Source: a virus
Length of the DNA: 48,631 bases
Strand: one strand, 5' to 3'
Virus record (IMG/VR): IMGVR_UViG_3300032116_000324
Span: 1 to 48,631 of that record
Part shown: positions 1 to 48,631 of the stretch, one piece after another
Position numbering within the stretch: the stretch's first letter is position 1
Layout of the letters: every line of letters starts with the position of its first letter
Program-made: the position numbers and the translations under genes
Notes under the pieces: generated by a model
What the model was told of the DNA's origin: nothing
Databases searched by the model: none
The model's input: the letters and a program-made list of their open reading frames with translations, nothing else

Positions 1-1
1 C

Positions 2-571
2 CCAACTGTAACTTCAACTCCGATTTGTGATCAATTATTAACGAATGAAAATGATGACAATATACTATATGAAAATGGTGATTTCTTATCATTAGAACAG
101 GACTTCTGCCCGAGTCAAACCCCTACTAATACACCAACAAACACACCAACTCCAACTAATACCCCTACTGAAACAGAAACAAGCACACCTACACCTACTG
201 AAACAGAAACAAGCACACCTACACCTACTGAAACAGAAACAAGCACACCTACACCTACTGAAACACCAACTCAAACTCCAAGTGAAACACCTACCGAAAC
301 TCCAACCCCAACTAACACAGAGACACCAACTGAAACTCCGACCCCAACTAACACAGAGACACCAACTGAAACTCCAACTAACACTCCAACTCCAACCCAA
401 ACAGAATCTAATTTACCATTAGAGACACCAACACCAACCGCAACAAGTTCTGAAACACCTACTGAAACACCAACACCAACTCCAACTCCAACTGACGCGA
501 ATGAAAATATGACAGCCGAAAATGGAGATACAATAACCGCTCAAAATGACGATCCAATTATTTTTGATTAA
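2..571 (+). CDS. Pro-Thr-rich tail fibre/adhesin protein, 3' part
   Basis: The frame is open from base 2 to TAA at 569-571, so the start lies left of the window. What is visible is a short acidic segment with two Cys (PICDQLL and QDFCPSQ), then about 125 residues of [11 protein letters not shown] low complexity, then an acidic tail ending DDPIIFD. The Thr-Pro part looks like an extended, mucin-like stalk. The tail has the same pattern (ENGD, then [11 protein letters not shown]) as the ends of the other Pro-Thr proteins here, a short beta-strand repeat. No enzymatic motif is seen. It is probably a virion surface fibre, judged by composition and by neighbouring fibre genes. Low complexity prevents a finer call. 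Confidence 0.7.
181..270 (+). repeat. 30-bp tandem repeat in Pro-Thr coding DNA
   Basis: Three consecutive 30-base units begin at 181, 211 and 241. The first two are identical and the third diverges in its last bases. Each unit encodes ten residues of the type [10 protein letters not shown], so copy-number change keeps the frame. Confidence 0.9.
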
Positions 572-595
572 ATGTAAAAAATCATAAACTCAATA

Positions 596-602
596 TATTT
601 AT
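596..602 (+). promoter_or_regulatory. TATTTAT box, candidate late promoter
   Basis: TATTTAT followed by AAAATAA lies 14 bases before the ATG at 617. The same box precedes most first genes of virion transcription units in this window. The promoter role is inferred. Confidence 0.45.
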
Positions 603-616
603 AAAATAAAAAAACT

Positions 617-1243
617 ATGGCAAACGTAAAAATATCTCAACTACCTACTTACACAGGTAATACACAAAACACTTGGATGGTAATAAACGATTCAGGTGAA
701 ACCACGAGTTATAAAGTTCAAAAACAATATTTCTTTGCGGCCGCAGGATTTTCTTGGGTAGACACCGGATCGGGAAGTAACTACCCTGCGAGTGATAGAT
801 ATGGTAATCTAACAAACGCTTCAGATAACTATATGCCTTTTAATACGACAATTTTTAACAATAATACAGATGTATTTGAATTAGTTAATTCAGGATCTGT
901 ATCTGGAACTTTAGGTGATACGGGAGCTAGGGTTTATATTAAAGTTCCTGGAATATATCAAATATCTTGTCAAGTGCATTTGTTTGACCTTTTCGGTAAT
1001 ATTGATGTTTTAGTCAAATTATCATCATCATCAACCTCGGCAGGAACAATGTCTTTGGTTACTTTACTTCACGATTATAAGTCAGTTGAAACATCTGCAG
1101 ATCAATTAATGAATGGAACACTTTTGATAAATGTAACCGATCCTACTTATTATGGACTTGCGGTAACTCCAAGTGCAAATACTCCATTCCCTTCGGCAAC
1201 CAATTCAACCCCAACAAGGTGGTTCTTCCAAAAAATATCTTAA
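617..1243 (+). CDS. Tail fibre protein with C1q/TNF-like C-terminal domain
   Basis: A 208-residue protein. The N-terminus (VKISQLP, then a stretch with VINDSGETTSYKV) is the same docking-type module as at the start of the 1104-residue fibre protein at 3694. It is presumably the part that joins the virion. From about residue 85 the pattern resembles the C1q/TNF jelly-roll: a strand with NSGSVSG, then YIKVPGIYQISCQVHLF, a typical 'vPGiY.i...v' strand, ending in RWFFQKIS. Such domains form trimeric heads on phage fibres. An intrinsic terminator follows directly, so it is probably a one-gene unit. The fold assignment is by pattern only. Confidence 0.6.
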   Translation: MANVKISQLPTYTGNTQNTWMVINDSGETTSYKVQKQYFFAAAGFSWVDTGSGSNYPASDRYGNLTNASDNYMPFNTTIFNNNTDVFELVNSGSVSGTLGDTGARVYIKVPGIYQISCQVHLFDLFGNIDVLVKLSSSSTSAGTMSLVTLLHDYKSVETSADQLMNGTLLINVTDPTYYGLAVTPSANTPFPSATNSTPTRWFFQKIS

Positions 1244-1248
1244 TAAAG

Positions 1249-1280
1249 AAACCCTCGAATAAATCGGGGGTTTATGTTTT
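1249..1280 (+). terminator. Intrinsic terminator
   Basis: AAACCCTCG (1249-1257) pairs with CGGGGGTTT (1265-1273), nine pairs including one G-U, with a 7-base loop. An interrupted T-rich run follows. It lies 6 bases after the stop of the 208-residue fibre gene. Confidence 0.8.
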
Positions 1281-1313
1281 TAATTAATCACTTGAATTTA
1301 ATTCTATTACAAC

Positions 1314-1324
1314 TATTTATTTAT
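1314..1324 (+). promoter_or_regulatory. Double TATTTAT box, candidate late promoter
   Basis: Two overlapping TATTTAT copies (1314-1320 and 1318-1324) are followed by AAAAATAAG. They sit between the terminator at 1249-1280 and the open frame of the long Pro-Thr protein. Confidence 0.45.
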
Positions 1325-1332
1325 AAAAATAA

Positions 1333-3669
1333 GTTATCTCCGCCTTTTTACAAATATCAAGCATAGTTGGAACCCCCCCATTTCAGGTTTACGTTTGTGA
1401 TGTCACTGGTTCATATTGTGAATTAGTTGATACAATTACGGGGTCCGTTCCTCCATCGGTTTTGATTCAATTACCGAGCTTCTTTGACCTTGCTCCCGCA
1501 GTATTGGTAAAAATAGTCGATGCAAATAACTGTGAAAATTATGAGATAAGACCTTGTCAAACAACTCAAACCCCAACTCCCACCCCTACGGTTACACCAA
1601 CTAACACTCAAACACCGACAAAAACTCCTACTCAAACACCAACAGTTACGCCAACAAACACTCAAACTCAAACGCCAACTAACACTGAAACCTCAACTAA
1701 CACACCAACACAAACAAATACTTCCACCCAAACACCTACAAGTACTGAAACACCTACTAATACACCAACACAAACAAATACTTCCACCGAAACACCTACA
1801 AGTACTGAAACACCTACTAACACACCAACTAGCACTACAACTCCAACAAGTACGGAAACACCAACACCAACTAATACTGAAACTTCAACTGAAACACCTA
1901 CCGAAACTCCAACCCCAACTAACACAGAGACACCTACACCTACAAACACGGAAACAACAACACCAACGAATACGGAGACACCTTCAAACACCCCAACTCA
2001 AACACCAACCTCAACACCTCCTCCGGCAATATGCTTTACAATATCTGATGAGTTCTCAAGTTGGTCTTGCACAATTTCACCATCCGGATATCATAATACA
2101 AAAGTTTACTACGCGGTATATGGATCTGATTGCACAACTGTCATAGGTTATGTCTATTGGTCTATAACTAACGATAGATGGGAAACTTCTAATGTCTTGG
2201 ATGGAACGGTATATGGATACTTGGATAATGCGGGTGATGATTATCCAATTAATGGTCAATTCTTCTTCTGGGTTCCTGTGAGTGGTGATTATGAAATAAA
2301 TGCATCTATTGAAGGAATTTGTCCTACACAAACTCCAACACCAACAAATACGACAACTAATACTTCAACACCAACAAATACGGCAACTAACACTCCAAGT
2401 AGTGTAACTCCAACACCGACACCTACAAATACTCAAACACCAACTGAAACTCCAACTCTAAATACCTGTCTGATCCAATCATGTTGTGAACCAACAGACC
2501 TCAGAACGGCATATGTTAGTATCCCTGACGCAATTGTTGGTAGAACCGGTCTATTGGGCGGATTCTGTTTCCAAATCCTTCAAGTTGGTATTTCAGGAAC
2601 TCCGAGCAATATTATGACACAATTCTATGATAATTGTTTAGATTGTGAAACCGTTAATCCTTGCCCAACTCCAACACCAACAAGAACTCCGACTAGAACA
2701 CCAAGTCAGACACCAACTCAAGCAACACCAACTCCAACATCAAGTAATACTCCAACTTTAGCGACACCTACACCAACACCTTCACATACTCCAACAAATC
2801 AAACACCAACCGTCACACCAACAAATAGTCCATCCTATTTGAATTGCGTTGCCGAATATTGTTGTGATGTTACAGATCAGGAAATCTTGAAGGTAAGAAG
2901 TGATCTTGCAATTATTGGAAATACAGTTGTATTCAATAACAAATGTTATAGAATTATTCAAAACAATCTTGTTATTGCGTTTGATATTATAAATTCCGCT
3001 TATAGTAGTTGCGCAACATGTTTAGTTGATTACGGATGTCCTACTTCAACTCCAACTCCAACTAACACAAGAACACCATCAAATACTCCTTCCAATACAC
3101 CAAGTGGTGTGACTCCGACTCCAACTCCAACTAACACACCAAGTAGTGTAACACCAACTCCAACACCAACAAACACCGCAAGTAATACACAAACACCATC
3201 CAATACCGCAACGAACACACAAACTCCATCAAATACTCCGACAAATACTCAAACACCAACTAACACAAGAACAAATACCCCAACACCTTCCAATACTCCA
3301 TCTAATACTGCAACTCCGACAGAGACACCAACTAATACTCCAACCAACACACAAACACCAACTAATACTCCAACCAACACACAAACACCATCTAACACTC
3401 CTACTAATACCCAAACCTCAAGCGAAACTCCAACAAATACACCAACTAATACTGAAACTCCAACCAATACTCCTACTAACACAACCACATCTACCGAAAC
3501 TCCGACTTCTACTCAAACTCCAACAGAAACACCAACTAACACTCCAACCAACACAGAAACTCCGACTCAAACTCCAACACCTACACCAACAACATTAGAG
3601 GAAGGTTTTTTACAACAGGAAAATCTATTCTATATCCTCCAAGAGGACCAGAATAATATCATAATATAA
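1333..3669 (+). CDS. Long Pro-Thr mucin-like fibre protein with Cys-rich domains
   Basis: The frame is open from 1333 (after TAA at 1330-1332) to TAA at 3667-3669, but no ATG, GTG or TTG occurs before TTG 1462. Residues encoded at about 1363-1550 ([19 protein letters not shown] and on) look like an intact Ig-like domain that TTG 1462 would cut in half, so the true start is probably upstream and non-canonical or damaged. After this come four globular parts and Thr-Pro linkers: linker (about 1560-2015), a domain (2025-2325), linker, a Cys-rich domain (2455-2665), linker, a second related Cys-rich domain (2830-3040), and a long linker to 3595. The C-terminal tail is hydrophobic and acidic ([16 protein letters not shown]). 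It is probably a surface adhesin or fibre, and the Thr-rich linkers are candidate glycosylation substrates. Confidence 0.65.
1681..1830 (+). repeat. 60-bp imperfect tandem repeat
   Basis: Units begin at 1681 and 1741, with a partial third unit at 1801. The run of about 40 bases around ACACAAACAAATACTTCC is shared by the first two. Each unit encodes 20 Thr-Pro-rich residues, in frame. Confidence 0.85.
3331..3390 (+). repeat. Perfect 30-bp direct repeat
   Basis: The 30 bases at 3331-3360 recur exactly at 3361-3390 and encode [10 protein letters not shown] twice. This points to recent slippage or duplication in the Pro-Thr stalk, or to a region prone to assembly collapse. Confidence 0.9.
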
Positions 3670-3683
3670 TTGAATAAATGAAA

Positions 3684-3690
3684 TATTTAT
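3684..3690 (+). promoter_or_regulatory. TATTTAT box directly at a start codon
   Basis: TATTTAT lies only 3 bases before the ATG at 3694. If it were a -10 box, transcription would start inside the gene, so this copy tests the promoter reading. Confidence 0.35.
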
Positions 3691-3693
3691 AAA

Positions 3694-6600
3694 ATGATGC
3701 CAAATTTACCAATATCACAGCTACCCTCAGTGGGTAATACGGGTTATACTGAATCTGATATACTTGTTTTTGTTAATTATCAAATTGAAACTGGAACAAC
3801 ATCTAACACACCCTTATCACAAGTTAAGGAATGGGTTTTATCCGGATTAAGCGAAAACTACCTTCCTTTAAGTGGAGGGACCGTAAGTGGTGACACCATA
3901 TTTCAGAGTGGATTAACCGCTAATACAATATCGGCCACAACATATTTGAATTTACCTGATGTTGAACCGAGTAAAAAAATTGTTCTGAAAAAACTATATC
4001 TAGGTAATAGAAATGTTAATAACAGTACGAACCCTTTTGTTAGCTCAATATTAAATCAATCGTTAAACAATCAAACAAAACGTATTTTTACATCACCAAA
4101 TCAATATACCGGAAGTTTTCTTGATTATTATTTTACCGTGAATGATGGTGTTGAGAGAAAAAAGATTTTGTTTTCTAGGGGTATTGCACCTAATATCATT
4201 ACAGGAACTACGATTGATGACATGGTTGATTATATTGTTGACACATATGTTGATGTTAATGTAAACTTTTACTGTGAATTATGGGTTTTTTTGGATAAAA
4301 ATTTTAACGAAATTAAACAACTTAAATTAGTAAATCCTCTTTTTAATTCTTTACATCCGAGGAAATTAAATTCAACCAGATCCTATCTCGGTGTAACTGA
4401 ATTTGTTAGGAAAACAGAATACCCTGACTTTTCTTGGTTAGACGATAATACAATTACAAGTAATTTTAACGCTCCTTCTGACATTTGGTATGATCCTCTA
4501 ACTTCAGAGGATATACCTAAGAAGATTCATGATATTGTTAACACATCCGGTTTTTACGGAACATTGTCAGGTTTTGCTCAAACAGTAATAAATGTGGGTT
4601 CTTGGGATACCGATGTGAGAAATGTTGTTAATAATTCAGTATATGTAGAAACCTTACAAAATTTTTATACCAAATTCATAGTTCCAACTAATAGATATAA
4701 TTTTACAAACGTAAATTTACAAAAGTTGAATAACTTTTATGGTGATATTTTTTATGACAACGTAAGTGGATCTCCTTTGGTGTTTTCGGCCAACTCAAAT
4801 ACAGATGTTTATCCATCACCTTATTTTCTACAATTGATAGACACATACAAAATATATCCGTCGGGTCAATTTGGTTATATTTTTTATTCTTCGTCTGCTG
4901 AAGCAGATACACAACTCAACGACCTTAATTATAGTGTTGGTCATGACAATGAATTAAAATACATAAATAGAAACACAAGAGAATTCGGAAGTTATATCCA
5001 AGTTATACCAGGAATTAATGAAAACTATTCTCTCAACGTTAAAATTTCAGGTGATCCGGATCAAAATTTATGTAATTCTTTCATAGATGATCTATTTGAT
5101 AACAGATTGGTTCTTAATAACCCAAATGTCAAGTTGAACAGTTCTGCATGGCAAAATATAAAAAATTTTAACAAATCTGAATTTTATAATTCTGTGTTGA
5201 CCGGTCAAACCGAGTTTAATTTCCTTCTTCAGTCCACAGATGTGAAAATGGAGCAATTGTCTGAAAATTATCAATTTACCGGAAGTTCTTTTGTTAGAAA
5301 AATTTACAACTCCGGAGAATTCTCATACTATGGAGATAGTAGTGGGACGTATCTCCAATTTGGAGTAAATTCACTTTCCGGAGAAGGATTATTTGACCAA
5401 AATTTCAATAGTGGCGGTTTCGGGAGTGACAATTTAGGTCAATGTATTGACAAACAAAGTAATGGGAAAATAATTGTTGGTGGGGCTTTCTCCGAATATG
5501 ATGAAAGTACCTCAACATATTATATGAATAATATCATGAGATTGAATACTGATGGAACTTACGATACATCGTTCGTTAATGGAATTGGATATGGGTTTAA
5601 TAATCCAGTATATGCGGTTGCTGTTCAATCAGACGATAAGATAATCGTTGGTGGTGTGTTTAGTACATATACTGATAATACAGGATCTTATTCCTGCAAT
5701 AACATTGCAAGATTAAACTCTGACGGAACTTTTGATACAACATTTAATAGTGGTGGTAATGATTTTGATGACTATGTCAATACAATAGCAATTCAATCGG
5801 ATGGTAAAATAATATGTGGTGGCGCATTTAATATATACAACGATATTAATGGAAATTGGAACACAACATATTTGATAAGGTTAAATACAGATGGGACTGC
5901 GGATTTGAGTTTTGTTGGAGATAACTATGGATTTAATAATATTGTTCGTGTGGTATCTATACAAAGTAATGGTAAAGTATTAGTTGGTGGTGATTTCTCA
6001 CAGTATTCCAATAGTGCCGCAACAAACAACATGTCCCACATATGTAGATTAAATACTAACGGAGATTTTGACACATCTTTCGGAACAATTGGTTTTGGAT
6101 TTGATGATTCTGTTGACGCATTTGCGATTCAATCTGATGGAAAAATATTAGTCGGAGGAGTTTTCAATTTATACACTTCGGGCCCTTATGAATGTGCAAA
6201 GATTGCAAGATTAAATTCAGATGGTAGTTTTGATACTTCATTTTTAGACGGAATCGGAGTATATGGTTTTGCCGGTGGTTGGGTTAGAGATATAAAAATA
6301 CAAAATGATGGAAAAATTTTGGTTGTTGGTGGTTTTTATTCTTATGATGATGAAACCGGATCTTATTTTCCCAATAGAATCGCTAGGTTAAATAGCGATG
6401 GAACTTATGACACAACATTCAACCAAGGGGGGACAGGATTCACCGGTTGGGATGTTTATCAAATGTTATTGACAGAAGAAACAGTTATTGATAAAATCTC
6501 TGTTGATGCGATTTATAAGGGACATTCTTTTAGACCATTCATATATCCACTAAATCTAACACAAATATTTTTTGATGTTCCATCGTCTTATTTATATGAC

Positions 6601-7008
6601 GGAACAAATTTGATTCCTTCAGATAATTCTTCAAATAATATTTTTGAGTTTGTAGGATCAACCATTACAAATAAAAAACTTTGTTTGATTGTATATTACA
6701 AAAAACTTGATTCTTATGATTTATTTGTTGAGGATATTGTTTTGGCAGAACCTCGCGGTGGTTTCGGTTATGTTGAAACCAATGTTATAACTTTGATGAT
6801 AAATAACTTAGAAAAAATATTCACAACTAATTTAGGTAATAACGTCAAGTCAAGACAAATCAAACCAAATAATTTAGAGGTTTACCTTGGAATACTTGAT
6901 GTAGATACAAACAAAGTTAATACGATACCAAACTATAAAATTGTAGTAGACAATTATGGTGGTAACCTGATATTTAGATTAGTAAAGGGTGGTCTTAATA
7001 TGAATTGA
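3694..7008 (+). CDS. Large tail fibre with six delta-60 (beta-propeller) repeats
   Basis: 1104 residues. The N-terminus (LPISQLPSVGNTGY) is the docking module shared with the protein at 617. Residues 57-88 hold the fibre motif YLPLSGGTVSG and then ISATTYLNLP, a ten-residue string repeated in the protein at 9909. A long unassigned region follows. Residues about 565-925 contain six repeats of the form 'AiQSdGKIivGG.Fs ... iaRLNsDGt.DtsF', the delta-60/DUF5122 repeat that builds a beta-propeller. This is a likely receptor- or glycan-binding head. The C-terminal 180 residues are unassigned. Start ATG 3694 is immediately followed by ATG 3697, and either fits. Tandem hairpins follow the stop. Confidence 0.75.
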   Translation: MMPNLPISQLPSVGNTGYTESDILVFVNYQIETGTTSNTPLSQVKEWVLSGLSENYLPLSGGTVSGDTIFQSGLTANTISATTYLNLPDVEPSKKIVLKKLYLGNRNVNNSTNPFVSSILNQSLNNQTKRIFTSPNQYTGSFLDYYFTVNDGVERKKILFSRGIAPNIITGTTIDDMVDYIVDTYVDVNVNFYCELWVFLDKNFNEIKQLKLVNPLFNSLHPRKLNSTRSYLGVTEFVRKTEYPDFSWLDDNTITSNFNAPSDIWYDPLTSEDIPKKIHDIVNTSGFYGTLSGFAQTVINVGSWDTDVRNVVNNSVYVETLQNFYTKFIVPTNRYNFTNVNLQKLNNFYGDIFYDNVSGSPLVFSANSNTDVYPSPYFLQLIDTYKIYPSGQFGYIFYSSSAEADTQLNDLNYSVGHDNELKYINRNTREFGSYIQVIPGINENYSLNVKISGDPDQNLCNSFIDDLFDNRLVLNNPNVKLNSSAWQNIKNFNKSEFYNSVLTGQTEFNFLLQSTDVKMEQLSENYQFTGSSFVRKIYNSGEFSYYGDSSGTYLQFGVNSLSGEGLFDQNFNSGGFGSDNLGQCIDKQSNGKIIVGGAFSEYDESTSTYYMNNIMRLNTDGTYDTSFVNGIGYGFNNPVYAVAVQSDDKIIVGGVFSTYTDNTGSYSCNNIARLNSDGTFDTTFNSGGNDFDDYVNTIAIQSDGKIICGGAFNIYNDINGNWNTTYLIRLNTDGTADLSFVGDNYGFNNIVRVVSIQSNGKVLVGGDFSQYSNSAATNNMSHICRLNTNGDFDTSFGTIGFGFDDSVDAFAIQSDGKILVGGVFNLYTSGPYECAKIARLNSDGSFDTSFLDGIGVYGFAGGWVRDIKIQNDGKILVVGGFYSYDDETGSYFPNRIARLNSDGTYDTTFNQGGTGFTGWDVYQMLLTEETVIDKISVDAIYKGHSFRPFIYPLNLTQIFFDVPSSYLYDGTNLIPSDNSSNNIFEFVGSTITNKKLCLIVYYKKLDSYDLFVEDIVLAEPRGGFGYVETNVITLMINNLEKIFTTNLGNNVKSRQIKPNNLEVYLGILDVDTNKVNTIPNYKIVVDNYGGNLIFRLVKGGLNMN

Positions 7009-7021
7009 CCGCCTCATAAGA

Positions 7022-7050
7022 GAAGATCGTTAATATAAATTCGGTCTTTC
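7022..7050 (+). terminator. Hairpin 1 of a tandem pair (weak terminator)
   Basis: AAGATCG (7023-7029) pairs with CGGTCTT (7042-7048), with one G-U, around a 12-base loop TTAATATAAATT. Only a short T run follows. Confidence 0.5.
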
Positions 7051-7058
7051 ATAATTAG

Positions 7059-7095
7059 GGCGGCGTTAATAAAAATTCGCCGCCTCATTTTTTTT
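7059..7095 (+). terminator. Intrinsic terminator, hairpin 2 of the pair
   Basis: GGCGGCG (7059-7065) pairs perfectly with CGCCGCC (7078-7084). The 12-base loop TTAATAAAAATT nearly equals the loop of the preceding hairpin. TCA and eight T residues follow. It ends the 1104-residue fibre transcript. Confidence 0.8.
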
Positions 7096-7104
7096 ATAAC
7101 GAAC

Positions 7105-7111
7105 TATTTAT
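7105..7111 (+). promoter_or_regulatory. TATTTAT box, candidate late promoter
   Basis: TATTTAT then ATATAAATAAA lies 27 bases before the ATG at 7139 and just after a terminator. Confidence 0.45.
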
Positions 7112-7138
7112 ATATAAATAAAAATTAAAATATAGATT

Positions 7139-7459
7139 ATGAACACTTATACAATGGAAATTAAAGACATGATTGTGATCTCAGAAATCAGCGGATACAC
7201 AAATTTTGTGACTAGAATATCGTGGAATTACAAAGGTGTCAATGAAATTGGGGTTGAAAGTGAATTCAACGCTGTTACCAAGTATACCCAAGTTGATGAA
7301 GAAAATTTCATTGAATATTCCGCTCTTACAGAATCAAACGTAATATCGTGGATTGAATCTCATCCTGATTTATTAAGAGTTAAATCATATGTTGACAACT
7401 CAATTGCAAATAAAATGAGTAAATCAAAAAAAAGATTACCATTCCCTTGGTTAACATAA
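7139..7459 (+). CDS. Small virion-associated protein (DUF7936-like, tentative)
   Basis: 106 residues. An N-terminal strand-rich half (MEIKDMIVISEISGYTNFV, then TRISWNYKG) is followed by an acidic segment with YSALTESNVISWIES and a basic C-terminus (KMSKSKKRLPFPWLT). The layout recalls small conserved proteins found near fibre and baseplate genes of T4-like cyanophages (the DUF7936 type), with a beta domain followed by 'l.e..v..W'. There are no catalytic residues and no signal peptide. It is the first gene after a terminator and TATTTAT box, with the next gene 4 bases on, so it probably heads a fibre-gene operon. Function unknown. Confidence 0.5.
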   Translation: MNTYTMEIKDMIVISEISGYTNFVTRISWNYKGVNEIGVESEFNAVTKYTQVDEENFIEYSALTESNVISWIESHPDLLRVKSYVDNSIANKMSKSKKRLPFPWLT

Positions 7460-7463
7460 TCAT

Positions 7464-7853
7464 ATGATTAGATATAATACTAAAAGATATTGGGGTTATT
7501 CAACTGACACAAAACCAGCCGGTGCTCAATTTGGTGATAGGTTTTTGGAGATGGATACTAAAAACGAATATGTGTTTAGTAGTTATAATGAGTGGAAAAT
7601 AATTAATCAACCGTTTCTGAGAAATAGAACAAATTCAAGTTCTACAGATATAATAAAACAATACGAATCAATCTTTAATCCTTGTGATTTGGAAATACTT
7701 AGCACAAGTGTATTTATAGTTGATGACTTTGCCTGTTATTACGTTTTGGGTGATTTAATAAACAATGGATCCCTTGTTGTAGATGGAGAATGTAAGATTG
7801 GTGGTACATTATCAGGTAGTGGACCAATAACAGGGTCAGGAATAATAACTTAA
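7464..7853 (+). CDS. Hypothetical fibre-region protein
   Basis: 129 residues with no family I recognise. The N-terminal half is polar and aromatic (YWGYSTDTKPAGAQFGDRF). The C-terminal quarter is a run of short turns (LINNGSLVVDGECKIGG, then SGSGPITGSGIIT), as in beta-helix ends or trimer tips of phage fibres. It starts 4 bases after the previous stop and is followed 11 bases later by the first adhesin paralogue, so it is probably co-transcribed. A virion part is likely from context only. Confidence 0.5.
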   Translation: MIRYNTKRYWGYSTDTKPAGAQFGDRFLEMDTKNEYVFSSYNEWKIINQPFLRNRTNSSSTDIIKQYESIFNPCDLEILSTSVFIVDDFACYYVLGDLINNGSLVVDGECKIGGTLSGSGPITGSGIIT

Positions 7854-7864
7854 AAAAATTAAAT

Positions 7865-8710
7865 ATGCCATCATATATTGAACTAAATAAAAATTCTTCT
7901 TTTCCCGCATCTTCAAGTTCCGGAAAAATGATTTTCGGTGTTAAAACAAATGAAAAGGTGGCATTGACCGATCATTTGGGTAATACTGTCGAAATTGGTG
8001 GGGAAGGAACGGGGTTTCAAATTCCACAACCCATTATATCAATAACAGGAACCAACGCGAATGGTGTTGCAATACAACTTCCAGATACCGGACTTGACTA
8101 TACCCAAGGAAATCCTGAAATATTTTTGTTCAGATGGAGGAATTCACATCATTCTAAATTTGGAACTAGAAGGAGACGAAAAAAGTCAAAGTGGGTTCAC
8201 CCATCAACTAATGATGCAAATACAAAATGGCAGGGTTGGAGGTTTTTTGGGGGGAGTCAAATTGACGCCGGGTCTAATATTTTAACAGGTAGAACAACAG
8301 AATGGGTAATACCTTCAGGAATAACACCTTATGAAAAATTTTTTATTGACTTCAATAAATATATGTTTTGGAATATAACAAATACGAATACCGGAGGAAC
8401 AGTAACGGACGTGAATGTTTGGGCTTATGATAGCTTTTTACCAACAAACCATGGAACTATAGAAAATATTATTAATATAGGAGGTACTAGAGGTAGTAAA
8501 CTAAGTAATATAATAAAATTTAGTTTTGCAGTTGCAATTGACAATCCTGACGCAACAAAAACAAATGGACTATGTCCTAAAATATTCGGACCTCTTTCCG
8601 AACCTATATTTTCAATTATTGACGCATCAGGTGGGCTTTTTGCGGATGTTATATTAGTAAAAGAAAATCATATGAATCATAAACATGTAATAAAAAACAC
8701 GTTAAATTAA
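7865..8710 (+). CDS. Adhesin-like fibre protein, paralogue 1
   Basis: 281 residues, homologous over its full length to the next gene (8888-9769). Shared blocks are MPSYIEL, GKMIFG.KTNEK, IPQPI, NPE.FLFRW, KWVHP, LTGRTTEW, IDFNKYMFWN, AVAIDNPDAT, NGLCPKIFGPLSEP and NHMNHKHV. The N-terminal 48 residues look like a docking module ending in a Gly-rich hinge (EIGG), and the rest would be the head. A basic patch (TRRRRKKSKW) occurs near residue 101 and a His-rich end (NHMNHKH) at the C-terminus. I know no domain for it. A strongly structured intergenic element separates the two copies. Confidence 0.6.
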   Translation: MPSYIELNKNSSFPASSSSGKMIFGVKTNEKVALTDHLGNTVEIGGEGTGFQIPQPIISITGTNANGVAIQLPDTGLDYTQGNPEIFLFRWRNSHHSKFGTRRRRKKSKWVHPSTNDANTKWQGWRFFGGSQIDAGSNILTGRTTEWVIPSGITPYEKFFIDFNKYMFWNITNTNTGGTVTDVNVWAYDSFLPTNHGTIENIINIGGTRGSKLSNIIKFSFAVAIDNPDATKTNGLCPKIFGPLSEPIFSIIDASGGLFADVILVKENHMNHKHVIKNTLN

Positions 8711-8720
8711 AAATATTATG

Positions 8721-8874
8721 ATCAATTATGGGATAATGATGTTATTTTTTTCGTCCCCCCTACCAAGGGTAGGGATGAACGAGCTAGTGTCTTATCCCTT
8801 CGGGCCGAAAGGCCTCTGGCGCCTATAAAGCGCCAGAGGGAATTGGATCGTATTGTTGTTGTCCCATAATTGAT
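8721..8874 (+). ncRNA. Large structured RNA-like element between adhesin paralogues
   Basis: 8721-8733 pairs perfectly with 8862-8874 (13 bp), and pairing can continue with G-U pairs to 8741/8854. Inside are CCCTACC/GGTAGGG (8758-8764/8068-type partner at 8768-8774), a GGCC-GAAA-GGCC tetraloop hairpin (8803-8814), and a perfect 10-bp hairpin CCTCTGGCGC/GCGCCAGAGG (8813-8822/8830-8839). The last two share bases 8813-8814, so they would compete there. GGGATAA (8730-8736) can instead pair with TTATCCC (8792-8798), giving an alternative fold. The element is far more GC-rich than its surroundings and has no trailing T run, so it is not a simple terminator. Whether it acts as RNA is inferred. Confidence 0.55.
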
Positions 8875-8887
8875 AAAAAACAAATTT

Positions 8888-9769
8888 ATGCCCAGTTATA
8901 TTGAATTAGACAAACAATCGAGTTTTCCACCATCATCAAATGTTGGAAAAATGATATTTGGTATTAAGACCAATGAGAAAGCAGCTTTGACTAACCACTT
9001 GGGTCAAACAATAGAAATTGGTGGTGGAGGTGGTGGTGGAACAGGAGTTGTAATACCACAACCAATTGTTTTATTTACAGGCAACACTGGACAGTATATC
9101 AGAAATGGATTGGCAATACAATTTTCTGATACTCAGTTTATTTCCGCATCAAACAATCCGGAACTTTTTTTATTTAGATGGAAAAAAGGTAGGTATAGTT
9201 ATAGGGAGAATATCTCTGACCCCAGAGGTAAAAGAAAAAAGAACCCCAAATGGGTCCATCCAACAACGCAAGGCTCAGAAACAAAATGGGCGGGATGGAA
9301 GTTTTTTAACGGAAAACAATGGCATTATCCAAATGGTATTGAATTAACAGGTAGAACAACAGAGTGGGCTATACCTCAAACAATAATTCCATATGAAATA
9401 TTTGGAATTGATTTTAACAAGTATATGTTTTGGAATTACAGAACAAGTGGTGTTCTTCAGTCTTGGGACGAAAACGTTTTTCCATCGGGGAGCTTTTCGC
9501 CAACAATTCACCAAGTATCATCCGATAACATAAGAATTGGTATGCAAAAACCTCAATCAAACATAATAAAGTATAGTTTGGCTGTTGCCATAGATAATCC
9601 TGACGCAACTCAATCAAACGGGTTGTGTCCGAAAATATTTGGTCCATTATCTGAACCCTTTTACACTGTTGTTTTCAAGGATATTAATGCTGGTGGTTTC
9701 GTTGATATAAATTTGGTTAGAGACAATCATATGAATCATAAACACGTATATAAAAATGCGATTAATTAA
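8888..9769 (+). CDS. Adhesin-like fibre protein, paralogue 2
   Basis: 293 residues from ATG 8888. A TTG in the same frame at 8870 lies inside the closing stem of the upstream element, and ATG 8888 gives MPSYIEL exactly as in paralogue 1, so 8888 is chosen. It matches paralogue 1 along the whole length, with a longer Gly hinge (GGGGGGG at about residue 47), a different basic loop (RGKRKKNPKW) and a variable stretch around residues 185-215. The conserved C-terminus is NGLCPKIFGPLSEP followed by NHMNHKHV. It is probably a second receptor-binding variant carried by the same phage. Three 32-base tandem repeats follow its stop codon. Confidence 0.6.
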   Translation: MPSYIELDKQSSFPPSSNVGKMIFGIKTNEKAALTNHLGQTIEIGGGGGGGTGVVIPQPIVLFTGNTGQYIRNGLAIQFSDTQFISASNNPELFLFRWKKGRYSYRENISDPRGKRKKNPKWVHPTTQGSETKWAGWKFFNGKQWHYPNGIELTGRTTEWAIPQTIIPYEIFGIDFNKYMFWNYRTSGVLQSWDENVFPSGSFSPTIHQVSSDNIRIGMQKPQSNIIKYSLAVAIDNPDATQSNGLCPKIFGPLSEPFYTVVFKDINAGGFVDINLVRDNHMNHKHVYKNAIN

Positions 9770-9778
9770 AAAAATTAA

Positions 9779-9890
9779 GATGATTTATGGGGGCGCTTTG
9801 TTAATCTGATGATCCCTTATGGGGTTAATTGATTAGTTTGTCCATCCCTTATGGGGGGAACTTGTTAGTTTAGCACTCCCTTAAATCATC
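9779..9890 (+). repeat. Three 32-bp degenerate tandem repeats in a closing stem
   Basis: Units at 9785-9816, 9817-9848 and 9849-9880 each begin TTATGGGG and end TCCC, with TTAG/TTAA-like centres. Unit junctions form CCC-TTAT-GGG hairpins. GATGATTTA (9779-9787) pairs with TAAATCATC (9882-9890) and closes the array, with further broken pairing inward. There is no T run after it and no ORF. The function is unknown, and the architecture echoes the element at 8721-8874. Confidence 0.65.
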
Positions 9891-9908
9891 AAAAAAATTA
9901 AATAAGAA

Positions 9909-10334
9909 ATGAAAACAATTTTAACATTAGATAAAGCAAATCAACCATTCGGTTTTCCTCAACTTAATAGCGGAGGAACTTTTGATAATGTTATTGCAAC
10001 AAATATAACCGGAACAACGATATCCGCAACAACTTATCTTAATTTACCTGAATATACAACCACAGGTTTGACGGGTTCATCACAAACTCTCACCACATCA
10101 TTTAATTATTACGGAATTAGTTTCAGTGGAAATGTTGATTTAATACTTCCCACACCTATTGGATATGAAGGAAAGACAATAACAATCAAAGATGAAAGTG
10201 GTTTATCAAGTAGTTATAGAATAAGATTATCGGGATCAACAGGGCTTATTGACAATAACTCTTATGTTGATATGAATACAAATTACATGTCATTAACGCT
10301 TTTATCTAGAAATAATAATTGGTGGATAATCTAA
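9909..10334 (+). CDS. Small tail fibre protein
   Basis: 141 residues. An N-terminal part (TLDKANQPFGFPQLNSGG) is followed by ISATTYLNLP at residues 38-47, identical to residues 79-88 of the 1104-residue fibre at 3694. The C-terminal half has a common fibre-tip pattern: VDLILPTPIGYEGKTITIKD, then GLIDNNSYVDM, then NYMSLTLLSRNNNWWII at the end. This is a beta-rich head ending in the 'NWWII' type terminus seen in many phage fibres. It lies 15 bases before the next structural gene. A virion part with a likely trimeric head; the specific receptor is unknown. Confidence 0.65.
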   Translation: MKTILTLDKANQPFGFPQLNSGGTFDNVIATNITGTTISATTYLNLPEYTTTGLTGSSQTLTTSFNYYGISFSGNVDLILPTPIGYEGKTITIKDESGLSSSYRIRLSGSTGLIDNNSYVDMNTNYMSLTLLSRNNNWWII

Positions 10335-10348
10335 AAAACTAAAATACT

Positions 10349-11569
10349 ATGTCATACATTTATAACAATTCAATAAAATACGCCGACTCAACCAATTTAG
10401 ATGCGTTTCAAAGATTAAGAGTTAGTGAAGTTACGTCCCTTCTTGAGGTTAAGCACGTCCACGATAAATTACCATTACTTATTAATGAGGTTACGGCAGG
10501 AACTGCAACTTCAATCTATGACGAACCAAATGCTAGAGTCATTATGTCAACTTCGGCCAATAATGATTACGTGATTAGACAAACTACAAGTAGAGCAATT
10601 TATCAACCCGGAAAAGGACAAATATTTGAGGCCAGTTTTTCAAATTTTCAGTTGGAGACGGATGTGATAAAAAGGTTGGGTTACTATACAACTAACACTT
10701 CCGCACCTTATGATTCTGTGGTTGATGGTATATTATTGGAATCTAATGGACAAACAAACCAAATATCGTTTCAAATTTGGAAGTCAGGGACAACAATTTA
10801 TAGTGCTGACACTACAACTTGGTCAAACGATGATTTTTTAGTAAATTCTATAGATTGGTCTTTGACTCAACTTATGTTTGTTGATTTTCAGTGGTTGGGT
10901 GTTGGTAGAGTAAGATTTGGTTTGGTAATTGATGGCCAACTTAGAATTTTTACAACAAATTCAGGAACAAATAATTTATCAACGATTTATATGACGGCGC
11001 CCAATCAACCAATTAGATACGAAATTCGACAAGTTGGTGCTGGTAGTGGAAGTTTAAGTATGATATGTTCTCAAGTGTCTTTAGAAGGTTCTCTGAATAG
11101 ATTACAACAATCTTTAGGCTTAACACAATTCCCCACTGTTCAAGCCACCACCGCTGGCACGAAATATCCATTAATTGGTTATAGAATTGCAAGTGGATAT
11201 GAGGGTGCTAATATAACCTTAAGTGATATACAATCTCTTAATACAACAACACCTTCAAAATCTGACTATTATATAACTGTTGAACTTAATCCTACATTAA
11301 GTTCAAGTGCGGTATTTACTGGTGTATCAAACACAGCAATCGCATATTCTATATCCACGGGTCAAACGATTACATCAGATGGATATGTTTTGACGACATT
11401 TTTAGGTTCAGGAGGAGGTACTCAAGTTGACAATTTCCAATTTGAAAATAATGTTATAAGACCAGGTATAAGAGTAGATGGAAGTTATGATGAGATTTGG
11501 ATTTGTGTTGTTAGTCAGGGTAACAATCAAACCTTTAGATCGGCAATAAATTTAAGTTACTTTTTGTAA
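10349..11569 (+). CDS. Virion structural protein with DAFxRLRVS motif
   Basis: 406 residues. The N-terminus holds DAFQRLRVSEVTSLLEVKH (from residue 18), a motif widespread in uncharacterised phage structural proteins ('DAFGRLRVS.p.tlFd.k'). The middle is beta-rich (GQIFEASFSNFQLE, FQWLGVGRVRFGLVIDGQL), like the jelly-roll found in those proteins. The C-terminal third looks like a second beta domain. There are no catalytic motifs. It lies in the fibre operon, 14 bases after one gene and 6 bases before the next. Probably a tail or capsid decoration protein; the exact place is not known. Confidence 0.6.
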   Translation: MSYIYNNSIKYADSTNLDAFQRLRVSEVTSLLEVKHVHDKLPLLINEVTAGTATSIYDEPNARVIMSTSANNDYVIRQTTSRAIYQPGKGQIFEASFSNFQLETDVIKRLGYYTTNTSAPYDSVVDGILLESNGQTNQISFQIWKSGTTIYSADTTTWSNDDFLVNSIDWSLTQLMFVDFQWLGVGRVRFGLVIDGQLRIFTTNSGTNNLSTIYMTAPNQPIRYEIRQVGAGSGSLSMICSQVSLEGSLNRLQQSLGLTQFPTVQATTAGTKYPLIGYRIASGYEGANITLSDIQSLNTTTPSKSDYYITVELNPTLSSSAVFTGVSNTAIAYSISTGQTITSDGYVLTTFLGSGGGTQVDNFQFENNVIRPGIRVDGSYDEIWICVVSQGNNQTFRSAINLSYFL

Positions 11570-11575
11570 TTTATA

Positions 11576-11995
11576 ATGATTGGCAGAGGTCATATCACAA
11601 AAGACAACGTTATTGAAAAGTTGTTAACCGATGAATTAATAATTCAATCTTACGTTTATTCTGATAAAAGTGCAAAATACTGGAAAATACAGGAACCTCT
11701 AACCATTACATTAAGTAATGAAAAAATAATTAATATTGGAAAAGGTTTTTATTATGATATGTCAACCGTTCCAAAATGGTTATGGAGTATTGTAAGACCT
11801 TATAACGACGGTTTAATCGGTTATCTAATTCACGATAGGTTATATGTTATCAGAGACCACAACATGTCAAGAAAGGAAGTAGACCAAGAAATGTTATTTT
11901 GGACAAATATCACTAACACAAATAAGTTTGATAACTACATAAGATATGTTTTTGTAAGATTATTTGGTTGGTTGTGGTGGTATAAAATAATTTAA
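11576..11995 (+). CDS. DUF1353 family phage protein
   Basis: 139 residues matching the DUF1353 (PF07087) pattern: GKGFYYDMSTVPKWLWSIV, then GYLIHDRLYVIRDHNMSRKEVD, the family's 'GF..D.aSvP..lw' and 'HD.Ly......sR.eaD'. The C-terminus is aromatic and hydrophobic (FVRLFGWLWWYKII), so it may touch a membrane. The family is common in phages near tail or lysis genes but has no settled function. It is the last gene of the first fibre operon, and the glycan operon begins 55 bases later. Confidence 0.75.
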   Translation: MIGRGHITKDNVIEKLLTDELIIQSYVYSDKSAKYWKIQEPLTITLSNEKIINIGKGFYYDMSTVPKWLWSIVRPYNDGLIGYLIHDRLYVIRDHNMSRKEVDQEMLFWTNITNTNKFDNYIRYVFVRLFGWLWWYKII

Positions 11996-12050
11996 TTAAG
12001 TATTCAAAAAATTTAGAGTTTCATTATTTTTAAGATAAAAATTAGAAATA

Positions 12051-13319
12051 ATGAAAATCTTTATTCAAATCGCATCTTACAGAGATCCCGAATTAGTTAA
12101 AACAGTTAAAGATTGTATCGCAAATGCAAAAAGACCTGAGAATTTAGTTTTCTCAATCGCAAGACAATTTCATCCCGACGATAAGTTTGATGACTTATCG
12201 GAATATAAAGACGATCCAAGATTCAGAATTTTGGATATTCCACATCAAGAATCTCAAGGTGTTTGTTGGGCAAGAAATCTAACCCAACAGTTATATCAAA
12301 ATGAGGAATATACAATGCAGATTGATTCCCATATGAGATTTGAAAAAGATTGGGATGACACTTTAATTGGAATGATTAAACAATTAAAAAAGAAAGGTCA
12401 TAAGAAACCATTACTAACCGGATATGTTTCATCATTCAACCCTGAAAATGACCCGGCAGGAAGAGTAAGAGATCCATGGAGAATGGTGTTTGATAGATTT
12501 ATTCCTGAAGGAGCAATATTCTTCCTACCTGAAACAATCCCGGGTTGGCAAGAACTTACAGAACCTATTACCGCCCGTTTTTATTCCGCCCACTTCTGCT
12601 TTACTATTGGTAAGTTCGCCAAAGAAGTTCAACATGATCCCGAATATTATTTTCACGGTGAAGAGATTTCAATTGCTGCAAGAGCATATACTCACGGATA
12701 TGATTTATTCCACCCTCATAAAGTTGTTATTTGGCACGAATACACAAGAAAAGGTAGAACAAAACAATGGGATGATGATAGAACTTGGGGTGAGAAGAAT
12801 AAAAAATCTCATCTTAAAAATAGAAGATTATTCAGTATGGATGGTGAAGTATTTAACCCTGACGATTTTGGAAAATATGGATTCGGGAAGGTTAGAACTT
12901 TAAGAGATTATGAAAAGTATTCCGGTATTTTGTTTAGTGAAAGAGCAGTTCAACAATACACATTAGATAAAAAATATCCACCAAATCCATATGATTTTGA
13001 AAACGAAGAAGAGTGGAAAAAAAGTTTTGCAAAAATTTTCAAACATTGTATTGATATCGGATATTCTCAAGTTCCTGAAAAAGATTATGATTTTTGGGCA
13101 GTTGCATTCCATTCAAGTGATGATGAAACAATATTCAGGAAAGATGCCGATAAAAATGAAATTAATAGGATGATGAATGATCCTGATAGATATTGTAAAG
13201 TATGGAGAGAGTTCCAAACATCTCACACACCCGCATATTGGGTTGTTTGGCCCCACTCTGAATCTAAAGGGTGGTGTGATAAAATATCCGGAAGGTTAGA
13301 CCATAATATTGTAAGTTGA
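12051..13319 (+). CDS. GT60-like polypeptide GlcNAc-transferase
   Basis: 422 residues. The first about 240 fit the GT60/PF11397 pattern: IQIASYRDPEL (5-15), ARNLTQQLY, then MQIDSHMRFEKDWD with a DxH metal site (D92-S-H94), FCFTIGKF, EVQHDPEYYFHGEE (acidic E204-E205) and GYDLFHPHKVVIWHEY. Known GT60 members add GlcNAc to hydroxyproline of Dictyostelium Skp1 or to Thr of Trypanosoma cruzi mucins. The C-terminal 170 residues are unassigned. It is the first gene of a tight glycan operon lying between Thr/Pro-rich fibre genes. Acting on these fibres is an inference; a host or other glycan substrate is also possible. Confidence 0.75.
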   Translation: MKIFIQIASYRDPELVKTVKDCIANAKRPENLVFSIARQFHPDDKFDDLSEYKDDPRFRILDIPHQESQGVCWARNLTQQLYQNEEYTMQIDSHMRFEKDWDDTLIGMIKQLKKKGHKKPLLTGYVSSFNPENDPAGRVRDPWRMVFDRFIPEGAIFFLPETIPGWQELTEPITARFYSAHFCFTIGKFAKEVQHDPEYYFHGEEISIAARAYTHGYDLFHPHKVVIWHEYTRKGRTKQWDDDRTWGEKNKKSHLKNRRLFSMDGEVFNPDDFGKYGFGKVRTLRDYEKYSGILFSERAVQQYTLDKKYPPNPYDFENEEEWKKSFAKIFKHCIDIGYSQVPEKDYDFWAVAFHSSDDETIFRKDADKNEINRMMNDPDRYCKVWREFQTSHTPAYWVVWPHSESKGWCDKISGRLDHNIVS

Positions 13320-13320
13320 T

Positions 13321-14208
13321 ATGAAGGCAATTATACAGCATAATTTTACTTCAGGTCTCGGAGATTTTGTCTCAGACGTTTCACATTATATGACCATTCT
13401 TAATGGGGCGAAGAAAATAGGATATGAAATACATTTAAAAATATCATTAAGATCAAACAAATATGTTAGAACTCCTTTCTTTAAAATTTTATTTGATGAA
13501 GAGACCATAAATTTTTTTGATTCTATATCTGAAACAAATAACACGCATTATGAATTGGAAATAGATGGTTGTAACTATTATGGATCAAACCATCATCCTC
13601 AAAAACCGGGTCAACATCATTTTGATATTTTTTTTGATCAAATACCGAACAATTTTCAATTCAGTATTTTTGATGCTCAAAGAATTCACTTAGAAAATAA
13701 AATCCCAAGCGTTTTACCAAAACCCCACGAATCAATACTTGAAAAAGTAAATTTATTTTGGGATAAAAATCCCAAAGACTATAATTTTTTACATATTAGA
13801 ACTTCAGACATTATAGATGGTAACAATGATAGATATGACAGAATAATAAATAATATAAGAAATTACATTAAAGAAACTAATGAATATTACCACTTAGGCA
13901 CCAACAACAACTATATTTATAAAATTTTGAAAGAAGAACCAAATGTTTTTACTTATGAATTTGATAATTATGACGTTGTTAATAATGACATGAATGCTTT
14001 TACAAATGGTTTGTATTATGGTAATTTAGATGATAGTATATTAGAACATAGGTTAAAGAATATTTTTGCAGAAATGGTTTCTATTGGAAAGTCAAAAAAA
14101 ATAATTTTTGCTTATGACATATCTTGGATTTCCAATTTCTTATTTTACCCATTATCTGTATCTAATAATAAAATAGAATTAATTAATAAAAACGGATGGG
14201 TAGTATAA
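13321..14208 (+). CDS. Putative GT-B glycosyltransferase (fucosyltransferase-like)
   Basis: 295 residues. The N-terminus (QHNFTSGLGDFVSDVSHYM) fits the donor-loop start of GT-B enzymes. FLHIRTSDIIDG (about 156-167) resembles the 'HiRrgD' motif of O-fucosyltransferase/NodZ-type enzymes. A later segment (YYHLGTNNNYIYKIL) resembles their 'TDn' strand, and KKIIFAYDISWISNF their final 'S.S' strand. The family assignment is tentative. It starts 1 base after the GT60-like stop, and its 3' end overlaps the next gene by 13 bases, so translation is probably coupled within the glycan operon. Confidence 0.5.
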   Translation: MKAIIQHNFTSGLGDFVSDVSHYMTILNGAKKIGYEIHLKISLRSNKYVRTPFFKILFDEETINFFDSISETNNTHYELEIDGCNYYGSNHHPQKPGQHHFDIFFDQIPNNFQFSIFDAQRIHLENKIPSVLPKPHESILEKVNLFWDKNPKDYNFLHIRTSDIIDGNNDRYDRIINNIRNYIKETNEYYHLGTNNNYIYKILKEEPNVFTYEFDNYDVVNNDMNAFTNGLYYGNLDDSILEHRLKNIFAEMVSIGKSKKIIFAYDISWISNFLFYPLSVSNNKIELINKNGWVV

Positions 14209-15137
14209 TTATACGTACACCTCAAAACGAGGCTTCATCAAGGTATAGATATTATAATATTTTTTTCAGTAATTTTATTTCATATCTGAAAGAAAAATTT
14301 GATGTAGAAGAAGATACATATTTTGAATACGCCAACATAAGATCTTATCCTGTAACTTTATTGAATAATGATAGTCGTTCGGATCTTTTAGAATGTGAAA
14401 TGATTATTGAAAATAAAGAAACAAAAGAGTTTGTTGTCTTATCCGTTTCAGATTCCCTTACAGGAGCAATTTTAAATCATCAATCTAACCCACTATGTAA
14501 AAAAATACTAGTTGCTCAATTTGATGAACAAAACATAAAGAATCATTTGAGGGAACCTCAAAACTTTTACAAATACAGACCTTGGATCTATTTTCCATCC
14601 AATGAATTTGATTTAGATTCAAAATATCAAAAAAGAATCTCTTTATCAGAATTGACTGATAAATTTTGTTTTTGGGGGACCTCAATTGAGGATAGGAAAA
14701 TTTTGAGTAACTTCAATGAAGAATATTTCAGTGGTGGATTACCAATTGGTGATTTTAATGGGTACTCTGAAAAATTGATTCAATTCAAGGTGGCATTATC
14801 TATAGCAGGTAGAGCCGAGTTTTGTTACAGAGATGTAGAAAATTTCGGGATGGGTATTCCAATTATTAGATTTGAATATAAAAATAAAATGTATAATCAT
14901 CTGATACCTAATTTTCATTATGTGTCGGTTAATAGACCGGAGGATTTATATTATGACAGATTGGGAAATAAAGAACATGCGGAAATGATTGAAAATAGAT
15001 TCAGAGAGGTAAAAGACGATAAAGAATTTTTGGATTATATTTCAAGAAACGCAAGAAAGTATTATGAAGATTATCTATCACCAAAAGGTAGTGTAGAATT
15101 CACATATAAAATATTAGATTTAGAAACTTGGATTTAG
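14196..15137 (+). CDS. Putative glycosyltransferase
   Basis: 313 residues. The C-terminal half has IAGRAEFCYRDVENFGMGIP at about 207, then IIRFEYKN and PNFHYVSVNRPEDL. This resembles the nucleotide-sugar end of GT-B enzymes of the GT90/exostosin kind ('G.G..fcyRdiE.ma.giPll..'). The N-terminal half (RTPQNEASSRYRYYNIFF) is not assigned. The start ATG at 14196 overlaps the preceding gene by 13 bases, and the next gene begins 1 base after the stop. Membership of the glycan operon supports the call; the family is uncertain. Confidence 0.45.
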   Translation: MGSIIIRTPQNEASSRYRYYNIFFSNFISYLKEKFDVEEDTYFEYANIRSYPVTLLNNDSRSDLLECEMIIENKETKEFVVLSVSDSLTGAILNHQSNPLCKKILVAQFDEQNIKNHLREPQNFYKYRPWIYFPSNEFDLDSKYQKRISLSELTDKFCFWGTSIEDRKILSNFNEEYFSGGLPIGDFNGYSEKLIQFKVALSIAGRAEFCYRDVENFGMGIPIIRFEYKNKMYNHLIPNFHYVSVNRPEDLYYDRLGNKEHAEMIENRFREVKDDKEFLDYISRNARKYYEDYLSPKGSVEFTYKILDLETWI

Positions 15138-15138
15138 A

Positions 15139-15777
15139 ATGAAAAAAATTATTTCCTTTTGTTTATATGGATCTGACAATAGATATTGTAATGGAATCAT
15201 TTGTAACTTAGAACTTGCAAAAATTATTTATCCTGATTGGGTATGTAGGGTTTATTATGGAAGATCAGTTCCTGAATTAGTCGTGGAGAAAATGAAAACT
15301 TATGATAACTGCGAATTAGTTTTGATGGAAGAAGGCCCAGACAAACTTTTTCCCATGATTTGGAGATTTTTACCTATAGATGATGAAGATGTTGAAGTTA
15401 TGATATCAAGGGATGCGGATGCTAGATTATCTTATAGAGAAAAAAAATGTGTTGATATATTTTTAGAATCTCCTTATCTATTACATTCAATAAGAGACAA
15501 CCCAAGTCACCCCGATATTATGGGTGGTATGTGGGGTATGAAAAAAAACGACAGGGTAAACATGAAAGAATTATCTGAAGGCTGGAATGGAATTAAGTAT
15601 GATTTTGATCAACAATTTTTAAGATCTAAAGTTGCTCCATTATTTTCTGATTCATATCTGATTCATTGTTCAAATTATAGAAATACCTTCCCTGTTGAAA
15701 AAGAAAATGAATTTTTTGTTGGTGGGTGGTGGCCGGCAGACAATTATGGTAAACCAAATAACCACATATTTTTTTAA
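15139..15777 (+). CDS. Putative GT-A glycosyltransferase
   Basis: 212 residues. Start FCLYGSDNRYCNGIICNLEL, then YPDWVCRVYYG, then a DxD-type metal site in ISRDADARLSYRE (R91-D92-A93-D94), then IMGGMWGMK. This is the layout of small nucleotide-sugar transferases found in capsule/LPS clusters and large DNA viruses. The acceptor cannot be read from the sequence. It sits in the middle of the glycan operon, 1 base after the previous stop and 8 before the next start. Confidence 0.6.
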   Translation: MKKIISFCLYGSDNRYCNGIICNLELAKIIYPDWVCRVYYGRSVPELVVEKMKTYDNCELVLMEEGPDKLFPMIWRFLPIDDEDVEVMISRDADARLSYREKKCVDIFLESPYLLHSIRDNPSHPDIMGGMWGMKKNDRVNMKELSEGWNGIKYDFDQQFLRSKVAPLFSDSYLIHCSNYRNTFPVEKENEFFVGGWWPADNYGKPNNHIFF

Positions 15778-15785
15778 TTAATATT

Positions 15786-16643
15786 ATGAGTAACAAAAAA
15801 ACTTTATTTGTCACCTGTTTTTATAATGGTCTTGACAATACTAAATTGGGGGGAAGAGTTGGTAGATTGTGGCATTATTTTCATGGTCTTAAAACAATTA
15901 TTAGTATGGGATCTGACGTTGTTGTTTATACGTCTGAAAATGATAGACAACATTTAGAATCGGCAATAAACCAAAGTATGTATCCTGAAAATGTTAAGAT
16001 AGTAAATTATGATTTATATTCACACCCTTATCATGAATATTTTCAAAAATGTTTAAACGGAACTAAATATGATCGTTGTTATGAGGTGATGCACGGAAAA
16101 CCAATGTGGATGTCCAACCATTTAGATGACGGTTACGATTATGTATATTGGATTGATTGTGGGTTATCACATGGCGGACTTTTCCCAAATAGATATAGAA
16201 CCGGAACTGGTTTTGAATCTTTTTTCACATGTAATTTGTTCTCACCAAAATTGGTGGAAAATTTAAATAAAATAGAAGATAAATTTGTCATTTTATATGG
16301 AGATCAAACATATCATTTGTTTGAAGCGGCACCAAACGGATTATTTTTCAAAGAATTTCCGAGAGATGAAAACTGTCATATCGTGGGTGGAATGTTCGGA
16401 GGTCCTGTAAACAGTGTTAAAAAGTTTTGTCAAGATTATGAAAATTTGATGAAAGAGATGGTGGAGTTGAATTGTTTTGAAAGAGAAGAACACTTAATGA
16501 CAGTCCTTTATTTCAGAGATAAAAACATGTATCATCCATTAAAGTTTACAACATGGCATCACGAAGAAGTTGATCTTGGTATTTGTTGTAATCACCCTAA
16601 TGATGTTTACTTTTATAGAATTTTTGAAGATTTAAATAAATAA
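15786..16643 (+). CDS. HtrL/YibB-like glycosyltransferase
   Basis: 285 residues. The pattern follows the HtrL_YibB (PF09612) type: a start with LFVTCFYNG, VVVYTSENDR, then VYWIDCGLSHGG (W122-I-D124), an acidic GT-A metal site, and later HIVGGMFGGP. A homologous domain forms the middle of the fusion protein encoded next (FWIDAGL ... GGFFGGP), so the operon holds two versions of this enzyme. It probably adds a sugar to a surface glycan; donor and acceptor are unknown. Confidence 0.65.
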   Translation: MSNKKTLFVTCFYNGLDNTKLGGRVGRLWHYFHGLKTIISMGSDVVVYTSENDRQHLESAINQSMYPENVKIVNYDLYSHPYHEYFQKCLNGTKYDRCYEVMHGKPMWMSNHLDDGYDYVYWIDCGLSHGGLFPNRYRTGTGFESFFTCNLFSPKLVENLNKIEDKFVILYGDQTYHLFEAAPNGLFFKEFPRDENCHIVGGMFGGPVNSVKKFCQDYENLMKEMVELNCFEREEHLMTVLYFRDKNMYHPLKFTTWHHEEVDLGICCNHPNDVYFYRIFEDLNK

Positions 16644-16660
16644 AAAAATAACTTTAATTA

Positions 16661-19063
16661 ATGGATAATTTTTTTGACAAGGCATTACACTATTTAGGTA
16701 AAAAACAAAAAGAAACAAACGCATTAAATATTGGTGCCATGGACGGCGTTTTATTTGATGAGATGATTGGGTATACCAATATGTATGGTTATAAGGTTTT
16801 ATATGTTGAACCAATTCCTTACTTATTTGAAAAACTTAAACAAAATATCAAATCACCCGCATTATTTGAGAACTCAGCAATTTCTGATTATGAGGGTGAA
16901 ATTAAAATGTTGATGATTGACCAATCAGTTATAGATGAGGGTTTAGTCCATTCTTGCTTCTATGGAATGAGTGCTGTATACCCACCTAAAAATGGATTAG
17001 GAAGTGAATTTGATCGCAAAACAGTTGAGGATTATGGTAAACTAACAACAGTACCTTGTATAACTTTTGACACATTGATCAAAAAACATCAATTTTATAA
17101 TTTTGATATTGTTAAAATAGACGCGGAAGGTCATGACTATGTAATATTCAAACAAATTGATTTTGAAAAATATTCTCCGAAAGTAATCAGATTAGAATGG
17201 ATAAATCTTTCCGACGATGATAAAGAATCTATCAAGAAGAAATTTGAAGATAATAATTTTGTGTATGAAATTACAGGTCAGGACATTGTTGGAATTCCTA
17301 AACTTTTTTATAATGAATTGAAAAATCATTATGATCTCAATACTATTAATGAAGTCGCAGAACCTGTTGTAGTTGAACAAACAAAATCAGGTTCTGATAT
17401 TACTTTAGTGACCGGTTTATGGGATATTAAAAGATCCGAACTTTCTCAAGGGTGGAATAGAAATTTTGATCATTACTTATCAAAGTTTGATGAGTTATTG
17501 AAAGTAGACTGTAATATGATCATTTTTGGTGATGAAAATGTTGAAACTTTCGTTAAAACACGTAGAAAAAATGAGAATACCCTTTTTTTGAAAAGGGATT
17601 TGTCTTGGTTCAAAAACAATCAGTTCTATGAAAAAATACAGGAAATAAGACAAACTCCAGAATGGTTTAATCAAGCTGGTTGGTTAAAAGATTCAACTCA
17701 AGCGAAACTTGAGATGTATAACCCGTTGGTTATGTCCAAAATGTTTCTGCTACATGATGCAAAAATATTAGATAAGTTTGATTCAAAATATTTGTTTTGG
17801 ATTGATGCTGGTTTAACGAATACTGTTCATCCCGGATATTTCACACATGATAAAGTTTTGGAAAAATTATCAAAATATATTTCAAAATTTTCTTTTGTAT
17901 GTTTTCCTTATGAGGCCAATAATGAAATTCATGGATTTGAATATCCCAAGCTTAACTCTATTGCCGATGCTAAAGTAAAAAAAGTAGCAAGAGGTGGTTT
18001 TTTTGGTGGACCTAAAGATACAATATCAAAAATAAATTCAATATATTATAATTTATTAATTTCAACGTTAAATGATGGACTAATGGGAACTGAAGAAAGT
18101 ATTTTTTCAATTATGACTTATAAAAATTCTGATTTAATAAATTATTTTGATATAGAAAGTAACGGATTAATGGGTAAATTTTTTGAGGATTTGAAGAATG
18201 ATAGACTTGAAGTTAAATCTGAAACTAATATTTCAAGTGGTAATAACTTGGATATAAATAAAGTAGGTTTATACGTAATAACTTTTAACTCACCCAATCA
18301 ACTTCAAACACTTATAAATTCATTTCGTTTATATGATAATGATTTTTTACTCAAAACAAAAAAATTTCTCCTCAATAACTCTTCTGATGAATCAACAACA
18401 GAAGAATATGAAGAAATTTGTAAAGAATATGGTTTTGAACATATCAAAAAGGATAATTTAGGAATATGTGGAGGTCGCCAATGGATTGCTGAACATTTTG
18501 ATAAAACTGATTTAGATTATTATTTATTCTTTGAAGATGATATGTTCTTCTATCCAAAAGAAGGCGATGTATGTAGAAATGGATTTAATAGGTATGTGGA
18601 AAATTTTTATGATAACACTTTATCAATAATTAAAAAAGAAAATTTTGATTTTCTCAAATTCAATTATACTGAATTTTTTGGGGATAACGGAGTTCAATGG
18701 TCTTGGTATAATGTTCCACAACATGTAAGAGAAGAATTTTGGCCGGAAAAACCTAAATTACCTGTTCAAGGATTAGATCCTAACGCACCAAGAACAAAAT
18801 TTAATAGTATAAAATCTCATAATGGTATACCTTATGCCGATGGAGAAATTTATTATTGTAATTGGCCACAAATTGTAAGTAGAACAGGTAATAAAAAAAT
18901 GTTTTTGGATACCACTTGGGCTCATCCTTATGAACAAACTTGGATGTCTCATATGTATCAACTGACAAAAAAAGGTGAATTAAATCCTGGTATTTTATTA
19001 ATGACTCCAACTGAACATAATAGATTTGATCACTACGACAGAAAATTAAGAAAAGAATCTTAA
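16661..19063 (+). CDS. Three-domain fusion: FkbM methyltransferase, HtrL-like GT, GT2-like GT
   Basis: 800 residues. Residues 20-215 are an FkbM (PF05050) SAM-dependent methyltransferase: ALNIGAMDGV (SAM loop), VLYVEPIP, VPCITFDTL and VKIDAEGHD (151-159). Residues 246-510 are an HtrL/YibB-type transferase (ITLVTGLWDI, FWIDAGL at 379-385, GGFFGGP). Residues 533-800 are a GT2-like domain (VGLYVITFNSP, GICGGRQWIA, FFEDDMFF with EDD at 625-627). It could elongate a glycan and cap it by O-methylation with one polypeptide. It is the last gene of the glycan operon. Key motifs of all three domains look intact. Confidence 0.75.
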   Translation: MDNFFDKALHYLGKKQKETNALNIGAMDGVLFDEMIGYTNMYGYKVLYVEPIPYLFEKLKQNIKSPALFENSAISDYEGEIKMLMIDQSVIDEGLVHSCFYGMSAVYPPKNGLGSEFDRKTVEDYGKLTTVPCITFDTLIKKHQFYNFDIVKIDAEGHDYVIFKQIDFEKYSPKVIRLEWINLSDDDKESIKKKFEDNNFVYEITGQDIVGIPKLFYNELKNHYDLNTINEVAEPVVVEQTKSGSDITLVTGLWDIKRSELSQGWNRNFDHYLSKFDELLKVDCNMIIFGDENVETFVKTRRKNENTLFLKRDLSWFKNNQFYEKIQEIRQTPEWFNQAGWLKDSTQAKLEMYNPLVMSKMFLLHDAKILDKFDSKYLFWIDAGLTNTVHPGYFTHDKVLEKLSKYISKFSFVCFPYEANNEIHGFEYPKLNSIADAKVKKVARGGFFGGPKDTISKINSIYYNLLISTLNDGLMGTEESIFSIMTYKNSDLINYFDIESNGLMGKFFEDLKNDRLEVKSETNISSGNNLDINKVGLYVITFNSPNQLQTLINSFRLYDNDFLLKTKKFLLNNSSDESTTEEYEEICKEYGFEHIKKDNLGICGGRQWIAEHFDKTDLDYYLFFEDDMFFYPKEGDVCRNGFNRYVENFYDNTLSIIKKENFDFLKFNYTEFFGDNGVQWSWYNVPQHVREEFWPEKPKLPVQGLDPNAPRTKFNSIKSHNGIPYADGEIYYCNWPQIVSRTGNKKMFLDTTWAHPYEQTWMSHMYQLTKKGELNPGILLMTPTEHNRFDHYDRKLRKES

Positions 19064-19069
19064 TCGGTA

Positions 19070-19076
19070 TATTTAT
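19070..19076 (+). promoter_or_regulatory. TATTTAT box, candidate late promoter
   Basis: It lies 13 bases before ATG 19090, right after the stop of the glycan operon, so it would restart transcription for the next fibre gene. Confidence 0.45.
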
Positions 19077-19089
19077 TAATAAAAAATAA

Positions 19090-20154
19090 ATGGAGTTTTT
19101 TATTAATAAAAATGCCACACTCCCTTTGCTGAAAATGCAAATAGTGAAGGATGGGAGAAGTGACTACAATGAATTTATGAGTTTGATTGAAAAGGCATCC
19201 ATTTCCTTTTCAATGATTGATGTAGAAACAGGATTACCAAGAATAACTTCTAAAACAGGAGGATTTGTTTCCAAAACTTTTATTGATCCCGACACTCCAC
19301 CTGAATATTACATATTTTATAAATTTACTAAAAGAGATACATCTAAAGTTGGTAGATATGAAGGTCAGTTCATGTTAAAAACTGATCAAGGAACTTTAAT
19401 TGTTCCGATAAGAGAAAAACTTTACATAAATGTAACGGATAGTTTTATTTCTGACGAGATTTGTTGTGACGATCAAAGTTATCTTCAACCTTGTCCCCCA
19501 TCTACACCATGCCCCGTGTGTCCAAGTCAAACACCAATACCTTCACCATCTGTTACACCAACACTAACAACAACTTCAACACCAACTCCTTCTGTAACTC
19601 CGGGAGATCTAAATGTTAATTTGATTGTTGAGGTAATGTCAGGATCTGTCATTTGTAACTACAAATTGATATTGAGTAGACCTTTAGACCAAACGGTTAG
19701 TTTGGGAACAATAGTTCAATTAGGATTATTATCGGGGGGAACCTATGATACTCCCGGAATAACTATTTTCGTTCCGGCTGGAAGTTTATCAGGTGAAACT
19801 ACTCTATTCTTGAATGATTTGGAATATGGTGATCTATCTGCAGAGTCAACTTTAATCGTAACTCAACTATCCCCATCAGGTTATTCTTATGAAGTGTTTG
19901 GACAGGTTATATTTCAGTTTCCTCTTCCAACTCCAACACCAACAAATACTTCAACACCTACCCCGACTTTAACTTCTTCTGAAACTCCTACAACAACAAA
20001 TACTTCAACACCTACCCCGACTTTAACTTCTTCTGAAACTCCTACACCGACTCCTACACCGACCCCTGAGGATAATCCGATAGATCCAATAATAACCGAC
20101 ACAGATGAATATATTTCAGTAGGTGATGGGTTTTATTTAAGATACATTGAATAA
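19090..20154 (+). CDS. Fibre protein: baseplate-anchor domain plus Pro-Thr linkers
   Basis: 354 residues. Residues 1-120 (NATLPLLKMQIVKDGRSDYN, FSMIDVETG, YIFYKFTKRDTSKVGRYEG, LIVPIREKLYINV) form a conserved phage domain resembling upper-baseplate (BppU-type) anchors. A Cys-rich hinge (EICCDD, PCPPSTPCPVCPS) and a Thr-Pro linker follow. Then comes a beta domain (about 170-275), a second Thr-Pro linker with an 18-residue tandem duplication, and an acidic tail (DEYISVGDGFYLRYIE). It probably attaches a mucin-like stalk to the baseplate. It directly follows the glycan operon. Confidence 0.6.
   Translation: MEFFINKNATLPLLKMQIVKDGRSDYNEFMSLIEKASISFSMIDVETGLPRITSKTGGFVSKTFIDPDTPPEYYIFYKFTKRDTSKVGRYEGQFMLKTDQGTLIVPIREKLYINVTDSFISDEICCDDQSYLQPCPPSTPCPVCPSQTPIPSPSVTPTLTTTSTPTPSVTPGDLNVNLIVEVMSGSVICNYKLILSRPLDQTVSLGTIVQLGLLSGGTYDTPGITIFVPAGSLSGETTLFLNDLEYGDLSAESTLIVTQLSPSGYSYEVFGQVIFQFPLPTPTPTNTSTPTPTLTSSETPTTTNTSTPTPTLTSSETPTPTPTPTPEDNPIDPIITDTDEYISVGDGFYLRYIE
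19942..20049 (+). repeat. 54-bp tandem duplication
   Basis: Two copies (19942-19995 and 19996-20049) are identical for about the first 50 bases and encode 18 residues each of Thr-Ser-Pro linker. The near-identity indicates a recent in-frame duplication. Confidence 0.9.
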
Positions 20155-20158
20155 AAGA

Positions 20159-20165
20159 TATTTAT
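20159..20165 (+). promoter_or_regulatory. TATTTAT box, candidate late promoter
   Basis: TATTTAT then AAAATAAAAG lies 15 bases before ATG 20181. Its surroundings match the box at 596 almost base for base. Confidence 0.5.
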
Positions 20166-20180
20166 AAAATAAAAGAAACT

Positions 20181-23096
20181 ATGTTAACAGGAAAAACAAT
20201 TGGTCAATTAACTAATCTAGCAAATCCCACTTCGGAAACATTATTTCCGGTAGAATTAAGTGGTTTGACATATCATATAGATTTTGCATCTATATCTAAT
20301 AATCTTATTTTCGATGAGGTAACATATTCTGAACTTTATGGTATGTTTTCAGGCGGGACATTAACTGCCGGTTCTTACTATAAAATTACAGATTTCCAAA
20401 CTTGTTATGACCAACCCGATTATGATCAATATGGTAGTCCAATTTACACAGGGAATTATAGAACTGCAGATATTGACCCAATAATTGTTTTTGCAACATC
20501 AAATGCGTCATTAGCTCCACAAGCATACCAACCAAGTCAACCAAAAGATAAAATTACTTATGATATTACGTTCACAACGACTGAAAGAACAAGTTCTCCT
20601 GCTAAAGGTAGAATAACTGAAAGAATTGATGAATATAATAACAGAACAGATTATGACCATAAGGCGGTTAAATTCAAAAGATATACAACACACTTCGTAA
20701 CTGGAAGTTTGGATGGTAGAATCACAGGGTTTACTGATTTAGTTGTTTACGGTAAAGATACTTTTTTTACAAATGATTTACAGGTGGGTGAAGTTATTTT
20801 CATTGAGGCAAATCTTCCAAGATTTTATAAAATCGTGAGTATAACCTCTAACACAGAAATGATTGTTCAAGGTTATAATTACGACAACTTCACAGATAAT
20901 TTCGGATATCAATTTTTTAGAACTGATACGAGAACACAACAAAGTCCTGCGGGTAGTTTATATTATTTCAATGATGTTGGTAATAACGATATAAATGATG
21001 GTGGTGATGATATGTATGATGGTGGTAATAGAATTTATACAGATTTATTTAGTCAAATTCCATATACACATACTCAAATGACAGATCCTCCAGTAAATGA
21101 TAATAATCAAGCGTCATTATCGGACTTCACATATGATGGGACTGTTCAGTCAGGGGATACATATTTCGGAACGGGTTCTCAATATTTTACCAATCTATAT
21201 CCTGGTTTATTCGTAATGGTCGCAAAAGATGTTACAATAACCGATTTTGAAATTGATGGTAACTTGGGTTCTGATTCTCAGGGTCAGGCTGATTTGTTTG
21301 ATTACACACTTTCTTTAAGTGGTAATGACTTCTCTGTTTATTGTAAAAGAGTTTGGGATGCTGGTGATCCTTCGGTTACCCACATTTTTATTGTTGACAC
21401 AATTGATCCAAATATCACTCACGACGCTGATTTATCAACTGATGATGATAGAGATACAATAAGCAATCTAACAGGTGTAACTCAAGTTCATTATCTATTA
21501 TTCGGTTTGTCTCAAGGAGTTAAACCAACTAATACTCAAATTCAAAATGTTGTAACAGATTATTTATCAGTTGTTGATTTGGGAGATATTAACAACACAC
21601 TATCCAATTTGAATGTGAGTTTCTCAGCAATTACTGATAATTTTCCACCTAACGAAATAAAACTTGTTTCTTTAGAGTATAAACAAAATAACTTCACGGG
21701 TGATACTGAATATTACGAGCAATATACTTTTGCAAATATCAATTATTTTGCAAATAACTATTTCGGTAATTATGCAAATATGTTTGACATAAATAATAAT
21801 GATTTCATTTTACCTAACAACGTATTTGTAAATGCTGATGATAATACTGTAGATATCGAAAGTAATAATTTTGGAGATGAATTTTATAACAATTCATTTG
21901 GTGATGATGTTATCAGTAATTTATTTGTTGGTAGTCGTTTTTATGGAAATACATTCTACGACAGATTCAGATATAATATAATCAAACAAAATTTTTATAA
22001 TAATGTTTGGTATGATAATGAATTCAATAGTAACAACGTAGGGGACGATTTCAATAATAACTGGAACAATGGGGGTAGTTTTAATAATAACGATATCGGT
22101 AATGAATTTTATTATAACTCAATAAGAGGAACCATGTATGAAAATAAAATTGGTCCGTTTTTTAATAATAATAGAATTCACGATGAATTTTATAGAAATG
22201 ATATAGGTGTTTCTACTTCCAATAATAATTTCTATGGTGTTTTTTATCAAAATAAATTATCTAATAATTTCCAAAGTAATAATGTTTGGTCTGTAGCTTA
22301 TAAAAATGAGTTCAAAGATTCCACAAGTTCAAATAATTTTGGGACATTTGGTTTAGTAAATAACTATTCAATAATAAATAACACTTTTGGTAGAGATTTT
22401 AATAATAATACTTTCAGTGGTAATACCACATACAATCAAATCCAAGATTTCTTTGAATCTAATCAAATAGCCACAGATTTTTCTTATAATATTATTGGAA
22501 ATAACTTTTTTAATAATACTATCGACGAAGGATTTGGGTTCGGTGGGGGGTCTAGTCAGAAAAACTACATCGGTGATTATTTCCAAAGTAATAATGTTGG
22601 TGAGTATTTCTATAATAACAGAGTTGCAGATTATTTTCAGAGTAATACTTTAGGGGATTATTTCCAAAAGAATAATATAGAAGCAAGTATCATCTCTACT
22701 GATTTTACAGTAAATTATGGAAATATTACAGGTGTAACTTATACTGCTTTAGGATCTACAGCAACCGATGGATTATTCGTCGGAATATCTGTTACAGGCG
22801 GTACTGGAGTTGGGGTAACTTTTGATATTAATGTCTCAGGTAATGTTGTAACATATGTTGTAGTAAATCAACCAGGTAAACTTTATACCATCGGTGATAC
22901 ATTTTTGGTTTTGGGATCAGTTATTGGCGGAACTGATGGTGTTGATGATGTAACAATTCAAGTTGTTGGTTTATCAACAACACCATCTGTGTATAAAACT
23001 TATAATTGTAATATTTTCCAACGGGATGGTGGGTTAAATAGGTTGTCATATTATGACTCTTCAGACACTTTGGTTGTTAAGAACATTGACGCTTGA
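20181..23096 (+). CDS. Large beta-solenoid tail fibre protein
   Basis: 971 residues. The N-terminal module (KTIGQLTNLANP) resembles the docking segments of the other fibres. It is followed by a domain with YYKITDFQTCYDQPDYDQY and AKGRITERIDEYNNRTDYDH (about 70-165) seen in many fibre proteins of this phage type. Residues about 500-840 are an Asn-rich repeat with an aromatic or aliphatic residue every 4-5 positions (NNFGDEFYNN, FYNNVWYDNEF and so on), like pentapeptide-type beta-solenoids with Asn ladders. The C-terminal part (GGTGVGVTFDINVSG, VVNQPGKLYTIGDTF) matches a domain common in phage structural proteins. It is probably a rigid fibre; the ligand is unknown. Confidence 0.7.
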   Translation: MLTGKTIGQLTNLANPTSETLFPVELSGLTYHIDFASISNNLIFDEVTYSELYGMFSGGTLTAGSYYKITDFQTCYDQPDYDQYGSPIYTGNYRTADIDPIIVFATSNASLAPQAYQPSQPKDKITYDITFTTTERTSSPAKGRITERIDEYNNRTDYDHKAVKFKRYTTHFVTGSLDGRITGFTDLVVYGKDTFFTNDLQVGEVIFIEANLPRFYKIVSITSNTEMIVQGYNYDNFTDNFGYQFFRTDTRTQQSPAGSLYYFNDVGNNDINDGGDDMYDGGNRIYTDLFSQIPYTHTQMTDPPVNDNNQASLSDFTYDGTVQSGDTYFGTGSQYFTNLYPGLFVMVAKDVTITDFEIDGNLGSDSQGQADLFDYTLSLSGNDFSVYCKRVWDAGDPSVTHIFIVDTIDPNITHDADLSTDDDRDTISNLTGVTQVHYLLFGLSQGVKPTNTQIQNVVTDYLSVVDLGDINNTLSNLNVSFSAITDNFPPNEIKLVSLEYKQNNFTGDTEYYEQYTFANINYFANNYFGNYANMFDINNNDFILPNNVFVNADDNTVDIESNNFGDEFYNNSFGDDVISNLFVGSRFYGNTFYDRFRYNIIKQNFYNNVWYDNEFNSNNVGDDFNNNWNNGGSFNNNDIGNEFYYNSIRGTMYENKIGPFFNNNRIHDEFYRNDIGVSTSNNNFYGVFYQNKLSNNFQSNNVWSVAYKNEFKDSTSSNNFGTFGLVNNYSIINNTFGRDFNNNTFSGNTTYNQIQDFFESNQIATDFSYNIIGNNFFNNTIDEGFGFGGGSSQKNYIGDYFQSNNVGEYFYNNRVADYFQSNTLGDYFQKNNIEASIISTDFTVNYGNITGVTYTALGSTATDGLFVGISVTGGTGVGVTFDINVSGNVVTYVVVNQPGKLYTIGDTFLVLGSVIGGTDGVDDVTIQVVGLSTTPSVYKTYNCNIFQRDGGLNRLSYYDSSDTLVVKNIDA

Positions 23097-23098
23097 TT

Positions 23099-23128
23099 TT
23101 GATTTTTTAGAAAATTATCTTATATTTG
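23099..23128 (+). promoter_or_regulatory. Bacteroidota-type sigma promoter for DNA polymerase
   Basis: TTG (23099-23101), exactly 19 bases, then TATATTTG (23121-23128) matches the -33 TTG / -7 TAnnTTTG consensus of the Bacteroidota primary sigma factor. It would start transcription near 23132 and give a leader of about 60 bases. Confidence 0.7.
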
Positions 23129-23149
23129 CGTTTGTATGAGTAAGGGGAA

Positions 23150-23167
23150 TTTCACAATGTCGTGAAA
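23150..23167 (+). promoter_or_regulatory. Leader hairpin, possible translational operator
   Basis: TTTCAC (23150-23155) pairs with GTGAAA (23162-23167) around a 6-base loop in the 5' leader of the polymerase gene. A 9-codon ORF (ATG 23136 to TGA 23165) overlaps it. T4 DNA polymerase represses its own translation through a leader hairpin; a similar role here is only a suggestion. Confidence 0.35.
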
Positions 23168-23193
23168 GCTAATAATCCGCTCGCAAATAAAAT

Positions 23194-25965
23194 ATGATCA
23201 GTCAAGAAGATATCAAAACCTTCCTAGAAGGTAATGATCCGGAACAACATATTGTTGCAATTGAATTTGATTACGGATCCGACTTTATTTACAAAATCAA
23301 AGAAATACCCGGTAGAGGTAAAGTAATAGTAAAAGATACATTCACCCCCTTCGCATGGGTCGGTGATTTACACGGTCTAAATTTCTACCAAAATTCCAAA
23401 GCTTTACAGAAAGAGTCAATGACCAAGTATGGTATTATGATTGAAAAACTTGAGACAGGTGATAATGAAAGAATGAAAAATGGTCTTAAGTTCTTGGTTA
23501 AATCCTTAAAGAACTATAGATCACTTATTCAATTCTTCAGAGATGGAGGACTTGATCCGTGGGGAGAAAAGATGAAAGACAAGGTCCTTATCCTTCCTCC
23601 GGTTGAGCAATACCTCATTCAAAAAGAAAAAAGATTATTCAAAGGATATGAAGAATACAATGACATTACAAGATTTGTATTTGACTTGGAGACAACTGCA
23701 TTAGAACCAAAGGATGGAAGGATCTTTATGATCGGAATTAAGACCAATAAGGGTTATAGAAAAGTTATTGAATGTTCTGATGAGGAACAGGAAAGACAGG
23801 GGTTAATTGAGTTCTTTAACATCATAGACGAGATCAAACCAACCATCATCGGTGGATATAACTCAGCGAACTTCGATTGGTATTGGATATTTGAAAGATG
23901 TAAGGCGTTGGGTTTGGATATTAAGAAAACTTGTAAGACATTAAATCCCGGAAAAAACATCGGACAAAACGAGCAGTTGTTAAAACTTGCAAATGAGGTT
24001 GAGAAATATAATCAGGTCTCAATGTGGGGTTATAATGTATTAGATATTATCCACGCCGTTAGAAGGGCTCAAGCGATCAATTCATCAATTAAGTCAGCAG
24101 GTCTTAAATACATTACCAAATATATCAAAGCGGAAGCCGCTGATCGTGTCTATATTGATCATACAGATATCGGAAAGATGTATCGTGATAAGGAAGAGTA
24201 TTGGTTAAATGTTCAGAACGGAAAATACAAAAAAGCTGACAAACCCGAATTCAAAGATTTGGATAAAAGATTTCCCGGAGTTTATATTAAGGTCACAGGA
24301 GATAACCTTGTTGAAAGGTATCTTGACGATGACTTGGAAGAAACTTTACTTGTGGATGAAGAGTTTAATCAGGGTTCGTTTCTACTTGCAGCCATGATTC
24401 CTACAACTTATGAAAGGGTTTCAACAATGGGAACCGCAACTTTATGGAAGATGCTTATGCTCGCTTGGTCTTACAAATACAAGTTAGCAATTCCCGAGAA
24501 ACAACAAAAGACAGATTTCGTGGGAGGTCTTTCAAGATTATTGAAAGTGGGGTATTCAAGAAATGTTCTCAAACTTGACTTCTCTTCTCTATACCCATCC
24601 ATTCAACTTGTTCACGATGTATTTCCTGATTGTGATATTACGGGAGGAATGAAGGCGATGCTTAAATACTTCCGTGACACTCGTATCTTGTATAAGAACT
24701 TGGCGGGTCAATATGAAGAATCAGATCCGAAGAAATCTCTGTCTTACGATAGAAAGCAGTTACCGATTAAGATCTTCATCAACTCCATGTTCGGTGCCTT
24801 GTCAGCTCCACAGGTATTTGCGTGGGGTGACATGTATATGGGTGAACAAATCACTTGTACCGGAAGGCAGTATCTTCGTATGATGATTAAGTTCTTTATG
24901 AAGAGAGGATATACCCCTCTGGTGATGGATACGGATGGTGTAAACTTCTCCAAACCTGAAGGGTGGGAGAATAGAAGGTATATTGGAAAAGGTCTAAATT
25001 GGAAGGTTAAAGAGGGTAAGGAGTATACTGGGGATAATGCTGATGTGGCGGAGTTTAATGATATGTTTATGAGGGGTGAGATGGCACTTGATACTGACGG
25101 AACTTGGCCTTCGTGTATTAACCTTGCTCGTAAGAACTATGCGGTTATGGATGCGAAAGGTAAAGTTAAACTAACCGGTAATACAATCAAATCAAAAAAA
25201 CTACCCCTTTATATTGAGGACTTCTTGGACAAGGGTGTTAAGTTATTACTTGAAGGTAAAGGACAAGAATTTGTTGAGTGGTATTATGAATACCTGACAA
25301 AGATCTACAACAAGGAGATTCCACTTATGAAGATTGCTCAGAGAGCCAAGGTTAAATTGACGATGGATGACTATAAGAAAAGATCCTCACAGAAAACAAA
25401 GGCGGGAGGTGCAATGTCAATGATGGCTCATATGGAACTTGCAATCAAAAATAAGTTGAACGTTAATCTTGGGGATGTAATCTATTATGTCAATAATGGT
25501 GTGAAAGCGTCTCACGGAGATGTTCAAAAGATTTCCAAACCAACCAAAAAACAAAAAGAAGAATATCTTTTTGAACACGGAAAAGAAATGCCCGAAGGGT
25601 TTGTTCAGATTAATTGTTATATGTTGGATTCAAAAACGATTGAAGAAAATCCAAATATGACCGGAGATTACAATGTGGCAAGAGCGATATCAGTTTTTAA
25701 TAAAAGGATTGAACCATTACTTGTTGTATTCAAAGACGAGATTAGAAATTCACTATTGGTTGAGAATCCTGATGAAAGAGGTCTATTCACATCATCACAA
25801 TGTGAACTTATTAACGGCCATCCCTTTGACGCGGGAGATCAAGATAGTCTGGATGAAGTATTGAATATGTCTGATGCTGAAGTTGCGTATTGGGAAAGAC
25901 GCGGTCTAAAACCGGATTATATGTATGAAATGGCTGAAGAGGGGTGGGAAGAATATATTAACTAA
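23194..25965 (+). CDS. Family B DNA polymerase with 3'-5' exonuclease
   Basis: 923 residues, close to T4 gp43 in length. Exonuclease motifs are FDLETTA (D164, E166), GYNSANFDWYW (D228) and YNVLDIIHA (D284). Polymerase motif A is LDFSSLYPSI (D462), motif B KIFINSMFGAL (from 526) and motif C MDTDGVNF (D579-T-D581, where most relatives have YxDTDS). All catalytic carboxylates are present, so proofreading and synthesis should both work. It replicates the phage genome. It is the only gene in the window with a host-type promoter, which fits early expression. Its 3' end overlaps the convergent minus-strand gene by 8 bases. Confidence 0.95.
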   Translation: MISQEDIKTFLEGNDPEQHIVAIEFDYGSDFIYKIKEIPGRGKVIVKDTFTPFAWVGDLHGLNFYQNSKALQKESMTKYGIMIEKLETGDNERMKNGLKFLVKSLKNYRSLIQFFRDGGLDPWGEKMKDKVLILPPVEQYLIQKEKRLFKGYEEYNDITRFVFDLETTALEPKDGRIFMIGIKTNKGYRKVIECSDEEQERQGLIEFFNIIDEIKPTIIGGYNSANFDWYWIFERCKALGLDIKKTCKTLNPGKNIGQNEQLLKLANEVEKYNQVSMWGYNVLDIIHAVRRAQAINSSIKSAGLKYITKYIKAEAADRVYIDHTDIGKMYRDKEEYWLNVQNGKYKKADKPEFKDLDKRFPGVYIKVTGDNLVERYLDDDLEETLLVDEEFNQGSFLLAAMIPTTYERVSTMGTATLWKMLMLAWSYKYKLAIPEKQQKTDFVGGLSRLLKVGYSRNVLKLDFSSLYPSIQLVHDVFPDCDITGGMKAMLKYFRDTRILYKNLAGQYEESDPKKSLSYDRKQLPIKIFINSMFGALSAPQVFAWGDMYMGEQITCTGRQYLRMMIKFFMKRGYTPLVMDTDGVNFSKPEGWENRRYIGKGLNWKVKEGKEYTGDNADVAEFNDMFMRGEMALDTDGTWPSCINLARKNYAVMDAKGKVKLTGNTIKSKKLPLYIEDFLDKGVKLLLEGKGQEFVEWYYEYLTKIYNKEIPLMKIAQRAKVKLTMDDYKKRSSQKTKAGGAMSMMAHMELAIKNKLNVNLGDVIYYVNNGVKASHGDVQKISKPTKKQKEEYLFEHGKEMPEGFVQINCYMLDSKTIEENPNMTGDYNVARAISVFNKRIEPLLVVFKDEIRNSLLVENPDERGLFTSSQCELINGHPFDAGDQDSLDEVLNMSDAEVAYWERRGLKPDYMYEMAEEGWEEYIN

Positions 25966-26293
25966 ATTTCAATCCATCTGAACTTAGAATGTACCATCCA
26001 CCACCACAAAAGGCAAGTTCAACACAAGCACCTTTTTCAATTAAAAGTTCATGATATTCATCATCAATCATTCCCATAATTGGTTGAATAAGAACTTTTG
26101 TTAAAGCCTTTATAACGGTTCTATCTGTTGTTGTGTGATCTAAATTTATAGTACAATAATCAACGTTCTTAACAACAATTATCCCTTCTCCTTTAGTTCT
26201 GAAAATTGAGTCGGATACAATCGCACTTTCAGATGAGTTGATGATTGATCCATTGATTACTCTTTGTGATGGTGTGTTTCTTAATACTGCCAT
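25958..26293 (-). CDS. Small virion-associated protein
   Basis: 111 residues. A beta-rich protein whose C-terminus (VELAFCGGGWYILSSDGLK) has the 'WYI.SSDGlK' ending seen in small structural proteins of large phages. There are no catalytic motifs. It is the last gene of the minus-strand operon, 3 bases after the neck-like gene, and its end overlaps the polymerase gene end by 8 bases (convergent, with no obvious terminator between). The role is inferred from context. Confidence 0.5.
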   Translation of the reverse strand: MAVLRNTPSQRVINGSIINSSESAIVSDSIFRTKGEGIIVVKNVDYCTINLDHTTTDRTVIKALTKVLIQPIMGMIDDEYHELLIEKGACVELAFCGGGWYILSSDGLKFS

Positions 26294-26296
26294 AAA

Positions 26297-27409
26297 TTAA
26301 ATAACGTATATTTGTCTTGGGAAAGCTCTAAACTTCAAGGATTTGTTTAAGTTTTCTGCGGTAAGGGCTTGTTTTTCCATCATTTTTTCAGGTCTCATTC
26401 TTTCAAGACGTTGTTTAAGTTCTTCTTCTAATTTTGCTCTTTCATCTTTTCCCTCAGTCAATAAACTTGTGTAATCCATAGTAAGTTCACTATCAGGAGT
26501 TTTCAGATTTCCGCTGTATTTACCTCTAACTCTACCAAGTGTTTCTTTACAAAGTCCGATAAACCATCTTCTAACCCATTGTTGTGCCGGATTATTTAAG
26601 TCATCCCAAGCAATTTCATCAATCGGAACGTCTGAAGGAAGTTTGACAATATCGGGATTATTTTTGAGACAATTATCTCTATCTTTACCTTCGGTATCGT
26701 AATACCAATACCAAACTCTACCGTTGGTGAAATTTGAATTTCCGAAATCAAATTTACCTCCGGGTGTGTTCATTAAATGAATCATTTTTTTTCCATCAGG
26801 AAGTGCGGTTACTCTATATGTTAATTCAGATGCGATAATTCTTCTTTGTATATTAATTTCTTGCATTCTCAATAACATGTCAAATGCCGGCATTAAAAAA
26901 TAAGATCCACTATATCCTAGTTGTGAATAACCTCCCGGTCCTCCTAGTCCTGGTCCACCCATCACACCAAATGACCAAGGATCAAATAGAATATTAGTTA
27001 ACTCCGCCGGTGTGAACCATAATAGTTCATTTAATTCTCTACCGGCGGGAATTTCATATAATTGTTGGTTTTTCTGTAACTGAATGAAATCTTTTTTCAA
27101 AACCCAATCCCCACCCGTCTGTAATCCAACTATTTTTGAATATGCATAGGTGTATCTTGTTTCATAATCAATACTTCTAGTTACAAAAGCTCTTGTGAGA
27201 GATTGTTCATCTAAATTAAGATTTTGAAGTGCAGCCCATTGTGATTCTATAAGCCAATCTTGGATGTATTGCGAATAATCTCCTATTGAAAGTTCAAGAA
27301 GGGAATCTAACATTTCATCTTCTAGCTCAACACTTCTAAGAGGGGCACCTAATAAGTGTCTAACTCTTGTGAATAACTTGGTTCTCTGTGGTTCGGATAT
27401 TATTGCCAT
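26297..27409 (-). CDS. Neck/head-tail adaptor-like structural protein
   Basis: 370 residues. The N-terminus RVRHLLGAPLRSVELEDEML fits the 'r.LGaP...vEl.deql' helix of T4-like head-completion (gp13-type) adaptors. A Gly-rich loop (GGPGLGGPGG, about 152-161) and a beta part follow, then QQWVRRWFIGLCKETLGRVR, a helical segment also typical of these adaptors, and a charged coiled end (LEEELKQRLERMRPEKMMEK). This is tentative neck protein status by pattern only. A TATTTAT box (minus strand) lies 14 bases upstream, inside the end of the preceding gene. Confidence 0.5.
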   Translation of the reverse strand: MAIISEPQRTKLFTRVRHLLGAPLRSVELEDEMLDSLLELSIGDYSQYIQDWLIESQWAALQNLNLDEQSLTRAFVTRSIDYETRYTYAYSKIVGLQTGGDWVLKKDFIQLQKNQQLYEIPAGRELNELLWFTPAELTNILFDPWSFGVMGGPGLGGPGGYSQLGYSGSYFLMPAFDMLLRMQEINIQRRIIASELTYRVTALPDGKKMIHLMNTPGGKFDFGNSNFTNGRVWYWYYDTEGKDRDNCLKNNPDIVKLPSDVPIDEIAWDDLNNPAQQWVRRWFIGLCKETLGRVRGKYSGNLKTPDSELTMDYTSLLTEGKDERAKLEEELKQRLERMRPEKMMEKQALTAENLNKSLKFRAFPRQIYVI

Positions 27410-27421
27410 ATTTTATGTTTA

Positions 27422-29032
27422 CTATAAATATTGAGAACAATCAAGTAATTCAATACTTGAGTCCCCAGTTAGTTCTTTTATTATATCCTTCTCTTTAAAT
27501 GTTGCAGTGCTTGACGTATGAGATATCAAATTATTATCTATTACGTAGACTTTCATACTTGCAACATTAACAAACACAAAAACATCAACAGAATATTTCT
27601 TCATCAAAGATATTCCATCAATTTTTATTAATTTTTCATCCCCTGAGATGTATGTTAAAGATTTATAAGGTTTTATTTGTGCGGTCCATGTTTCTCCGTT
27701 ATCAAGAAAAATGGCGGCGTCAACCCCGGCAAGCATATCTGTTCTCAATCCTCCACCAGCTTTTATTTTACATTCAGCAATGTCCCACATTTTGTTGATA
27801 ATTTTCATAGCCGCATCTTCATTTCTTTTACCGAAACAATCATTTCTTTTTAGTGTCTTTTCTACTTTTTGAAATGTTTTGGAAGTTGCCAAATTGAAGA
27901 TCCTATCTTTTAGTTCAATCATTATATCAAAAAATCTATCCAATTCGACTAAATTATTTTTAACATCATCATTGAATATTATGACAGGTTCTCCACTATT
28001 TTTGAGATAAGTGTTAATATCATTATGTAGAATACAAAAAGCCGAATATGAAGATGTAAGATTATTTAAGAGAGATCTTTCATTTGTTGCAGTATAAACC
28101 CCTTCCATATGTCCTTGAAATAACTCATTATCCGCTTTCCAAGAGCCCGGATATAATATTTTTAGAAGTTTTTTCCATCTGTCAACAAATTTTTGTTTGA
28201 ATGTCCAAACTGAAAGTAAATCTTTATATTGTTGTTGTTGTTCGTGGGAGCAAAAAGACACAGCTTTTTCTAATCCCTCGTTTATAAGAGTTTTCAAATT
28301 TAGTTTTTTTAATAGTGATTGTTCTTGTAATACTGTGTTCGTTTTCATGTCGTATAACTTTTCTACGAATTCCCAATTTACGACACTCCAAAAATTTTTA
28401 ATATATTCATCTCTTTTATTTTGATATTTCAAGTAAAAAGCGTGTTCCCAAAGATCTAACCCCAAAATTGGAAATCCTTTTCTTTTTGATATGTTCATCA
28501 GAGGATTATCCTGATTTGGCGTTGAAACAACACGAAGTTTGCCTCCTTTAGTTAGTATTAACCAAACCCATCCGGAACCAAACCTTTTTTTTGCAATATC
28601 TTCAAATTTTCTTTTGAATTCAGCAAAACTACCGAAATCTTTTTTAATTTTATCAAAAATTTTTTTTGAGGGTTTTTGTTCAGTAGGAGACAACATTTTC
28701 CAAAACAAAGCGTGATTATAAGCTCCTCCCGCATTGTTTCTTATTGTTGTGTTGAATTTAGATATTCTTTTAACAATTTGTTCTAAATCTAAATCACCAT
28801 AATCTCTTTTTTGTAGTGCGTCATTTAACTTGTCTACATAACCCTTGTAGTGTTTGTTATAGTGAAAGTCCATAGTTTTTGCATCTATGAACCTTTTAAG
28901 AGCGGATAAAGAATAGGGTAATTTATCTATTCCTATTTTTTTCATCTCCATTAAGAGATAAGATTTTTCTTCTACCGGACCTTCAGATATTAACTTTTTA
29001 ATTTGTAATATTTTTTCATTGATACTTTGCAT
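27422..29032 (-). CDS. Mn-type superoxide dismutase fused to PD-(D/E)XK-like domain
   Basis: 536 residues. Residues 37-228 are a complete Fe/Mn superoxide dismutase: metal ligands H57 (FHYNKHYKGYV), H107 (NNAGGAYNHALFW), D193 and H197 (GLDLWEHAFYLKY), with gateway residues H61 and Y65. Q174 (NQDNPLM) and the GG before the second ligand are Mn-type signatures. Residues 240-400 are helical and unassigned. Residues 400-470 look like a PD-(D/E)XK nuclease core: GKRNEDA (E405), GVDAAIFLD (D438) and AQIKP (Q452-x-K454). (I/L)xE motifs occur at residue 17 (LISE-G) and at 252 (LINE-G) between the two parts, like T4 prohead-protease sites. It would detoxify superoxide; the nuclease role is inferred. 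Confidence 0.8.
   Translation of the reverse strand: MQSINEKILQIKKLISEGPVEEKSYLLMEMKKIGIDKLPYSLSALKRFIDAKTMDFHYNKHYKGYVDKLNDALQKRDYGDLDLEQIVKRISKFNTTIRNNAGGAYNHALFWKMLSPTEQKPSKKIFDKIKKDFGSFAEFKRKFEDIAKKRFGSGWVWLILTKGGKLRVVSTPNQDNPLMNISKRKGFPILGLDLWEHAFYLKYQNKRDEYIKNFWSVVNWEFVEKLYDMKTNTVLQEQSLLKKLNLKTLINEGLEKAVSFCSHEQQQQYKDLLSVWTFKQKFVDRWKKLLKILYPGSWKADNELFQGHMEGVYTATNERSLLNNLTSSYSAFCILHNDINTYLKNSGEPVIIFNDDVKNNLVELDRFFDIMIELKDRIFNLATSKTFQKVEKTLKRNDCFGKRNEDAAMKIINKMWDIAECKIKAGGGLRTDMLAGVDAAIFLDNGETWTAQIKPYKSLTYISGDEKLIKIDGISLMKKYSVDVFVFVNVASMKVYVIDNNLISHTSSTATFKEKDIIKELTGDSSIELLDCSQYL
27424..27430 (-). promoter_or_regulatory. TATTTAT box (minus strand)
   Basis: ATAAATA on the + strand reads TATTTAT on the coding strand, 14 bases before the start of the neck-like gene. 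It overlaps the last codons of the SOD fusion gene. Confidence 0.4.
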
Positions 29033-29036
29033 ATCA

Positions 29037-29043
29037 ATAAATA
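29037..29043 (-). promoter_or_regulatory. TATTTAT box (minus strand) at the SOD start
   Basis: ATAAATA on + reads TATTTAT on the coding strand, 4 bases before the SOD start codon and filling the gap after the helicase stop. Confidence 0.35.
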
Positions 29044-30804
29044 TTACGATCTATTGTTAATTAAATTCATAACTTCTTCTACGAAATCTCCCTTATCCAT
29101 ATTATCACCCATTACAGTTTCAAATATGTTTTTCTTTTTCATTAACATGTCGTAGATGATACCTTCTATTGTATTTTCAAATATGGGATAATAAACCGAC
29201 ACATTTGATTTTTGTCCGTATCTGTAAGCCCTATCTTCTGCCTGACTATGATCCGATGGAACGAATGATAAGTCATTCATTATAACCGCTTCAGAAGAAG
29301 TTAATGTAATACCAACACCCGCAGCTTTGATGTTTCCAACAAACACTTGTATCTTATCATTCTCTTGGAATTGATCAACTGCATTTTGCCTTTCCACTTT
29401 AGACGATGACCCATCAAGACCAACCGCCTTTTTACCGAAGTGATCTAGTAAAGTTTTAAGAGTATTGGTGAAGTTTGTGAATATAATAACTTTCTTCCCT
29501 TGTTCAATAATGTTCTCCGCAAGTTCAATTGTAGATGAAACTTTTTCTTCAGCAATCACTTGTCTAATTTTCATCAGTTTTGAAAACTGAACTGTCAGAG
29601 ATGAAGATTCTTCAGGGTTTTTTTCATACCAATTATAATAATCACCCATCAGACCCTCATATAGTTTGGATCTTAATCTCAAATAAACGGGGGTGATAAT
29701 CTTATCAGGAAGATCCAATACTTCAGTTTTCAATCTTCTTAATACTTGTTTTGAAGTTCTGTCTCTTAACTCTTCCAAGTTAGAAGCACCATTTGTATTC
29801 CAAATTTTTCTATTACCTCCAACCCTAAACTGATATCCCTCACAGTATCTTATGACATAAGCCATCCAATTTTGTGCGACAGGGGATTCAATAAGGTTTA
29901 GTAAGTTAAAATAGTTGATTGGACGGGAAGTCATAGGAGTCCCGGTCAATAACCATAACCTGTTAGCTTTTTTTGCAAAAGAATTAACAAGTTTGGTTCT
30001 TTGAGCTTGGGTATTCTGAAGGTAATGTGCTTCGTCAATAATAATCAAATCAAAGTTTGATTTATAAATCAGCGAGTTTTCTTTGTCTTTGGTATCATAA
30101 AAGTTTTTAATGATATCGTAATTAATAATAACAAAGTCGTGTTCAGTTGAGAAGTTTTTACCTTCAGAGATATAAACACTTCTATCACTATAATTTGAAA
30201 TTTCCCTTTGCCAGTTAATCTTAAGAGATGCGGGACAAATAATTAAAATCTTTTTTGCCCCGGTTTCAAGAGCGGCAATAATTGTGGATGTGGTCTTACC
30301 CAATCCCATATCATCCGCCAAGATAAATCTTTTACTACCAACCAATTTCTCAATTGCTTCTTTCTGATGTGATAAAGGAGGTCTATGATCATACTTTGAA
30401 TAATCAATATCTACCTTTTCTATTGTGTGAGTTTTAATTAATGCCGACTTTGGTAACCAAAATTCGTGGTTAGTTTCACCGGAAAAGAACTTACCCCAAA
30501 TGTGGTATGCTTTTTCTTTTTCAACTAATAACTTCTCAACCCAAACCTGATCCGGAACCTTTGTATATAACTTTTCATCAGATATTTTATTTGCAAAATA
30601 TGGATCAAGATCAACCCATTTTTTTGCAACCTTTGGTTTTGTGTCGTGAAAAGTTAATATGTATTCAGATTGAGATCGGGTAGGATAAAACTTTTTATTA
30701 ATACTTTGTTGGTGTTGGATCTTTAGGATATAGTTATTTGAACCTGAATATGTCTCAAGCATTTCAAGCGCCTTTCTCTCAATTAAATGTGTTCCATTTT
30801 CCAA
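29044..30804 (-). CDS. SNF2-family DNA helicase/translocase
   Basis: 586 residues. Superfamily 2 motifs: PPLSHQKEAIEKL (Q-type region), Walker A DDMGLGKT (164-171), PASLKINWQREI, DEAH (257-260), LLTGTPMTSRP, then KVIIFTNF, GVGITLTSSEAVIM and QAEDRAYRYGQ in the second RecA domain. This is the SMARCAL1/annealing-helicase type, used by phages for recombination or fork remodelling. The start is TTG at 30804: an in-frame TAA lies 9 bases upstream, and the next in-frame ATG is at residue 15. It heads the minus-strand operon, divergent from the neck-like gene at 30851. Confidence 0.9.
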   Translation of the reverse strand: MENGTHLIERKALEMLETYSGSNNYILKIQHQQSINKKFYPTRSQSEYILTFHDTKPKVAKKWVDLDPYFANKISDEKLYTKVPDQVWVEKLLVEKEKAYHIWGKFFSGETNHEFWLPKSALIKTHTIEKVDIDYSKYDHRPPLSHQKEAIEKLVGSKRFILADDMGLGKTTSTIIAALETGAKKILIICPASLKINWQREISNYSDRSVYISEGKNFSTEHDFVIINYDIIKNFYDTKDKENSLIYKSNFDLIIIDEAHYLQNTQAQRTKLVNSFAKKANRLWLLTGTPMTSRPINYFNLLNLIESPVAQNWMAYVIRYCEGYQFRVGGNRKIWNTNGASNLEELRDRTSKQVLRRLKTEVLDLPDKIITPVYLRLRSKLYEGLMGDYYNWYEKNPEESSSLTVQFSKLMKIRQVIAEEKVSSTIELAENIIEQGKKVIIFTNFTNTLKTLLDHFGKKAVGLDGSSSKVERQNAVDQFQENDKIQVFVGNIKAAGVGITLTSSEAVIMNDLSFVPSDHSQAEDRAYRYGQKSNVSVYYPIFENTIEGIIYDMLMKKKNIFETVMGDNMDKGDFVEEVMNLINNRS

Positions 30805-30818
30805 AAAAACTTTTTATA

Positions 30819-30849
30819 TAAAGATAATAAAAATAAAGATATTTATCAA
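30819..30849 (-). promoter_or_regulatory. Possible sigma-type promoter for helicase
   Basis: On the minus strand, TTG (30847-30849) is followed after 20 bases by TATCTTTA (30819-30826), one base off the TAnnTTTG consensus. It would serve the minus-strand operon and overlaps the TATTTAT box of the divergent gene. Confidence 0.35.
30840..30846 (+). promoter_or_regulatory. TATTTAT box, candidate late promoter
   Basis: Four bases before ATG 30851, in the 46-base divergent region. Confidence 0.35.
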
Positions 30850-30850
30850 T

Positions 30851-31366
30851 ATGGAAAAAAAGGTTCCCATAACACGACTTGGTAAGTTTTTCGGTGCCGA
30901 AGATTATTCTTTGGATATTGAAATGGGTAGTGAATGGTTGGAAGGTGACATGAACTTCACTTGCGTGTTATATAAGGTTGATAGATATAAAACCAAAACA
31001 GATGATGTTTATGGTGAAACATTGACTGATGGTGTTAAGTATATGGCACCTGTTGAATTCAAAGCTTATATTCAAGTATCCGCACCTGAGAATAAAATGA
31101 TAGGTAATAAAACTAATTTAAGCCAAGTTGAGCCAGGAAATATTAAAATTTCTGTTTATCAAAAACATTTAGATGAACTTGGTATTGATATTGATCAAGG
31201 TGATTATATCGGATATTATGAAACTGAAACAAGGGTTAGATATTATGTTGTCGCAAATGACGGAAGGGTTGTTTCAGATAATAAACATACTTATGCAGGT
31301 TACAAACCTTTTTACAAAACTATTATTGCAACACCTGTTAGTCAAAATGAATTTAGAGGGTTATGA
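30851..31366 (+). CDS. Neck/head-tail joining-like structural protein
   Basis: 171 residues. It contains FFGAEDYSLDIEMGSEWLEG, VDRYKTKTDDVYGET, whose 'DDvYGE' string is characteristic of T4-like neck (gp14-type) proteins, and near the end VRYYVVANDGRVVSDN. It is first in a + strand operon that continues with an 80-residue protein, the endolysin and the gp15-like tail terminator, the place where T4-like phages keep neck genes. The next gene overlaps by ATGA. The assignment is by short motif and position. Confidence 0.5.
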   Translation: MEKKVPITRLGKFFGAEDYSLDIEMGSEWLEGDMNFTCVLYKVDRYKTKTDDVYGETLTDGVKYMAPVEFKAYIQVSAPENKMIGNKTNLSQVEPGNIKISVYQKHLDELGIDIDQGDYIGYYETETRVRYYVVANDGRVVSDNKHTYAGYKPFYKTIIATPVSQNEFRGL

Positions 31367-31605
31367 GAATAAAATTAACTGAATCACAATATTATAGAAT
31401 TCTAAAGGAACAAGGGATTACCCAAACTCCACAAGAACAACTTGATAAGTTTGATTATGAAGAAGATAAAGTTAAATCTTCTTTCATGCCGAAGAAAAGT
31501 GTTAAAAAATGGTTAGAATATTTACAAAACAAATACCCGGATCTTACTTTTAGATTTCAATATGGTAATGATACATTAATTGCCCAAGCAAGAATAAAAA
31601 ACTAA
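31363..31605 (+). CDS. Small protein with prohead-protease-like N-terminus
   Basis: 80 residues. The N-terminus MRIKLTESQYYRILKEQG has two (I/L)xE strings (LTE at 5-7, LKE at 14-16), as in capsid-targeting peptides of T4-like internal proteins. The rest is charged (EEDKVKSSFMPKKSVKKWL) and ends in a short beta stretch (TFRFQYGNDTLIAQARI). No known domain. It is translationally coupled to the neck-like gene by an ATGA overlap and lies 5 bases before the endolysin gene. It may be an internal capsid protein, inferred from the motif only. Confidence 0.5.
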   Translation: MRIKLTESQYYRILKEQGITQTPQEQLDKFDYEEDKVKSSFMPKKSVKKWLEYLQNKYPDLTFRFQYGNDTLIAQARIKN

Positions 31606-31610
31606 AACAT

Positions 31611-32147
31611 ATGGAAGACAAAATCACGTTAGACAGGATTCAATTATTACATCCTGCAGTAAGAGAAGAAGTAAATTATATCTACAGGGCACAAATCGTT
31701 CCAGCACTAAACGGAAAGGCGATCTGTAGATTTGCTTACACCTTAAGAACATTTGCAGAACAAGACGCAATTTACGCACAAGGTAGAACAAGATTGTTTG
31801 ATGCAAATGGTAAAAGATTAGGTGTTGTAACCAAAGCTAAAGGAGGTCAATCAATTCATAATTATGGGTTGGCGTTAGACATTGTTTTAATTAAAGATAC
31901 CAATAATGACGGAAAATTTGATTCTGCAAGTTGGGAGGACAATATTGACTTTGATAAGGATGGTAAAGCTGATTGGATGGAAGTTGTTGAAATACTAAAA
32001 AGAAATAATTGGGTTTGGGGTGGAGATTGGAAATCTTTCAAAGATAAACCACACTTTGAAAAAACATTCGGACATACATGGAGAACTCTTTTACCAAAAT
32101 ACGAGGCAAAAGATTTTATACCCGGAACTAATTATGTAAAACTATAA
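31611..32147 (+). CDS. M15 peptidase endolysin (L-alanyl-D-glutamate/VanY type)
   Basis: 178 residues, the size of T5 endolysin. Zinc ligands H83 and D90 (SIHNYGLALDI) and H148 (KDKPHFE), with the acidic catalytic residue D145 just before, define peptidase family M15. It cuts peptide stems of host peptidoglycan for lysis. An inserted acidic stretch between the ligand motifs (DTNNDGKFD at 96, DFDKDGKAD at 113) looks like paired calcium-binding loops, and T5 endolysin is also calcium-regulated. There is no signal peptide, so release needs a holin that I do not see here. Unusually, it sits between neck and tail-terminator genes. Confidence 0.85.
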   Translation: MEDKITLDRIQLLHPAVREEVNYIYRAQIVPALNGKAICRFAYTLRTFAEQDAIYAQGRTRLFDANGKRLGVVTKAKGGQSIHNYGLALDIVLIKDTNNDGKFDSASWEDNIDFDKDGKADWMEVVEILKRNNWVWGGDWKSFKDKPHFEKTFGHTWRTLLPKYEAKDFIPGTNYVKL

Positions 32148-32149
32148 TA

Positions 32150-33187
32150 ATGGGATTCCCTAAAAAAATAAAAAAAGATATTACTTTAGGATATCAGAGA
32201 ACTCTATATCCGAGAAGAGTTGAGTTATTGGAAAAAATAAACGAAAAGGGAACTTTTCTTCCAAAATCAATTCTTCATGCTGATTTGGATAGGGGATTTT
32301 TGGACTTTGTGAAGGAAGATCTTAAACTTGTTGTTGATGGTAAAAAGGTTCCTAATGTTGATATTATAATCACCACTCAGAATTGGGCTCAATTTACTGA
32401 AACTTGGAATTTTCAAGATTTGGATAACAATATTTCACCTCCATTCATATCAGTTGTAAAAAGTCCGGAAATGAAATTTGGGGGTAATCCTGCAATATAC
32501 ACCATTCCCGTGAGAAAACAATTTTATTATGCGTCGGTTCCAAATTACGACGGCAACAGATTGAACGTAGATGTTTATAAAATTCCACAACCAATTCCGG
32601 TTGATTTAAAATTTTCTGTTAAAATCATTTGTAATAGAATGAGAGAATTAAATAGTTTTAACAAAGTTGTTTTACAAAAATTTTCATCCCGTCAAGCTTA
32701 CACACAAATTAAAGGACATTATATTCCAATAATATGGGATAATGTATCTGATGAATCAGTTATGGATTTGGAAAAAAGGAAATACTACATACAATCATAT
32801 GATTTCACAATGTTAGGGTTCCTAATGGATGAAGACGAATTTGAAATCAAACCAGCGGTTTCAAGAGTTTTACAATTATATGAAGTTTCAGGGGACAATA
32901 GAAAAAAGAAAAAGAGAAAACCATCAACTAACCCATCAACTTATAGTGTGGAAGTTTTGTTTTCTGAAACATCAAATGTAACTAATAAAAGATTTTTTGA
33001 TAAAGTAGATTTGTCTTTTGTAGATGGTGTAAACTATCAGTCATATGAGGTTTACATTAACGATGAATATTATGGGTCTAACTTATCAAAAATTCAAGTC
33101 AATAGTGAAGATTTGTTGAGGTTTGAAATAGTGAAATCTGTATCAAGTAATTCATCTAAACTTAACTTCACAGCCAATATAGTTTAG
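32150..33187 (+). CDS. Tail terminator/sheath stabiliser-like protein (gp15-like)
   Basis: 345 residues. Conserved stretches are IITTQNWAQFTETWNFQD, PPFISVVKSPE, IPVRKQFYYASVPNYDG, YKIPQPIPVDLKFSVKI, FSSRQAYTQIKGHYIPIIW and MLGFLMDEDEFEIKPAVSR. The pattern 'PvPvDl.fsvkI ... Pi ... vsDE....r.yyiq.y.ft..gfl' parallels T4 gp15-type tail terminators, and the gene lies just before the sheath gene as in T4-like maps. The C-terminal 95 residues follow a Lys-rich linker (NRKKKKRKPSTNPS) and look like an added beta domain. The 3' end overlaps the convergent RHH gene by 4 bases. Confidence 0.65.
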   Translation: MGFPKKIKKDITLGYQRTLYPRRVELLEKINEKGTFLPKSILHADLDRGFLDFVKEDLKLVVDGKKVPNVDIIITTQNWAQFTETWNFQDLDNNISPPFISVVKSPEMKFGGNPAIYTIPVRKQFYYASVPNYDGNRLNVDVYKIPQPIPVDLKFSVKIICNRMRELNSFNKVVLQKFSSRQAYTQIKGHYIPIIWDNVSDESVMDLEKRKYYIQSYDFTMLGFLMDEDEFEIKPAVSRVLQLYEVSGDNRKKKKRKPSTNPSTYSVEVLFSETSNVTNKRFFDKVDLSFVDGVNYQSYEVYINDEYYGSNLSKIQVNSEDLLRFEIVKSVSSNSSKLNFTANIV

Positions 33188-33345
33188 GATTCACCATAGA
33201 TATCCTTCTTTTCTTTACACTTTTCAAAAATTAAATTTTCTAAAAATTTGTAAATTTTAATTCCTTTTTTTTCACAATATTTTTTGAGAACCTCGTGTGA
33301 TTCTATTGATATCTTAATATTCTTTATTTTTTTGTTTTCTGACAT
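33184..33345 (-). CDS. Ribbon-helix-helix DNA-binding protein
   Basis: 53 residues from ATG at 33345 (minus strand) to TAA at 33186-33184. The sequence shows a basic arm with NIKISIESHEVLKKY, the beta strand and first helix, then KKGIKIYKFLENLIFEKCK, the turn and second helix. This is the usual Arc/MetJ-type ribbon-helix-helix layout. It is a probable dimeric repressor. It is the only minus-strand gene within the + strand tail operon, convergent with the gp15-like gene and divergent from the sheath gene, so it may control sheath transcription or its own. A likely operator lies just upstream. Confidence 0.65.
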   Translation of the reverse strand: MSENKKIKNIKISIESHEVLKKYCEKKGIKIYKFLENLIFEKCKEKKDIYGES

Positions 33346-33355
33346 AACTATGACA

Positions 33356-33384
33356 GGCAGAAAAAAGGTAGAAAATAATCTGCC
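33356..33384. promoter_or_regulatory. Inverted repeat, possible RHH operator
   Basis: GGCAGA (33356-33361) and TCTGCC (33379-33384) are exact inverted copies separated by 17 bases, in the 128-base divergent gap between the RHH and sheath genes. Confidence 0.4.
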
Positions 33385-33389
33385 AACTT

Positions 33390-33396
33390 ATAAATA
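33390..33396 (-). promoter_or_regulatory. TATTTAT box (minus strand)
   Basis: Reads TATTTAT towards the RHH gene, 44 bases before its start. The spacing is longer than for other copies, so the assignment is weak. Confidence 0.25.
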
Positions 33397-33433
33397 TCTT
33401 TTGAAAAGTAAAGTTTTTTGCTAAAAAAAGAAA

Positions 33434-33440
33434 TATTTAT
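33434..33440 (+). promoter_or_regulatory. TATTTAT box, candidate late promoter for sheath
   Basis: It lies 33 bases before the sheath ATG, in a very A/T-rich leader. Confidence 0.45.
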
Positions 33441-33473
33441 GATTAAATAAATAAATCTAAAATTTTTTTTTAA

Positions 33474-36400
33474 ATGGCAACAAATAGTAAAGTATTCGTA
33501 TCTCCGGGTGTTTACACTTCTGAAAGGGACTTAAGTTTCGTTTCTCAGAGTGTTGGTGTAACTACTTTGGGCATTGTAGGTGAAGCTTTGAAGGGACCGG
33601 CTTTTGAACCTATATTCATTACAAATTATGATGAGTTTCAAACATATTTCGGAGGAACTTCTCCGGAAAAGTTTGTTAATACTCAAATCCCTAAATATGA
33701 GGCTTCATATATAGCAAAAGCTTATTTACAACAATCCAATCAAATGTTCATGACGAGAGTTTTGGGATTGTCCGGATATGATGCGGGACCTTCTTGGTCT
33801 ATAACAACAATAGCCAACGTAGATAGTTCTACTGTAGGGTTCAATGAAATATGTGTTAAAACTCCCAATTTCACCGCTCAAACTTGTGACATTTCTTGTA
33901 CTGCGGTCACATTACCTTTTATGGTAAATTTCTCAGGATGTAATAACTCCATAGATACAATTGATTTCTTAACAAATTTCCCTAATGAAATTCAAAGTAT
34001 AATTAACAATGAGTATACAAAGTTTGATGGTGGAACTTCTACTTTAGATAGTGATTTGAAAGCTCAATTACAAGGCATTTTCACGACACCTTCAAAGAGT
34101 GCTTCCTCTATCTATTATTTTGGTACCATAGAACATGACGACTATGTAACTCTTTCTTCAGGATTTACAGCAGGAACGAACGTATTGGATGTTTCAAATG
34201 TAGATTCCTTATTGGCTGATTATACGTCACCAAAAAATGATTCATGGTATTATTCTTTATTTGATAATCCAACCGGAGATTCTTATTCAGGATTTTCATT
34301 TTGGACCGCTGTGGGTAGTTTATATGTGTTTCCTAATAACACACCTCATACTACAACAACTACAACCGCGGCTCCTACACCACCAAACCCTTGTGAAGAT
34401 AATCCAACACCTTCAGTCACACCGACGGCCACTTCTACCACACCTCCCGTTTGTTTCTCAGGAACTATGTATGGTGTAATATACTATTATACAGGTACAA
34501 GTTACACAGAATATAATAATGTTGTGATAGCAACTTTGAGATCAAGAGGTATTTCAATTTTTGATCAAGATGACGATGGGCCTAAATACGAAGTTGATGA
34601 TTGTACTAAAGTTACACTTGATTTCACAGGTTCTTATGGTGCTGTTAGAAAGAATCCATTTGCTCCTTTTGGTATCAATGTTATTAATAAAGACAATCAA
34701 TTGTTTACTTTCAAAACTTCAATGGCCTCTTCCGACGCTACTTACCTTCCTAAGGTATTTGGTGTATCCAACTTTGGTAAAGACAGAAAAGAGGTTCCTT
34801 TGATGGTTGAAGAAAGATATGATGTTCTTTTAAGATGGGCATATAATAAAGGATACATTAGAGGTTTAAGACAAGACATAATTGAGTTAGATAGTGCAAG
34901 ATCAGGTAAAATTGATAATATTGCATACTACGCCGAAAAATATCAAAGTCCTGCAAGTCCTTATGTTGTATCTGAACTCAGAGGTAATAAAGTATATAGA
35001 TTATTTAGATTTGTATCAATTTCTGATGGGAATAGTGCAAATGATCAGTTGAAGATTTCTTTAGCTAACATGTCATTTAATAACTTGACGTTTGACGTAA
35101 TCGTTAGAGACTTCTATGATACAGATGCTAATCCGGTTGTATTAGAAAAATTCACTAATTGTTCTATGGACCCGGGTCAGAATAACTATGTAGGTAAAAA
35201 AATTGGTTCCTCAGATGGTGAATTTGCTTTGAATTCTAAATTTATCATGGTTGAACTTAATGTTGAGGCACCTGTTGATTCATTACCTTGTGGATTTGAA
35301 GGATATAATTTTAGATTGTATGATGGTGTAAGATCTCCTTTCCCGATCTATAAAACAAAATATTTCTTCCCAGGTGAAGTAATCTTTAATCCTCCGTTTG
35401 GTTTCCCTTCAGGCACTGATAATCCAGTTTCTTCTGCGGGTGACAATGTTAGAAGAACTTATTTAGGTCTTTCATCTTCTATAGGTTATGATTCTGATTT
35501 TTATCAGTATTTCGGTAAACAAAACATTGGAGATGTTTGTAATCCGGCTTTACAAGATTGGGCTTACAAAACTGCGGGTTTCCATATGGACGAGGGTGCA
35601 TCTGTAATCACAATACCTAAAGGATTCACAACATCAGGCCAACCTGCGTTTGAATGTGGTGTTGCAACTTTCCGTGAAGATCCTGATGATGATCAAAATC
35701 CTTACTACAGAATATTTGCAAGGAAGTTCACTTTGTTTGTAGCTGGAGGTTTTGACGGATGGGATATATATAGAGAATATAGAACAAACTCAGATCAATT
35801 TGTACTTGGTAAATCGGGATATCTCAAAGGAGCTTGTCCGGATGATAGATACCCCAACGCAACCGGAGCGGGTCTATTCAGAAGAATTACTGTTGGTGAT
35901 AACACAGGAGATTGGGCAAATACTGATTATTACGCTTATCTTTTGGGACAACACACTTTCTCTAACCCTGAGGCGGTTAATATAAATGTTTTTGTAACAC
36001 CGGGTATTGACCATGTTAACAATAGTAATTTAGTAGAAGAAGCTATAGACATGATTGAATTCAGTAGAGCTGACTCAATTTACATTACAACAACACCTGA
36101 TTACAATATGTTTGTTCCTACAATTACCGATAATTTGGATCTTATTTATCCACAAGAAGCGGTTGATAATTTGGAAGAAACCGGTATAGATTCAAACTAT
36201 ACGGCTACTTATTATCCTTGGGTTCTAACAAGAGATACTGTTAATAACACTCAAATTTATATCCCGGCAACCGCTGAGGTAACAAGAAATCTAGCATTGA
36301 CTGATAACATTTCATTCCCGTGGTTTGCTTCTGCAGGTTACACAAGAGGTCTTGTTAATTCAATAAAGGCTAGAAAGAAACTTACACAACAAGATAGAGA

Positions 36401-36812
36401 TACTCTTTATCAAGGAAGAATTAACCCAATTGCAACATTCTCTGACGTGGGAACAGTAATTTGGGGTAACAAAACTCTTCAAATTAGAGAATCCGCTCTT
36501 GATCGTATCAATGTTAGAAGATTACTTCTTCAAGCTAGAAAATTAATTTCGGCAGTTTCTGTTAGATTGTTGTTTGAACAGAATGATGAAAGAGTAAGAC
36601 AAGATTTCTTAGATGCTGTTAATCCTATATTAGATGGTATCAGAAGAGATAGAGGTTTATATGATTTCCGTGTCACAGTATCTTCTTCACCTGAAGATTT
36701 AGACAGAAATCAATTAACTGGTAAGATCTACATTAAACCTACCAAAGCTCTTGAATTTATAGATATTGAATTCTTGATTACACCAACAGGTGCGTCATTT
36801 GAAAATATCTAA
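33474..36812 (+). CDS. Tail sheath protein with mucin-like insertion
   Basis: 1112 residues, long beside T4 gp18 (659). The N-terminus VSPGVYTSERDLSFVSQSVG, the core LGIVGEALKGPAFEP and the C-terminal block (RINVRRLLLQARKLISAVS, RRDRGLYDFRVTVS, ALEFIDIEFLITPTG) are standard contractile-sheath features. Residues about 290-325 hold an inserted Thr/Pro string (TTTTTTAAPTPPNPC and PTPSVTPTATSTTPP), presumably exposed on the tail surface, before a short extra domain. It polymerises around the tube and contracts at infection. It has its own TATTTAT box upstream and a strong terminator downstream, which fits very high late expression. Confidence 0.9.
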   Translation: MATNSKVFVSPGVYTSERDLSFVSQSVGVTTLGIVGEALKGPAFEPIFITNYDEFQTYFGGTSPEKFVNTQIPKYEASYIAKAYLQQSNQMFMTRVLGLSGYDAGPSWSITTIANVDSSTVGFNEICVKTPNFTAQTCDISCTAVTLPFMVNFSGCNNSIDTIDFLTNFPNEIQSIINNEYTKFDGGTSTLDSDLKAQLQGIFTTPSKSASSIYYFGTIEHDDYVTLSSGFTAGTNVLDVSNVDSLLADYTSPKNDSWYYSLFDNPTGDSYSGFSFWTAVGSLYVFPNNTPHTTTTTTAAPTPPNPCEDNPTPSVTPTATSTTPPVCFSGTMYGVIYYYTGTSYTEYNNVVIATLRSRGISIFDQDDDGPKYEVDDCTKVTLDFTGSYGAVRKNPFAPFGINVINKDNQLFTFKTSMASSDATYLPKVFGVSNFGKDRKEVPLMVEERYDVLLRWAYNKGYIRGLRQDIIELDSARSGKIDNIAYYAEKYQSPASPYVVSELRGNKVYRLFRFVSISDGNSANDQLKISLANMSFNNLTFDVIVRDFYDTDANPVVLEKFTNCSMDPGQNNYVGKKIGSSDGEFALNSKFIMVELNVEAPVDSLPCGFEGYNFRLYDGVRSPFPIYKTKYFFPGEVIFNPPFGFPSGTDNPVSSAGDNVRRTYLGLSSSIGYDSDFYQYFGKQNIGDVCNPALQDWAYKTAGFHMDEGASVITIPKGFTTSGQPAFECGVATFREDPDDDQNPYYRIFARKFTLFVAGGFDGWDIYREYRTNSDQFVLGKSGYLKGACPDDRYPNATGAGLFRRITVGDNTGDWANTDYYAYLLGQHTFSNPEAVNINVFVTPGIDHVNNSNLVEEAIDMIEFSRADSIYITTTPDYNMFVPTITDNLDLIYPQEAVDNLEETGIDSNYTATYYPWVLTRDTVNNTQIYIPATAEVTRNLALTDNISFPWFASAGYTRGLVNSIKARKKLTQQDRDTLYQGRINPIATFSDVGTVIWGNKTLQIRESALDRINVRRLLLQARKLISAVSVRLLFEQNDERVRQDFLDAVNPILDGIRRDRGLYDFRVTVSSSPEDLDRNQLTGKIYIKPTKALEFIDIEFLITPTGASFENI

Positions 36813-36823
36813 CATTAAAATAG

Positions 36824-36886
36824 GTGGGGTTAGATTTATCACAGAAAAGTTATAAATTTGTGGTAATTTATAACCCCACTTTTTTT
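36824..36886 (+). terminator. Strong nested intrinsic terminator after sheath
   Basis: An outer stem GTGGGGTTA (36824-36832) / TAACCCCAC (36871-36879) overlaps an inner perfect 10-bp hairpin GTTATAAATT (36849-36858) / AATTTATAAC (36865-36874). Seven T residues follow at 36880-36886. The next start codon is 8 bases on. Confidence 0.9.
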
Positions 36887-36894
36887 GAAAAATT

Positions 36895-37683
36895 ATGAAA
36901 AGAATTATTAAAGAAGGATTTAAAGAAGGAACACCCGATTTGAAATATTATGCTTTTGATTGGGATGATAATATAGTTTATATGCCTACAAATATAATGT
37001 TAAAAAATTCTGAAGGGGAAGAGATCGGTATGTCCACTGAAGATTTTGCCAAGTATAGGTCAAGAATAGGTAATGAAAATTTTAACTACAAAGGAGATCA
37101 AATAGTTGGTTATGCAGAAAATCCTTTCAGACATTTTAGAACCGAAGGTGATAAAAGATTTATAATAGATTCCATGTTAGCCGAACCGGGACCTTCTTGG
37201 AACGATTTCGTGGAATGTATTAATGGAGGATCAATATTTTCAATTATCACCGCTAGAGGACACAACCCCACTACATTAAAAGAAGCGGTATATAACTATA
37301 TAGTATCAAATACCAATGGTATTGATAATAACGAACTATACAAAAATTTAAAAAAATATCGTGAATTTATGGATCAAGATGATCTGTCCAAAATGGAACT
37401 AATAAATTCATATTTAGATTTATGTCAGTTTTACCCTGTAAGTTTTGGAAAAGGAAGTGAGGCCAACCCGGAACAAGAAAAAGTCAAAGCTCTAAAAAAG
37501 TTTGTTAATTATGTGACGGATTTATCACACGAACTTAATAAAAAAGCTTACATTAAAAATGACGTTAAAAATTTCTTTTTACCATTTGTAGGTTTTTCAG
37601 ATGACGATAGAAAGAATATTGAAAAGACTAGTGAAGATGAATTTTTAAGTAAGCGAGTTAAATTTAAGTATACTGGAAACTAG
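36895..37683 (+). CDS. HAD-superfamily phosphatase
   Basis: 262 residues. HAD motifs: YAFDWDDNIVYMP (D22-W-D24), SIITARGHNP (T119), a Lys-rich stretch KVKALKKF (about 197-203) and FSDDDRKN (D236-D238). It would hydrolyse a phosphate ester, perhaps nucleotide or DNA ends; the substrate is not evident. The N-terminus MKRIIKEGFKEG holds IKE-G at 5-8, like a T4 prohead-protease site, so it may be packaged. It has no TATTTAT box and starts 8 bases after the sheath terminator, so it is probably expressed only by read-through. Confidence 0.7.
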   Translation: MKRIIKEGFKEGTPDLKYYAFDWDDNIVYMPTNIMLKNSEGEEIGMSTEDFAKYRSRIGNENFNYKGDQIVGYAENPFRHFRTEGDKRFIIDSMLAEPGPSWNDFVECINGGSIFSIITARGHNPTTLKEAVYNYIVSNTNGIDNNELYKNLKKYREFMDQDDLSKMELINSYLDLCQFYPVSFGKGSEANPEQEKVKALKKFVNYVTDLSHELNKKAYIKNDVKNFFLPFVGFSDDDRKNIEKTSEDEFLSKRVKFKYTGN

Positions 37684-37731
37684 ATAATATTTTTTTTTAA
37701 AAAAAAGTAAATAAAAAAATTATTTGGGATA

Positions 37732-37738
37732 TATTTAT
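37732..37738 (+). promoter_or_regulatory. TATTTAT box, candidate late promoter for tube
   Basis: It lies 30 bases before the tail tube ATG and is followed by AATAAATAAA. No strong terminator is seen in the 85-base gap, only a T-run/A-run. Confidence 0.45.
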
Positions 37739-37768
37739 AATAAATAAAAAAAATTAAAACTAATTATT

Positions 37769-38257
37769 ATGGCTGATTTACTAATGAAAATGCCTATACC
37801 TTACGAACCGAAAAGAGCGAATAGGTTTATTTTAAGATTTCCAAGTCCATTAGGTATAAATGAGTGGTTTGTTACTTCTGCGAGCAGACCTTCTATAGAT
37901 ATAAAAGTTGTTGATATACCATTTTTGAACACTTCTACTTATGTGGCTGGTAGATTTGAATGGCAAACAATAAGTGTTAAGTTTAGAGATCCAATAGGAC
38001 CTTCAGCTTCTCAAGCTCTTATGGAATGGGTAAGATTGTGTGCTGAATCTGTAACAGGTCGTATGGGTTATGCCGTTGGTTATAAAAGAAACGTAGATCT
38101 AGAGATGTTAGATCCAACCGGTGTTGTTGTTGAGAAATGGATATTAGAAGGAACTTTTCTTAAAGATGTAAAATTCGGTGATTTAGGTTATAGTGATGAT
38201 AAGATCATGGAAATTTCCGCAACTTTACGTATGGATAGATGTATATTAGTTTATTAA
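37769..38257 (+). CDS. Tail tube protein (gp19-like)
   Basis: 162 residues, the size of T4 gp19 (163). Motifs fit: YEPKRANRFILRFPS, WFVTSASRPSID, WQTISVKFRDPIGPSASQAL, EWVRLCAESVTGRMGY, KRNVDLEMLDPTGVVVEKW, LEGTFLKDVKFGDLGY and a final strand EISATLRMDRCILVY. It forms the inner tube through which DNA passes. It sits between the sheath and chaperone genes, as expected for a contractile tail, with its own TATTTAT box and a strong terminator. Confidence 0.9.
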   Translation: MADLLMKMPIPYEPKRANRFILRFPSPLGINEWFVTSASRPSIDIKVVDIPFLNTSTYVAGRFEWQTISVKFRDPIGPSASQALMEWVRLCAESVTGRMGYAVGYKRNVDLEMLDPTGVVVEKWILEGTFLKDVKFGDLGYSDDKIMEISATLRMDRCILVY

Positions 38258-38296
38258 TTAATAATATTTACATAAAAAGTAAAGTTAATTATATTT

Positions 38297-38326
38297 AACG
38301 TAGGGACAAAACCCTACGTTTTTTTT
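38297..38326 (+). terminator. Perfect intrinsic terminator abutting a start codon
   Basis: AACGTAGGG (38297-38305) pairs with CCCTACGTT (38312-38320), nine pairs and a 6-base loop, followed by T residues to 38326. The ATG of the chaperone gene begins at 38327, with no base between. Confidence 0.95.
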
Positions 38327-39079
38327 ATGGAAGAAGCAATGAAATACGGACAAGAAAATTTTTCTCTACCACATGATGTGGTTAAATTACCTACGGGAGG
38401 AATCTTTTACAAATCTAAAAAGAAAAGTGTAAAGGTTGGGTACTTAACAGCTGCTGATGAAAACATAATCATGGCTGGTACCTCAATTAAAGAAGGTGTT
38501 ATTCTTTCTTTGTTAAGAAATAAAATTTATGAACCAGAATTAAGACCTGAGGAACTTTTGGATGGTGACCTACAGGCAATTTTAATCTTCTTAAGAAATA
38601 CGGCTTTTGGACCTGAATATACCTTTAATTTAATTGACCCAGGAACAGATAAAGAATTTTCACATACAATTCTTTTGGATGAATTAAACTTCAAAAAAAC
38701 AAAGGTTCAACCAAATGAAGAAGGTTATTTTGAGACAACTCTCCCTAAATCAGGACTTAATGTAAAATTGAAACCAATTTCTTTTGGGGAGTCCGAAGAA
38801 ATAGAAAGAACATTACAAAGTTATTACGCTGGAAGAGTTTTACCAAGACAAACTTACAAGTTGAGTAGAATGATTATTGAAATAAATGGTAACAATGAAA
38901 AAGGTTTTATACAACAAACCATAGAAAGTTTACCAATAGCTGATTCAAAATACATAAGAAATTTCATGAATGAAAATGAACCCGGTTTGGACTTAACAAG
39001 AACTATTATCGCCCCATCAGGAAGAGAGGTATCTTTACAGGTATCTTTCGGGGTGGACTTTTTTCGGCCTTTCTTCTGA
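38327..39079 (+). CDS. gp26-like tail assembly chaperone (short, unshifted form)
   Basis: 250 residues. The T4 gp26/PF12322 pattern is visible: VVKLPTGGIFYKSKKKSVKV, YLTAADENIIMAGTSIKEG, RPEELLDGDLQAILIFLRN, TAFGPEYTFNLIDPG. The C-terminus (VSLQVSFGVDFFRPFF) stops at TGA 39077-39079, and coding continues in the +1 frame. Such proteins sit between tube and tape-measure genes and often make a longer frameshifted form that chaperones the tape measure. Expression probably depends on read-through of the terminator touching its start codon. Confidence 0.7.
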   Translation: MEEAMKYGQENFSLPHDVVKLPTGGIFYKSKKKSVKVGYLTAADENIIMAGTSIKEGVILSLLRNKIYEPELRPEELLDGDLQAILIFLRNTAFGPEYTFNLIDPGTDKEFSHTILLDELNFKKTKVQPNEEGYFETTLPKSGLNVKLKPISFGESEEIERTLQSYYAGRVLPRQTYKLSRMIIEINGNNEKGFIQQTIESLPIADSKYIRNFMNENEPGLDLTRTIIAPSGREVSLQVSFGVDFFRPFF

Positions 39080-39221
39080 TTACAAACAAAGTCAAGCTTT
39101 TGAATATTATATTTGTACGAAATATCTAAATGTTTCATATCAAGATTTTTTTAACATACCCATATGGTTAAGAAAATTTATGATTGAACAACATATTAAA
39201 GATATAACGCCCCCTAAATAA
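39060..39221 (+). CDS. +1 frameshift extension of the tail assembly chaperone
   Basis: In the +1 frame relative to the chaperone, an ORF continues to TAA 39219-39221 and encodes DYKQSQAFEYYICTKYL, NVSYQDFFNIP and IWLRKFMIEQHIKD. It has no start codon of its own, because upstream it is closed by a stop at about 38990 with no ATG, GTG or TTG between. Its sequence has the pattern of second-frame chaperone segments ('..y..tkyl.vsy.d...iPiw.R..mie'). The shift would occur at 39059-39077, where the zero frame reads TTT TTT CGG. A +1 slip from TTT to TTC is plausible; a sequencing error in the T6 run is the alternative. Confidence 0.65.
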   Translation, partial: FFGLSSDYKQSQAFEYYICTKYLNVSYQDFFNIPIWLRKFMIEQHIKDITPPK

Positions 39222-39233
39222 TTTTTTTGTAAA

Positions 39234-39240
39234 TATTTAT
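39234..39240 (+). promoter_or_regulatory. TATTTAT box, candidate late promoter
   Basis: It lies 14 bases before the tape measure ATG and follows the stop of the frameshift extension by 12 bases. Confidence 0.45.
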
Positions 39241-39254
39241 CTTAAAATAATATT

Positions 39255-41249
39255 ATGTTATTTCATTTATATGGTAAAAGTAATAGTTCTGAAAATGAAG
39301 AATTAACGGATCCTATAAAAGATCTAAGTGTTGAGAGCCTATCATCCTTACCGGCGGAAATTCAAAAAGTTATCACCTCTCAATTTAAGGGATTTACAGA
39401 TCAAGCACTACAAGCGTTAGTAGATTATGATAATGTAGCAAGAAAACTATCTTATTCATTCGGGGGATCCAGAGCTTTTGCTGAAGAAATAAGAAATTCT
39501 ATGGTATTAGCTGAGGTTGCGGTAAAAGGTATGGGAGGAAGTTTTGCCGATTTGTTAGACATCCAAAAAGGGGTTAATGAGTCTATGGGTGAAATGTCAA
39601 TATTAACAACTGAAACGTATGCTGATTTATATGCGACTGTTAATATGACAAACGACGGACTTGGAGTTACACAACAAGGGGTAACCAAGTTAGTAGATGT
39701 GTTTACACAGGCGGGTTTTAATGTAAAAAATATTGGATACGAAACAACAAAAATATTCAATGTTGCAAGAGAAGCGGGTGTCAACGCACAAAAAGTTTTT
39801 GACCAAGTAGAATCAAATTTGAGTAAAATAAATTTATTTAATTTTCAGAATGGTGTTGAGGGTATGGCTAAAATGGCCGCACATGCGACCAGTATGAAGA
39901 TTAAAATGGATGATACTTTGAAAATTGCGGACCAATTGTTCAATCCTGAAAAAGCAGTCCAAATGGCAGCGGATTTCCAAAGATTAGGTGTATCGGTAAC
40001 TTCACTATTGAATCCTTATGAATTACAAGACATGGCAAGAAATGATCCACAAAAACTACAAGAAGCGTTGGGAGAGGCCATGTCTCAATTGACATACTTT
40101 AATGAAAGTACTCAAAAAATGGAATTGTATGATTATGCAAAACCATTGATAAGACAAATATCAGAATCAACCGGGATGAGTTTGGATTACTTGATGAATG
40201 TTGGTTTACAAACAGGGGAGTTAAAGAAAAAAATGTCAGAAATAGTTTTTCCGGATTTTGCTAAAGACGAAAAGAGTAGACAAATGATTGCTCAACTAGC
40301 TTCAATAGGTAGAATGGGAGGAAAATACGAAGGTCAATATGTTGTAACTATTGATGGAATGGAAAAAGCATTAGATGAACTTTCAGAACAAGATTGGAAA
40401 TCATTAGAAGCAAAAATGGCAGAACAAGAAAAGCCCGCTAAAGACATGGTTCAACTTCAAACAGAATCCAATGGACATTTATTGACATTGATAAATGAAG
40501 TAAAATCTTTACAAGGTATTTTACCGAGAAGATTAGGTTCAAGTGCAAAGGTAACTAATATAGTTCAAAAAGGTGCACAACTAGGTAGAGAAATGTTAAC
40601 AACAGGTGCTGCTGCGATAGGAATTGAAAATAGGGAGTTCACTCAAGGAGGCGGTACATATTATGACCCAAGTAAAATGTTCCAAAAAATAGAAGATCCA
40701 AATACATGGAAACCATTAGAAGCTGCTATTACTAATTCTGCGGCACAATTGGCTACGGCAATGAGTACAGGTACGGTTGACGCAAAACTTCTTAAATCAA
40801 TTAGTGATCAATTTGAAAACGCTTTCAAAGAAAGTTTTGAAAAAGCATTTCCTGATGCTAAAAATTTCTATGATAAATTTTCCGAAGGGTTCATGAAAAT
40901 ATTGACACAAGTTCAGACAGGATCATTTAGTTTATCCTCAATTCCGGGTATATCAAGTTTGATACCATCATCTTCTTCGGTACCATCAACATCTACATCG
41001 GCACCACCAGCTAATGTTAATTATTCAACTTATGTTCAAACTTTGGCAAATACATCAGTTGGGAAAGTACTCGTTTCGGCAGATCCGAATAACCCTTTAA
41101 GTTTATCAATAAAGATGGATCCAGCAGAACTTGCTAATTACATCACTAAAACAGAAATATTAAGTCAACCTTTCATGGATAAAATAGTTGATGGGGCAAA
41201 AGAAATAATTGCACAAAGAGCAATAACATTTGGTTTGTTAAACCAATAA
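39255..41249 (+). CDS. Tape measure protein (probable)
   Basis: 664 residues, largely helical. Repeated Ala/Lys/Gln-rich segments are typical of tape measures (MAKMAAHATSMKIKMDDTLK, FNPEKAVQMAADFQRLGVS, SQLTYFNESTQKMELYDYAK). It has a Ser-Pro-Thr hinge (SSIPGISSLIPSSSS) near 570 and a small C-terminal domain (LSIKMDPAELANYITKTEIL). Its place after tube and chaperone genes supports the call. If it sets tail length at about 1.5 angstrom per residue, the tail would be near 100 nm. I see no peptidase or long hydrophobic membrane segment. Confidence 0.6.
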   Translation: MLFHLYGKSNSSENEELTDPIKDLSVESLSSLPAEIQKVITSQFKGFTDQALQALVDYDNVARKLSYSFGGSRAFAEEIRNSMVLAEVAVKGMGGSFADLLDIQKGVNESMGEMSILTTETYADLYATVNMTNDGLGVTQQGVTKLVDVFTQAGFNVKNIGYETTKIFNVAREAGVNAQKVFDQVESNLSKINLFNFQNGVEGMAKMAAHATSMKIKMDDTLKIADQLFNPEKAVQMAADFQRLGVSVTSLLNPYELQDMARNDPQKLQEALGEAMSQLTYFNESTQKMELYDYAKPLIRQISESTGMSLDYLMNVGLQTGELKKKMSEIVFPDFAKDEKSRQMIAQLASIGRMGGKYEGQYVVTIDGMEKALDELSEQDWKSLEAKMAEQEKPAKDMVQLQTESNGHLLTLINEVKSLQGILPRRLGSSAKVTNIVQKGAQLGREMLTTGAAAIGIENREFTQGGGTYYDPSKMFQKIEDPNTWKPLEAAITNSAAQLATAMSTGTVDAKLLKSISDQFENAFKESFEKAFPDAKNFYDKFSEGFMKILTQVQTGSFSLSSIPGISSLIPSSSSVPSTSTSAPPANVNYSTYVQTLANTSVGKVLVSADPNNPLSLSIKMDPAELANYITKTEILSQPFMDKIVDGAKEIIAQRAITFGLLNQ

Positions 41250-41265
41250 AAAAAGGGAATCTTTG

Positions 41266-41272
41266 TATTTAT
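41266..41272 (+). promoter_or_regulatory. TATTTAT box, candidate late promoter
   Basis: It lies 22 bases before ATG 41295, the first baseplate gene. The downstream baseplate genes overlap and have no box of their own. Confidence 0.45.
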
Positions 41273-41294
41273 ATAAAAAACATCTCAACAAAAA

Positions 41295-44200
41295 ATGCCG
41301 AGTAGTTTAACATTTGATTCAACATCATCGTTCAGGAACAAATTAATGGCTAAAAACCTTAAACCTTATACTGTTCCGGGTGCTTATACTCCTCCGGCAA
41401 ATGATGTGAACTATGTGACTGTTTTAAGTGATTATTCTGTCATTGATTCACCTGATGAATTCATATCACAAGACCCTTTTGCTGATAAGTTGTATCCATT
41501 AAATGCTTATGGTCCTGAAGGAGGGTTTTTGAAAATAATAGATGCGGGAGGGTTAGCTAATACCAAAAGTAATTTAGGACCGTATGATTATTCAGATAAT
41601 AAGTTACCACAAATTAGTGAACCCATACAAAGAGATATTCCTACATTTAACAAATATGCACCACAAAACAAAATACAATTAGTCACAATTGGTAACATTC
41701 AATCAATACCAACTTTCAAACAATATAGTGATCCTTTAAGTTTTGTACCTTCAAGTTATTCACCTTATCAAATATTGCTACAGGATAACCCAACAGGAGA
41801 TAACGGATCATTATCACAAGATTCTTTTATTGCACAACTCGGATCAAGAGTGTTAAAAAAAGAATTTCAAGAAAGAATAGGTAGAGAAATAATACAAAAT
41901 ACTGTAGGGAGAGTTAACTTACCCAATGCAGTTGGAGATCCCGTACAAGCAATACAAATTTTACAGGGTAAAAGGCCACTAGTAGAAAGAGATTGGGTAA
42001 TTACAAGACCTTCAAATATAGCAATAGCGGCGGCTGATTTTGCGGCAAGACTCGGAGGATTTTATTTTCCCGGTTCTGTGATTCCCGGAGAATACTTTTC
42101 CCAACCACAAAATAATTTAAGTTTGTTTGGTCAAATTGCTGGTGCTTTTTCCGATGGTAGAGACCCGAGAGTTACAACAGATGATCAAGGGGTTCAAAGA
42201 GCAACCGGAGTAGGTAAATTATTTGGTAGAGCGTTTACCCAAGATTCCCCATCACAAAACTTTATAGATAACACAGGAGGTGGACAAAAATCACAACTAT
42301 ATTTCAACTTAAGTTTAAATAGATATTCTCCCAACTATGAAAGGTCAATTGTTGGAGAAATTGTTGACACAGCAAGAAGAGCAATAAATTCAATTTTAGA
42401 TCAACCAAATGTAGGTGGATATTACATAGGGAATAAACAATTAGAAGCGTCACGTATTGATTCTCCTAATGATGCTTTAGCTTTGGATCCGTTCGGTAGA
42501 AATATTATAGCTCCGATGTATGGTCCGGACAAGTTGGGTAAACAATACGAAGGACCGGATAAAAGATTTGAGTTTGGGTTAGCGGGGAAATCTATCACGG
42601 ATAATGGTGGTGATTTAACAGGAGGGTTTGCATGGACATCACCCAAGTATACTTCGGATAATATAAAACCTCCATTCAATTCAACTTCATTTGATTTTAA
42701 AAATTCATCTATTTTGGATTATACACAAAGATTTGTCACATCTGCTGATGATCTTAATGGACCAAATAGATTTTCTCATGTTGGTAATGCGATAAATCAA
42801 GTGAGTACCATTTTTAATGATGGTTATAAAACAATGACCAAAGGTTCACAAATACAAAAATGGTCAAATCCTGCAAAAGGTGTTTATACAAACGACAACA
42901 TATATTGTAGAGTTTTCACGAAAGACAAACCTTATTTTACTTTTTCAAATCTACAAAAAACAGATGGTAATATAAGAAAGTTTTCGTATTCAGTTTTAGA
43001 TAATACATATAATTTAAACATAGCACCCCTTAAAAACCCCGGTTCCACAAATATTGTAGACGGTAAAGTAAAAAAATACATGTTCTCAATAGAAAATTTG
43101 GCTTGGAGAACATCAAATAGAGCAGGATTAACTTATGATGATTTACCTGAATGTGAAAAGGGGCCGAATGGAGGGAGGATTATGTGGTTTCCACCCTATG
43201 GGTTAACTTTCAACGAGAGTTCAAAACCTTCATTTGCTTCAACTAGTTTTTTGGGAAGACCAGAACCAATTTTTGCTTATAAAGATACAACAAGAAGTGG
43301 ATCTTTATCATTTAAAATAATTGTTGACCACCCATCAATTTTGAATTTGATAGTAAACAAGGAACTTGCGAACCAACAAACAACCAGTGTTAATGAAATT
43401 GTTGATTCATTCATAGCGGGTTGTCTCAAATATGATATATATGAATTGGCTAAAAGATGGAACACTTTAAGTAGAAGTCAATTGGTTGATTTACAGAAAA
43501 AAATAGTTCAAGCTAAATCTGATGAATATAAGGAATTAATTAAAACAGAAAATGTTGTTAAAACAATCCCAACTGAGGAGAAAGTAACTATTCCCGCACC
43601 TTCATTTGATTTTTCTACATGTTTGGATATTGGTTTCTATTTTGCAAATGATATACCTAAAGGTGATAATGAGAATTTCAAGAACTTATATGATTCTTAT
43701 ATAAGTAATTCTGATTATTTGGGAAACACCACGGCTAAAACATTTATTGAACAAACTGTCGTTTATAATTACGACCTCATCAATAAAGATTTGGTAGATA
43801 AAATAAAACAATACTTTGAAACTTTCCCTAAAGAAAATTCTTCAGTTAAACCTAGAATAACTATAGAATTGATTGCAAGTGCTTCAGCACCAGCATCCGT
43901 GGACTATAACTATAGCTTATCACAAAGGAGAGCTAATTCGGTAAAGGCATATTTGGATAGTTTATTTCCTGATTTTACAAGTTCTATTGTTATAACTTTA
44001 ACACCTAAAGGTGAAGAAATTCAGATACCCACAATAAAAACAAAAGGACAAAATATACAAAATGTAAATATAACATGTAGTGGTGAAACACCAACTCACT
44101 TGAATGATAGGTTATATTCACTATCGGCAATGGCATGTAGGAGAGTTTCAATTAAATCAATAGATTTTGAAAAAGCACAACCGAGAACGGAAACAAAAAA

Positions 44201-46100
44201 AGGTTCCATTACAAGAGATACACCTGAGACAAGAACTGATCTTATACCATTACCCGCAAAACCCGCCACAGTAACAATAGAAGAAAAATTTAAAGAGGGG
44301 ATTGGTAAAAGAATACTGAGAAGTTTATTAACAGAATGTGATTATTTTGAGTTGATCAAAGAGACGGATCCGTTTGTTTACGATTCAATGAAACAAAAAA
44401 TCAAGTATTTCAACCCTGCTTTTCATTCAATGACTCCAGAAGGATTGAATTCAAGATTAACTTTTTTACATCAATGTACAAGACCGGGAGACACAATACC
44501 TGTAATAGATATAAATGGAAGACCTAAATATAACAACGCAGTCAATACCGCATTTGGAGCTCCTCCGGTCTTAATTCTAAGAATTGGTGATTTTTTTCAT
44601 ACTAAAATAATACCTGGTGATGTAAGTTTCTCTTACGAAGAAGGGGGAGGTATACAATATGATTTGAATCCGGAGGGTATTGGAGTACAACCTATGATTG
44701 TAAAAGTTCAAATGAATTTTACGATTGTTGGTGGTATGGGATTGAAAGAACCAATTCAACAACTACAAAATGCTTTATCATTCAATTATTATGCGAACAC
44801 TGAAGTTTACGATGAAAGAGCTGAATGGACGGATGATTCTTTCAAACAAGTAGATGAGAAATTAATAGAGGAACTTTTTAGTCAAGTTGATCCACCAACC
44901 ACACTTGATAAACAAAATAATTTACAGAATCAAGGTGGAGATACTATAGGAACAATTTTAACAAGAGTTACAACTGAATCCTCAGGAACTACAGGGGATA
45001 CATCATATAAAAAAATAATGGATTCTTTGTATGATACAGGACAAGAATATCTGAACACTGTAATGAATAAGTTTGAAGAATTAAGTAAAAACTATAACAA
45101 TCAAATATTACAAACATTCACTCAAAAAAATAATTATTCAGATGGTAAAACCTCTGAATTTGTAGGACCATTCTCAATGAACATTTTGGGTAAATCAAAT
45201 GACTTTCAATCAAGATTAAAAGAAATTAAAGATGATGTTGTTAGAGGAATAAAAGACAGAAGTGTCTTCTTAATGACAAGATTAGATCCTTTTAGATTTA
45301 AAAATACGGATTTAAAAAAAGTGGAAAATAGATTAATAAGAGCTGTAGAAGATGAATATCTTTCCAAATCAAGTGCTATAGAAACATTGAGTCAAACACT
45401 TGTTCAAATACAACAAAACTTAGTCATAATATTTAGTAAATTAGATTTTGTAATCACCGAAAAGGATGGGTATATAACGCCTAGTCAAGAAGTTAAAGTG
45501 TTTAAAATTAAATCAACCAGTGAAACATTCAACAATGAGTTTCCTAATACCTTAGATGAATTGAAAAGTGATTACAAAAAAGCATCTGAAAAGTTGTTGG
45601 AGTTTTATAACCTAACAAAAGACAATAAGTTCATTAATTATGAAGTAGATTATGTTGAAGAAAATACTGATGTGGATTTGGATGGTAATACATTAGATAC
45701 TGTTATTGATAGAAAATTTTATGTATTGATGTCAAATATAATAATTAATGACAATTCAAGAAACAAACTGATAAGTGACTTAGATTTACCCGGAGACCAA
45801 TTATCCGAAAATGGACAAGAATTGGGTGAACAAATGAAAATCGGGGTAAACGACTTATATGACGATTACAAAACACAAAAAGAAAATCAAGATAAAAAAT
45901 TTAACGAATTGAAAGATAAATGGGATAAAAGTAGTTATAAAACATGGAACGTATTTGTTAAAGGTAAAGAAAGAAAGTTCACATATAATGAGTCGGAAGA
46001 AGGTAATAATACTGACAAAGATAGATTGAAAAATATTTACAAAAAAGGAAACTCAAATAACAATAAAAAAACATTTAATGGTAAAACTATATTTTTATAA
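41295..46100 (+). CDS. Giant baseplate/tail-tube-initiator protein with inserted OmpA-like domain
   Basis: 1601 residues. Two blocks fit a phage baseplate or tube-initiator module: residues about 630-680 (MWFPPYGLTFNESSKP, RSGSLSFKIIVDHPS) and about 1090-1190 (PPVLILRIGDFFHTKIIPGD, YDLNPEGIGVQPMIVKVQMN, QLQNALSFNYYANTEVYDER). Between them, residues about 775-960 form an OmpA-C-like domain: DIGFYFANDIP, a central IELIASASAPASVDYNYSLS, QRRANSVKAYL and a final CRRVSIKSI strand. OmpA-C domains bind peptidoglycan. The C-terminal 400 residues are helical and charged. The stop overlaps the next start (TAATG). Confidence 0.6.
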   Translation: MPSSLTFDSTSSFRNKLMAKNLKPYTVPGAYTPPANDVNYVTVLSDYSVIDSPDEFISQDPFADKLYPLNAYGPEGGFLKIIDAGGLANTKSNLGPYDYSDNKLPQISEPIQRDIPTFNKYAPQNKIQLVTIGNIQSIPTFKQYSDPLSFVPSSYSPYQILLQDNPTGDNGSLSQDSFIAQLGSRVLKKEFQERIGREIIQNTVGRVNLPNAVGDPVQAIQILQGKRPLVERDWVITRPSNIAIAAADFAARLGGFYFPGSVIPGEYFSQPQNNLSLFGQIAGAFSDGRDPRVTTDDQGVQRATGVGKLFGRAFTQDSPSQNFIDNTGGGQKSQLYFNLSLNRYSPNYERSIVGEIVDTARRAINSILDQPNVGGYYIGNKQLEASRIDSPNDALALDPFGRNIIAPMYGPDKLGKQYEGPDKRFEFGLAGKSITDNGGDLTGGFAWTSPKYTSDNIKPPFNSTSFDFKNSSILDYTQRFVTSADDLNGPNRFSHVGNAINQVSTIFNDGYKTMTKGSQIQKWSNPAKGVYTNDNIYCRVFTKDKPYFTFSNLQKTDGNIRKFSYSVLDNTYNLNIAPLKNPGSTNIVDGKVKKYMFSIENLAWRTSNRAGLTYDDLPECEKGPNGGRIMWFPPYGLTFNESSKPSFASTSFLGRPEPIFAYKDTTRSGSLSFKIIVDHPSILNLIVNKELANQQTTSVNEIVDSFIAGCLKYDIYELAKRWNTLSRSQLVDLQKKIVQAKSDEYKELIKTENVVKTIPTEEKVTIPAPSFDFSTCLDIGFYFANDIPKGDNENFKNLYDSYISNSDYLGNTTAKTFIEQTVVYNYDLINKDLVDKIKQYFETFPKENSSVKPRITIELIASASAPASVDYNYSLSQRRANSVKAYLDSLFPDFTSSIVITLTPKGEEIQIPTIKTKGQNIQNVNITCSGETPTHLNDRLYSLSAMACRRVSIKSIDFEKAQPRTETKKGSITRDTPETRTDLIPLPAKPATVTIEEKFKEGIGKRILRSLLTECDYFELIKETDPFVYDSMKQKIKYFNPAFHSMTPEGLNSRLTFLHQCTRPGDTIPVIDINGRPKYNNAVNTAFGAPPVLILRIGDFFHTKIIPGDVSFSYEEGGGIQYDLNPEGIGVQPMIVKVQMNFTIVGGMGLKEPIQQLQNALSFNYYANTEVYDERAEWTDDSFKQVDEKLIEELFSQVDPPTTLDKQNNLQNQGGDTIGTILTRVTTESSGTTGDTSYKKIMDSLYDTGQEYLNTVMNKFEELSKNYNNQILQTFTQKNNYSDGKTSEFVGPFSMNILGKSNDFQSRLKEIKDDVVRGIKDRSVFLMTRLDPFRFKNTDLKKVENRLIRAVEDEYLSKSSAIETLSQTLVQIQQNLVIIFSKLDFVITEKDGYITPSQEVKVFKIKSTSETFNNEFPNTLDELKSDYKKASEKLLEFYNLTKDNKFINYEVDYVEENTDVDLDGNTLDTVIDRKFYVLMSNIIINDNSRNKLISDLDLPGDQLSENGQELGEQMKIGVNDLYDDYKTQKENQDKKFNELKDKWDKSSYKTWNVFVKGKERKFTYNESEEGNNTDKDRLKNIYKKGNSNNNKKTFNGKTIFL

Positions 46101-46423
46101 TGTCCAACTTATATTTTAACAGGTATAATAACTTTTTAATTAATGGTAAACAAACTGTTGTACCATATGTTAAGATTCCGTCTAAAACATCGGACAAAAA
46201 TTATATTTATAGAACCAATGTGAGTAGATTAGATAAAATAAGTCAAGAATTTTATGGGTCTCCACTTTTTGGATGGTTAATTTTAGCGGCAAATCCACAA
46301 TATGGAGGTTTGGAATGGAATATTCCTGATAGAGGATTGTTAGTTATACCTTTTCCACTTATCGCCTCAGTACAAGATTATGAGGCAGAACTAAACAACC
46401 ACTTCTTTTATTATGGTAGATAA
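46100..46423 (+). CDS. Baseplate wedge protein, gp53/LysM-like
   Basis: 107 residues. The core YRTNVSRLDKISQEFYGSPL, FGWLILAANPQYGGLEWNIP, DRGLLVIPFPL matches the LysM-like fold of T4 gp53-type baseplate wedge proteins ('sR.D.ia...yg.p.l.W.I..aN....p..i..G..i.iP'). It starts inside the stop codon of the giant baseplate gene, and its end overlaps the next gene by 11 bases, showing coupled translation of a baseplate assembly cassette. Confidence 0.8.
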   Translation: MSNLYFNRYNNFLINGKQTVVPYVKIPSKTSDKNYIYRTNVSRLDKISQEFYGSPLFGWLILAANPQYGGLEWNIPDRGLLVIPFPLIASVQDYEAELNNHFFYYGR

Positions 46424-48631
46424 CAACGAAAATATATATGTTGAATTTGATTATCAAAATGTTGTACTAGTTGACCCAAATAAGGTTATAAACTCTCAAG
46501 GACAGGTCAAAGAGAGAGCAGTGTTTAACGAAAATCTAGTTTGTTATGCAAATTTAGAATGCGCTTTAACTCCAAGAACAAGGTTGGCGTTAGGTGTTGA
46601 TAACAACACAAGACGTAATTTGATTTCTGTTGCTACCATTAATTTTTTGAATCCCAAGAAAGAGAAATTTTTGACAGATGAGTTTTATGATGAAATAACG
46701 GGTTTAGATACAATAAAAGGAAATGGTGCTAACCAAACTAAAGAAACTCCTGATAGTAATCCTCTTGGTTATGTAAAACAAATAACAAAAAATATTGATA
46801 CAGGATTATTAGGTATTACTGATATTACAATAGATACTAAAGTAAGTGGTTATTTTGATGTTACCATAAATATGGAAGATTATAGAGGTAGAGCCCTTTT
46901 TGAAAAGGGTGAAGACTCGCCTTATGCTTGTTTTTTCACATATCCATATCCAATATTTTATTTGACGGTTAAAGGTTATTTTGGGAAGGGTGTTCAACAT
47001 CAACTTGAATTAACAACTTTTACAGCAAGTTATAGTCCTGAAAGTGGAAATTTTAAAATAACTACTAAGTTTAAGACATATCAATATAGTGTTCTACAAA
47101 GATTACCCGTTCAACATCTATTTGCACTACCTTTTATGTATGAGAGTAAATTTACAATTACACCACCCTCAAACGTCGGAGTTCAAAGTAAAGAAATACA
47201 AACAGTTCCTGTAACAAGAGGGTTACAGAAAATTAAAGAAGTATATCAAGAATATAAATCAAAGGATTTAATAAAACCCGATTTCCCAGAAATAACTGTT
47301 CAAGACTTTATCATAAGGTTAAATAACTTGGAAAAGAATCTAATGAATGCTTTTACAGAACAAGATTTGTCACCCTTGACTGATTATAGTAATTACGTTA
47401 GAGATTTGGAAGATTTACAAAAAAAAGTGTTAACTGCAAGGACTTCATTCTTCAGGAAATATATGGATATTCAAAACTACTACATTGTTTCAGGTGCTAA
47501 AAATAAAATTTACACCTTCAAAAAAGAAGTAAGAGAAGAAAAAAATCAAATAAAAGCAGTCCAAGAATTACAATCTGACATAGATAAATACAACAAGTTA
47601 TTATCTGAAAATCCTACATTTGGTTCATCAGGGACTAATCCTATTAGTAATACTATAAGTTTTGAGATCTTGAGTGTTGTTAACCCTGACATAGATTATG
47701 AAGAGACTTTCCAACAGAGAACAGGAAAGACTAAACAAGATGACAAAGCAGGATTTGATAAGTTTGAATTGGATGTAGGTTCAATTCTTACTTCACTCAA
47801 TATCGGATCATCTCAATCAAATTGGTTTCAGTTTGACGAATTACCTAACAGCTTTCTCAAAGTGACTGAAAGTATGTTAAATCAGGCTAATATAAAGGGT
47901 AAAAAAATAGAGGATGATCTTCAAAAAAAATTAAGTGATTTCTTGGAAAGAAAAGATAATGGTTTGGGTTTTCAACCTACTATAAGAAATATGATTGCCG
48001 TTTTTATGGCCAACTCAGAGGCGTTCCTCAGAGTTTTATGTGATATACATTCCGCGGCGTGGGAAAAAAGAAACGATCCTGTAAGGGCGGGTGTAGTTCA
48101 AGATAAGAATAAAACAGTTACAAGTCCTGATTTGAAGGATTTTGTGGACATAAATGGTGAAAACTTAATTCCGGTATATCCGTGGCCACATTATTTTGTT
48201 GAGACTAATGATCAGAATGGTGAAAAATATATTCTACAATACCCGGGAGACCCTAAGTATATATCAAAAACCAAGGCGTATCTAACTGAAATTTGGCCTG
48301 AAGTAGAATTTGTTGAGGAATATATTCGGGCAAAGGCTAAAGTGATAACTTCAGCTGCCACTGAAACTTTTTCGGATTTAGGAAACTCAAATCAGAATGT
48401 TGATAGAATCTCACTAAATTCAATTGACTTTCCGGTCACAGATAGGTTGTTTGCAAACAAACAAGAGGTAAAGTTTCTTTTTGAAATTTGGGAAAGAGTT
48501 TTTACATCTTCTTTTTACCAAAGATTTGGTAGGGACAATGCGTCAAAAATTTTACCTCAAATTATAGCAGAAACTGAAACAATTAATATCATAAATGCTT
48601 TGGGAACGGACAATCCTTTTTTAATACAAAA
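46413..48631 (+). CDS. Large baseplate/tail structural protein, 5' part
   Basis: From ATG 46413 the frame stays open to the window end (739 codons visible). It starts MVDNNENIYVEFDYQNVVLV. Notable stretches are NLECALTPRTRLALGVDNN (about 47-65), YFDVTINMEDYRGRALFEKG, FFTYPYPIFYLTVKGYFGKG and, later, FLRVLCDIHSAAWEKR and YPWPHYFVET. The 'plt.......l.v..iey.....dks..il.L.i.N' type beta region and the helical second half are like uncharacterised baseplate proteins of large myoviruses. No enzyme motif is seen. It overlaps the gp53-like gene by 11 bases, so it belongs to the same baseplate operon. Confidence 0.6.
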   Translation, partial: MVDNNENIYVEFDYQNVVLVDPNKVINSQGQVKERAVFNENLVCYANLECALTPRTRLALGVDNNTRRNLISVATINFLNPKKEKFLTDEFYDEITGLDTIKGNGANQTKETPDSNPLGYVKQITKNIDTGLLGITDITIDTKVSGYFDVTINMEDYRGRALFEKGEDSPYACFFTYPYPIFYLTVKGYFGKGVQHQLELTTFTASYSPESGNFKITTKFKTYQYSVLQRLPVQHLFALPFMYESKFTITPPSNVGVQSKEIQTVPVTRGLQKIKEVYQEYKSKDLIKPDFPEITVQDFIIRLNNLEKNLMNAFTEQDLSPLTDYSNYVRDLEDLQKKVLTARTSFFRKYMDIQNYYIVSGAKNKIYTFKKEVREEKNQIKAVQELQSDIDKYNKLLSENPTFGSSGTNPISNTISFEILSVVNPDIDYEETFQQRTGKTKQDDKAGFDKFELDVGSILTSLNIGSSQSNWFQFDELPNSFLKVTESMLNQANIKGKKIEDDLQKKLSDFLERKDNGLGFQPTIRNMIAVFMANSEAFLRVLCDIHSAAWEKRNDPVRAGVVQDKNKTVTSPDLKDFVDINGENLIPVYPWPHYFVETNDQNGEKYILQYPGDPKYISKTKAYLTEIWPEVEFVEEYIRAKAKVITSAATETFSDLGNSNQNVDRISLNSIDFPVTDRLFANKQEVKFLFEIWERVFTSSFYQRFGRDNASKILPQIIAETETINIINALGTDNPFLIQ

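Follow-up and report, generated by a model that had tools for sequence, protein, structure and literature searches.

A predicted three-way junction of repeated units accompanies a putative tail-adhesin gene in dissimilar phages

Why are two paralogous tail genes of one phage each followed by a short, strongly foldable intergenic element, and what might such an element do? The window analysed here is the whole 48,631-nt stretch, a 48.6-kb virus record with T4-like features that include a tail sheath and a DNA polymerase. P0001 and P0002, the two paralogues, belong to a family that we call adhesins, a label guessed from the gene context and from N-termini that are exchangeable. Element E1 lies behind the first and E2 behind the second (Table 1). 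We propose that E1 and E2 are most likely intergenic structured elements that act as RNA in a polycistronic tail-gene transcript. Elsewhere in the window, predicted virion genes contain long threonine/proline-type codon repeat arrays (ACACCAACT..., 160-3600 and 19929-20067).

E2 is built on an exact repeat. Copies of TTATGGGG start at 9785, 9817 and 9849, a spacing of exactly 32, with no others on either strand of the window, and TRF places a tandem array of period 32 (score 86) at 9812-9883. A perfect 9-bp closing stem joins the outer arms, GATGATTTA (9779-9787) and TAAATCATC (9882-9890), which are part of a 19-nt inverted repeat, 84% complementary, that caps the array. These results bear out an initial annotation that described three 32-nt units inside an outer stem. 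Its picture of conserved ends and variable centres holds for the ends but not fully for the centres, since TTA occupies unit positions 13-15 in all three units. The units are best read as 28-mers of the form GGG-N10-TA-N10-CCC, separated by 4-nt TTAT spacers that bring the period to 32. The 11-bp AAAAAAATTAA is found on both sides of E2 (window 9768-9778 and 9891-9901); it could be a target-site duplication, though it is of low complexity.

The plus strand of E2 has a minimum free energy of -44.6 kcal/mol. Dinucleotide-shuffled controls average -27.9 +/- 3.5, and none of the 200 is as stable (z -4.7). In the predicted ensemble, the GGG/CCC clamps form 4.6 and 3.4 of 5 possible pairs across the two borders between neighbouring units and 5.0 in the closing stem, whereas pairing within units is 0.00, 0.16 and 0.00. 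Forcing in-unit hairpins raises the energy from -43.1 to -24.2 kcal/mol, a cost of about 19 kcal/mol, which speaks against the earlier proposal that the array switches between in-unit and junction hairpins. The prediction that E2 is a three-way junction built by the pairing of neighbouring units is therefore well supported by modelling. In such a junction, the 5' half of unit 1 and the 3' half of unit 3 would form the closing stem P1, lengthened by the AT-rich arms, while the borders between units 1 and 2 and between units 2 and 3 would form hairpins P2 and P3, with a TA step at the branch point.

Table 1. Positions of the two elements, their parts and the neighbouring genes in the window. R1 is a covariance model trained on E1-E3.
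Feature	Position	Strand	Basis
P0005, upstream gene	7464..7853	+	homologue precedes adhesin in 310-kb phage, 54% identity over 79 residues
P0001, putative tail adhesin paralogue 1, 281 aa	7865..8710	+	60% identical to P0002; homologues in L003, L021, L022
Element E1, predicted E2-type three-way junction; extra hairpins enlarge loops 1 and 2	8721..8874	+	z -7.8; 78 bits with R1 (E1 in training set)
E1 unit 1, 28 nt	8730..8757	+	unit reading
E1 loop 1, 14 nt, extended hairpin	8758..8771	+	fold, unit reading
E1 unit 2, 27 nt	8772..8798	+	unit reading
E1 loop 2, 39-nt insert, two GC-rich hairpins	8799..8837	+	fold, unit reading
E1 unit 3, 28 nt	8838..8865	+	unit reading
P0002, putative tail adhesin paralogue 2, 293 aa	8888..9769	+	60% identical to P0001
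Element E2, predicted three-way junction	9779..9890	+	z -4.7; junction pairing; 107 bits with R1 (E2 in training set)
E2 5' arm of closing stem P1, 9 pairs and unpaired T	9779..9788	+	inverted repeat, fold
E2 unit 1, 28 nt; 5' half in P1, 3' half in P2	9789..9816	+	pairing, unit tests
E2 loop of P2, TTAT	9817..9820	+	fold
E2 unit 2, 28 nt; 5' half in P2, 3' half in P3	9821..9848	+	pairing, unit tests
E2 loop of P3, TTAT	9849..9852	+	fold
E2 unit 3, 28 nt; 5' half in P3, 3' half in P1	9853..9880	+	pairing, unit tests
E2 3' arm of closing stem P1	9881..9890	+	inverted repeat, fold
P0003, downstream tail-fibre-like gene; start 18 nt past E2	9909..10334	+	weak phrog_972 tail fibre match, E 0.003

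Is this arrangement peculiar to one phage? The sole close IMG/VR relative, contig 3300032093_000021, is also the only other match to the exact repeat pattern across IMG/VR. It is identical to the window from about 7.4 kb on, with E1 and E2 unchanged, and so tells us nothing about variation. All 204 mismatches between the two fall before about 7.4 kb (6041-7300 region), a pattern suggestive of recent recombination with its boundary near the DUF5122 gene. More distant homologues were informative. A protein search found an adhesin homologue with 39% identity in locus L003, where the next gene has a crAssvirus muzzle domain, and a degenerate nucleotide pattern encoding the conserved peptide G-x-C-P-K-x-F-G-P led to homologues in L021, downstream of what we take from its translation to be a terminase large subunit gene, and in L022, part of a 310-kb contig. 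A second pattern, KWxGW[KR]F[FY], gave only chance matches outside the known loci, and tblastn of the adhesins against phages and plasmids returned nothing except one chance match (E 7).

An element follows every adhesin-family gene that we found (5 of 5): two in the window and one each in the crAss-like (E3), terminase-bearing (E4) and 310-kb (E5) records. Relatives lacking a repeat structure at the corresponding position had been named as the observation that would count against the array; instead, counterparts stand behind all three further homologues. Each element starts within about 20 nt of the adhesin stop codon and ends 10-18 nt short of the next start. The 310-kb contig also holds a cluster of 29 tRNA genes (L077, 2885-13321) and two long inverted-repeat elements outside this family (L070, 14882-15073; L071, 7679-7834), whose ends are GTTAGCC/GGCTAAC-like or ACATAAC/GTTATGT.

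The structural evidence thus comes from five distinct elements in four lineages. Each can be read as three GGG-(about 22 nt)-CCC units with loops between them, with unit lengths of 28/27/28 in E1, 28/28/28 in E2 and E3, 26/25/26 in E4 and a less regular 28/33/23 in E5, and each folds more stably than its shuffles (z -7.8 for E1, -7.6 for E3, -8.4 for E4 and -4.4 for E5, which is weak in P2). E1 therefore shares the architecture of E2, as the earlier reading of the two adhesin paralogues had supposed, and E4 has two evident direct repeats of 32 nt plus a partial third. TA occupies positions 14-15, the exact middle of the unit, in 8 of the 9 units of E1-E3, a result equalled by none of the shuffles or rotations (5000 of each). 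Outside the clamps, neighbouring units pair at 67 of 99 positions, a count that none of 5000 shuffles reached (46 +/- 4.8); unit borders were picked by eye, so both tests are somewhat generous. If each position i in a unit has position 29-i of the preceding unit as its partner, TA falls at the branch point of a three-way junction. Self-pairing of units reaches 53 of 99 positions, about 1.5 standard deviations over a shuffled mean (46 +/- 4.8) that was computed for neighbour pairing. The suggested array of binding sites, taken as independent dyads, fits these numbers poorly, although some protein could still bind E2. Local alignment of E1-E5 detected no sequence similarity between elements; it is therefore the fold, not the sequence, that persists.

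Covariation points the same way. In an alignment of E2, E3 and E1 with its loops trimmed, 73.7% of cells are paired, compared with 42-52% after shifting the partners by 1-3 columns, and 11 pairs are altered on both sides; the covariation score was reached by 6 of 500 shuffles, with the reservation that trimming the E1 loops and reading the structure partly off E2 tilt this result toward the model. RNAalifold on a plain MAFFT alignment gave a different and poorly supported fold. The covariance model of the junction, R1, was trained on E1-E3 and leaves E4 and E5 as held-out cases. It finds E4 at full length (35.3 bits, E 8e-7), and no other new match scores below E 1 across the 51 loci, 810 kb in all, so that the covariance analysis called for in the initial annotation yields both compensatory changes in the arms and recognition of an unseen member. 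E5 is the top match within its own 5 kb, a weak one (17.8 bits, E 0.0013) that the filtered 810-kb search missed. R1 had no match in 24 additional phage records that lack the adhesin. An independent scan of 593 kb for long-stemmed three-way junctions returned a handful of others, one of them in a tRNA cluster and none with GGG/CCC units. Rfam 15 contained no family matching E1-E5 at gathering or permissive thresholds; MIR946 at E4 was a chance match (23.2 bits against a cut-off of 190). A perfect 19-bp inverted repeat in L036 (13622-13730; AGAAAGTTACAAAGTAACA, copies 71 nt apart, more GTTAC/GTAAC copies nearby) was set aside as a family member because it is AT-rich and has no units; it is possibly an operator or origin.

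What does the element belong to, the gene or the site? The gene on its 3' side varies (adhesin 2, P0003, the crAss muzzle gene and another), and in an adhesin-free crAss-like phage of Flavobacterium, elemoE, a structural gene overlaps the muzzle-like gene downstream and leaves no room for an element. Together, these observations tie the element to the adhesin rather than to the site. The 310-kb phage has the order P0005-like gene, adhesin, E5, P0003-like gene, with the gene after E5 matching the P0003 N-terminus. This is the window order, to which the window adds a second adhesin-element pair. The simplest reading of these gene orders is that a gene-plus-element cassette was transferred and, in the window, duplicated; adhesin gene and element would move as one.

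Such a cassette could mean that the element is itself a mobile DNA site, foldable as a single strand like integron attC, that mobilises or duplicates gene and site together. We consider this improbable. The layout of one gene followed by a foldable 3' site is attC-like, as are the retention of structure over sequence, the occurrence in unlike phages and the tandem [adhesin-E1][adhesin-E2] arrangement compared with a single copy between homologous neighbours in the 310-kb phage. However, R boxes and a linked integron integrase are missing, and attC is a single hairpin rather than a three-unit junction, whose three equal units are not obviously needed by an excision site. The RYYYAAC box is absent within 30 nt of all five elements, and GTTRRRY occurs by chance at two. 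An integrase (PF00589) is present in one of the five records, about 64 kb from the element, while Y1 transposase (PF01797) and reverse transcriptase (PF00078) were found in none of these records, which may be fragments. We therefore rejected an attC site proper, for want of boxes and a linked IntI-type recombinase, as well as REP/RAYT (no PF01797) and a DGR or retron (no PF00078, with the same proviso about fragments), and the earlier idea of a repeat-based recombination site finds no counterpart among these known kinds. T4-type phages reportedly carry PeSL cassettes, described by Arbiol and colleagues in 2010 as an early promoter plus a simple stem-loop. PeSLs resemble our case as stem-loop cassettes between genes that are linked to the exchange of modules in T4-like phages, but their promoter and simple stem-loop layout is not seen here.

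The element may act as RNA or as folded DNA, and strand comparisons lean toward RNA. The plus strand is more stable than the minus strand in all five elements, a difference that is mostly base composition (combined z about -2), and R1 scores the held-out E4 and E5 higher on the plus strand. An excess of G-U pairs in the arms, considered as proof of RNA, was not significant (599 of 4000 shuffles). A strong stem between genes could also be an ordinary factor-independent terminator, possibly elaborated, and E4 and E5 each have five T in the following ten bases. We regard this as distinctly improbable, since E1, E2 and E3 have 0, 2 and 3 T there and lack a U-tract, the closing stem extends over about 70-105 nt, and canonical U-tract terminators occur elsewhere in the window (36828-36880 and about 38297-38320). 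The position between stop and start, the co-directional genes and the missing U-tract at E1-E3 argue for a non-terminating cis element. Our preferred reading, to which we give slightly less than even confidence, is a cis-acting structured RNA that travels with the adhesin gene and would act on the adhesin message, probably as a barrier on the mRNA or as an element in its processing. By forming a stable 3' structure that does not terminate transcription, the element would shield the adhesin mRNA or separate it from the downstream cistron, and so set the adhesin dose, possibly with the help of a protein that reads the junction.

Protein binding might be more than assistance. The next best reading, though in our view an unlikely one, is that a specific protein binds the junction, as an autoregulatory operator or as an assembly scaffold for a presumably trimeric fibre protein or other oligomer, by reading three near-equivalent strands and the branch-point TA. 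The pseudo-threefold symmetry, the TA conserved at the branch in each unit and the tight link to one protein family are consistent with this, as is the greater resemblance of units within than between elements (mean z 1.22 vs -0.06). Moreover, every adhesin homologue has a lysine/arginine-rich stretch before a conserved W/Y/F-V-H-P motif, although a basic stretch by itself is weak evidence. Tail fibres trimerise, but a trimeric adhesin is an assumption, and no RNA-binding domain is recognised in the protein. P0001 and P0002 have no PHROGs match, P0002 has no Pfam match and P0001 only a sub-threshold one to DUF3443; comparison of the adhesin with the PDB was uninformative. The AlphaFold model reaches pLDDT 41 at full length and 60 for the core, and this low-confidence core found no fold match. 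Going further, one could imagine a new phage RNA class, in which a pseudo-threefold three-way junction of three 28-nt units is specific to one tail-adhesin family and co-inherited with it across unrelated phages, a trimeric protein (perhaps the fibre) binds the junction and couples expression or assembly, and triplication of a unit renews the element, so that structure stays while sequence turns over. This fuller picture is speculative, and we think it doubtful.

Like REP/BIME-type structures, the element is a stable non-terminator structure between cistrons of one transcript, but it belongs to no repeated genomic sequence family, occurs once per adhesin gene and consists of 28-nt units in a three-way junction. 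In type III toxin-antitoxin systems (ToxI/CptI), too, tandem RNA units of about 32-36 nt stand beside one protein gene; here, however, the units lie downstream rather than upstream and pair mutually instead of forming separate pseudoknots, and Pfam and PHROGs showed no toxin family homology in P0001 or P0002. A decoy or mimic RNA directed against host defence, akin to pseudo-antitoxin repeats or CRISPR-repeat mimics, would account for three tandem RNA-like repeats in a phage, and the account of phage PhiTE in PMC3475682 describes phage-borne repeat RNAs that mimic type III antitoxins. This possibility is very remote, since the element is consistently tied to a structural-type gene across four phage records and its family shows neither sequence conservation nor an Rfam match. 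Finally, the AbiF-associated ncRNA RCd22 (PMC12373285) and TnpB-linked reRNAs (PMC11061315) likewise pair a structured RNA with one protein family, but the adhesins have no AbiF or TnpB homology and look virion-structural, and their elements have no Rfam match.

Why should a tail gene carry its own structured element? Phage host-range genes are traded between lineages, and how working regulation comes along with them is poorly understood. The adhesin family is rare, and the near-threefold symmetry of the junction is unusual. The element recurs in T4-like, crAss-like, terminase-bearing (sipho-like) and 310-kb phages. If borne out, an element conserved in fold but not in sequence and confined to the place behind one adhesin family in each genome searched would offer a testable case of such co-inheritance.

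Follow-up and report, generated by a model that had tools for sequence, protein, structure and literature searches.

Few phages are known to have glycosylated virions, and the acceptors involved are largely unexplained. In mycobacteriophages, glycosyltransferases of the phage decorate virion proteins; these glycans are described as being on the C-termini of the capsid and tail tube proteins, with no mention of mucin-like tracts or a GT60 initiator (Freeman et al. 2023, cited in PMC12619734). The Xanthomonas phage XacN1 is reported to have at least two virion glycoproteins, detected by proteomic analysis and not named in the main text, and the chlorovirus PBCV-1 encodes the assembly of the glycan on its virion protein Vp54 (PMC5852040). 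The latter is similar to the system proposed here in that glycan assembly is virus-encoded but differs in that PBCV-1 is an algal virus and the acceptor is a capsid protein. Eukaryotic enzymes of the GT60 family act either in the Golgi (Trypanosoma cruzi) or on hydroxyproline of Skp1 in the cytoplasm, and the peptide used as test acceptor for the T. cruzi enzyme, KPPTTTTTTTTKPP, is a Pro-flanked Thr run (PMC3769586). For the phage described here, we propose virion glycosylation in which a GT60 initiator of the mucin type works together with a variable gene cassette; among the papers searched, none pairs 'phage' with 'GT60'.

The stretch of DNA analyzed here (hereinafter, the window) is a 48.6 kb virus record whose genes include those of a family B DNA polymerase and of a tail sheath and tail tube of the myovirus type. 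The earlier note on this DNA described a tight six-gene operon consisting of five glycosyltransferase-type genes, the first of these of the GT60 type, and a methyltransferase/transferase fusion. The operon is confirmed at 12051-19063 on the plus strand, with intergenic gaps of 1, -13, 1, 8 and 17 bp. A spacer of 26 bp separates it from a seventh gene on the same strand, that of the Thr/Pro-rich protein PT3 (19090-20154). The fusion is identifiable by Pfam profiles as g6 (16661-19063), which combines an FkbM methyltransferase (PF05050) and an HtrL_YibB domain (PF09612) and has a C-terminal part that weakly resembles glycosyltransferases. The count of five glycosyltransferases is plausible but is profile-backed for genes 1 and 6 only, given that genes 2-4 have no Pfam match and gene 5 matches HtrL weakly; the labels 'fucosyl-like' and 'GT-A' on genes 2 and 4 gained no support from profiles. 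Even through homologues, no firm family could be assigned to g2-g5. Judging by its place in the variable cassette, g2 (13321-14208), which has no Pfam or PHROG match, is a possible glycosyltransferase; g3 (14196-15137) and g4 (15139-15777) are cassette genes with relatives in 11 and 12 loci, respectively; and g5 (15786-16643), with relatives in 41 loci, is possibly an HtrL-like glycosyltransferase (PF09612, E 0.019). Elsewhere in the window, on the minus strand (27422-29032), an Fe/Mn superoxide dismutase with both Pfam domains (E to 2e-40) makes up the N-terminal half of a 536-aa protein.

The first gene of the operon (12051-13319; 422 aa) was correctly recognized as GT60-like: its product matches PF11397, the GT60 polypeptide GlcNAc-transferase family, with E 9.9e-70 and 236 bits against a curated cut-off of 21, as well as phrog_24687, 'glycosyltransferase' (565 bits). 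The protein thus shares the Pfam family with the eukaryotic GT60 enzymes well above the cut-off but is of phage and bacterial provenance and has an extra C-terminal beta domain, following a GT-A domain at about residues 1-300, and a partner gene, g6. The residues D92-S93-H94 (DSH, a DxH-type motif) and H229 are invariant in 50 homologues with identity down to 36%. The earlier note suggested modeling this protein against PF11397 structures; sequence searches found no solved GT60 homologue. The AlphaFold (AF2) model built from 50 homologues is confident (mean pLDDT 91.7). When this model is compared with the PDB and the matches are ranked by Z, polypeptide GalNAc-transferases occupy all of the top 29 places (Z 19.3-22.6), ahead of an entry with Z 17.7; about 270 residues are aligned, with rmsd mostly of 3.4-3.8 and identity of 9-14%. 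The nearest solved fold is therefore that of the animal and apicomplexan GT27 enzymes, and GT27 mucin-type initiators bind Mn2+ via a DxH motif. Unlike GT27, the window enzyme belongs to PF11397 by sequence. The full-length protein yields no match to a ricin-type lectin domain among Pfam profiles at E 1. Because the top PDB matches are polypeptide GalNAc-transferases and the DxH motif is invariant, the protein has, as modeled, the fold and motif found in initiators of O-glycosylation at Thr or Ser of polypeptides, and is accordingly the putative initiator that would attach the first sugar to Thr. Enzymes of the GT60 fold could conceivably use other acceptors, too. In one locus (L337, contig G035), an open frame of 820 aa begins with the GT60 domain and goes on to include more transferase-like sequence.

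Close relatives of the GT60 protein are encoded in at least 308 viral stretches, of which 80 loci were read. In their gene order, one or more PT-rich proteins precede GT60, after which come a variable block, g6, the N-terminal domain of PT3 and the DNA polymerase. Matches to g6 and PT3 are present in 75 and 65 of the 80 loci, respectively, and g6 is also found in XacN1, in the cultured Stenotrophomonas phage RAS14 and in Bacteroidota. The GT60-to-g6 interval, in contrast to these constant ends, is highly diverse, with 186 ORFs in 46 loci falling into 51 homology clusters, 26 of which are single ORFs. The Pfam glycosyltransferases in the cassettes of relatives include GT10, GT25, GT34 and a PLOD-type enzyme; the other families are DUF273, FkbM and rhamnosyl O-methyltransferases, UDP-galactopyranose mutase, DegT aminotransferase and carbamoyltransferase. 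With constant ends and swapped middle genes, these cassettes look like a system with a uniform glycan start and a varied outer part. The C-terminal part of g6 shows a weak match (E 9.5e-5) to the beta-glucosyl-HMC-alpha-glucosyltransferase family of phage DNA-glucosyltransferases, which, together with thymidylate-synthase-family genes in 8 of 18 such phage records, could point to glycosylation of hypermodified DNA bases, as in T4. This appears very improbable: the thymidylate-synthase family is missing from many large GT60 contigs and is common in phages anyway, bacterial chromosomes, too, have GT60 and g6 next to PTS-rich proteins, and the GT60 fold matches polypeptide GalNAc-transferases. 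PF00303, considered as a marker of DNA modification, was dropped as non-discriminating.

The candidate substrates of the putative initiator are four window proteins with PT-dense stretches, which jointly contain about 323 Thr, those of an insert in the tail sheath included. All the Thr/Pro-rich proteins reported in the earlier note are real, as is the sheath insert. The first of these (2-571, plus strand; 53% T+P) is represented by its C-terminal part only; the second, a fibre-like protein (1333-3669, plus strand), has its start either at TTG 1462 or at a site upstream of it. The third, PT3, consists of an N-terminal domain that is conserved over 49 sequences and a PT-rich stalk. The top VIA matches of the N-terminal domain are baseplate chains of TP901-1, 80alpha and NF5 (Z 7.8-8.1, rmsd of about 3, about 102 residues aligned), which suggests a baseplate-like domain; immunoglobulin folds score only slightly lower, so the likeness is no more than suggestive. 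The sheath insert (TTTTTTAAPTPP; 34305-34454, plus strand, within the ORF at 33474-36812) spans residues 278-327 and contains 52% T+P, compared with 13% in the remaining sheath. At the same position, the sheaths of relatives (L475-L554) contain a poly-Thr tract in many cases (e.g., KTTTTTTSTTTTTT) and a domain of about 130 aa in others, while further relatives have no insert. These poly-Thr inserts resemble KPPTTTTTTTTKPP, which serves as test acceptor for the T. cruzi enzyme, being likewise Pro-flanked Thr runs (PMC3769586). Contig L003 is identical to the window over GT60 and its neighbors but only 78% identical in the DUF5122 beta-propeller protein (1-984 in L003, 3694-7008 in the window); this drop suggests that the fibre genes recombine or change fast.

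The association between GT60 and PT-rich proteins, whose absence in relatives the earlier note had named beforehand as grounds for rejecting its reading, is pronounced, and the reading withstood this test. A PT-rich ORF, defined as one containing a 40-aa segment with at least 60% T+P, was found within 10 kb of GT60 in 77 of the 80 loci, which are related to one another, versus 1 of 80 random viral loci, which are shorter on average, and 1 of 80 loci selected by a collagen pattern, which is partly palindromic and hence serves only as a mixed control. Two of the three exceptions have PT motifs elsewhere on the contig, and the third is a 31 kb fragment. With the DNA polymerase as bait, GT60 turns out to be a core gene in the clade of the window, so that co-occurrence within this clade is uninformative and other lineages alone count. 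In a set of 20 mostly diverged GT60 contigs (L568 belongs to the window clade, with 75% identity, and the other aligned representatives are 36-51% identical), at least two PT motifs are present in 15, versus 0 of 30 controls (Fisher p 7e-9, uncorrected for relatedness or size); no PT repeats were found in the diverged contigs G158-G161. The cultured phages XacN1, which carries the GT60 ortholog as ORF334, and RAS14 contain 51 and 22 PT motifs, respectively, and none of the reversed pattern.

In the converse search, among contigs picked by PT repeats only, a set that includes larger contigs, PF11397 is present in 14 of 43 (one of these positives, G041, is doubtful), versus 1 of 36 contigs picked by the collagen pattern and none of 26 random ones. 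The PT match of G041 appears to be antisense to a VGVG-repeat gene, so this contig was set aside as a weak PT positive. A VGVG-repeat protein with a Hint/intein-like C-terminus is encoded beside a diverged GT60 in L338 (2230-3558, minus strand), where the antisense reads PTPT. The remaining 29 of the 43 contigs lack GT60; such phages are common, and PT repeats therefore do not need this enzyme. There are few glycosyltransferase genes near the PT ORFs of these contigs, and hence no alternative initiator was identified in their vicinity. Given these phages, and some GT60 loci without PT proteins, it is conceivable that the system performs protein O-glycosylation but mainly on other targets, such as the host surface or folded virion proteins (e.g., the capsid), with the PT repeats being mere flexible stalks. 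We regard this as unlikely in view of the strong association between GT60 and PT proteins, often directly adjacent, across diverged lineages, and of the poly-Thr inserts in the sheath.

Relatives of GT60 were also found in 13 bacterial loci. Strong PF11397 matches are rare in the class that includes Jiulongibacter, being confined to that genome among 395. In Jiulongibacter (L586), Saprospiraceae (L583), a Bacteroidia MAG (L582) and a Gemmatimonadota MAG (L594), a P/T/S-rich, secreted-looking ORF is located within 0.4 kb of GT60; the first three of these also encode g6 (55-63% identity), and L586 additionally encodes a carbamoyltransferase. In the PTS proteins of L583 and L586, we read the N-terminal segment as twin-arginine-like. 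In Trinickia (L590, L593), GT60 is part of a gene cluster for type VI secretion and lies at a distance of 4 kb from VgrG proteins with PTPTPT or PPPTE tails; the VgrG tail of Paraburkholderia is DEEPAAS rather than a PT tail. No PT proteins or repeats were found in L587-L589, L591 and L592, and two further bacterial loci are cut at GT60. Several additional features of the bacterial loci were observed. Low-complexity VgrG tails of one or another of these types are present in L590, L591 and L593; GT60 is located near TssA/ImpA_N of type VI clusters in L589-L593 (Burkholderiales, Neisseriaceae); and a fimbrial adhesin-like protein adjoins GT60 among these loci (checked in L589 and L593). In a Vicingus MAG (L588, 937-3111), HtrL_YibB and GT60 are fused in one ORF.

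Phage glycosyltransferases often modify host surface polysaccharides. The operon might, likewise, alter LPS, capsule or teichoic acid of the host against superinfection, the PT fibres being unrelated neighbors, and the presence among the cassette members of GT25, which carries the Pfam label of LPS biosynthesis, is compatible with such a role. However, the initiating polyprenyl-phosphate sugar-1-phosphate transferase (PF02397) was detected in none of the 18 records, while being found in 9 control genomes, and the GT60 fold is nearest to polypeptide transferases, so a host-polysaccharide system is disfavored; moreover, the association of GT60 with PT proteins recurs in unrelated phages and in bacteria. 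Altogether, we consider this explanation improbable.

The self-glycosylation reading proposed in the earlier note is, in contrast, supported by the family assignment, the initiator fold, the DxH motif, the adjacency to PT proteins in both phages and bacteria, the lack of PF02397 in the 18 records and the virion glycoproteins reported for XacN1 (PMC5852040). We therefore consider it likely that this locus provides the phage with a mucin-type O-glycosylation system of its own, which works on proteins in the cytoplasm, has the tail and fibre proteins of the same phage as its targets and produces a variable outer glycan. With an enzyme built like the initiators of animal and parasite mucin glycans, a swappable set of sugar genes and mucin-like Thr/Pro tail proteins, this large phage probably glycosylates its own particles. 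In the pathway that we infer, from the activity, sugar and acceptor to glycan assembly on the virion and its benefit, the GT60-type enzyme would act in the cytoplasm and, with a UDP-sugar as donor, attach the first HexNAc (probably alpha-GlcNAc) straight to Thr. The acceptor Thr would reside in Pro-flanked or poly-Thr tracts, namely, those of the PT-rich proteins, the PT3 stalk and the sheath insert. The HtrL/GT protein g6, the predicted extender, and the variable cassette genes would then extend and cap the glycan by glycosylation and methylation; in other phages, capping might involve carbamoylation or galactofuranose. A fixed start and finish with swapped middle genes would yield phage-specific outer glycans, a variety to be expected if selection is exerted by recognition of the host surface, by defences that target glycans or by grazers.

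More broadly, these findings might reflect a prokaryotic mucin-type O-glycosylation module, consisting of a GT60 initiator, an HtrL/GT partner and a Pro/Thr-rich substrate, that serves contractile injection machines, i.e., phage tails and type VI spikes, and that, in phages, includes a swappable cassette diversifying the outer glycan of the virion; we give this generalization about an even chance. Across several phage lineages, cultured phages included, a mucin-type initiator, mucin-like candidate acceptors and a variable glycan cassette form one unit. If the proposed function is correct, bacteria would supply enzymes capable of initiating mucin-type glycans on Thr tracts, and phages would vary their surface glycans much as bacteria vary their O-antigens.
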